Shown here in pieces: positions 1-34,461 of a stretch of 34,461 nt of DNA. Source of the stretch: Clostridia bacterium (GTDB lineage: Bacteria > Bacillota > Clostridia > Christensenellales > Aristaeellaceae); the NCBI GenBank assembly GCA_017433405.1, contig JAFRHH010000091.1, positions 1-34,461 on the forward strand. Reading direction: 5' to 3'. Under the pieces are notes generated by a model that made no database searches, was not told the origin of the DNA, and was given only the letters and a program-made list of their open reading frames with translations. Position numbers and translations under genes: made by a program. Every line of letters begins with the position of its first letter. Position 1 is the stretch's first letter.

Positions 1-1395
1 AATAACACCAATCTCTTTTACATATTTAGACATCCGGATTTTGCTTTCCATTTTGTCAAGGGAAGCCTTCTGGTCAAAGCGAATGATGATTCTTGAGGCT
101 CTCCCTGAAATAAACAAAAATCCATCATCATCAAGATAGCCGACATCGGTTGTATCAAACCAAACGTTACCACTTTCATCGGTAACAAAGGAAGCTTTCG
201 TCCTTTCTGGCATGTTCTCATAACCGATAAACAAACTATCCGAACGTTCCAGAATTTTTCCGGGCGTATTATTTCTTTGGGGGATGCCAGTCGAAATGTC
301 GACTATCTTCAATTCTGTTCCGTCAACAACAACACCAGCAGATCCACGACGATTCATCTTTATCAGGTTTAGCGCAACTGCTCCGGCCATTTCATTTTGG
401 CCATAACCATTTAACACCGGAACAGTGCAGCCTTTTGCTGCAAATGCTGCGTCCATTAATTCGAGTTCTTCTTTGCTCATAGCCGATCCAGCAGCCAACA
501 TACAGCCGATGAAAGAAAGGTTTTGCAGATGATCAACGAATTGATAAAGTGCTCTGTAATACATAGGAGCACTAAATAATAAGAGTTTAGTATTGGTGGG
601 CAGGTTATGTTTTTTCAAAAAGCCTTCATATCCATTCAACAATCCAATAAATAAATCAATGGATTCTTGAGCACTGTTTCCACCAAGATAAACAACCGGA
701 GCTCCAATGATTAGACCTGTGTAAAGAGTAGTTATCGCTCCTAATCCAATGTGGGACGGGATGATCTTTAATATTATATTTTCTCGACTAAGCGGATAAT
801 CAGTCTTGACCATTTTTTCCACGGCTGCATTGATAGCGCGATCCGATAACTCTATGGGTTTAGGAGCACCGGTGGTACCGCTACTGTTAATGAGAACTGC
901 ACAGAAATCATCCCTGTACATTACAGATCGAAAAGAGCATATACGGTTCCTATCGATAAAGTCCTGATATGAACAATAATTCGATTGTGCAGATGAAGAT
1001 CCACCAAGGACAATAACCGGCAATGCTTCAGGATTTATAAACTGCTCCATTGGCAGGAACTCTACCCCCATTGCCAGAATACTGATGGACGACTCTGTTA
1101 TGCTTTCAATGATTTCTGCGATGTTTTTTGAAAAATCAACAAATTTCGTCGTTGCGCCGATCTTGCTGGCCGCAAGTAAGAAAACTGCTTCCTCATAAGA
1201 ACTCGCTGATAATATGCCAATCCGGAAACTGTCACCTTTTATATATGAAAGTAATCCTTCAGCGGTTTTATCGATCTCTTCGAGAAGCTTGCCGTGAGTG
1301 ATCATGATACCGTCTCTTGTGTAGAGAGCCGGAGCGTCCAGGTTGTCCTTTTGAGCATTGACATACGTGTTGTACAGGGTTTCGTGAATCATCAT
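1..1395 (-). CDS. Partial AMP-dependent synthetase/ligase (ANL adenylating enzyme)
   Basis: The reading frame is open from the ATG at 1395 to the left edge of the window, so the last part of the gene is missing; 465 codons are visible. The start is supported by AGGAGG about 8 bases upstream (1405-1410). ANL core motifs are visible: SSGTTGAPKP (residues about 171-180, ATP/phosphate loop), NGYGQNE (about 329-335), TTDVGYLDDDG (around Asp417) and FISGR ending at Arg432. ANL enzymes activate a carboxylate as an acyl-AMP, then usually transfer it to CoA or a carrier-protein thiol. Substrate cannot be told from sequence: it may be an acyl-CoA synthetase or a stand-alone NRPS-type adenylation protein. 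The hinge region after Arg432 is not canonical. Base composition is clearly AT-richer than the genes from 3.1 kb onward, suggesting acquired DNA shared with the neighbouring recombinase. Confidence 0.88.
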   Translation of the reverse strand, partial: MMIHETLYNTYVNAQKDNLDAPALYTRDGIMITHGKLLEEIDKTAEGLLSYIKGDSFRIGILSASSYEEAVFLLAASKIGATTKFVDFSKNIAEIIESITESSISILAMGVEFLPMEQFINPEALPVIVLGGSSSAQSNYCSYQDFIDRNRICSFRSVMYRDDFCAVLINSSGTTGAPKPIELSDRAINAAVEKMVKTDYPLSRENIILKIIPSHIGLGAITTLYTGLIIGAPVVYLGGNSAQESIDLFIGLLNGYEGFLKKHNLPTNTKLLLFSAPMYYRALYQFVDHLQNLSFIGCMLAAGSAMSKEELELMDAAFAAKGCTVPVLNGYGQNEMAGAVALNLIKMNRRGSAGVVVDGTELKIVDISTGIPQRNNTPGKILERSDSLFIGYENMPERTKASFVTDESGNVWFDTTDVGYLDDDGFLFISGRASRIIIRFDQKASLDKMESKIRMSKYVKEIGVI

Positions 1396-1621
1396 TTGTG
1401 GAAACCTCCTGCCTAGCATGTATTCTTCCAACCACAGCCATTCTTATGACAGTGGAGCATAAAGTAGACTTTGTGCCCCAAGTGTGATAAAATATTAATA
1501 TTGCTTCGGAGCCTTGAAAACAATGCGCTTTCTGAAGTTGACTAATGGTAATCTGCTCATTTTCACTGTGGTGTCTGGAGTCTACCTTCAGATCCGGATA
1601 AAATTCCTCCTTTATTTGATT

Positions 1622-2257
1622 TCAGCTGCTTTTTTCTTTCTTCGCATGATCGTCATTATTCTTTGCTTCTTGACTGACCCACCGCAGAAATGTCTTGTGA
1701 CTGATTCCACATTCTTTGGCGGCTGTACGCGCTGAAATCTCACCGGCTTGCCATTTTTCAACGCATTGTTTGTAGCATGCCGGTTTTTTCTTCGGCTTTG
1801 CACCGAATCGTACTCCTCTGGCTTTCGCGGCAGCGATGCCTTCTTTTTGTCGACTACGGATGAATTCCCGTTCAGTCTCTGCTACATAAGAGAGTAGTTG
1901 AAGGACAATATCAGAAATCAGCATTCCGGTCAGATCTTTGCTGATCCGTGTATCCAACAGGGAAACCTCCAGAACAACAATTGCCGCCTTCTTTTCCCGG
2001 GTAATCATTCGCCACTGATCAATGCTTTCCAGATAGTTCCTGCCAAGGCGGTCAATGCTTTTGATCACTAACACATCGCCCGGTCTCAACATCTGAAGCA
2101 GAGCCTGATAAATTGGCCGGTTGAAGTCCTTTCCTGATCGCTTTTCAATGAAAATCTGCTCGTCAGGAATGCCAAACTGGCGCATGGCCAATACCTGACG
2201 ATCGTCGTTCTGATCCTTTGATGATACCCGGACGTAACCATAAACTTTTGAATCCAT
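1622..2257 (-). CDS. Small serine recombinase (resolvase/invertase family)
   Basis: A 211-residue serine recombinase of resolvase/invertase size. The N-terminal catalytic domain has YVRVSSKDQ (Ser12 the likely nucleophile, Arg10 beside it) and SIDRLGRNYLE with the expected paired arginines. The long E-helix region reads YVAETEREFIRSRQKEG, and a C-terminal helix-turn-helix covers about residues 175-195 (SARTAAKECGISHKTFLRWV). The family cuts and rejoins DNA through a phosphoserine link in resolution, inversion or transposition. The ATG at 2257 has GGGAGGG six bases upstream. It is divergent from a small XRE repressor, and the shared intergenic region carries several palindromes. No invertible segment or partner transposase is visible, so its substrate site is unknown. 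The lysine-rich tail is ordinary for the family. Confidence 0.9.
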   Translation of the reverse strand: MDSKVYGYVRVSSKDQNDDRQVLAMRQFGIPDEQIFIEKRSGKDFNRPIYQALLQMLRPGDVLVIKSIDRLGRNYLESIDQWRMITREKKAAIVVLEVSLLDTRISKDLTGMLISDIVLQLLSYVAETEREFIRSRQKEGIAAAKARGVRFGAKPKKKPACYKQCVEKWQAGEISARTAAKECGISHKTFLRWVSQEAKNNDDHAKKEKSS

Positions 2258-2269
2258 TCAAATCCCTCC

Positions 2270-2296
2270 CTGTAAAATGGTGATGTCATTTTACAG
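2270..2296. repeat. 10-bp perfect inverted repeat upstream of the recombinase
   Basis: CTGTAAAATG and CATTTTACAG flank a 7-base spacer immediately upstream of the recombinase ribosome-binding site. It could be an operator, a recombinase binding site, or an mRNA hairpin abutting the GGGAGGG sequence. Only the symmetry is observed; the role is inferred. Confidence 0.6.
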
Positions 2297-2353
2297 AAAG
2301 CGCTGTTTCATCGCTCGATCACATACCGATCACCCCCGTCATCGCATTATTCT

Positions 2354-2386
2354 ACGATATATCGTCCAAAAAGTCGATATATCGAC
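2354..2386. promoter_or_regulatory. Tandem palindromic operators (CGATATATCG core)
   Basis: Two perfect palindromes, ACGATATATCGT (2354-2365) and GTCGATATATCGAC (2373-2386), share a CGATATATCG core and have centres exactly 20 bp apart, about two helical turns. They lie between the divergent recombinase and XRE genes. This is the geometry expected for cooperative binding of a small dimeric repressor, most simply the XRE protein encoded at 2437. Confidence 0.7.
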
Positions 2387-2436
2387 CACTCAAGTAACAA
2401 AAAAATGATAACGTCCTTCCCATAGGAGGGACGATT

Positions 2437-2679
2437 ATGAATACAAGACTTTGTGTCGCCAACCGTATATTGCAGTTGTGCCAGAAAAGAAATATGTCTC
2501 TGAATAGCTTGGCTCATCTATCAGCAGTTCCACCGTCGACACTGAAGAGCATACTGAACGGCGACAGCAAGAATCCCGGCATAGTCACCATCAAACTACT
2601 CTGCGATGGATGGGGAATCACACTCTCTGAATTTTTCGATACAACTGAGTTCCGTTCTCTTGATCAGGAAATGAACTGA
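2437..2679 (+). CDS. Small XRE-family transcriptional regulator
   Basis: An 80-residue protein that is nearly all one Cro/CI-type helix-turn-helix domain (about residues 7-68). Helices are recognisable around ANRILQLCQKRN, SLNSLAHLSAVPPSTLKSIL and the closing ITLSEFF. It has no C-terminal effector or protease domain, so it probably acts as a simple repressor. The ATG has AGGAGGG about 8 bases upstream. The twin CGATATATCG palindromes 50-80 bases upstream are the likely operators, which would let it control itself and the divergent recombinase. The AT-rich composition matches the recombinase and the adenylating enzyme, consistent with one acquired unit. Confidence 0.85.
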   Translation: MNTRLCVANRILQLCQKRNMSLNSLAHLSAVPPSTLKSILNGDSKNPGIVTIKLLCDGWGITLSEFFDTTEFRSLDQEMN

Positions 2680-2728
2680 GTCCGTAGTGTTTTCCTGATA
2701 CTGTATTCTCAATTCTTCAGGATAGACC

Positions 2729-2845
2729 ATGGGGGAGATCAAATCTATACTCACGCTCCACGGAGACCGCCGCCCAGTTGCGTTTGAATTTCCGACAAAT
2801 TGGGGGTCCGGGGTATCAAACAATCAGGAGCATCAGCCTGAATGA
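2729..2845 (+). CDS. Very small hypothetical ORF (38 aa)
   Basis: An ATG preceded by AGGA at about 7 bases opens a 38-codon frame, 49 bases after the XRE gene. The product begins MGEIKSILTLHGDRRP and contains VAFEFPTNWG, which looks like plausible protein sequence. I do not recognise it. It could be a tiny gene co-transcribed with the regulator or the remnant of a larger mobile-element gene. The remaining non-coding stretch to 2960 shows nothing else I can name. Confidence 0.3.
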   Translation: MGEIKSILTLHGDRRPVAFEFPTNWGSGVSNNQEHQPE

Positions 2846-2961
2846 ATTGGTTGTTCCCGGTTGTAATTGGCTATTATAGCTTGTTGTTCTCTTGTTCTGA
2901 AAACCGCCATTTATCAGGATATAATGAGTAAATTTCAAGATTCGCCTGTAAGGATGAACAT

Positions 2962-3004
2962 AAAAAGCGGCCAGGCTGAGCATCTATGCCCATACCTGGT
3001 CGCC
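2962..3004 (-). terminator. Probable intrinsic terminator after the GH32 gene
   Basis: Read on the minus strand, GCGACCAGG pairs with CCTGGCCGC (one mismatch) across a 19-base loop and is followed by TTTTTA. It lies about 100 bases beyond the GH32 stop codon. The long loop makes it weaker than the other terminators here. Confidence 0.55.
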
Positions 3005-3105
3005 TTTGAGTTGCCCGCTCGAAGTGTCAGCTCAAATCTGGTTCTCTCTGGAAATCCCTATCTTGACCCGTCTTCTGCTCGCGGGCTTCTTTTCTTTCAA
3101 CCCTG

Positions 3106-4578
3106 TTATCCCAGGGGATGGGCCTCGACGCTTACGCGAATCGGCGCGTCCGCGGCGAAGGTGATGCCGTCGGCGCTCAGGGGCGTCGGGATCAGGGAGG
3201 TGACGACCCGCTCGCCGCCGTTGATGAAGAGCTCGATGCTCTCCTTGTCCATGAGGAGGCGCAGGGTCAGCTTCCCTTCCCGGACCTCCGCCCGGACATG
3301 GCGGGTATGGGCGATATCCCGGAGGGAACCGCCCCGGCTCCGGTCGAAAACCAGCTCGCCCCGGGCCAGGTCGCAGCGGATCTGGATATAATGCTCGGCG
3401 TTCTTCGCGACCCGGAGGGTGAACCGGCGGCAGGCCGATCCCTCGGGAAGCAGCGTCACGCTCAGATCCATCAGCCTTCCGCGGACGCCCTCCAGCTCCG
3501 TCTCCTCCTGCACCGTAACCCGGTCGTGGCGGACCGTATCCTGCCAGAGGCGCTCGATTTCCCGGACCGGCCGCTGGCAAAGGCGTCCGTTCTCCAGGAA
3601 CAGCTCCCGGGGAACGCTCATCTGGGCATACCAGGGATGTCGCCGGGGCGCCTCCTTGCAGGTCTCCCAGCTGTCCATCCAGCCGATCATGATCCGCCGC
3701 CCGTCCGGCGCCAGGGTCGTCTGGGGGGCGTAGAAGGTCAGGCCGTGATCCACGGGCTGGACGCTCTCCCGGGTAAACTCGCAGTTCTTTCCGTCGAAGC
3801 GGCCGATCAGGGCAACGGTGCCGTAGCCCGCGTGGAACTCCTCCCGGGCGTGCATCTGCTGGGGGCTGACGATCAGGACCTGCTTTCCGCCCAGGGGGAA
3901 GAAGTCCGGGCATTCCCACATCTTTCCGTATTCGCCGCGGCTGGCGTCCAGCTCCCCGCGGAACTCCCAGTCCAGCCCGTCCCGGCTGGACAAAAGCAGG
4001 ATGGCGCCCTGGCGCTCCGCGTGGCGGTTGGCGACCACCATCCGGAAGGTGCCGTCCTCCTCCCGCCAGATCTTCGGATCCCGGAAGTCAAACTCGCTGT
4101 AGCCCACGGGCAGATGGGCATGGCGGATCACCGGGTTCAGCAGGGATTTTTCAAAATCCGTCCCGTTGCCCACGGCGACGCACTGGGCCTGAGTTTCCCG
4201 CCGGAAGGTGCCGGCGGGCTGAACGCCGGTATAGGCCAGCATCAGGCGCCCGTCCGGCAGGGGCACGGCGCTGCCGGAAAAGCAACCGCCCGCGTCGGCG
4301 TCGGTGTCGGGGGCCAGGGCGCAGGGCATATAGGTCCAGTGGAGCAGGTCCGCCGAGACCGCGTGCCCCCAGTGCATGGGCCCCCACTGACGGGAAAAGG
4401 GATGATACTGATAGAACAGATGAAACTGCCCCTGATAGAAGCAGAAGCCGTTGGGATCGTTCATCCATCCGACCAGGGGGGTCAGATGAAAGAGAGGCCG
4501 CTCCCCGGCGGACAGGCGCATCGCCTGCTCCCTTTCAAATTCCCGGACTCTTTCCAGCGGTTTGGGATTGATGCTCAT
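3106..4578 (-). CDS. GH32 beta-fructofuranosidase / sucrose(-6-phosphate) hydrolase
   Basis: A 490-residue cytoplasmic glycoside hydrolase of family 32, which releases fructose from sucrose, sucrose-6-phosphate or short fructans. Residues of the catalytic triad are visible: WMNDPNG (nucleophile Asp41), FRDPK (transition-state stabiliser Asp166) and WECPDFF (acid/base Glu221). The five-bladed propeller is followed by the usual C-terminal beta-sandwich. No signal peptide is present. I start at the ATG at 4578 because GAGGAGG lies 6-8 bases upstream; the in-frame codons further upstream run into an intergenic repeat. The gene belongs with the ABC importer at 4.8-8.3 kb and the fructokinase at 9.9 kb, so imported fructosides rather than a PTS-delivered phosphate are the likelier substrate. 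A terminator and a repeat separate it from the binding-protein gene, so it may be transcribed separately. Confidence 0.93.
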   Translation of the reverse strand: MSINPKPLERVREFEREQAMRLSAGERPLFHLTPLVGWMNDPNGFCFYQGQFHLFYQYHPFSRQWGPMHWGHAVSADLLHWTYMPCALAPDTDADAGGCFSGSAVPLPDGRLMLAYTGVQPAGTFRRETQAQCVAVGNGTDFEKSLLNPVIRHAHLPVGYSEFDFRDPKIWREEDGTFRMVVANRHAERQGAILLLSSRDGLDWEFRGELDASRGEYGKMWECPDFFPLGGKQVLIVSPQQMHAREEFHAGYGTVALIGRFDGKNCEFTRESVQPVDHGLTFYAPQTTLAPDGRRIMIGWMDSWETCKEAPRRHPWYAQMSVPRELFLENGRLCQRPVREIERLWQDTVRHDRVTVQEETELEGVRGRLMDLSVTLLPEGSACRRFTLRVAKNAEHYIQIRCDLARGELVFDRSRGGSLRDIAHTRHVRAEVREGKLTLRLLMDKESIELFINGGERVVTSLIPTPLSADGITFAADAPIRVSVEAHPLG

Positions 4579-4604
4579 GACTTTCCTCCTCAGCGAATGG
4601 TCAA

Positions 4605-4680
4605 TCACGTCTGCCTTTCTGCGACGGATGACGATTTTGTAGCCGCTTTGCCTGAGCGCTCGCGGACAAAAACTGTCTCC
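4605..4680 (-). repeat. Intergenic leader-like repeat, copy A (full)
   Basis: A full copy of a roughly 75-bp element found seven times in this window. In the sense of the GH32 gene it runs from GTTTTTGTCCGCGAGCG, through ACAAAATCGTCATCCG, to GGCAGACGTGA, and ends 26 bases before the ATG. The two halves contain complementary TTTTGT/ACAAAA arms. Position and orientation suggest a 5' leader (see findings). Confidence 0.7.
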
Positions 4681-4684
4681 TTCA

Positions 4685-4717
4685 GGAAAACCGGGAGCCG
4701 GTTTTTCCGGCTCCCGG
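4685..4717 (-). terminator. Strong hairpin terminator after the binding-protein gene
   Basis: CCGGGAGCCGG and its complement form a perfect 11-bp stem with a 5-base loop, followed on the minus strand by GTTTTCC. It lies about 80 bases past the binding-protein stop and before GH32. It probably attenuates or ends the importer transcript. A second 8-bp hairpin (GGGAAACG/CGTTTCCC) sits at 4744-4771. Confidence 0.75.
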
Positions 4718-4795
4718 CAACGTTGGGTACCACCTGGTTTTCAGGGAAACGCCGGACAGCCGCCGTTTCCCCGTATGATCCGTTGGCTTCCCGGC

Positions 4796-6415
4796 TTACT
4801 GGGCCGCCAGGTAACGATTATACACCGTCTGATAGATATCCAGCAAGGTGCTCATGCCGCAGCGCTCCAGATAGGCCTTGTAGGCTTCCCACTCCTCGTC
4901 GGTGGGGCCGCCGTTCTTGATCCAGTTCGCCTCATACTCGGCGACGGCCTTCTCGAAGTCCGGACGGTAGTAGTCGATGTCGTCCAGCTCGGACTTGGTG
5001 AACACGCAGTCCTGCGGATAGAAGGACGGATCCTTGACGAACTGCATCCAGTAGTCATAGATATCCGCCAGGCGCTGCTGGGCGCGGTCTTCCATGTAGA
5101 AGTACTCGTTGTAGTACTCGGACAGGATCAGCTTCGGACCCTGAACCTCCAGCTGGGCCTTCAGCTCGCCGGCGGACTTGTTGTACTTCGCGCGGGCTTC
5201 CTCATCGGTGATGGAGAGCCACATGCCCTTTTCATCCTGTCCGGTGAAGAACTCGCCGATGGGGCCGTACTGCAGCTGCATCACGTTCTCACCTTCGTAC
5301 CACTGATCATAGAAGCTCAGCAGCTTCGCCGGATCCTTGCACTGAGCGGTAATGGACAGGGAGCCCGCGTTGGTGGCGCCGCCGGTCCGCAGGTTCACGT
5401 TGCTGGTGCCATCGGGACCGTTCAGGATGGGCAGATAGACATAGTCCTCCGCGTGGGCGCCCATGATTTCGTTGATTTCCCACCAGGTGCTGACGCCGAC
5501 CCGGCCGCCGGAGCACTTGGCGATCAGCTGGTTGGTATCCTGGGAGAACATTTCCATGTCCATCAGGCCTTCGGCGTACCAGTTGTGGAAATAGGTCAGG
5601 GCCGCGCGATAGTTGTCGTCGTCGCTGACGAAGTTCACGGTGCCGTTCTGATCCACCACCAGGTCCATGCAGACGTCGTTGATCCAGTTGGTGAAGCCGA
5701 AGCCGGCATAGAACACGTTCTGGCCCCAGCACCACTCGTCGAAGCCGGTGCTCATGGGGATGGTGCTGCCCGCTTCGTTGCCGTAGATCTTCGCGGACAT
5801 GTCGTTTTCCTTGAAGGCGACCAGCACGTCGTGCAGCTCGTCCAGGGTCGTGGGCATGGCCAGGCCCAGGTCATCCAGCCACTTCTTGTTGATCATGGAG
5901 AACTGGGGCACGGAGAAGATGGAATAGTCCTTTTCCCGGCCGATACCGGCGGTGCCCATCTGCTCGCCGGCGGGGAGGCCGTAGATTTTGCCGTCGTCCA
6001 TGGTGATGGCGGCCTTCACGGCGGGATGGGTCTCCAGGATCTTCGCCAGGTTGGGCATGATTTCGGGGGTGATATAGGGGGTCAGGTCGATAAAAGTGCC
6101 GGAGGAGCCGTAGCGCATCAGGTCATAGTTGGAAAAGCCGCAGGCCTGGAAGGCGTCGATGGGATCCTTGGAGGCGGCGTTGCCGCTGATCCGGGTGCCG
6201 ACGACCTCGCCGAGGCTGTCGGACCAGGTGTCCCACTTGATAGTGATGCCGGCTTTTTCCTGCATCGCCTTGAGGACCACGTTGTTGTCATAGCCGCCGG
6301 ACAGGGCGGAGATGCCGCTGAGAACGTTGAAGGACGTCTGGCCTTCCGCGGTGGCGAAAGAAGCCATGCTCAGCACCAGCGCCAGCGCCAGAATCATGGA
6401 TACGAGCTTTTTCAT
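4796..6415 (-). CDS. Sugar ABC transporter substrate-binding protein (LplA-type)
   Basis: A 539-residue extracellular solute-binding protein of the family that partners LplB/LplC-type permeases. The N-terminus is a signal peptide (lysines followed by a hydrophobic stretch ending ASFATAEG). There is no cysteine for lipid attachment, unusual for a Gram-positive binding protein. Aromatic-rich segments such as STWWEINEIMG and FDEWCWGQNVFYAGF fit carbohydrate binding. The ATG at 6415 has AGGAGG about 7 bases upstream. Next to GH32, fructokinase and LacI genes it most likely binds sucrose or fructo-oligosaccharides. The specificity is inferred from context only. It is the last gene of the importer operon (permease, permease, binding protein), followed by a strong hairpin. 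Confidence 0.92.
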   Translation of the reverse strand: MKKLVSMILALALVLSMASFATAEGQTSFNVLSGISALSGGYDNNVVLKAMQEKAGITIKWDTWSDSLGEVVGTRISGNAASKDPIDAFQACGFSNYDLMRYGSSGTFIDLTPYITPEIMPNLAKILETHPAVKAAITMDDGKIYGLPAGEQMGTAGIGREKDYSIFSVPQFSMINKKWLDDLGLAMPTTLDELHDVLVAFKENDMSAKIYGNEAGSTIPMSTGFDEWCWGQNVFYAGFGFTNWINDVCMDLVVDQNGTVNFVSDDDNYRAALTYFHNWYAEGLMDMEMFSQDTNQLIAKCSGGRVGVSTWWEINEIMGAHAEDYVYLPILNGPDGTSNVNLRTGGATNAGSLSITAQCKDPAKLLSFYDQWYEGENVMQLQYGPIGEFFTGQDEKGMWLSITDEEARAKYNKSAGELKAQLEVQGPKLILSEYYNEYFYMEDRAQQRLADIYDYWMQFVKDPSFYPQDCVFTKSELDDIDYYRPDFEKAVAEYEANWIKNGGPTDEEWEAYKAYLERCGMSTLLDIYQTVYNRYLAAQ

Positions 6416-6489
6416 GGGGAATCCTCCTTTTTTAATATCGCTTCACACCGTTTCCCGGTGCAAAATCCACTCAGGGGCGGTTCCGGGCC

Positions 6490-7401
6490 TCAGCCCTTGA
6501 CCGCGCCGGCCATCAGGCCCTTTTCGAAGTACTTCTGGACGAAGGGGTAAACGATCAGCATGGGAGCCGCCGCCACGATGATGGAAGCGAACTTGATCAT
6601 TTCCGTGATCTTGTTCAGCTCCGCATAGCCGCCGCTGATCATGCTGGTCTGGGAGGCGGAGGCGGAGGACTTGATCAGGATGTTGCGCAGCACCAGGGGC
6701 AGGGTCGCCTGCTCGTTGGTCATATAGATCAGGGCGGTGAACCATTCGTTCCAGTAGGCCACCATGGAGAACACCACCATGACCGACAGGATCGGCATCG
6801 ACAGGGGAATGATCATCGAGAAGAAGATCCGGAAATGGCTGGCGCCGTCGATGCTGGCCGCCTCCTTCAGGGAGCCGGGAATGCTGGTTTCAAAGTAGTT
6901 CCGGGCGATGATGGCGTTGCTGACCGCGACGCCGCCGGGCAGGAACATGGCCCAGACGGTCTGCATGATCCCCGTCTGCTGCACGATCAGGTAGGTCGGG
7001 ATCAGGCCGCCGCCGAAATACATCGTGATGATGAAGAAGATGCTGATGATCTTTTTCCCGGGGAGATCCGCCACCGACAGCGGATAGGCCACGAGATAGA
7101 TCAGGGCGACGGAGTAAATCGTACCCAGAACGGTATACAGGATGCTGTTGCCGTAGCCCCGGACGATGTTCGGCTCGGCGAACACGGACTCATAGCCCTT
7201 CAGGGTAAACTGGCTGGGAAGCAGGAAGGTCTTTCCGGCGTAGACGTCATAGGGATCCGAGAAGGAGGCCACCAGTACGTAATACAGCGGATAGGCTACG
7301 ATCAGCAGCACCAGCACGGAGATGATCACCAGGATGATATCGCTCGTCCGGTCGCTCAGGCCGCCCAGCTTGCCCTGGTTTTTCTTGGTTACGGTCGTCA
7401 T
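6490..7401 (-). CDS. Carbohydrate ABC transporter permease (LplC/MalG type)
   Basis: A 303-residue inner-membrane permease with about six hydrophobic segments. The EAA loop EAASIDGASHFRIFFSMIIP (about residues 181-200) contacts the ATPase. The C-terminal FEKGLMAGAVKG ending is typical of LplC/YtcP-type proteins. It starts 17 bases after the upstream permease gene and is followed after 74 bases by the binding protein, so all three are one operon. No ATPase is encoded here. Importers of this CUT1 class often share an MsmK/MsiK-type ATPase encoded elsewhere, which is the simplest explanation. Confidence 0.92.
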   Translation of the reverse strand: MTTVTKKNQGKLGGLSDRTSDIILVIISVLVLLIVAYPLYYVLVASFSDPYDVYAGKTFLLPSQFTLKGYESVFAEPNIVRGYGNSILYTVLGTIYSVALIYLVAYPLSVADLPGKKIISIFFIITMYFGGGLIPTYLIVQQTGIMQTVWAMFLPGGVAVSNAIIARNYFETSIPGSLKEAASIDGASHFRIFFSMIIPLSMPILSVMVVFSMVAYWNEWFTALIYMTNEQATLPLVLRNILIKSSASASQTSMISGGYAELNKITEMIKFASIIVAAAPMLIVYPFVQKYFEKGLMAGAVKG

Positions 7402-7418
7402 GGTTTTCCCCTCCTCTC

Positions 7419-8348
7419 TTACACGAAGCTGACTTCGCCGTACTTTTTCGCGATCCGGTTCACGATCAGCAGCAGCACGATGTTGATGGCGGTATTGAAC
7501 AGGCCCACCGCGGTACCCAGCTCATACTTCGCGCTGACGATGCCCTGCTCGTAGACGTAGATCGCGATGATGTCGCTGGTGGCGCGGTTCAGATCCGTCT
7601 GCAGCAGATAGGCCTTTTCGAAGCCGACGTTCATGATACCGGAGGCGCTCATGATCAGCTGCAGGATGATCATCGGCAGCAGGCAGGGAATATCGATGTG
7701 CAGGATCCGCTGGAACACGCTGGCGCCGTCGACCTTGGCCGCCTCGTAGAGGGCGGGATCCACGCTGGAGAGGGTCGCCAGATAGATGATGGTTCCCCAC
7801 CCTGCTTCCTGCCAGATGCCGCTGGCCACATAGATGGTCCGGAAGGCGCCCGCCTCCGTCAGGAAGTCGATATTTGTGCCGGCGATCAGGTTGATCAGGC
7901 CGCCCGTCGGGCTCAGGAAGATCCGCAGCATACCGCAGATAACCATCGTCGAGATGAAGTGGGGGGCGTAGATCACCGTCTGCACCGTGCGCTTGAGCTT
8001 CTGGAAGCGCAGCTGGTTCAGCGCCAGGCTCAGCAGGATCGGCACCGGGAAGCCCCACAGCAGGCTGAACAGGCTCAGCTTGATGGTGTTCCACAGCATC
8101 CGGTCGAAGGTGGGGGCCCGGAAGAAGCGCTCGAACCACTTCCATCCGACCCATTCGCTGCCCGCCACGCCCAGGGCCGGATTATAGTTCCGGAAGGCGA
8201 TCTGGATGCCGTACATGGGGCCGTACTTGTAGATGATGGTGATGACCACCGGGATCAGCAGCAGCACATAGAGCTGCCAGCAGTCCCGCAACCGCTTTCC
8301 CAGATTCTTTTTATGAACCCGGGGAAGTGACGCCGCTCTCGTCGTCAT
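7419..8348 (-). CDS. Carbohydrate ABC transporter permease (LplB/MalF type)
   Basis: A 309-residue membrane permease with six predicted segments and the EAA-type loop EAAKVDGASVFQRILHIDIP. It pairs with the permease at 6490 to form the channel. I take the ATG at 8348 because AGGAGG lies 7 bases before it; the ATG two codons earlier would be only one or two bases from that site. It is the first gene of the importer operon. Its promoter (about 8426-8455) has a TGAAACGTTTCA operator just downstream, so LacI-type control is expected. Confidence 0.92.
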   Translation of the reverse strand: MTTRAASLPRVHKKNLGKRLRDCWQLYVLLLIPVVITIIYKYGPMYGIQIAFRNYNPALGVAGSEWVGWKWFERFFRAPTFDRMLWNTIKLSLFSLLWGFPVPILLSLALNQLRFQKLKRTVQTVIYAPHFISTMVICGMLRIFLSPTGGLINLIAGTNIDFLTEAGAFRTIYVASGIWQEAGWGTIIYLATLSSVDPALYEAAKVDGASVFQRILHIDIPCLLPMIILQLIMSASGIMNVGFEKAYLLQTDLNRATSDIIAIYVYEQGIVSAKYELGTAVGLFNTAINIVLLLIVNRIAKKYGEVSFV

Positions 8349-8399
8349 GTGCATTCCTCCTCATGTCCTGGAGTCCTATTGTCGTTTCATCCTCCGTGA

Positions 8400-8411
8400 T
8401 GAAACGTTTCA
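8400..8411. promoter_or_regulatory. LacI-type operator of the importer operon
   Basis: TGAAACGTTTCA is a perfect 12-bp palindrome with a central CG, typical of LacI-family operators. It lies about 8-19 bases downstream of the predicted importer transcription start. Half sites TTTCAT and ATGAAA recur on both sides (8385-8390, 8415-8420). It is the likely target of the divergent LacI protein. Confidence 0.75.
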
Positions 8412-8425
8412 CGTATTTCATGCGA

Positions 8426-8455
8426 ACATTACCATAGATCGGAGAAATCTGTCAA
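8426..8455 (-). promoter_or_regulatory. Predicted importer promoter
   Basis: On the minus strand TTGACA (8450-8455) and TAATGT (8426-8431) are separated by 18 bases. The -35 is perfect and the -10 is weak, as expected for an activatable or derepressed sugar promoter. Confidence 0.5.
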
Positions 8456-8525
8456 GGGGTTTTGTCATTTTTTTGTTCTATTTTTGACATTTAATCTATT
8501 TGTAATCCTTTATTTTTCAATAGTT

Positions 8526-8542
8526 TAGCCTATAATAGGCTA
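8526..8542. repeat. 17-bp palindrome in the divergent promoter region
   Basis: TAGCCTATAATAGGCTA is an inverted repeat with 8-bp arms and one central base, lying between the two divergent promoters. It differs from the TGAAA-type operators, so it may bind a second regulator. The core TATAAT also resembles a -10 box. Confidence 0.5.
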
Positions 8543-8565
8543 TTGAACCTTTTTCCGCGTATCTC

Positions 8566-8605
8566 TTGACAATTTTTCATGAAACAGCTATAATATTTCA
8601 TGAAA
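8566..8605 (+). promoter_or_regulatory. Promoter and twin operators of the LacI gene
   Basis: TTGACA (8566-8571), a 17-base spacer and TATAAT (8589-8594) form a perfect consensus promoter. TTTCATGAAA palindromes occur in the spacer (8575-8584) and directly after the -10 (8596-8605), with centres 21 bp apart. A repressor bound there would block polymerase, so autorepression by the LacI protein is likely. Confidence 0.8.
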
Positions 8606-8629
8606 CAAGCGGAAAGGAGGGGATTCCCC

Positions 8630-9673
8630 CTGGCCAGAGAATCGAGCAGTCCCACCATGGCGGATGTCGCCCGGGAGGCCGGTGTCGCCCTTGGGACAGT
8701 TTCCCGCGTGGTGAACGGGCAGCCCGTGGGCAAGGAATACCGGAAAAAGGTCGAGGATGCCATCGCCCGCCTGGGGTACCGGTATAATTCCAGCGGCCGC
8801 GCCCTGCGGACGGACCGGACGAATTCCGTCGCTCTGATCATTCCCAATACGATCAATCCCTATTTCGCCTCCCTGGTGCATCATATCAACATCGAGCTGG
8901 AGAAGCGGGGCCGGCGAGGGCTTCTATGGCTGACTGAATATAATCAGAAGCGGGAGAACGAGGTCATCTCCATGGCGCTGCAGAACCGGGTCGACGGGAT
9001 TATCGCCCTCACCTATAACCCGGATCTGGTCATTCCTGACAGCATTCCCTTCGTGACCATCGACAGGTTCTTCTCCGTCTCCGTGCCCTGCGTCGCCTCG
9101 GACAACTTCGGCGGCGGCTGGCTGGCAGCGAACCGGCTGGCGGAGCTGGGGTGCAAAAAGCTTGCCTTCATGCGGATCGGGTCCACGCTGACCAACGAGC
9201 CCAGCAAGCGGAAGGAGGGCTTCGTCAGCGCCTGCGTGAAGCTGGGGCTTCCCTTTGAGATCATGACGCTGGAGGACGGGGCCCCGATGAGGGAGTTCGA
9301 GGATTTCCTTTCCGCCCACCAGCACGGGGGCCGGCTGGATTTCGACGGGCTGTTCTTCGGGACGGATTCCCTGGCCTGGCGGATGATTCAGGTGCTCCGG
9401 CGCATGGGCGTCCGGGTGCCGGAGGATGTTCAGGTCATCGGCTTCGACGGGATCCGCATGTTCGGGGATCAGTCGCTGATCGTCTCGACCATCGTCCAGC
9501 CGGTGCAGGAGATCGCCGAGGCCTGCGTCAGCACCCTGCTGTCGCGTCATCTCTCCGGCGTGCCCTCCCTGATCTGCCTGCCGGTGCATTATGAATACGG
9601 CGGAACCACCCTGGACCGGCCGGACGAAGGCAGCCCGGACCGGGAAGGCGACCCTTCCGACTCCGCCTGCTGA
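8630..9673 (+). CDS. LacI-family repressor of the fructoside locus
   Basis: A LacI/GalR regulator of about 347 residues. The N-terminal helix-turn-helix reads MADVAREAGVALGTVSRVVN, followed by the YNSSGRALRT hinge and a periplasmic-binding-protein-like sugar domain (SVALIIPNT through DGIRMFGD). The start is uncertain. The ATG at 8600 lies at the predicted transcription start, so it could only serve a leaderless mRNA. AGGAGG at 8615-8620 is placed to serve the CTG at 8630, which I chose, giving MARESSSPTMADVA. The ATG at 8657 is a third option but has no ribosome site. It is divergent from the importer and precedes the fructokinase. TGAAA-type palindromes next to both promoters are the probable operators, with a fructoside or fructose phosphate as the likely inducer. 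Confidence 0.9.
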   Translation: MARESSSPTMADVAREAGVALGTVSRVVNGQPVGKEYRKKVEDAIARLGYRYNSSGRALRTDRTNSVALIIPNTINPYFASLVHHINIELEKRGRRGLLWLTEYNQKRENEVISMALQNRVDGIIALTYNPDLVIPDSIPFVTIDRFFSVSVPCVASDNFGGGWLAANRLAELGCKKLAFMRIGSTLTNEPSKRKEGFVSACVKLGLPFEIMTLEDGAPMREFEDFLSAHQHGGRLDFDGLFFGTDSLAWRMIQVLRRMGVRVPEDVQVIGFDGIRMFGDQSLIVSTIVQPVQEIAEACVSTLLSRHLSGVPSLICLPVHYEYGGTTLDRPDEGSPDREGDPSDSAC

Positions 9674-9754
9674 ACCCGGAACCCGGAACCCGCAAGCAGG
9701 GCAAGGGTCGCCCGATGGCCGCGGGAAAGTGAAACAGGCATCCCAATTGAAAAA

Positions 9755-9762
9755 AAGCGCTT
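9755..9762. promoter_or_regulatory. Possible operator upstream of fructokinase
   Basis: AAGCGCTT, flanked by TTGAAAAA and TTGAAAAG, sits about 95 bases before the fructokinase start. It has the central CG of LacI/CcpA-type sites but only loosely matches the operators at 8.4-8.6 kb. No convincing separate promoter is visible in this 184-base gap. Confidence 0.3.
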
Positions 9763-9857
9763 GAAAAGGAAATGTGCTGCCGCGGCCGGACGGAAAACCG
9801 ATGGCGGCAGCCAAAGTCAGAATACAGCAATCCGTTTGAATGAAGGAGGCAAATCCC

Positions 9858-10838
9858 ATGTTTGACGTTGTAGCCCTCGGTGAATTGCTCATTGACTTCG
9901 CACCCCATTCCGTCAGCGAGACGGGATACCCCGTCCTGGCCGCCAACCCCGGCGGGGCACCCGGCAATTTCCTGGCCGCCCTGAACCGCTACGGCTGCCG
10001 GACCGCCATGATCGGCAAGGTTGGGGACGATATGTTCGGCCGCCTGCTGATCGGAACCCTGAAGGAGGCGGGGATCGAGACCCGCGGCGTCATTGCCGAT
10101 CCGGATCAGTTTACGACCCTGGCCTTCGTGTCCCTCGACGAGACGGGAAACCGGGACTTCAGCTTCGCCCGCAAGCCCGGCGCGGATACCTGCCTGCGCC
10201 CGGAGGAGGTGGACGAGGAGCTGATCCTGGGAGCAAAGGTCTTCCACTTCGGCACCCTGTCCCTGACGGACGAGCCCGCCGCCTCCGCGACCCGGAGGGC
10301 TGTCAGCCTCGCAAAGGAAAACGGGCTGCTGATCTCCCTGGATCCCAACCTGCGCAAGCCCCTCTGGCGGAGCGAGGCGGAGGCGAAGGCCGCCATGGAA
10401 TGGAGCCTTCATCAGGCGGATATCGTCAAGATCAGCGACGAGGAGATCGACTTCCTCTGGGGCCTCTCCCCGGAGGCCGGGGCGGAAAAGCTCCTGAAGG
10501 AATTCGGCGTTTCCCTGGTCTATGTGACGCTGGGGCCGAAGGGCTGCTATGCCCGGAACGCCTCCGCCTGCGTCATGGTGAAAAGCCCCTCCGGCATCCA
10601 TGTGGTGGACACCACCGGCGCCGGCGATATCTTCGGCGGCAGTGCCATGAGCCAGTTCCTGAAATGCGGAAAAGCCCCCTCCGCCCTGACGCAAAAGGAG
10701 CTTGAATCCATCGTGACCTTCGCCTGCACCGCCGCCAGCCTCTCGACCCAGACCCGGGGCGGCATCACCAGCGTCCCCTCCCCGGAGGCGGTTCTCGCGA
10801 AAATATCCGAGATCGCGTCATCGGGAGCGGGTACATAA
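9858..10838 (+). CDS. Fructokinase, PfkB carbohydrate kinase family
   Basis: A 326-residue ribokinase-fold sugar kinase. The N-terminal MFDVVALGELLIDFAP and the GGAPGNFLAALNRYG substrate-binding region match bacterial fructokinases. The C-terminal PfkB signature DTTGAGDIFGGSAM supplies the anion hole and the catalytic Asp. It would phosphorylate the free fructose released by the GH32 enzyme to fructose-6-phosphate in the cytoplasm. The ATG at 9858 has AAGGAGG about 8 bases upstream. It follows the LacI gene in the same direction and is probably co-transcribed or co-regulated with it. Its length is normal for the family. Confidence 0.93.
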   Translation: MFDVVALGELLIDFAPHSVSETGYPVLAANPGGAPGNFLAALNRYGCRTAMIGKVGDDMFGRLLIGTLKEAGIETRGVIADPDQFTTLAFVSLDETGNRDFSFARKPGADTCLRPEEVDEELILGAKVFHFGTLSLTDEPAASATRRAVSLAKENGLLISLDPNLRKPLWRSEAEAKAAMEWSLHQADIVKISDEEIDFLWGLSPEAGAEKLLKEFGVSLVYVTLGPKGCYARNASACVMVKSPSGIHVVDTTGAGDIFGGSAMSQFLKCGKAPSALTQKELESIVTFACTAASLSTQTRGGITSVPSPEAVLAKISEIASSGAGT

Positions 10839-10893
10839 CCGTCATATCCTTTTCCGCATTTCTTGGCTTTTTTCAGTTCTTCTACAAACTTCG

Positions 10894-11149
10894 TTAATCT
10901 TCATAATGTCCCCGGCAGGAAGCAATCAGCAGTTTCCCGTCTTTAATGACAAAACACAAGGCGATTAGCCTTATCGATTCTCCTGCTCCAGCCAGGCCGA
11001 TATTTCAGCGGTTCGGACTTACCGATCCCCTGAAGGCCGTTCCGGTCAATATCCTTGATAAGATCATTGATCTTCTTCAACGTCTTCTTATCCTGGGACT
11101 GCCAGTACAAATATTCATCCCATGCCTCGTCAGACCATTCCTTCCGCAT
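10894..11149 (-). pseudogene. yoeB: YoeB/Txe-family toxin, frameshifted
   Basis: The frame from the ATG at 11149 encodes 68 residues that follow YoeB closely (SDEAWDEYLYWQSQDKKTLKKIN, then SEPLKYRPGWSRRI and ANRLVF), then hits a stop at 10943. Removing one T from the run of four (plus-strand AAAA, 10951-10954) restores the frame: RLVF continues as VIKDGKLLIASCRGHYED and stops at 10894. The lost tail contains the His-Tyr pair that YoeB ribosome-dependent mRNA interferases use in catalysis; the upstream catalytic Glu and Arg are present. As written the toxin should be inactive. A base-calling error in the homopolymer or ribosomal slippage are alternatives. GAGGAG at the end of the antitoxin gene serves as ribosome site, and the genes are 4 bases apart. 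Confidence 0.82.
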
Positions 11150-11153
11150 GCCA

Positions 11154-11399
11154 TTACTCCTCGATCAAATCGTGCTCATGCCCTTTACCGGCATAAAGCT
11201 GATCAAATGCCCGGTCCAACTTGGCAAGGTACTGTGAATTTCTGATCGCTTTTTCCATGAGATTAAACCGTTCAAGGCTAAGAATCACAACGTTTTTATT
11301 CGCCTTTCGGGTAACAATAACTGTCTCACCGGCTTCAGATGCCAGATCGCAATAATCTTTCAGGTTGTTCCTGACATCTTTATAATTTGTGGCTACCAT
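11154..11399 (-). CDS. yefM: YefM/Phd-family antitoxin
   Basis: An 81-residue antitoxin starting MVATNYKDVRNNLKDYCD. The N-terminal Phd/YefM DNA-binding fold includes ETVIVTRKANKNVVILSLERFN, and the charged C-terminal part would wrap and neutralise the toxin. It precedes the YoeB-like gene by four bases, as in the standard antitoxin-first operon. An ATG-in-frame extension to 11414 exists, but the start at 11399 matches the family better. A promoter and a TGTACA site lie upstream. The module is AT-richer than its neighbours, consistent with horizontal transfer. Confidence 0.85.
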   Translation of the reverse strand: MVATNYKDVRNNLKDYCDLASEAGETVIVTRKANKNVVILSLERFNLMEKAIRNSQYLAKLDRAFDQLYAGKGHEHDLIEE

Positions 11400-11434
11400 A
11401 CCACACACCCCCATGGCAATATTCTGTCATTTGT

Positions 11435-11463
11435 ATTGTACAGAATTCTGCTCCTGTCATCAA
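11435..11463 (-). promoter_or_regulatory. Promoter and operator of the antitoxin-toxin operon
   Basis: On the minus strand TTGATG (11458-11463), 17 bases, then TACAAT (11435-11440). CAGAATTCTG (11441-11450) is a palindrome in the spacer. TGTACA (11437-11442) overlaps the -10; from memory, TGTACA cores are the YefM-YoeB operator motif described in E. coli, so autoregulation is expected. Confidence 0.65.
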
Positions 11464-11487
11464 CGGCATTGGAAAGGGAAATCAAAA

Positions 11488-11510
11488 GATTCGCGGACAA
11501 AATCTGTTTC
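11488..11510 (-). repeat. Leader-like repeat, copy E (5' half only)
   Basis: In minus-strand sense this contains ACAGATTTTGTCCGCGAATC, the 5' half of the element at 25199-25275. The 3' half is absent. It lies just upstream of the antitoxin promoter and about 55 bases past the end of the permease-kinase gene. Confidence 0.6.
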
Positions 11511-11566
11511 GGATACTGGTTGACAGCGGGACTGCGCGGAACGAAAAGGATTGTCCCTCCGTTCCG

Positions 11567-14500
11567 CTATTCCTCCCCACAGATCAGCCGGGCCATGGTT
11601 TCGTACATGAGATCCGGGTCGATGGGCTTGGAGAGGTGGGCGTTCATGCCCGCCTCCAGGGACCGCTGGACATCCTCGTCGAAGACGTTCGCCGTCATGG
11701 CGATGATCGGAATGGTCTTCGCGTCCGGCCGGTCCATCGCCCGGATGGTCCGGGTGGCCTCCAGCCCGTCCATGACCGGCATCCGGACATCAATCAGGAT
11801 CGCGTCCCAGGTGCCCGCCGGCTGGGCGGAGAACATCAGGACGGCCTCGCTGCCGTTCTTCGCGCGGTCCGCCTCGATCTCCTCGAGCTCCAGCAGATCC
11901 TGGAGGATTTCCGCGTTCTGGTCCACGTCCTCCGCCATCAGGATCCGCCGGCCCGCCAGCTTCGCCGCCGGCCGCTCCGGCTCCGCGGCGGGCATCCGGC
12001 GCTCATGCCCCTCCCGCTTCTCCAGGGCGGCGTGGATTTTTTTAATCAGGGTTTCCGGATACAGGGGCTTGGCCAGGATGCCGTCCACGCCGGCCTCCGC
12101 CGCCTCCTGGTCGATGATCTCCCAGTTATAGCCCGTCAAAAGAAGGATGATCGTTCTTCCCCCGTCCCGGGCCCGAAGGCCCCGGGTCAGCTCCAGCCCG
12201 TTCAGATCGGGCATCTTGAAATCCGTAAACAGCAGGTCGTAGGGCTGCCCCTTCTCCAGGGCCTCCCGCAGCCGCTCCGCCGCCCGCGGGGCCGACCCCT
12301 CGCTGTCCGCCTGGACGCCGATGCTCTCGAGCACCAGCTTCGTATGCTCCCGGGCCACGTCGTCGTCGTCCACCACCAGGGCCCGGAGACCCTTTGGCAA
12401 GGTGATCTCCTGCTCCTGGGGCGCGATCCTGTCGGAAGCCCCCAGGGTCACCGTCACGGTAAAGACGGAGCCGATGCCCTTGCGGCTGGTCACCTCGATC
12501 GTGCCGCCCATCAGCTCGACATAGTTCTTCGTAATCGCCATGCCCAGGCCGCTGCCGCCGTAGCGGTTCGTCGTCGTGGCATCCTCCTGGGAGAAGGGCT
12601 CGAAGATCTTCGGGATATATTCCTGATCCATGCCGACGCCGGTATCGGAGACGACGAAGCGCATCGTCCGCTTTTCCCCTTCCCCGCCAAGCTGCTCGAC
12701 GAGGAAGCTGACCTCCCCGGGGGCCTCCGTAAACTTGACGGCGTTCCCGAGGATGTTGATCAGCACCTGCTTGAGCTTCAGGTCGTCGCCGACGAAGAAC
12801 TCATCCGGCCGGCCGACGATCTGGCATTCGTACCGCAGGCCCTTGTCAGAGCACTGGCCGTTGATCATGACGTTAATCTGGTCCATAAATTCCCGGAAGG
12901 AGAAGGTCTCCTCCTTCAGATGCATGCGGCCGGACTCGATGCGGCTCATATCCAGGATATCGTTGATCAGCCCCAGCAGATGGCGGGCGCTGGTTCCGAT
13001 CTTCTCGAGATGCTCCCGGGTCTTCGGCGGCAGGTTCGGCTCCCGCAGGGCGATATTGTCCAGGCCGATAATGGCGTTCATCGGCGTCCGGATCTCGTGG
13101 CTCATATTGGACAGGAAGCTGGTCTTGGCCCGGCTGTTTTCCTCCGCCAGCGCCTTTTCCACCTCCGTCTGCCGCTCCCGCTTCTGGATCAGGGCGTTGA
13201 TGCTGAAGAGGATCAGCAGCGCTCCCACCACCAGGGCGAACTGGATCAGCAGGCTGACCAGCACCGAATCATCGATCCGGCCCAGCACATCCTGGAGATA
13301 GGCAAAGGTCGGCCGGGTCGCCCCGGTGGCCGTGTCCACCCCGGCCTTCGCCAGCTGTTCGCGGTAATAGGTCTGGATCGGCGTCACCGCTTCCTCGACG
13401 GAAGCGCTCAGCCGCTGCCGCATCCAGACGCTGGAGGTAAAGATAATCAGCCCCAGCAGCACGACCCAGGCCACGATCGACCGGCCGTAGCGGTGCTCCC
13501 TGTCATGGCTCAGCATCAGCCGGAATACGGCGAAGCCCAGGATGCTCCAGGCCGCCAGGATCAGGTAGGACTCCGTCGAAAGGGTCTTGACGGAGGTCAT
13601 ATTCGGAATCAGGAATTCCAGGGCATAAAGCAGGGAGAAAACGATGCCCGCCAGGCCTGTCGCCATGACCTTTCCGCATCGCTCCTCCCGGGCCAGCTTC
13701 CAGGCCGCCGCGGAGGCGAAGGCATAGGCGATGGTCGCCCCGACGGTGGTCACGTCGACGATCCAGCTGATGGCGGTCCGGCCCAGGAAGGGGAAGAACA
13801 CGGAGACCCCCAGGATCAGGAGAATCGCGTTCCGGGGCGCGCCGTCGGCGTTTTCCCGGCCCAGCCAGGCGGGCAGCAGCTCATCCTCCGAGAGCACCCG
13901 CAGAAGCCGGCTCAGGGCGACATAATGGCCGATCAGCCCCGTCAGGATGCCGCAGAGGGCGGCGTAGCCGAGGATCGCGGAGCCGACGCTCCCCAGGCTC
14001 TGCCAGGCGGCGAAGAAGACCGGCTGGGCCTCGATACCCTCGTAGCGGCCCAGGTTCGCCACGTATTCCGCCCAGGAGGCTTCTCCCGCCGGCCGGGCGG
14101 CCACCGCCAGCAGCGCCAGCAGGATATAGGCCAGAGCCGCCGCGATCAGCGCCAGGGCAAAGACGAGAAAATATTTCTTTCCGGAAAAGGCGGTCTCCCC
14201 CGCGGAATGGGAAACCGACTCAAAGCCCACATAGGCCCAGGGGGTCAGGGCAAAGATCGTAAAGACGCCCGCCAGGGGGCTGTGATCCGGGGAGAAGGCC
14301 GGCTGGAAGTTTTCCGGCCCGAGCCTTCCCGCTCCGGCGCCGATAAAGCCGACGATAACCGCCAGCAGCAGCCCGGCGGCGAACCAGATCTGGGCCTGCG
14401 CCGCCAGCCTCCGCTTCAGGCAGACCAGCGCCCCAAGCGCCAGGGAGGCCACCGCCAGCAGGATTTCGCCGAACCAGACCCGGAACCCGGCTATTTCATA

Positions 14501-14872
14501 GGTAAAGCCGAACTGGAAGGTGCTGCCCAGCAGCGTCCGGGCGATCAGCGGTAGCGCCGAGGCGTTGGCCCAGATGATCGCGATATAGGTCAGGATCAGG
14601 AACCAGGCGCTCAGGAAGCCGTGGTCATATCCGAAGCATTTCTTCGTATAGGTATAGACGCCGCCCCCGTCCGGGTACCGGTTCATCAGATAATGATAGT
14701 TCGCCCCGAGGATCATCATCACCAGCGCCCCGAGCCCCAGGCCGATGGCGGTGCCCAGCGGGCCCGCCACCGGCAGGAAGGTGGTTCCCGGCATGACGAA
14801 GGCGCCCCAGCCTACGCTGCACCCGAAGGCCAGCGCCCAGGCGCCCGCCAGGGAAAGATAGGATTTTCTCAT
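11567..14872 (-). CDS. APC amino-acid permease fused to hybrid histidine kinase with two receiver domains
   Basis: An 1101-residue fusion. Residues about 1-460 are an APC-superfamily amino-acid/polyamine permease: roughly twelve hydrophobic segments, with an N-terminal GWGAFVMPG in the helix-1 position and PWAYVGFESVS. An extra hydrophobic pair (about 468-485 and 535-562) brackets a presumably extracytoplasmic loop. Then come HisKA (SHEIRTPMN, His592), HATPase (DTGVGM, GGSGLGM), REC1 (phospho-acceptor Asp884 in FTDFKMPD) and REC2 (Asp1028 in LIDVRMPVMDG). The protein probably senses or transports an amino-acid-like ligand and feeds a phosphorelay, like the SLC5-type sensor kinase CbrA but with a different transporter fold. 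The ATG at 14872 has AGGAGG 14 bases upstream, somewhat far. A TTG/ATG extension would run through a palindromic repeat, so I reject it. It is the last gene of the operon with HPt, EAL and hybrid-kinase genes. Confidence 0.9.
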   Translation of the reverse strand: MRKSYLSLAGAWALAFGCSVGWGAFVMPGTTFLPVAGPLGTAIGLGLGALVMMILGANYHYLMNRYPDGGGVYTYTKKCFGYDHGFLSAWFLILTYIAIIWANASALPLIARTLLGSTFQFGFTYEIAGFRVWFGEILLAVASLALGALVCLKRRLAAQAQIWFAAGLLLAVIVGFIGAGAGRLGPENFQPAFSPDHSPLAGVFTIFALTPWAYVGFESVSHSAGETAFSGKKYFLVFALALIAAALAYILLALLAVAARPAGEASWAEYVANLGRYEGIEAQPVFFAAWQSLGSVGSAILGYAALCGILTGLIGHYVALSRLLRVLSEDELLPAWLGRENADGAPRNAILLILGVSVFFPFLGRTAISWIVDVTTVGATIAYAFASAAAWKLAREERCGKVMATGLAGIVFSLLYALEFLIPNMTSVKTLSTESYLILAAWSILGFAVFRLMLSHDREHRYGRSIVAWVVLLGLIIFTSSVWMRQRLSASVEEAVTPIQTYYREQLAKAGVDTATGATRPTFAYLQDVLGRIDDSVLVSLLIQFALVVGALLILFSINALIQKRERQTEVEKALAEENSRAKTSFLSNMSHEIRTPMNAIIGLDNIALREPNLPPKTREHLEKIGTSARHLLGLINDILDMSRIESGRMHLKEETFSFREFMDQINVMINGQCSDKGLRYECQIVGRPDEFFVGDDLKLKQVLINILGNAVKFTEAPGEVSFLVEQLGGEGEKRTMRFVVSDTGVGMDQEYIPKIFEPFSQEDATTTNRYGGSGLGMAITKNYVELMGGTIEVTSRKGIGSVFTVTVTLGASDRIAPQEQEITLPKGLRALVVDDDDVAREHTKLVLESIGVQADSEGSAPRAAERLREALEKGQPYDLLFTDFKMPDLNGLELTRGLRARDGGRTIILLLTGYNWEIIDQEAAEAGVDGILAKPLYPETLIKKIHAALEKREGHERRMPAAEPERPAAKLAGRRILMAEDVDQNAEILQDLLELEEIEADRAKNGSEAVLMFSAQPAGTWDAILIDVRMPVMDGLEATRTIRAMDRPDAKTIPIIAMTANVFDEDVQRSLEAGMNAHLSKPIDPDLMYETMARLICGEE

Positions 14873-14897
14873 GGTTTTATCCCAAGCCTCCTGTATC

Positions 14898-14926
14898 CGG
14901 AACGCGGGGACAGTCCCCATGTTCCG
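14898..14926. repeat. REP-like GGGGAC/GTCCCC palindrome
   Basis: A near-perfect 29-bp palindrome: CGGAAC and GTTCCG outer arms, GGGGAC and GTCCCC inner arms, one central A and a 2-base mismatch on each side. It lies between the HPt and permease-kinase genes inside the operon, where it could form an mRNA hairpin. It belongs to the repeat family also seen at 22.9, 31.3 and 33.5 kb. Confidence 0.7.
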
Positions 14927-14956
14927 CAAGCCTCCTGAACTGTCGTTTCTTCGAGC

Positions 14957-15331
14957 TTATGACGCGTTTTCGGCGTACCGCCGGATCCCCGCCACGGCGC
15001 GCCGGTACAGGTCTTCCGTCTCCCCGATCCGCTCCGCGACCTCCGCGTCCGTCAGCTTCCGGGGGTTTCCGGGCCGGAACTCCTCCGTCAGCTCCGAGGC
15101 CAGGGCGGCGATGGCCGCCAGCCCCAGATTGGCGCAGATCCCCTTGACCGCGTGGGCGCTTTCGAAGATTTTCGCCCCGTCGGGGGCGGTCCGCTGGGCC
15201 AGTAGCTCGCTCATGACGTCGCTTTCCGCGAATTTCCGGATGTGCTTGTCGATCAGCCGGTCGATCCGCAGCACCCGCTGAGCCTGCTCATAGCTTCCGC
15301 CGATTTCCCGATACAGCTCCTGCAGGGTCAT
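14957..15331 (-). CDS. HPt phosphotransfer protein
   Basis: A 124-residue, mostly helical stand-alone HPt domain. SAHAVKGICANLGL carries the phospho-accepting histidine (His60) in the usual H-x-[IVL]-K-G context. Its role would be to shuttle phosphate between receiver domains of the two hybrid kinases and the output regulator encoded next to it. Its ATG overlaps the stop of the EAL gene (ATGA), so translation is coupled. Having a dedicated HPt in the operon makes a complete His-Asp-His-Asp relay likely. Confidence 0.92.
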   Translation of the reverse strand: MTLQELYREIGGSYEQAQRVLRIDRLIDKHIRKFAESDVMSELLAQRTAPDGAKIFESAHAVKGICANLGLAAIAALASELTEEFRPGNPRKLTDAEVAERIGETEDLYRRAVAGIRRYAENAS

Positions 15332-17025
15332 GTTTCTTCCTCCTTTTCCCGCATCATCAGCTTTTCAAACTCCTCCGCCGGCAGAGGCCGGGAAAAGTAA
15401 TATCCCTGGACCAGATCGCAGCCCCGTTTTTTCAGGAAGGCCAGCTGGCCCTCGGTCTCGACGCCCTCCGCCACGACCCGCAGCTTCAGCGACCGGGCGA
15501 TATCCAGCACCAGCCGGACCAGCTGCCGGTCCGTCTTCTTCTGCTCGATATTGCGGATAAACTTCATATCCATCTTCAGCACGTCGATCGGCATCTCCGA
15601 CAGCATGTTCAGCGACGAATAGCCGGAGCCGAAATCGTCCATTTCGATCTCAAAGCCCTTCTCCCGAAGGCTCCGGACCGTATCCAGCAGTTCCCGGGCG
15701 TTGTCGGTATAGGCGGACTCCGTCACCTCCAGCTTCAGATCCCGGAACGTCAGGCCGTTTTCCTGAATCAGCCGGGTCAGCCGCTCCTCCAGGCTCCGGT
15801 CGAAGACGTCCGCCCGGGACAGGTTCACGGACACCGGCACGGCGAACCCGCAGCGCTTCCGCCAGGAAGCGATCTGCTCCGCCGTCTTCCGCCAGACGAA
15901 GTGGTCCAGCCGGGTGATCAGCCCGTTGCCCTCCAGCAGCGGGATGAAGACCCCGGGGGAGATCATGCCCAGCTCCGGATGCACCCACCGGACCAGCGCC
16001 TCGGCGCTGACCATCCGGGGCGGGTCGCGCTGAATGTCGTATTTCGGCTGGAAATAAACCCGGAGCTGCTCCTCCTCGATGGCGGCGTTCAGATCGTTGA
16101 GCAGCCGCTGGTTCAGCAGCTCCTTCTTCCGCATCTCCTCGTCGTGGATCATCAGCGGATGCTGATAGTTTCCCCGCACCATGGCGCAGGCGACCCGGGC
16201 CCGGTCGAAAAGCCGGATCGGCTCCACCCCCGCCTGCCAGGGCATGACGCCCATCCGCAGGCGGATATCCACGTTTTTGAAGGCGCTGTTCAGCCTTTCC
16301 TGAAAGCGGCCGAGCACCGCCGCGTAATCCGGCTGCTCCGGGCAGTAGATCTCGAAGGCGTCCGCGTCAAAGCGGCCGGCGATCCCCTCCCGCTCCGCCA
16401 GGAAGGCCCGGATCTCCTCCCCCAGCGTCCGCAGCACCCTGTCCCCGAATTCGTATCCGTTCACCGCGTTGAGCACGTGAAACTGCTCGATGTTCAGGGC
16501 CAGGGCGTCCAGGTGCCTGTCCGGGTGGAACTTCCAGAAATTTTCCGCGTATTCGTAGAAGAAGTTCCGGGTATACAGCCCCGTCAGCTGGTCCTGCTCC
16601 GCGGCGGAGATCAGCCGCCGGCCCTCGCTCAGCTCGATAATCCGCTCCACCCGGGCCAGAATGATCTCCGGCATGTCGAAGGGCTTGGTAATAAAATCCG
16701 CCGCCCCCTTCTGCAGCGCCAGCAGCTCGGCGCTCTTGTCCGCTGTCAGCACGATCACGGGGATCTTGCGAAGCCGGCTTTCCGCCTGCATCTCGTCCAG
16801 CACCTCAAAGCCGTTTTTTACCGGCATCATCAGATCCAGCATCACCAGGGACAGCTCCCCCCGGTGCTTCCGGATCGCCGAAAGGGCCTCCTCCCCGTTC
16901 TCGGCGTAGAGCGTCTCGTATCCCTTCTCCTCCAGGATGATCCCCAGGGCGTCCCGGTTGATCTCCTGGTCGTCCACCACCAGGACCAGGCGGGGCTGCG
17001 GCCTTTGCGCCATATCCGTCATCAT
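15328..17025 (-). CDS. Response regulator with degenerate GGDEF and EAL phosphodiesterase domains
   Basis: 565 residues. REC is about residues 10-130 (VVDDQEINR, phospho-acceptor Asp64 in MLDLMMPVKNG, Lys in FITKPF). A GGDEF-like domain about 140-295 has DADAF (220-224) in place of the GGDEF signature, so it should not make cyclic di-GMP and may be regulatory. EAL is about 305-560 with EALVRW (342-344), NLSR, LEVTES, EMDDFGSGYSSLN, LKMD, VVAEGVET and QGYYFSRPL; the metal- and substrate-binding set looks complete. It therefore probably hydrolyses cyclic di-GMP when phosphorylated or released. It overlaps the upstream kinase gene by 4 bases (ATGA) and the HPt gene by 4 bases, so the three are tightly coupled and this is the likely output of the relay. 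Confidence 0.93.
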   Translation of the reverse strand: MMTDMAQRPQPRLVLVVDDQEINRDALGIILEEKGYETLYAENGEEALSAIRKHRGELSLVMLDLMMPVKNGFEVLDEMQAESRLRKIPVIVLTADKSAELLALQKGAADFITKPFDMPEIILARVERIIELSEGRRLISAAEQDQLTGLYTRNFFYEYAENFWKFHPDRHLDALALNIEQFHVLNAVNGYEFGDRVLRTLGEEIRAFLAEREGIAGRFDADAFEIYCPEQPDYAAVLGRFQERLNSAFKNVDIRLRMGVMPWQAGVEPIRLFDRARVACAMVRGNYQHPLMIHDEEMRKKELLNQRLLNDLNAAIEEEQLRVYFQPKYDIQRDPPRMVSAEALVRWVHPELGMISPGVFIPLLEGNGLITRLDHFVWRKTAEQIASWRKRCGFAVPVSVNLSRADVFDRSLEERLTRLIQENGLTFRDLKLEVTESAYTDNARELLDTVRSLREKGFEIEMDDFGSGYSSLNMLSEMPIDVLKMDMKFIRNIEQKKTDRQLVRLVLDIARSLKLRVVAEGVETEGQLAFLKKRGCDLVQGYYFSRPLPAEEFEKLMMREKEEET

Positions 17026-18587
17026 GCCTTCTCCGCCTCCTCCTTCTCCTTCCCTCCCGCGGCGATCAGCCGCCGGAGCGTCGTATACAAAAGGTCCGCG
17101 TCCACCGGCTTGAGCAGGTGGGCGTTCATGCCCGCGTCCATCGTCCGGCGGACGTCGTTTTCAAAGCCGTTGGCCGTCAGCGCGATGATGGGAACGGTTC
17201 CCGCGTCCGGCCTCTCCAGGGCGCGGATCCGCCGGGCCGCCTCCAGCCCGTCCATGACCGGCATCCGAAGATCCATCAGCACCGCGTCAAAGGTCCAGGG
17301 GGCGGAGGCTTCAAACCGCTCCAGGGCCTTCCGCCCGTTCTCCGCGTGGACGCCCTCGGCGCCCTCCAGCTCCAGCAGGTCCAGAACGATCTCCGCGTTC
17401 TCCGGCACGTCCTCCGCAACGAGGATCCGGCGGCCTTCCAGGGAAACCTCCGCCGTCGCCCCGGCTTTCCCGGCCGCTCCGGGCGCCCCGGCCTCCCCGG
17501 GCTTTGCAGGCGCTCCGGCCGTCGACATTGCCCCCTCCTCCGCGGCCATCGCCGCCAGCGGCAGGGTCACGGTGAAGACGGAGCCGACCCCCTTCTCGCT
17601 GGACACCCGGACGCTTCCGCCCACCAGGTCCAGCCGGCTCTTGACGGCAGCCAGCCCCAGCCCGCTTCCGCCGAAGCGGGTAGTGGAGCCCCCGTCCTCC
17701 CGGGCGAAGAGATCGAAGAGCTGTTCGAGGAATTCCGGGCTGATCCCGATGCCGGTATCCTTGACGCTGCACCGGAGCATCCGGGCGTCCGGCCCCGTCG
17801 GGAAGGTCTCCGCCGAGAAGCTGACCACCCCCGGCACGTCCGTGTATTTGACCGCGTTGTCAATCAGCTCGATCAGCGCCTCCCGGATCAGCCCCGCGTC
17901 GCCGATGTAGACGCTCGGCACCGCCTCGTGGACCGAGGTCCGGCAGGTCAGCCCCTTCTCGCCGCACAGGGAGAAGGCCAGGGAATCCAGCGGATCCGTG
18001 ATGTCCCGGAGCCGGAAGGGCTCCCGGCGGACGATCCGCCGGCCGCTCTCGATCTCGTTGAGGTCGAGGATGTTGTTGATCATGCCCAGCAGCTCCATGG
18101 CGCTCCGGCCGATCTTCTCCAGGTGCTCCCGTACCGCCCGCGGCACCCCCGGCTGCTCAAGGGCCATGCGGTCCAGCCCGAGAATCACGTTCATCGGGGT
18201 CCGCATCTCGTGGCTGACGCTGGCCAGGAAGGCGGTCTTGGCCCGGCTGCTCTCCTCGGCGGCCTTCAGCTCGACCTCCATCCGCTCCCCGTCGAGAATC
18301 CGCCGGGTGATCCGGTTCAGAAGCAGGTACATCGTCAGCACGAAAAGGCTGCCGCCGAACAGGATGCCGGCGACGATGAGATCCGGCTTCCCGAAGATGC
18401 CCACCGCCAGATAGCCCAGCAGGAACAGCACCAGCAGCGCGATCGGAACGGAGAGAATCATGCTGCTCCGCCGGGTCCAGCTCTTCGTCCGCCGAAGATG
18501 GCGGGCGAAGGCGATAAAACCGATGATGTTGAAGACCATCAGCGCGCTGCCGGCAAAGATCAGCGCGGGAATCAGCCATCGCGTCAT
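17022..18587 (-). CDS. Membrane hybrid histidine kinase with C-terminal receiver
   Basis: 521 residues. Three hydrophobic segments (about 5-28, 44-64, 70-90) leave almost no extracytoplasmic sensing domain. HisKA follows (SHEMRTPMN, His126), then HATPase (N box IDNAVKY, DTGIGI, GGSGLGL), an Ala/Gly/Pro-rich linker (about 350-380) and REC (Asp439 in LMDLRMPVMDG). Its kinase core resembles that of the permease-kinase encoded in the same operon, suggesting duplication. With no obvious sensor it may receive its signal through the membrane or heterodimerise with the fusion kinase. The ATG at 18587 has GAGGAGG about 8 bases upstream. It is the first gene of the operon, with its promoter at about 18.8 kb. 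Confidence 0.92.
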   Translation of the reverse strand: MTRWLIPALIFAGSALMVFNIIGFIAFARHLRRTKSWTRRSSMILSVPIALLVLFLLGYLAVGIFGKPDLIVAGILFGGSLFVLTMYLLLNRITRRILDGERMEVELKAAEESSRAKTAFLASVSHEMRTPMNVILGLDRMALEQPGVPRAVREHLEKIGRSAMELLGMINNILDLNEIESGRRIVRREPFRLRDITDPLDSLAFSLCGEKGLTCRTSVHEAVPSVYIGDAGLIREALIELIDNAVKYTDVPGVVSFSAETFPTGPDARMLRCSVKDTGIGISPEFLEQLFDLFAREDGGSTTRFGGSGLGLAAVKSRLDLVGGSVRVSSEKGVGSVFTVTLPLAAMAAEEGAMSTAGAPAKPGEAGAPGAAGKAGATAEVSLEGRRILVAEDVPENAEIVLDLLELEGAEGVHAENGRKALERFEASAPWTFDAVLMDLRMPVMDGLEAARRIRALERPDAGTVPIIALTANGFENDVRRTMDAGMNAHLLKPVDADLLYTTLRRLIAAGGKEKEEAEKA

Positions 18588-18612
18588 GGGCCGTCCTCCT
18601 CTGTGATCGTCA

Positions 18613-18631
18613 GTTCACGTCTGCCATTCTG
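18613..18631 (-). repeat. Leader-like repeat, copy F (3' half only)
   Basis: In the sense of the hybrid kinase it reads CAGAATGGCAGACGTGAAC, 25 bases before the ATG. The similarity to copy D continues through the following bases up to the ribosome site (CACAGAGGAG in both). The 5' half is missing. Confidence 0.65.
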
Positions 18632-18788
18632 CCGCGGCCCCCGGGGGAAAGCGCCAGCAGCAGGAGCGCGGCGGCAAACAGCGCCGCGCAGAGCACATGC
18701 AGGGGCGGATTCGCCGAAAGCGTTTCATGCTTTCTTCCCCCCTGTCTGCGCCCAAATGATATTGCTCTCTGCTAACCATACACCGTTT

Positions 18789-18818
18789 ATTATACCAGAT
18801 TTATCCTGTTCTGTTCAA
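18789..18818 (-). promoter_or_regulatory. Promoter of the signalling operon
   Basis: On the minus strand TTGAAC (18813-18818), 18 bases, then a perfect TATAAT (18789-18794). The start would be near 18782, giving a leader of about 195 bases before the hybrid-kinase gene that contains repeat copy F. Confidence 0.65.
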
Positions 18819-19119
18819 TATTTCCCAAAAATCATCACCGCTCCGGACGCGGGGAGGGGCCCACCTCCGCCCGGGAACGCGGGGGCAGGTCTTCCCCTTC
18901 CCGGGAATCCCTCAGGCTTTGCCTCAAAAAGGGGCGAAAGTGCATATTTACTTGTATTTCGACTGGTGTTCTGATAGCCTTGTCATCCAAACGAACAGGA
19001 AGGCAGGAGACCGATTTTCGGGCGGCTGATTCTCGACTGCCTGAACCGGGCGGAAACCGCCATGACCCAGGCCCAGGAGCTCGCCATGAAGGTCGAAGGG
19101 CTTCGCTGATCCGCGAGGA

Positions 19120-20232
19120 CTACCTCCTGTCCTTGTCGATCAGCTCCAGGGACAGGATGGCCAGCCCGGCGAAAACCGCGATAAACAGGCCCAGCATCAG
19201 CCAGTTCCTGACGATGTTCCGGACGGATTTCTCGTATTCCGGCTTCCGGGAGGCCTCGGCGGTCTTCGTCTGCACCAGGGTCCTGACCCGCTCCTCCCCG
19301 AACATCTCCAGCAGCTCCCCGACGGTGAGCTTCACCGTCACGGGGCGACTCAGGTCCCCCCGCAGGGCGCTGTCGGCCCGGATGGCCTTCACCGTCTCGG
19401 CCAGGACGGGGCTCCGGCCGGAAACCGCCTCGGAATCCAGGATCGTCAGGAGCTGATCCGCCGTCACCTCCCCGCCGATCTCCGTGTCCCGCATGCCGGA
19501 GAGCGTGTTCCAGGCGGTCACCATCGGCAGCTCGTTATACCCGCTCTGGGCGGCGATCGCCCGGATGCCGTAGCTGGATACCGTTAATTTCGAAAGGGGC
19601 TGGACCCACTCCGGCAGCGGCAGAATCCCCCCGGAGAAAACCAGCTGAAAGATCAGCACGAAGGGCATGACCGTCATGGCGCCGGTGGTGGTCCGGCTGA
19701 CGCTGGAGATGAACAGGCTCATCATGTCCGAGGCGTAGGCGATCAGCAGCATGGAGATGCCGACGTCCAGGATCATAAAGGGGGTCATGAAGCCCTTTTC
19801 CGGAAACTGGATGCCCCCGGCCTGCAGCACATACATCGTCACCCCTGTCTGGGCCAGGCACAGCAGGAACTGGTAGATCATATGGGCCGCCACATAGGAG
19901 GTAATATGCATGCCGGAGCGGTGCTCCCGCTTGATGATCTGCCGCTCCCGGCAGACCGCCTGGATTGAATTGAAGCATCCGTTCCAGATCGCGACGCAGG
20001 CCAGGGCAAAGGCGCCCATCAGGCTGCCCTCCATGTTGATAAACAGCCGCTTCCGGATCACCATGGCCACCAGCGCGGCGATGATCGCCGCCATGGGAAG
20101 AACCTTCCAGTCGCTTTCGTTCACGAAGAAGCGGAACTGCTTCCCCAGATAGATCGGGATCTGGCTGGTCCGGCCCCGGTGCCGGAAGCCTCTTTCCCGG
20201 GAAGGGGTCTCAAGCGTCGTCGTCTCAGCCAT
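19120..20232 (-). CDS. ABC-2 type transporter permease (ABCG-like)
   Basis: A 370-residue membrane protein with six main hydrophobic segments in the ABC2 fold. GGILPLPEWVQPLSKLTVSSYGIRAI between segments 5 and 6 is typical of ABCG/White-type permeases. A soluble stretch of about 110 residues (about 235-345) lies before the last segment, longer than usual. Its ATG overlaps the end of the ATPase gene by 8 bases with CGGAGG upstream, so the two form one exporter. The substrate is not predictable. No self-resistance, RiPP or lipid gene adjoins it. Confidence 0.85.
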   Translation of the reverse strand: MAETTTLETPSRERGFRHRGRTSQIPIYLGKQFRFFVNESDWKVLPMAAIIAALVAMVIRKRLFINMEGSLMGAFALACVAIWNGCFNSIQAVCRERQIIKREHRSGMHITSYVAAHMIYQFLLCLAQTGVTMYVLQAGGIQFPEKGFMTPFMILDVGISMLLIAYASDMMSLFISSVSRTTTGAMTVMPFVLIFQLVFSGGILPLPEWVQPLSKLTVSSYGIRAIAAQSGYNELPMVTAWNTLSGMRDTEIGGEVTADQLLTILDSEAVSGRSPVLAETVKAIRADSALRGDLSRPVTVKLTVGELLEMFGEERVRTLVQTKTAEASRKPEYEKSVRNIVRNWLMLGLFIAVFAGLAILSLELIDKDRR

Positions 20233-21631
20233 GCTGCACCTCCGCGAATTTCTGAATAAACGTATCCGCCAGGCCGTCCCCGCCCTCCTCGGCGCGGTTG
20301 ACGGCCTTGACGATCTCCTCCATCTTTTCCCGGCCGAAGAAGCGCCGGGCCTCCGGAATCGGGCCGAACCAGGCCAGCCGCCCGGTCCGGTTCTGATCCT
20401 TCGCCAGGACGATTACGTCGTCGAACAGGTCGATGACCCGGTCCGGCGTATGGGTAATCACGATGATGATCTTTCCCTGATCCGCGATCTTTCTTAGCTG
20501 CAGGAACAGCTCCCGGGCCATGACCCCGTCCAGCCCGGAATCCGGCTCGTCGAGGATGAACAGCGTCGGGTTGGACAGAAACTCCATGGCGATGGACAGC
20601 CGCTTGCGCTGCCCGCCGGAAAGCTTGGAAACCAGCTCCCGCCGGACCGGGGAAAGGCCGAAGATCTCCATGACCTGCTCCACCCGCTCCTCCCGCTCGG
20701 TCCGGGAAAAGCTGCTGGGCAGCCGCAGGGCCGCCGCGTCCATCAGGGTCCGGAAGACGCTGTCGGAGCCCCGCATCAGATCCTGCTGGGGCACGAAGCC
20801 GATGTCGTACATCATCTCCTTGTAGTTTTTATACATATTCCGGCCGTTGATCATCACCTCCGCCCGGGCCGGCTCGTAGCCGTTCACGGCGTTGACGAAG
20901 GTGGTCTTGCCGGCGCCGGAGCCCCCCAGCAGGAGCACCATATGCCCCGGCTCGATATCCAGATGAATGTCCCGCAGCAGGTACTTCTTCCGGAAGAAAT
21001 CCCGGACTGTCCGATCCTCCAGGTTGACGGTCAGCCCCTTTTCCAGCACGTCCGCCTTCCGGCCGGAGAAGAACACCGGCGCGTCGTCCCGGATCTCCTC
21101 GGCGGTCCAGAGGGGCTGGAACTTTGGATGGAAGCCCCAGATCAGCGCGGGCACCTGCTCCGCCAGCATCCAGAGAACCACCCACCGCTTTCTCCGGTCA
21201 AAGACCTCGCAGAGCCCCATATACACCCGGGCGGTATAGACGACATCCACCAGCATCAGGAGCAGCGTGATCAGGGCGTAGACGATGGAGACGTCCGCCG
21301 CGCTGTCGAAAAACACGTCCGCGATCCGCAGCAGAGTGTTGACCGCCTCCAGCACCGTCAGCGTCCGCCCCTCCAGCTCCCGGTCCGAACACAGGGCCAG
21401 CTTGTAAACCCGGGCGATGGGCACCAGGGCCCACCAGCCCCTGACGCCGCATTTTTCAAAGATTTTCCACAGCCCGATCAGATACAGCACGGCCATGGCC
21501 GAAAAGAAGGGCTGATAGTTCGTATTCAGCATGACGATTGAAAAGATATCCAGCGCCTTGTTCCAGACGTCCACCGGAACCCCCCCTGTGCTGTCTTTTA
21601 TACTCGCGAACGGAATTGACTGCCAGGCCAT
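20225..21631 (-). CDS. ABC transporter ATPase with N-terminal membrane domain (ABCG-like)
   Basis: About 468 residues from the chosen start. An N-terminal membrane module of about 170 residues (hydrophobic segments near FFSAMAVLYLIGLW, WWALVPIARVYKLAL and VYALITLLLMLVDVVYTARV) precedes a nucleotide-binding domain. That domain has GGSGAGKTT (Walker A), LSGGQRKRLSIA (signature), TLFILDEPDSGLD (Walker B) and VITHTPD (H-loop). The KRLSIAMEF signature context and close pairing with the downstream permease point to the ABCG/White group, here an exporter. The start is uncertain: the ATG at 21631 has no clear ribosome site, a GTG at 21658 has CGGAGG 12 bases upstream, and a GTG at 21574 follows a G-run. 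A weak promoter (TTTACA, 18 bases, TAAGAT) sits at 21722-21751. Confidence 0.85.
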   Translation of the reverse strand: MAWQSIPFASIKDSTGGVPVDVWNKALDIFSIVMLNTNYQPFFSAMAVLYLIGLWKIFEKCGVRGWWALVPIARVYKLALCSDRELEGRTLTVLEAVNTLLRIADVFFDSAADVSIVYALITLLLMLVDVVYTARVYMGLCEVFDRRKRWVVLWMLAEQVPALIWGFHPKFQPLWTAEEIRDDAPVFFSGRKADVLEKGLTVNLEDRTVRDFFRKKYLLRDIHLDIEPGHMVLLLGGSGAGKTTFVNAVNGYEPARAEVMINGRNMYKNYKEMMYDIGFVPQQDLMRGSDSVFRTLMDAAALRLPSSFSRTEREERVEQVMEIFGLSPVRRELVSKLSGGQRKRLSIAMEFLSNPTLFILDEPDSGLDGVMARELFLQLRKIADQGKIIIVITHTPDRVIDLFDDVIVLAKDQNRTGRLAWFGPIPEARRFFGREKMEEIVKAVNRAEEGGDGLADTFIQKFAEVQHG

Positions 21632-21897
21632 CGTCCGATCCGCGGCATATACGTTCACGCAAGCGCTTTGCCTCCGGCAAATTCCGGCGTGAACCGGTAT
21701 AAGTAAAGTCAATACCGTGTTATCTTACCATTCGGCGGCCGCCTTTGTAAAGGTGCCGGATGCCTTTTCCCGGCGTCTCCGGTTTCCTTTTTGCCCCCTT
21801 CCCGCAAACGCCGCCCGGCGGGCCGTCCTCTGCCGAGGCCGCCGCCCTTCCGATCGCCGGCCGCCCTTCCTTCTATATTTGGGCACGCCAAAAAAAC

Positions 21898-21926
21898 TTG
21901 AAAAGTACAATGATCTATCGTTTAAT
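21898..21926 (+). promoter_or_regulatory. Promoter of the TAXI-TRAP operon
   Basis: TTGAAA (21898-21903), 17 bases, TTTAAT (21921-21926). The start would be near 21933, about 50 bases before the TAXI gene. It diverges from the ABC exporter operon. Confidence 0.6.
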
Positions 21927-21984
21927 AGAAGGAGACAGTTTTCTGATGAACGACCAGAAATCAAAAAAAAGGAGGACTTTTTCC

Positions 21985-22932
21985 ATGAAGAAAGGTTTAT
22001 TGCTGCTTCTGACCCTGGCGCTGGCGCTTGTCCTGGCCGGCTCCGCCCTGGCCGACGGGCTGACCTTTACCACCGGCGGGACGACCGGCGTGTATTACGC
22101 CTTCGGCAACATTCTCGCCCAGTATATCTCCGCCCATTCCGATCTGGAGATTACCGCCGTGGCCGGCAACGGCTCCGCCGACAATATCGACAAGCTGGAG
22201 CTGGAGACGGCGCAGCTGGGCTTCGTCCAGAACGACGTGGCCTACTACGCCTATAACGGCATTCGCTTCGAGCAGTACGAGGGCATGCCGGTGAACTGCT
22301 TTACCGCCATCGCCGCCCTGTATACCGAATCCGTCCAGCTGGTGACCTGCAATCCGGACATCAAGTCCGTGGCGGACCTTAAGGGCAAAAACGTCTCCAT
22401 CGGCTCCCAGGGCTCCGGCGTCTATTTCAACGCGGTGGACTTCCTCCAGGCCTACGGCATGACGGAAGCCGACATCAACCCCCAGTACCTCTCCTTCGGG
22501 GATTCCGCGGAAGCCCTGAAGGACGGCAAGATTGACGCCGCCTTCGTCGTGGCCGGCGCCCCGACCCCCGCCGTCATGGACCTGGTCACCAGCAAGGAGA
22601 CCTGGCTCGTTTCCCTGGACGCGGAGCATATCGCGAAGCTGAAGGAGATCTCCGGCGCCTATACCGAGAGCGTCATCCCCGCCGGCACCTACAGCGGCCA
22701 GACCGGGGACATCCTGACCGTCGGCGTCAAGGCGACCATCATCGCCAACGGCCAGGTCACCGAGGATCAGGCCTACAACATCGTCAAGACCATCTTCGAG
22801 GGCAGGGAGGAGATCTCCGCCGCCCACGCCAAGGGACAGGAGCTGGATCTGGCCTACGCCGCCACCTGCGGCCTCCCCTATCATCCCGGCGCCGCGAAGT
22901 ATTTCGCCGAGCAGGGAATTACCGTTCAGTAA
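21985..22932 (+). CDS. TAXI-family TRAP transporter solute receptor
   Basis: A 315-residue extracytoplasmic receptor. The signal peptide MKKGLLLLLTLALALVLAGS ends at ALADG without a lipid-attachment cysteine. The mature start LTFTTGGTTGVYYAFGNILA is the TAXI hallmark, followed by VAGNGSADNIDKLE, LGFVQNDVAYYAYNG and LKGKNVSIGSQGSGVYFNA. These receptors deliver small carboxylates, often glutamate/glutamine-like compounds, to a TRAP permease; the exact ligand is unknown. I use the ATG at 21985 (AGGAGG 9-10 bases upstream) because it places the signal peptide at the N-terminus. An ATG 13 codons earlier also has a weak ribosome site. The cognate permease follows after a 159-base gap filled with hairpins. 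Confidence 0.93.
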   Translation: MKKGLLLLLTLALALVLAGSALADGLTFTTGGTTGVYYAFGNILAQYISAHSDLEITAVAGNGSADNIDKLELETAQLGFVQNDVAYYAYNGIRFEQYEGMPVNCFTAIAALYTESVQLVTCNPDIKSVADLKGKNVSIGSQGSGVYFNAVDFLQAYGMTEADINPQYLSFGDSAEALKDGKIDAAFVVAGAPTPAVMDLVTSKETWLVSLDAEHIAKLKEISGAYTESVIPAGTYSGQTGDILTVGVKATIIANGQVTEDQAYNIVKTIFEGREEISAAHAKGQELDLAYAATCGLPYHPGAAKYFAEQGITVQ

Positions 22933-22945
22933 GCCGGTATCTGCG

Positions 22946-23072
22946 GAGGACAGGGGGACTGCTTCGAAGAAATGTCCCCTCTGTCCTCGTTTCAGCAATC
23001 CCGCACTTGCAGAGGACAGGGGGACGGCTTCTTCCTGTCCGTCAGGACAGAAGAAATGTCCCCTCTGTCCTC
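22946..23072. repeat. Two tandem GGGGAC-type hairpin repeats between TAXI and TRAP genes
   Basis: Both copies begin GAGGACAGGGGGAC and end GTCCCCTCTGTCCTC, giving stems of about 14 bp (22946-22988 and 23012-23072). The second contains a nested TTCTTCCTGTCC/GGACAGAAGAA hairpin; the first looks like a deletion derivative lacking it. In RNA they would be strong stem-loops inside the operon and could set the receptor-to-permease ratio by partial termination or by protecting the upstream mRNA. Confidence 0.75.
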
Positions 23073-23091
23073 CTGAGGAGGTATCTTCAAC

Positions 23092-25155
23092 ATGAGCAGC
23101 CGAAAGAAAGCCGGAAACCTCCCGGCCAGGCCAGACACGGGCGACGCGGCCGCCCCGGAGGAAATCCGGGCGGACGTGCAGTCCATTATGCGCAAATATG
23201 ACCGGGAATCCAACACCCGCGTCTGGGAGGGGGTTCCCAAAATCATCGTCAGCGTCCTGCTGGCCTTTTTCTCCCTCTACTGCATCTATGTGACCCTGTT
23301 CGCCAATTTTCTCGAACAGGTGCGCCTGTCCTCCTTCATGGGCCTGATCCTGGTCATGGGCTATCTGACCTATCCGGCCCGGAAGGGGCAGACCCGGGTC
23401 AACCACATGCCCTGGTCCGATATCGTGCTGATGCTGCTGGGGGCCGCGGCCTTCTTCTATTTCACCTTCCGGGCCCCGGTGCTGATGAAAACCCGGATTG
23501 CCATCAAGCTGAAGGATCCGGTGTATATCATCGCGGGCATCGTGGGGCTGGTCACCCTGTGCGAGCTCTGCCGCCGCTGCGTCGGCCTCCCGATTCTCTG
23601 TGTCGCCGGCGCCTTCCTGGCCTATACGATCTACTTCTACGTCAAGGACGGGAAGCTGCTGGTCAACGTGGTCCACGAGCTGTTCTATAACGAGAACGGC
23701 CTTTTGTCCACGCCGGTCAACGTCTGCTCCAAATACATCGTCGTGTTTATCATCTTCGGGGCCTTCCTGGAAAAGACGGGCATCTCGGAATACTTTATCA
23801 GCCTGGCCAACGGGCTGACGGGCCGCTTCGCCGGTGGCCCCGCCAAGGTGGCGGTGGTTTCCTCCGCCCTGTGCGGCATGGTGTCCGGCTCCTCCGTCGG
23901 CAATACGGTAACCACCGGCTCCATGACGATCCCGATGATGAAGAAAACCGGCTACGAGGCCGATTTCGCCGGCGCCGTCGAGGCCGCCGCCTCCACCGGC
24001 GGCCAGATCATGCCCCCGATCATGGGGGCGGCCGCCTTCCTGATGGCGGACTATCTGGGGGTTCCCTATTCCGATATCATCGTGCGGGCGATCCTGCCCG
24101 CCGTGCTATACTTCCTGGGCGTGTTCCTGACGGTGCACCTGGAGGCGAAAAAGCTCGGGCTCCGGGGGATGAGCCGGGAGGAGCTTCCCCGGATGCGGGA
24201 GCTGGTGAAGGAAAGCTATCTGCTCCTTCCCCTGTTCATCCTGATCTATCTGGTCTGCTCCAACACCCGGACCATGCAGTTCTCCGCCGCCGTCGCCATC
24301 GTGGCGACCATCGTCGTCGGGATCATCAGCAACCTGCTCCGGCGCCGTCGGCGCGCAGGGACGGGGGCGGGCGCGGACGCCGCCGCTCAGGCGAAGCCCT
24401 TTACCGCCCTGAACGTCTTCGAGGCCCTGGAAAACGGCGGGCGCAGCTGCATCTCCGTCGCGGTAGCCTGCGGCATCGCCGGGATTATCTGCGGCTGCCT
24501 GACCATCACCGGCCTGGCCTCGACGGTGATCAACGAGATCGTCCTGATCTCCCAGAACAACATGTTCCTGGCGATGGTGCTGACCATGGTCTGCTGCATC
24601 ATCCTCGGCATGGGCATCCCCACCACCGCCACCTACTGCATCATGGCCTCGACCTGTGCCCCGATCCTGATCAAGATGGGCGTTCCCATGGTGGCGGCCC
24701 ACTTCTTCGTCTTCTATTACGGCATCGTGGCGGATATTACCCCGCCGGTGGCCCTGGCCGCCTACGCCGGGGCGGCGATTTCCGGCGGCAGCCCGCTGAG
24801 GACGGGGATCCACGCGACGCGGCTGGCCATCGCGGGCTTTATTATTCCCTTTATCTTCGCCCTGAGTCCCTCGCTGCTGCTGGTCGATACGCATCCTCTG
24901 GAGCTGATCCAGATCATCATTACCTCCGTCATCGGTATGTACGGCATCTCCTTCGGCCTGAGCGGGTTCCGGCTCCGGAACCGGACGAAGGCCCAGACGG
25001 CCGCCGCGGTGATCCAGCGGATCCTGGCGATCGCCGGCGGTCTGCTCCTGATCTCCCCCGGAACGGTGACCGACCTGATCGGCATCGCCCTGGTCGCCGC
25101 TGCCCTGATCTGGCATCACGCCGTGCTCCGCTCGGCGAAGTCCGAGGGCGCGTGA
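23092..25155 (+). CDS. TRAP transporter permease, fused small and large subunits (TAXI type)
   Basis: A 687-residue membrane protein in which the four-segment DctQ-like part and the larger DctM-like part are fused, as is normal for TAXI systems. Recognisable DctM stretches include FIIFGAFLEKTG, GGPAKVAVVSSALCGMVSGSSVGNTVTTGS, AASTGGQIMPPIMGAAAF, LGMGIPTTATYC and VADITPPVALAAYAGAAISG. It imports the ligand bound by the upstream receptor using an ion gradient. The first 40 residues are a charged cytoplasmic tail. The ATG has GAGGAGG about 9-10 bases upstream. A basic, Ala/Gly-rich loop (about residues 420-440) joins two halves of the large part. Confidence 0.94.
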   Translation: MSSRKKAGNLPARPDTGDAAAPEEIRADVQSIMRKYDRESNTRVWEGVPKIIVSVLLAFFSLYCIYVTLFANFLEQVRLSSFMGLILVMGYLTYPARKGQTRVNHMPWSDIVLMLLGAAAFFYFTFRAPVLMKTRIAIKLKDPVYIIAGIVGLVTLCELCRRCVGLPILCVAGAFLAYTIYFYVKDGKLLVNVVHELFYNENGLLSTPVNVCSKYIVVFIIFGAFLEKTGISEYFISLANGLTGRFAGGPAKVAVVSSALCGMVSGSSVGNTVTTGSMTIPMMKKTGYEADFAGAVEAAASTGGQIMPPIMGAAAFLMADYLGVPYSDIIVRAILPAVLYFLGVFLTVHLEAKKLGLRGMSREELPRMRELVKESYLLLPLFILIYLVCSNTRTMQFSAAVAIVATIVVGIISNLLRRRRRAGTGAGADAAAQAKPFTALNVFEALENGGRSCISVAVACGIAGIICGCLTITGLASTVINEIVLISQNNMFLAMVLTMVCCIILGMGIPTTATYCIMASTCAPILIKMGVPMVAAHFFVFYYGIVADITPPVALAAYAGAAISGGSPLRTGIHATRLAIAGFIIPFIFALSPSLLLVDTHPLELIQIIITSVIGMYGISFGLSGFRLRNRTKAQTAAAVIQRILAIAGGLLLISPGTVTDLIGIALVAAALIWHHAVLRSAKSEGA

Positions 25156-25198
25156 CCGGAACGGAATCAACTGACGGGCAGCGGAAGTCTCTCTTCGT

Positions 25199-25275
25199 CA
25201 GACAGATTTTGTCCGCGAATCGCGTTAGCGTGAGCGGTACCAAAATCGTCATCCGGACAGAATGACAGACGTGAA
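25199..25275 (+). repeat. Leader-like repeat, copy D (full)
   Basis: The most complete copy in the sense of its downstream gene: CAGATTTTGTCCGCGAATC, a hairpin region, ACCAAAATCGTCATCCGGAC, then AGAATGACAGACGTGAAC, 28 bases before the diguanylate cyclase ATG. GTGAAC/GTTCAC directly before the ribosome site forms a further 6-bp hairpin. Confidence 0.7.
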
Positions 25276-25303
25276 CTGCCGTTCACAGAGGAGAATGGAA
25301 ATC

Positions 25304-26788
25304 ATGAAAAAGACCCGAGGCGGCCTCTCGATCGCCACCAAGCTGTATATCTTTATTGTCGTGACCGTCCTGGCGGTGGCCGTCGGGACGGCCGCGCTGT
25401 CCTTCCGGATCAGTGCGGACCAGATCGACCGCTACTATAAGCAGCTCGCCTCCGATACGGCGGCGAATTTCGCCTCCTCCCTGGACGCGGAATTCCTGGG
25501 CCGCCTGCGGGAGGCCCTGGAGTCGGATGAATTCCAGGCCCTGCGGGAGGCCGCCGAGGAAGCGGACGACGAGCGGATGATTCAGGATTATCTCGAGGAG
25601 CACGGGCTCTGGGAGCAGTTCGAGCGCACCCGGGCGGAGCTGAACCGCTACCTGGAAAACATGCAGGATATCAAATATCTGTATCTGATGGCCTGCGGCG
25701 ATGAAAAAGCCATGTACGACATGTATCTGATGGACGATTACTCCAATCCCCTCTACGCCATCGGGTACTACGAGGTTCGGGAGGAGGCCTTCGTGGGGGT
25801 GGACATGACGAAGCCCATCGAACCGAGGATCTCCACCGGGGACTGGGGCTGGCTGTGTTCCGCCTACGCCCCGGTCTTCGATTCGAACCACCGGCTCATC
25901 GCCAATGTGGGCTGCGATTTCGGCATGGATGAGGTCATGGCGGAGCGGAACCAGTCCCTGCGCTATATGCTGCTGGCCGCCGCCGGAGCGGTGCTGATCG
26001 TCCTGGCCGGAGCGGTGCTGCTGATCAACCGGATCATCATCCGCCCCGTGAACCGTCTGACGGCCGAAATGAAAAAATTCCGCCCCTTCGTCAACGCCAG
26101 CTACCATGAGGCGGGGGTCGCGGAGCTGGATCACCCCGGACGGGACGAAATCGGCGATCTCTATCGGGGAATCCACGATATGCAGGTTCATATCGTCGAC
26201 TACCTGAACGACCTGGATACCCTCCAGAAGGATAAGGAAAGGGCCGAGGAGACCATCCGCTCCCGGGACGAGCAGATCGGGGAGATCAGCCGGGAGGCCT
26301 ACCGGGACGCGCTGACAGGAACCGGCAGCAAGGCCGCCTACGTCCATAAGGCGGAGGAGATCAGCCGGGAGCTGGCCCAGGGGCGGAAGGACTTCGGCAT
26401 CGTCATGGTGGATATGAACCACCTCAAAAAGATCAACGACGAGCACGGCCACCGGATGGGCGATGAATACATCAAAGGCTGCTGCCATCTGATCTGCGAA
26501 CACTTCAAGCACTCTCCGGTCTACCGCATCGGCGGCGACGAGTTCGTCGTCCTCCTGCAGGGGAAGGATTTCGATGAGCGCCACGAGCGGACCAGCGCCC
26601 TCCGCCGGAGCTATCGGGAAGCCATGGCCCGGGAAGACGCGAAGCCCTGGGAGCGGTATTCCGCCGCCGTCGGCCTGGCGGAGCTGTCCCACGAGGACCG
26701 GACCGTGGACCTGATCTTCAAGCGGGCCGACAAGGCCATGTATGAGGACAAGGAGGCCTTCCGGAGGGAAAACGGAACCTATCGCTGA
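25304..26788 (+). CDS. Membrane-bound diguanylate cyclase (GGDEF)
   Basis: 494 residues from the chosen ATG. A first hydrophobic segment (about 14-34) and a second (about 223-242) enclose an extracytoplasmic sensor domain, probably Cache-like (GDWGWLCSAYAPVFDSNHRLIANVGCDFG is split here: GDWGWLCSAYAPVF, then VGCDFG). A HAMP-like linker and a short coiled coil (LQKDKERAEETIRSRDEQI) lead to a GGDEF domain with intact YRIGGDEF (signature 410-414) and DMNHLKKINDEHGH. No RxxD inhibitory site is visible before the signature. It should make cyclic di-GMP in response to an external ligand. The ATG at 25304 is about 10 bases from GAGGAG; the ATG at 25295 is too close. It follows the TRAP permease by 148 bases filled by a repeat, so the TRAP ligand may be linked to its signal. 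Confidence 0.92.
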   Translation: MKKTRGGLSIATKLYIFIVVTVLAVAVGTAALSFRISADQIDRYYKQLASDTAANFASSLDAEFLGRLREALESDEFQALREAAEEADDERMIQDYLEEHGLWEQFERTRAELNRYLENMQDIKYLYLMACGDEKAMYDMYLMDDYSNPLYAIGYYEVREEAFVGVDMTKPIEPRISTGDWGWLCSAYAPVFDSNHRLIANVGCDFGMDEVMAERNQSLRYMLLAAAGAVLIVLAGAVLLINRIIIRPVNRLTAEMKKFRPFVNASYHEAGVAELDHPGRDEIGDLYRGIHDMQVHIVDYLNDLDTLQKDKERAEETIRSRDEQIGEISREAYRDALTGTGSKAAYVHKAEEISRELAQGRKDFGIVMVDMNHLKKINDEHGHRMGDEYIKGCCHLICEHFKHSPVYRIGGDEFVVLLQGKDFDERHERTSALRRSYREAMAREDAKPWERYSAAVGLAELSHEDRTVDLIFKRADKAMYEDKEAFRRENGTYR

Positions 26789-26822
26789 AATCTCCGGCCT
26801 GGCTTCTCTTTCGTGGACGGTG

Positions 26823-26842
26823 GTTCACGTCTGCCATTCTGT
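26823..26842 (-). repeat. Leader-like repeat, copy G (3' half, orphan)
   Basis: On the minus strand CAGAATGGCAGACGTGAACC, the same 3' end as copies D and F, but it points into the tail of the diguanylate cyclase gene with no start codon after it. With copy D it leaves the cyclase gene flanked by inverted 20-base sequences. Confidence 0.55.
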
Positions 26843-26864
26843 CTCAAAACCTGCCCGATTCGTG

Positions 26865-26897
26865 AAAAACGAGCCCTCCCCATTCAGGGAGGGCTCG
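26865..26897 (-). terminator. Intrinsic terminator of the S15 peptidase gene
   Basis: CGAGCCCTCCC and GGGAGGGCTCG form a perfect 11-bp stem with a 6-base loop, followed on the minus strand by TTTTT. It begins 14 bases after the peptidase stop codon. Confidence 0.9.
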
Positions 26898-26910
26898 CTG
26901 GTTATCTCCG

Positions 26911-29082
26911 TCAGGGAGAGGGCTCGCCGGCTGCCTCCGCCTCCGGCAGCGGCGACCCGACGGGAAGCAGCACCTTCAGGCTGGCGTTATCGACGGTATA
27001 GGCGTAGTCATAGCTGGCGAGCTTCGTTTCCTGCGACGCGTCCAGATCGAAGTTTTCATCCAGGAACACCCGGAAGGGATCCCAGGTCATCAGCCGCAGC
27101 TCGAGGTGATGCCCCGGTGCCAGGGTATAGACTGTCGGCATCATATAGATGGTGTAGTCCTTGGCGGTGTCCATCTCCAGGCCGCTCTCCTGGTAGGTAT
27201 ATTCAGCGGAGGCGAAGCCCTTTCCCGGGTTCTGCAGATCCGTCCACCCGAGGCTGACCCGCTGGGCCGGCGTCTGCTCCTGGACGTGGGTCATCAGCGG
27301 GCTGTCCTTCAGCCCTCCGCCCAGGATCAGCTTTTCGCCGGTTTCCCGCTGGGGGATCAGACCGTCCGGCTCCGTATGGATCCGGTAGGCGGGGAACGTC
27401 CCCTGATCGGAGACGTCCACCAGCAGCGCGGTGATCATCAGGCCGTCCAGCGCCACCTGACCGCTGGTCAGCTTCAGGTGGATTTCCGGCGTCCCGAAGA
27501 TCGTCGTGTTTTCCGGAACCTCCAGGGGATAGACCGCCGTTAGAGGCGCGGGCATCCGGAGATAGAAATCCTCCGCCATCTCCTCCGTCAGGTTCCCCTG
27601 GATGTTCTCCTCATAGTCCCTGGTAAACTGGCCGAGCCCCGCGGATGATACCTCCGTGGCCGCCTCCTCATAGCGGGCCGCAAATTTCCGGGGCGCTTCC
27701 GCGTTCCAGCCCTCGTAGCTTTCGAAACGGCCGGTGATGTTGTTTTCCGCCATCACCTCCGGAAAGCCCTCCGCGCCGTTGTCAACCCCGTAGAGATAGT
27801 GCGCCAGCCACTGGTTCATCAGGTGCTGCCAGGGCGTACCGTTGACGGAGAGGTCGTCCAGGGTGTTATGGGCGTCCTGATGCAGCACCATCCTGACCGT
27901 CTTTCCCGCCTGACGGAAGGCCCGGAACATGAGGTCCGCGTGCCTGGGGGTCACATTATAGTCATTCAATCCGGTCACGATCAGGGCGCTGCAGTCGATG
28001 TGATTCCGCTCCGGAAGGGTATAGTCCAGCTGTTCCCAGATCGGCGCGTAATCCCCGTTGGTGGCGTCCTGATCCTGAGCGATCTGCCAAAGCCAGGAGC
28101 CGTACCGGGGATTGACGGTCTTCAGCTCCGGATCCAGAAAGGTACCGCCGGCGTTGTAGGCCGCCAGGGAGTCGGCATAGTGCACGTCGTTCCGCAGCGG
28201 CACGCCCTGGGCGTTGGTATAGTCGTACCAGTTGGCGATGCCGGCGAAGGGAATGATCGTCTTCAGACCCCTGACCCCGCTGACCGCGACCTCAAAGGGG
28301 ATGGTTCCGCCGTAGGAGCAGCCGGTCATGGCCACGCTTCCGCTGCACCAGTCCGCCCGGATCTCCGTGGTTCCCTCCCGGTCCGCAAAGGCGCGGCGGT
28401 CCCCCGTCAGCCATTCGATCACGCTCTTATGGCTGTCCCGCTCCAGATCCATGCCGCAGAGCTCGAAGCCCTCCGAGCCGTAGGTTCCGATGCCCGCCGC
28501 CTCCAGGACGGCGTAGCCCCGCACCAGATAATAGTCATAATTCGTCAGATGGTTCCAGTAGGGAAACCCGAAGGGCGCGTCGAGCTCGTAGATCCAGTCG
28601 CGGGCGTCCGCTTTTTCCGCCTGCTCCAGGGTCGTCCGGACGCCCGCGGGCGTCCGTTTCTTTCCCTTCCGGTACAGGTCGTCATAATCGAAGGGCGCCT
28701 CGTGATACAGCGGGCTGACATCCTCATCGTAGGCCTCCAGGGTCCCGGCGTTATAGGGCGTCGGATCATAGATCACGGCCGCCTGGTATTTCCCTTCCGC
28801 GGCGGCCCGGGGCACCTGAACCACCGCCTTGACCAGATCGTCCATCCCGTCCCCGTCCGTGTCAAAATCCGTTTCCACCCAGACGCAGAAGCGGAGGATG
28901 TCGCTGCCCTCGTTGGTATAGTCCGGGGACAGGGGATCCATATAGGTAAAGACCGGCTGCAGCATCCCCTCCTCCACCTTCAGCGGACCAGGCTCCTCCT
29001 CCGCAAAGGCGCCCGCCGTCCACACCAGGACCGCCAGCAGAACGGCCGCCAGAATCGTTTTAACGCTTCTTCCTGTTTTCAT
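26911..29082 (-). CDS. Secreted Xaa-Pro dipeptidyl-peptidase-like S15/CocE hydrolase
   Basis: A 723-residue alpha/beta-hydrolase of the S15 (PepX/CocE) type. A signal peptide (KTILAAVLLAVLVWTAGAFA) indicates export, whereas classical lactic-acid-bacterial PepX is cytoplasmic. The nucleophile is Ser256 in TGCSYGG; the Asp lies in TGLNDYNVTP and the His in LHQDAHNTL. A C-terminal jelly-roll domain (from about 520, EIHLKLTSGQVALDG onward) is typical. DTDGDGMDDL near residue 74-83 resembles an EF-hand-like calcium loop. It probably removes Xaa-Pro dipeptides from extracellular peptides, though esterase activity on another substrate cannot be excluded. The ATG has GAGGAGG about 10 bases upstream. 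Two leader-like repeats precede it and a perfect terminator follows. Confidence 0.9.
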   Translation of the reverse strand: MKTGRSVKTILAAVLLAVLVWTAGAFAEEEPGPLKVEEGMLQPVFTYMDPLSPDYTNEGSDILRFCVWVETDFDTDGDGMDDLVKAVVQVPRAAAEGKYQAAVIYDPTPYNAGTLEAYDEDVSPLYHEAPFDYDDLYRKGKKRTPAGVRTTLEQAEKADARDWIYELDAPFGFPYWNHLTNYDYYLVRGYAVLEAAGIGTYGSEGFELCGMDLERDSHKSVIEWLTGDRRAFADREGTTEIRADWCSGSVAMTGCSYGGTIPFEVAVSGVRGLKTIIPFAGIANWYDYTNAQGVPLRNDVHYADSLAAYNAGGTFLDPELKTVNPRYGSWLWQIAQDQDATNGDYAPIWEQLDYTLPERNHIDCSALIVTGLNDYNVTPRHADLMFRAFRQAGKTVRMVLHQDAHNTLDDLSVNGTPWQHLMNQWLAHYLYGVDNGAEGFPEVMAENNITGRFESYEGWNAEAPRKFAARYEEAATEVSSAGLGQFTRDYEENIQGNLTEEMAEDFYLRMPAPLTAVYPLEVPENTTIFGTPEIHLKLTSGQVALDGLMITALLVDVSDQGTFPAYRIHTEPDGLIPQRETGEKLILGGGLKDSPLMTHVQEQTPAQRVSLGWTDLQNPGKGFASAEYTYQESGLEMDTAKDYTIYMMPTVYTLAPGHHLELRLMTWDPFRVFLDENFDLDASQETKLASYDYAYTVDNASLKVLLPVGSPLPEAEAAGEPSP

Positions 29083-29112
29083 CTGTCCCAGCCCTCCTCT
29101 ACTGAACCTCCG

Positions 29113-29189
29113 TCACGTCCGCCGTTTGATCCGGATGACGGTTTTGTAACCGTTCCCGCGATCGCGGTTCCCGGACAAAACTGGTCTCC
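29113..29189 (-). repeat. Leader-like repeat, copy B (full, diverged)
   Basis: In the sense of the peptidase gene: CCAGTTTTGTCCGGGAACC, a CGCGATCGCG hairpin core, TTACAAAACCGTCATCCGG, then CGGCGGACGTGACGG, ending 30 bases before the ATG. The changes GTTTTGT and ACAAAAC relative to GATTTTGT and ACAAAATC are compensatory, which supports a base-paired arm. Confidence 0.7.
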
Positions 29190-29217
29190 TCAATGAACAT
29201 CCGCTGATGTCCTTCCC

Positions 29218-29281
29218 TCTGTCCGGATGACGATTTTGTTGCCGTTCCCGCTATCGCGGGTCACGGACAAAATCTGTCTCC
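29218..29281 (-). repeat. Leader-like repeat, copy C (overlaps the S24 regulator's 3' end)
   Basis: In minus-strand sense: ACAGATTTTGTCCGTGACC, CCGCGATAGCGGG hairpin, CAACAAAATCGTCATCCGGA, CAGAGGG; the last segment (GGCAGACGTGAA) is missing. It lies directly upstream of copy B. The last nine codons and the stop of the S24 regulator gene fall inside it. Confidence 0.7.
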
Positions 29282-30120
29282 CCTTCCGTTCCGAAGGCCG
29301 CTTCCAGCTTTTCCAGCAAGCTCCCCGCGGCCAGATCCCCGGCCGCCACGGGCCCGGTCACCCGGCCGAAGCAGCGAACCTCCGTCCCCTCCCCGGCCCG
29401 GATCGTTTTAAAATGGCCGTTATGGGAAACAAGGCCCTCCGGCCGGTATTCCTTGATAAAGGCCTCACCGTTCACAATAAAAATCCCCGTCTGCCCGTAG
29501 GAAACCTCCTGCCTGGAATTGACATAGACGAAGCTCCCGTTCGGATAGGTGGGCTCCATGCTGGTTCCGTTCACGTGAATCACGGTATCCGCGCCGCCGG
29601 GAACCCGGCCCTTCGGCGCGTAGACGGTCCGGTAGGAAACTTCCTCCTCCGGCAGGGGCACGCCGACGCCGGCCGCCGCCCCCTCCTCATACAGGCGAAG
29701 GCCCTGGTATTCCCCACGAAGGCGCGCCTTTTCGAGCGCGTCCTGCTGAAACAGGAGCCGGTCCATCAGCTGGCTGACCGTCCGCTGGTTGTACCGGTCC
29801 AGCCGGTGATACAGGGCCAGCAGCTCCTTCTCCTCCTCCGGCAGCGCCGCTACCGCGGGCAGGCCCAGCAGTTCGGTCACCGGAACCCCCAGCAGCTCGC
29901 AGAGCCGCGGAATCGTATCCACATCCGGGCGGGTTCTTCCCGATTCCCATCCGCCCACGGCAGTCTTGGAAAAGCCGAGCCGGGCCGCCAGCGCGGCCTG
30001 ATCCATCCCCGCGGCCGTCCGGTATTTCCGGATCACCTGGCCCACGTGATTCCGGCGTTCCCGGTTCACCGTCGGCCGGCCGAACCGGGATTCCTGCCTT
30101 CCGTCCCTGGCTTCGTTCAT
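29251..30120 (-). CDS. XRE/S24 (LexA/CI-like) self-cleaving repressor
   Basis: 289 residues. The N-terminal helix-turn-helix is about 27-85 (VGQVIRKYRTAAGMDQAALA, FSKTAVGGWESGRTRPD). A hinge with EEGAAAGVGVP contains a candidate Ala-Gly cleavage site, and an S24 peptidase domain follows. That domain has VNGTSMEPTYPNGS (catalytic Ser) and VNGEAFIKEY (catalytic Lys). Such repressors lose DNA binding after RecA-assisted autocleavage or a similar signal. The ATG at 30120 has GGAGGAG about 6 bases upstream. A 10-bp inverted repeat in its upstream region is the likely operator. The C-terminal residues ETDFVRDPR are encoded by an intergenic repeat, so the natural end of the protein was probably replaced. 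The 24-residue basic extension before the helix-turn-helix is unusual. Confidence 0.9.
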   Translation of the reverse strand: MNEARDGRQESRFGRPTVNRERRNHVGQVIRKYRTAAGMDQAALAARLGFSKTAVGGWESGRTRPDVDTIPRLCELLGVPVTELLGLPAVAALPEEEKELLALYHRLDRYNQRTVSQLMDRLLFQQDALEKARLRGEYQGLRLYEEGAAAGVGVPLPEEEVSYRTVYAPKGRVPGGADTVIHVNGTSMEPTYPNGSFVYVNSRQEVSYGQTGIFIVNGEAFIKEYRPEGLVSHNGHFKTIRAGEGTEVRCFGRVTGPVAAGDLAAGSLLEKLEAAFGTEGETDFVRDPR

Positions 30121-30248
30121 CGCACTCTCCTCCGCGAACGTCCACGCCTGAACGTTCCTTCACTCTCTGTTGTTCCGAACAGCTGACTTCCCCCGGGCGC
30201 TGTCCCGTGCCGGTGCCGTCCATCTTATTGTAGCACATTTTCAGTGGG

Positions 30249-30286
30249 CCGAAAAGGCTTTCAATGACATTTTCTGGCCTTTTCGG
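30249..30286. promoter_or_regulatory. Candidate operator upstream of the S24 repressor
   Basis: CCGAAAAGGC (30249-30258) and GCCTTTTCGG (30277-30286) are perfect inverted arms with an 18-base AT-rich spacer. On the minus strand a TACAAT -10 box lies shortly downstream (about 30228-30233), without a good -35. The arrangement suits autoregulation by the S24 repressor. Confidence 0.6.
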
Positions 30287-30323
30287 TCAATTAAACGCGT
30301 TCCGTTCGTTTCCTCCGTCCGCG

Positions 30324-31136
30324 TCAGTACCAGCGACGCTCCGCCCCGACCGTCGTCGGCTCCGAATGGCCGGAATACAGAATCGTTTCCGGCGGCAGCG
30401 TCAGAATCCGCTCCCGGATGCTGCGCACAAGCTGCGCGCCATTCCCGCCGGGAAACCGGTCGTTTCCCCGGCCCCCCTGGGCGAAGATCGTATCCCCGGT
30501 AAAGGCCAGCCCCGCCGCCCGGTCATAGAAGATCACCGAATCCGGCGTATGGCCGGGGGTGTGAATCACCTCCAGGGCGCAGGCCTTTTCCGCCTTCCGG
30601 TGATCAGCGTTCCGCTCCCGCAGATGTCCCGCTTCCGCGCCGTCCCCTCGGCCATCGATGTCCGTGTGCGGCTTCCCGGTCCCCAATCCGCCCGGGGTCA
30701 GGCAGTCCCCGTCCCGGAAGGTTTTCGCGCCCTTCAGCCCTGTTTCGCCCAGGGTCAGGAAGTCCCCGTCCCGGAAGGTTTTCGCGCCTCTCAGCCGGAT
30801 CACCGGCGGAAAATAAGCGGAAAGATTCAGCGCCGGGTCGGCGAGATAGGCCTCCCCGGCCTCATGGATCCGGACGGGAACCTCCGCTTCCGCCAGGATG
30901 CCGCCAATCCCGCCGATATGGTCAAAATGCCCGTGGGTCAGCAGAATTCCCGCCAGGGTCCATCCCTGCTTCCTGATCTCATCCAGGAGCTCCTTCCCCC
31001 GCTCCCCGGGATCGATCAGAAAGCCGCGTCCCGTCTCCCCGTCGCCCCAAAAATAGCAGTTCACGCCCTGAACCGCGAGGGGAAAGCACCGGACGATCCG
31101 CTTCGTCCCCACTTCCCGGCTTTGATCCTTTTCCAT
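30324..31136 (-). CDS. Metallo-beta-lactamase-fold hydrolase (glyoxalase II-like) with internal duplication
   Basis: About 270 residues. Zinc ligands are in place: THGHFDHIGG (HxHxDH), HTPGHTPDSV, FTGDTIF and YSGHSEPT. This is the YcbL/glyoxalase II-like group of cytoplasmic thioester hydrolases; the natural substrate is uncertain. The ATG at 31136 follows GAGG by about 7 bases, and the upstream codons to 31223 look non-coding. Between the first and second zinc motifs it carries an in-frame tandem duplication (GAKTFRDGD...LTLG, then GAKTFRDGD...LTPG) and a further hydrophilic stretch ending KAEKACALEV. That adds roughly 50 residues to a loop that normally runs directly from DGD to LEVIHTPGH. 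The fold probably tolerates it because the insertion lies between strands. Confidence 0.9.
   Translation of the reverse strand: MEKDQSREVGTKRIVRCFPLAVQGVNCYFWGDGETGRGFLIDPGERGKELLDEIRKQGWTLAGILLTHGHFDHIGGIGGILAEAEVPVRIHEAGEAYLADPALNLSAYFPPVIRLRGAKTFRDGDFLTLGETGLKGAKTFRDGDCLTPGGLGTGKPHTDIDGRGDGAEAGHLRERNADHRKAEKACALEVIHTPGHTPDSVIFYDRAAGLAFTGDTIFAQGGRGNDRFPGGNGAQLVRSIRERILTLPPETILYSGHSEPTTVGAERRWY
30694..30807. repeat. 57-bp in-frame tandem duplication inside the MBL gene
   Basis: Two copies with a 57-base period (19 codons); the segment GTCCCCGTCCCGGAAGG at 30705 and 30762 is identical, and differences are few. The near identity suggests a recent event or gene conversion. Confidence 0.8.
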
Positions 31137-31349
31137 GCCGCCGCCTCTTTTCTCTTCTGGAACCATCCGTTCCCGTCGGTCTTTCCGGTCCCTGTTTCCC
31201 GCTATGCGGAGATTGTAGCGCAAGGCTTCCGGCCTGTCAATCAGGCGAAGGCAGGGGGAAGACAGGGGGACGCTTTTGTCTGCGGCTGGCCACGCCGCCG
31301 GTCTGTTTTCCAGGGGGGCGAATCGTTCCGTCTTGTCAACCGCGGTTCA

Positions 31350-31378
31350 TTGACTTTCAAAAGTGGAATCGCTACAAT
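31350..31378 (+). promoter_or_regulatory. Predicted promoter reading toward the RiPP operon
   Basis: TTGACT (31350-31355), 17 bases, TACAAT (31373-31378). The start would be near 31385, giving a leader of about 316 bases that includes the whole tandem array. A TATAAA close to the maturase start (about 31649) has no matching -35. Confidence 0.6.
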
Positions 31379-31387
31379 GAACTGGCG

Positions 31388-31493
31388 AAGACACGGGCGG
31401 CAAGACACGGGGACGTATCTTTGGCAAGACACGGGGACGGCAAGACACGGGGACGGCAAGACACGGGGACGAAGACACGGGGACGTATCTTTT
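31388..31493 (+). repeat. Six-copy AAGACACGGG(GACG) tandem array
   Basis: AAGACACGG starts at 31388, 31402, 31426, 31442, 31458 and 31472, with spacings 14, 24, 16, 16 and 14. Two units carry an extra TATCTTT. It lies directly downstream of the predicted promoter, so it would be transcribed. Confidence 0.8.
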
Positions 31494-31700
31494 GTCCGCG
31501 GCCGCTTCCGCTGCCAGTCTGTTGTCCGGTGGCAGATTGTTCCGCTTTTCCGATGCGGTTTATTGGCTTTCTGGCTTTCAGAAGCGGAGCCATTTCCAAG
31601 AGCTGAAAATTTTTTCCCAACCGCTGCCGCCGGTGTACCCGGCCTCGTATAAATCATAGGAGACCGATCTGGAAGAATCCGGGAAAGGAGGCTGAGGTCC

Positions 31701-33044
31701 ATGGGAAGAACAGCAGGGGAAACCGGGTGGCGGGTATCCCGATATAATCTGATGGCCAGGCTTCCGGGAACGGACAGGGTCGCCGTGGCGAACCTTCTGA
31801 GAGGCACGTGCGCCGCCTATACCCCGATCGAAATGTATCTGCTGGACGAGCTGGAAAGCCTGGATGAGAATCATCCGATCCTGGAGCGTTTCCGGCAGCG
31901 GGGCCTGATCGTCAATTTCGACGAGCAGGCTGCGTTCTCCGCCATGGCCCGGATGGCCTGCAGCGGGAACAGCAATGTCTCGCTGACCATCTGCCCCACC
32001 ATGGGGTGTAACTTCGACTGCCCCTATTGCTTTGAAAACCATCGGGCCGGCAGAATGAGTCCGGAAACCCAGGACGATGTGGTGGCCCTGGCCGGGCGGA
32101 TGCTCCAGTCCTCCGGCGCGAAGAAGCTGGATGTGACCTGGTTCGGCGGAGAGCCGTTGCTGATGCCGGACATCATCGAGGCGCTTTCCGGGCGGCTGAT
32201 GGCGCTGGCGGAGGAGCATGGCGCCCGGTACAGTGCCACGATTGTGACCAACGGCTACCTGCTCACCCAGGAGATCGCCGACATGCTGGGACGGTGCATG
32301 GTTTCGCACGCCCAGATCACGCTGGACGGCATCGGGCCGGAGCACGATAAAACCCGGCATCTGGCGGGTGGCGGCCCGACCTACGACCGGATTACGGAAA
32401 ACCTGCGTACCCTGCGCCTGCCCTTCAGTGTCAGCATCCGGCATAATGTATACGAAGGCAATCAGGATCAGCTGGATCCTCTGCGGGACAGGGTAAAGGA
32501 GCTCGCGGAGGAAAGCGGAAACCGTCTCTGGTATTACGCCTCCCCGGTCACGGACAATACCGCCGCCCGGGAGCGGAATTCCGGAGCCAATCTGAAGTGC
32601 GCCAACGGCCTTGGCGAAGTGGATCTGAGCCAGGGCGTGTATGATTTTCACGCCGCGAGGGGGCTCTTCTGCGCTGCGCACCGCCTCTATGACGTCGGAA
32701 TCGACGATCAGGGCCGGCTGTATAAATGCTGGGAGAGCGTCGATAAGCCGGAGCAAAGCTTCGGCCACGCCCACCGGTGGGATCCGATGAATCCCATCCT
32801 CACGGCAGATACGCCGGATCTGCTGACCCAGTTTCTGAACACTGCGGCGCCGATGGATGATCCGGAATGCAGGGATTGCGTGTTCCTTCCCCAATGCGCC
32901 GGGGGGTGCCCGATCCAGAGGCTCTATTATTCGAAGGCCTGCATTGCGGTCAGGAACATGCCGGAGAGATTTGTCCTGGGGCTGTACGAACGGCTCCGGA
33001 ACGAAAATAAACAAAAAGAAGAACAGAAGGGAGAATCACAATGA
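31701..33044 (+). CDS. Radical SAM/SPASM peptide maturase
   Basis: 447 residues. The N-terminal part (VSRYNLMARLPG through NFDEQ) resembles the leader-binding region of SPASM maturases. The radical SAM barrel has GCNFDCPYCF (Cys103, Cys107, Cys110; CX3CX2C) and FGGEP (149-152). The SPASM domain is complete: CX13GX4C (Cys324, Cys343), then CX2CX5CX3C (Cys390, 393, 399, 403) and a final Cys414, enough for two auxiliary iron-sulfur clusters. Such enzymes install thioether, carbon-carbon or similar cross-links in ribosomal peptides. The ATG has AAAGGAGG about 9 bases upstream. Its stop overlaps the precursor gene by four bases (ATGA), so translation is coupled. It most likely modifies the repeat core encoded next door; the chemistry cannot be told from sequence. 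Confidence 0.93.
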   Translation: MGRTAGETGWRVSRYNLMARLPGTDRVAVANLLRGTCAAYTPIEMYLLDELESLDENHPILERFRQRGLIVNFDEQAAFSAMARMACSGNSNVSLTICPTMGCNFDCPYCFENHRAGRMSPETQDDVVALAGRMLQSSGAKKLDVTWFGGEPLLMPDIIEALSGRLMALAEEHGARYSATIVTNGYLLTQEIADMLGRCMVSHAQITLDGIGPEHDKTRHLAGGGPTYDRITENLRTLRLPFSVSIRHNVYEGNQDQLDPLRDRVKELAEESGNRLWYYASPVTDNTAARERNSGANLKCANGLGEVDLSQGVYDFHAARGLFCAAHRLYDVGIDDQGRLYKCWESVDKPEQSFGHAHRWDPMNPILTADTPDLLTQFLNTAAPMDDPECRDCVFLPQCAGGCPIQRLYYSKACIAVRNMPERFVLGLYERLRNENKQKEEQKGESQ

Positions 33045-33382
33045 ATCACGAAGAATTCTACAGCAGCCTGAGTGATGACATGAAGGCCAAAATCAAGGCC
33101 TGCACGAGCCAGGACGAGATGATGGACGCGCTGAAGGCCGCCAACATTGAGCTGGATGCCGCGCTGCTCGAGGATGTCAGCGGCGGAAAGCTCTGCCCCT
33201 TCCACGGAACCCCCAAATGCGTATGCGATATTAAGATCGCCCAGGAGAATCTTCGCGCTGCGGGCAGTCAGGCAGGATGCAGGCTGAAATGCCCTCCGCA
33301 TCTGCGCGATGACTCCAACTCCTGCCCTCCGTATCTACGCGATGGCTCCAACTCCTGCCCTCCGTATCTTCGGCAGGGCTGA
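33041..33382 (+). CDS. Nif11-like RiPP precursor with three CPP(Y/H)LR core repeats
   Basis: 113 residues. Residues 1-49 look like a Nif11-type leader (EEFYSSLSDDMKAKIKAC, then MMDALKAANIELDAALLED) ending in a double-glycine motif, VSGG. The predicted core (50-113) is cysteine-rich (Cys52, 60, 62, 80, 84, 95, 106). It ends with CPPHLRDDSNS, CPPYLRDGSNS and CPPYLRQG, so Cys84, Cys95 and Cys106 are exactly 11 residues apart. It overlaps the maturase gene by four bases, with AAGGGAG upstream, and a strong terminator follows. The gene order (maturase first, precursor second) is less common than the reverse. No transporter or peptidase adjoins. Repeat cores usually mean that one modification is repeated on each unit. 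That this is a RiPP precursor is inferred from leader, core and context together. Confidence 0.85.
   Translation: MNHEEFYSSLSDDMKAKIKACTSQDEMMDALKAANIELDAALLEDVSGGKLCPFHGTPKCVCDIKIAQENLRAAGSQAGCRLKCPPHLRDDSNSCPPYLRDGSNSCPPYLRQG
33290..33379 (+). repeat. 33-bp tandem coding repeats of the RiPP core
   Basis: Units at 33290-33322, 33323-33355 and a partial 33356-33379. Across units, Leu codons are CTG/CTA/CTT and Arg codons CGC/CGC/CGG, while the CPPxLR peptide is kept. Confidence 0.85.
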
Positions 33383-33402
33383 TTGATCCGCCTGACGGCA
33401 GG

Positions 33403-33441
33403 ACTGCCGGGAAATTTCTCTCCCGGCAGTTTTCTTTTTCT
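33403..33441 (+). terminator. Intrinsic terminator of the RiPP operon
   Basis: ACTGCCGGGA and TCCCGGCAGT make a perfect 10-bp stem with an 8-base loop, followed by TTTTCTTTTTCTT. It begins 20 bases after the precursor stop codon. Confidence 0.92.
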
Positions 33442-33460
33442 TACCCCTTTTCCGCGCCCG

Positions 33461-33528
33461 GACACGGGGACGCTTCTTTTGTCCGGCCCGAAGCCCCAAC
33501 AGCCGCAGGGGCGAAGAGAGGCTTCGGC
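33461..33528. repeat. REP-like remnant between the RiPP terminator and SRAP gene
   Basis: GGACACGGGGACGCTTCTTTTGTCCG recalls the start of the segments at 31259 and 31472 (given here in two parts: GGACACGGGGACG and TCTTTTGTCCG). GGCCCGAAGCC and GGCTTCGGCC then form an imperfect hairpin. Confidence 0.45.
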
Positions 33529-33535
33529 CATCCGG

Positions 33536-34138
33536 TTACCCGATCTCCGGAACCACCCGGGTCAGGGCCAGCTCAAGCAGCTCCTCCGGCCGGCGCTCCG
33601 GGCGAATCCATTCCCGCGCCGCCTCCTCCGGAAGGATCAGCGGCATCCGGTCATGGATCGGCCGCACCGACTCCCCCGGCTCCCGGGTCAGAATCACGAA
33701 GCAGGGCAGTCCACCCTCCAGCCGGTACAGGCCGCAGAGCCAGATCAGCTCCCCCTCCGGACGCCGGAAGCGATATCGGCTTCCGGTTTTTCGCTTTCCG
33801 TCCGGCAGTTCCGTATGTTCCCATTCGAAATAGCCGGAGGCCGGCAGCGCGCAGCGGTGCCCCGCCCAGGCCTCCCGGAACAGGGGCTTCTCCCCCGCGG
33901 TCTCCGTCCGGGCGTTAATCAGCAGGCTTTTTCCCCGAAACCCCCATCGCATGGGGAACACGGCGCGCCGACCGGCCCGGCCTGTCGCCAGGGCCGGCGC
34001 CACCTGGGAAGGGCGCACCTCTCCCGGGAAGGGCGCCGCGGCGCCTTCCCCGAAAGCCTGGAGCAGCGGCGACCGGTTCATTTCTTCCACAAAAGGCCGC
34101 AGCAGCGGCGAATCATCCGTATAATATCTGCAGCACAT
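33536..34138 (-). CDS. SRAP-family protein (YedK/HMCES-like)
   Basis: 200 residues starting MCCRYYTDD, where Cys2 is the residue that SRAP proteins link covalently to abasic sites in single-stranded DNA. The other active-site motifs are present: INARTET (Asn), ASGYFEWE (Glu) and PIHDRMPLIL (His). Its role is protecting abasic sites during replication, and it is often SOS-linked. I start at the ATG at 34138 (AAAGGAG about 10 bases upstream) because Cys2 must follow the cleaved methionine; the open frame continues upstream only through a minisatellite. The LexA-like repressor 4 kb away may or may not control it. Confidence 0.93.
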   Translation of the reverse strand: MCCRYYTDDSPLLRPFVEEMNRSPLLQAFGEGAAAPFPGEVRPSQVAPALATGRAGRRAVFPMRWGFRGKSLLINARTETAGEKPLFREAWAGHRCALPASGYFEWEHTELPDGKRKTGSRYRFRRPEGELIWLCGLYRLEGGLPCFVILTREPGESVRPIHDRMPLILPEEAAREWIRPERRPEELLELALTRVVPEIG

Positions 34139-34250
34139 CCGATGCCTGTCTCCTTTCCCGTACGGTTCAGGCGGTACCCTTGTCAGGAATTGTATCACAT
34201 CGGATTCCTCCGCCGCAACGCACGCGGCCGTCCTTTTTCCGGTTTCGTCC
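34139..34250. other. Upstream region of the SRAP gene
   Basis: About 110 bases with the SRAP ribosome site near 34148. I see no convincing promoter or palindrome before the minisatellite begins. Confidence 0.3.
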
Positions 34251-34320
34251 GGATTTGCCCGGTCTTGCCCGTTTTTGCCCGGTCTTGCCCGTTTTTGCCC
34301 GTTTTTGCCCGGTCTTACCC
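34251..34320. repeat. Seven-unit 10-bp minisatellite
   Basis: Seven 10-base units in register, of two types (GGTCTTGCCC and GTTTTTGCCC, with edge variants GGATTTGCCC and GGTCTTACCC). It lies upstream of the SRAP gene and could vary in number by slippage. Confidence 0.9.
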
Positions 34321-34461
34321 TAAAATACTCCCCGTAGAATGGACACATGAATTTAACACGGACCCGGTTTGTGGACATTCAAAATAGCCTAAATCCCATA
34401 ATGTGGATGTTGGAAAAAACTCAAATCCCGGAATGTGGACAAGACTATTAATCCCAGAACC
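34321..34461. other. AT-rich edge with ATCCC..AATGTGGA direct repeats
   Basis: Composition drops abruptly here. AAATCCCATAATGTGGA (34391) and AAATCCCGGAATGTGGA (34423) are direct repeats 32 bases apart. A further AATCCCAGAA is at about 34450, and GTGGACATT lies near 34371. Repeated terminal motifs like this occur at the ends of some insertion sequences, so a mobile element may begin just beyond the window. No gene is visible. Confidence 0.4.

Follow-up and report, generated by a model that had tools for sequence, protein, structure and literature searches.

Introduction

Among the systems closest to the one analysed here, peptides with Nif11-type leaders have been described together with a single radical SAM maturase and an exporter of a common type, and their precursors do not always adjoin the maturase gene (excerpt of Haft 2011, PMC3023750). 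Short motifs repeated within one radical SAM RiPP precursor are known from TvgA/TvgB, which carries TVGG repeats, and from a precursor with repeated Tyr-Asn-Arg/His-Asn-Arg; the same source cites a Tyr-Arg cross-link for the RRR system (excerpt of PMC9062424). Cultured rumen strains were surveyed in 2026 with TIGR03973 as the rule for ranthipeptides, of which, in the excerpt used here, none was reported in Actinomycetota (PMC13289728). In the open-licence literature, no description of the maturase family treated below was recognised, and nothing was found for the names TIGR04463 or Clo7bot.

The window, i.e., the whole stretch of 34,461 nucleotides that was analysed, contains a maturase gene overlapping a gene for a putative peptide precursor. 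It has in common with the TIGR04064 systems (PMC3023750, same excerpt) the leader class of its relatives, a sole radical SAM/SPASM maturase at the locus, an NHLP/Nif11-type exporter in the genome, and precursors that sometimes lie apart. Unlike the TIGR04064 enzymes (nif11-like peptide radical SAM maturases), the window maturase belongs to another branch of the superfamily (74.6 bits, below the cut-off of 518.7). The system follows the grammar of Haft 2011 with an enzyme from outside TIGR04064, and with a leader that does not itself match Nif11. With PapB (excerpt of PMC9413430), it shares a radical SAM/SPASM enzyme, a Cys-rich multi-site core, and apparent tolerance toward the core; it differs from PapB in falling below the model's cut-off (109 vs 340 bits) and in that the cores of its family favour C-x2-D-C and avoid C-x3-D. 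It resembles TvgA/TvgB and the Tyr/His-Asn-Arg peptides (excerpt of PMC9062424) in repeating a short motif within one precursor, which suggests repeated modification, and the latter also in the Y/H-x-R alternation of its units. Motifs and gene sets are different, however, and the likeness noted here is one between precursors.

A maturase gene overlaps a small precursor ORF

The gene pair consists of the maturase gene and a 113-aa precursor ORF (33041–33382) on the plus strand, overlapping by 4 nt (Table 1). Re-reading the sequence bore out the coordinates and contents, a maturase plus an overlapping small ORF, given by an earlier sequence-only reading. The precursor starts within the last codons of the maturase gene, in an ATGA overlap preceded by AGAAGGGAG, a good ribosome-binding sequence. 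Judged by consensus matches, i.e., a promoter-like site at 31350 and a terminator-like hairpin, maturase and precursor look like one transcription unit. Three such promoter-like sites occur on both strands, compared with 0.7 expected from shuffles, and four terminator-like sites in the region, compared with 2.1 expected, the one at 33400 having the longest stem. An Rfam scan of 31100–34461 gave no match at the gathering score.

Table 1. Coordinates of the gene pair, its parts and its candidate transcription signals in the window.
Feature	Coordinates	Strand	Remarks
Sigma-70-like promoter candidate	31350..31378	+	TTGACT-17-TACAAT, 10/12; consensus match alone
Radical SAM/SPASM peptide maturase, 447 aa	31701..33044	+	
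Precursor leader, 49 residues, ends VSGG	33041..33187	+	Overlaps maturase stop by 4 nt
N-terminal core part KLCPFHGTPKCVCDIKIAQENLRAAGSQAGCRLK, 4 Cys, unrepeated	33188..33289	+	
Repeat unit 1, CPPHLRDDSNS	33290..33322	+	
Repeat unit 2, CPPYLRDGSNS	33323..33355	+	
Repeat unit 3, CPPYLRQG + stop	33356..33382	+	
Intrinsic-terminator-like hairpin (33400–33433) with T-rich tail, 3′ of both genes	33400..33440	+	13-pair stem, fold z-score −3.1

Several short repeats were seen around the pair. Head-to-tail GGCAAGACACGGGGAC units occupy 31423–31485, between the promoter-like site and the maturase gene, and one more GGACACGGGGACG lies 3′ of the precursor (about 33460–33472); we take these units to resemble dispersed REP-type elements. 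An array of 10-nt CCGGTTTTGC-like units (34239–34320) falls in the 5′ part of the frame of a SRAP-domain gene (33536–34378, minus strand).

The maturase belongs to an apparently unnamed family

The sequence-only reading had claimed a full set of radical SAM and SPASM cysteines, and this held. The radical SAM motif is C103-x3-C107-x2-C110, within a domain spanning residues 98–239; the SPASM pattern, C-x(9-15)-G-x4-C ... C-x2-C-x5-C-x3-C ... C, is complete (C324-x13-G-x4-C343 ... C390-x2-C393-x5-C399-x3-C403 ... C414), and the SPASM domain model TIGR04085 was matched with 44.5 bits (cut-off 27). Among the matches listed, the maturase reached the cut-off of no NCBIfam maturase-family model. The top-scoring named models, all aligned over most of its length, were TIGR04463 (rSAM_vs_C_rich; 212.7 bits, cut-off 525), the Clo7bot maturase (167.4 bits, cut-off 600), and the CefB maturase (152.8 bits, cut-off 600); judged by their names, TIGR04463 and CefB concern Cys-containing substrates. 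The cyclophane models YhhB (56.3 bits, cut-off 445), AmcB (48.3, cut-off 425), and GrrM (42.3, cut-off 310) were further off; XyeB and FxsB are not among the matches listed (25 of the 76 model rows). DynA, presumably a maturase making cross-links other than thioethers, scored 67 bits, more than the cyclophane makers and close to SCIFF (70). The best E-values of 84 family members are of the same order as that of the window maturase (e.g., 9.2e-68 with TIGR04463), which implies, as far as E-values rather than bit scores can, that these members likely fall below the NCBIfam cut-offs too. PHROGs matches were mostly to general radical SAM proteins.

In a structure model built on 84 sequences, the stretch from about residue 16 to 88 folds into three strands and three helices, in an arrangement that we take to be RRE-like. 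A first model, built on 9 sequences, was discarded because its SPASM part was poor (pLDDT 74.7). The best full-length structural matches were PDB 5wgg and 5why, at 18% identity; we take both to be CteB, the SCIFF thioether maturase. The window enzyme differs from CteB in this low identity, and the genome has a separate SCIFF maturase of its own on contig C55 (L029, 5203–6630, minus strand; 727.7 bits, cut-off 425). A Cys-rich small ORF adjoins this SCIFF maturase gene (L002, 2302–2493, minus strand).

In the genus, the maturase is present at E ≤ 1e-60 in 6 of 45 genomes, including that of the window. A sample of 300 from the family contains nine genes, spread over seven genomes and again counting the window's, that reach 50% identity or more. 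Scanning named genomes yielded 79 loci at 47–74% identity (from the best 80 of 446 relatives). By record title, 53 of these are from Actinomycetota, 21 from Bacillota, 4 from Chloroflexota, and one from elsewhere; 64 of the titles name a ruminant animal or carry a RUG or RGIG label, RUG presumably standing for rumen genomes. Isolates among them include Lachnospiraceae JC7, Oribacterium C9, and Olsenella intestinalis. Thus, from their sequences, the maturases apparently form a large, unnamed family found mostly in ruminant-gut bacteria. In a quick tree without bootstrap, the window maturase groups with those of L078 (genome G293) and L079 (SH-aLRT 97 and 99); this tree and the underlying alignment A3 exclude two divergent maturase-like ORFs, the second copies at L108 and L113. 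At L113 (3670–4989, plus strand; 7678–8991, minus strand) and L108 (7384–8709), such a divergent gene lies by the first one and lacks the usual SPASM spacing.

No relative of the maturase was found in viral contigs with the single protein as query. The 84-member profile gave 36 viral loci, the best at 43% identity (L186, 5001–6275); the leader model (see below) matched nothing in the five of the 36 that were scanned with it or in the L186 stretch. Plasmids (10 records) and phages (1 record) contained no maturase relative above 34% identity.

Leaders are conserved and accompany the maturases

The precursor comprises a leader of 49 residues, closed by the VSGG noted earlier, and a core of 64 residues that contains seven Cys. 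The leader had also been called Nif11-like. The window leader itself matched no Nif11 model, and the label rests on its relatives. TIGR03798 is matched at E ≤ 1 by each of the 12 other sequences in alignment A2; of ten precursors scanned singly, one reached the cut-off of that model. Of ten other precursors (including, for comparison, the LanM-linked L073), six passed the Pfam Nif11 gathering score. The two leaders of L079 match neither Pfam Nif11 nor TIGR03798, like that of the window, so that the class of all three is assigned via relatives such as G293 (E 2.8e-8). L079, whose maturase is 70% identical, has the same gene order, overlapping start, and GGAGAATCAC-n-ATG junction as the window; in its two precursors, 28 and 30 of the 49 leader residues are identical, and the cores are unrelated. 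Between the window leader and these two, dN was 0.25–0.27 and dS 0.79–1.61 (dN/dS about 0.17 and 0.31). This codon comparison indicates that the window leader is under purifying selection relative to L079, and thus conserved at the codon level.

A leader model made from eight precursors matched ORFs in 45 of the 79 loci, and its iteration 73 ORFs in 46 loci, some of them probable non-substrates (e.g., with long cores containing zinc-ribbon-like Cys pairs). More than half of the matches (38 of 73, from 36 loci) are no more than 600 nt away from a maturase, compared with 9.8 expected by area; 28 of these 38 are on the same strand as the maturase, and in 32 of them, from 31 loci, the GG is followed by at least two Cys. 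Homologues of the maturase do, then, occur beside such ORFs. In 43 loci no leader match was found within 600 nt, and in 33 none in the whole locus, many of the contigs being short. One leader-like ORF beside a 60% identical maturase (L101, 5705–5959) has an in-frame stop within the leader and is therefore broken or misread.

Precursors also occur far from any maturase. Genome G279 has three maturases and 18 leader-profile matches across many contigs, and G112 one maturase and nine matches, some of these partial, weak, or crossing a stop; eight stretches around maturase-distant precursors contained no relative of the window maturase (tblastn, 1e-3). It is therefore probable that these maturases modify several precursors in trans, LanM being the one rival modifying enzyme checked in G279 and G112. 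G236 has a maturase, and its precursor searches were empty save for one weaker locus match after iteration. How far cores may diverge beside one enzyme is illustrated by a single pair, JC7 (L148, 5706–5918) and Oribacterium C9 (L151, 5706–5918): the maturase DNA is 99.3% identical and the 61-nt stretch separating it from the core 100%, whereas identity falls to 94% in the leader and 62% in the core, a pattern that a leader-guided, core-tolerant enzyme would allow. Unlike this usual variability, six Coriobacteriia loci (L083, L088, L091, L094, L102, L104; hosts Eggerthellaceae, Olsenella, and Atopobiaceae) have closely similar cores ending in CKVCRGYKGCK(V/C)Y or CSVCTGYRGCKVY.

Core signatures and the triple repeat

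Cores were compared after leaving out nine of 107 without a recognisable GG and counting identical ORFs once. Two or more Cys are present in 77 of the remaining 98, and Cys makes up 10.5% of core residues vs 1.3% of leader residues. Motifs were tested in cores of 5–70 aa with at least two Cys, thinned from 75 to 63. C-x2-D occurs 32 times in these 63 non-redundant cores (about 15 expected) and C-x2-D-C 14 times (1.9 expected), counts reached in 0 of 1,000 shuffles; because related cores share descent, shuffles overstate such significance. C-P is frequent as well (28 vs 11.7 expected) and Asp-Cys weakly enriched (24 vs 17), whereas C-x3-D is depleted (8 vs 14.2). With C-x2-D-C favoured and C-x3-D depleted, the family departs from the ranthipeptide motif of PapB (excerpt of PMC9413430). 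The window core has neither C-x2-D-C nor C-x3-D/E, in agreement with the mismatch to ranthipeptides noticed earlier.

C-x2-C pairs (27 vs 20.5 expected) and CP-x-C (5 vs 1.1) are also more frequent in the 63 cores than expected, and pairs of the C-x2-C type are found in metal sites, too. They would suit a core that binds metal or forms disulfides and is not cross-linked by the maturase, the enzyme making some other change, e.g., epimerisation; we consider this a poor prospect.

The three CPP(H/Y)LR units of the window start exactly 33 nt apart, confirming the 11-residue period. The nine-residue identical run at offset 11 was reached in 0 of 5,000 core shuffles, in which the longest chance run was six. 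That silent codon differences between units argue for selection on the peptide held in part: in the CPPxLR blocks, the three units all use different synonymous codons at one position (CTG/CTA/CTT), and at another a single unit departs synonymously (CGC/CGC/CGG), but with one replacement (CAT/TAT, His/Tyr) among six-codon blocks, the argument is thin. A further replacement, D/G, lies in the spacer. The expectation that homologues would vary in unit number while keeping CPPYLR was not borne out. A tandem repeat of this kind was found in one of the 98 cores, that of the window, and CPP(H/Y)LR repeats in none of the relatives examined, so that as far as examined the repeat is a peculiarity of the window genome and does not define the family.

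The repeat might then be a recent neutral duplication within a genuine RiPP unit, the N-terminal core (CPFHGTPKCVCDIK...) alone corresponding to the product of the family. The units differ at few sites, the window core is long (64 aa vs a median of 20 for the 98), and in the sister genome G293 the precursor core is short, lacks the repeat, and ends in KCKPKYF. The MBL-fold hydrolase gene next door (30324–31223, minus strand) contains its own 57-nt tandem duplication, a multiple of three, at 30689–30796; since tandem duplication is seen in this unrelated enzyme as well, the repeat is by itself a weak sign of function. On the other hand, every unit retains CPP and LR despite silent changes, reading frame and stop are intact, and related C-P-aromatic-x-R tails occur elsewhere. 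On balance, neutral duplication appears unlikely, if well worth bearing in mind.

These tails also bear on the chemistry. C-x(1,2)-P-aromatic-x-R occurs six times in the 63 cores (0.1 expected); three of the six are in the window, and with the window removed, three remain (0.08 expected). Single copies form the C-termini of five Coriobacteriia precursors, which count as one case because they belong to one maturase clade (support 91). Both this recurrence and the aromatic-x-Arg kept in each unit while His and Tyr interchange (HLR, YLR, YLR) would fit an enzyme making carbon–carbon or similar links, one Tyr/His-x-Arg link per unit, with Cys free, in disulfides, or secondary, and the precursor with repeated Tyr-Asn-Arg/His-Asn-Arg (excerpt of PMC9062424) lends it a parallel. 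However, aromatic-x-Arg as such is not enriched (6 vs 6.4 expected, window left out), the full motif is missing from most family cores, the Coriobacteriia cores come from that one clade, and cyclophane-maturase models score below Cys-peptide models. Such links are a real rival for the repeat units, if an improbable one.

Export and the predicted product

That processing genes might lie elsewhere, no exporter being encoded locally, was supported: a C39 search of the window contig (C71) gave no match, and the genome has two, on contigs C67 and C86. On C67, a small ORF with a hydrophobic stretch and no NCBIfam assignment precedes a gene for a TIGR03796 protein (above cut-off), which is followed by one for a TIGR03797 protein (3 bits under). 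By these matches, C67 looks like a Nif11/NHLP export set, apparently complete and unlinked to the window. Among the 79 related loci, at least 15 contain a C39-exporter-like stretch, some partial, at 44% identity or more (relative to the first of tied queries), so that the lack of a local exporter in the window is ordinary.

On C86, the C39 exporter stands together with two LanM genes (DUF4135), the genome's only DUF4135 matches. The precursor could accordingly be a substrate of this distant LanM, its Cys being joined as lanthionines to Ser of the SNS spacers and the radical SAM enzyme being secondary; the core does contain six Ser/Thr. Yet G279 and G112, which have multiple precursors with this type of leader, gave no DUF4135 match at E ≤ 0.001, 17 of 77 cores lack Ser and Thr altogether, the ORF beside the LanM gene of G293 (L073) reaches only E 0.0009 with the leader model, and in the window it is the maturase gene that overlaps the precursor gene. 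We therefore regard a LanM substrate as highly improbable.

The reading we prefer, and consider probable, is that of a two-gene RiPP unit in which a leader-guided maturase introduces most likely Cys thioethers into the core and the unlinked C67 exporter cuts and secretes the product. The built-in RRE-like N-terminal domain of the modelled maturase would bind the Nif11-like leader, and the SAM-bound cluster and two auxiliary clusters would cross-link the Cys-containing core, very different core sequences presumably being tolerated, to go by the relatives. Thioethers, which might form in the three CPP(H/Y)LR units as well as in the non-repeated core part, are favoured on two grounds: Cys-peptide maturases are the nearest named models as well as the best full-length fold match, and most cores have Cys in common. 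The C39 protease of the Nif11/NHLP-type exporter may cut after VSGG. As no cleavage motif is apparent between the units, the product would most likely be one long peptide bearing three similar rings, perhaps used as a bacteriocin or signal among gut bacteria. Several facts weigh against this reading: the window leader, taken alone, has no Nif11 match; 43 of the 79 loci lack a leader match near the maturase, and G236 gave at most a weak one; the window core has neither Cys-Asp signature; DynA, with its presumed non-thioether links, scores close to SCIFF; the repeat was seen in the window genome only, next to a hydrolase gene with a tandem duplication of its own; and the unlinked exporter could serve other peptides, the genome also having the LanM genes with a C39 exporter on C86.

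Implications

What appears to be new is an unnamed maturase family with a C-x2-D-C core signature, scattered precursors, and a near-identical maturase pair with different cores; the family as a whole is of more interest than the single repeat. It sits beside hypervariable cores and offers natural leader–core pairs for testing. The window precursor, in which one unit is present three times with small natural changes, lends itself to working out which residues become linked and whether the units are modified one at a time. Should the maturases share the tolerance that the JC7/Oribacterium C9 pair suggests, they would be of use in producing cyclic peptides. Tentatively, and with rather more doubt than confidence, we propose that the family follows the prochlorosin strategy with a radical SAM enzyme: one leader-guided cross-linking maturase would serve many scattered precursors with cassette-like exchange of cores in at least three ruminant-gut phyla, the window representing a branch whose core may instead be evolving by tandem repetition of one cross-linkable unit, CPP(H/Y)LR, with a ring chemistry not seen before.
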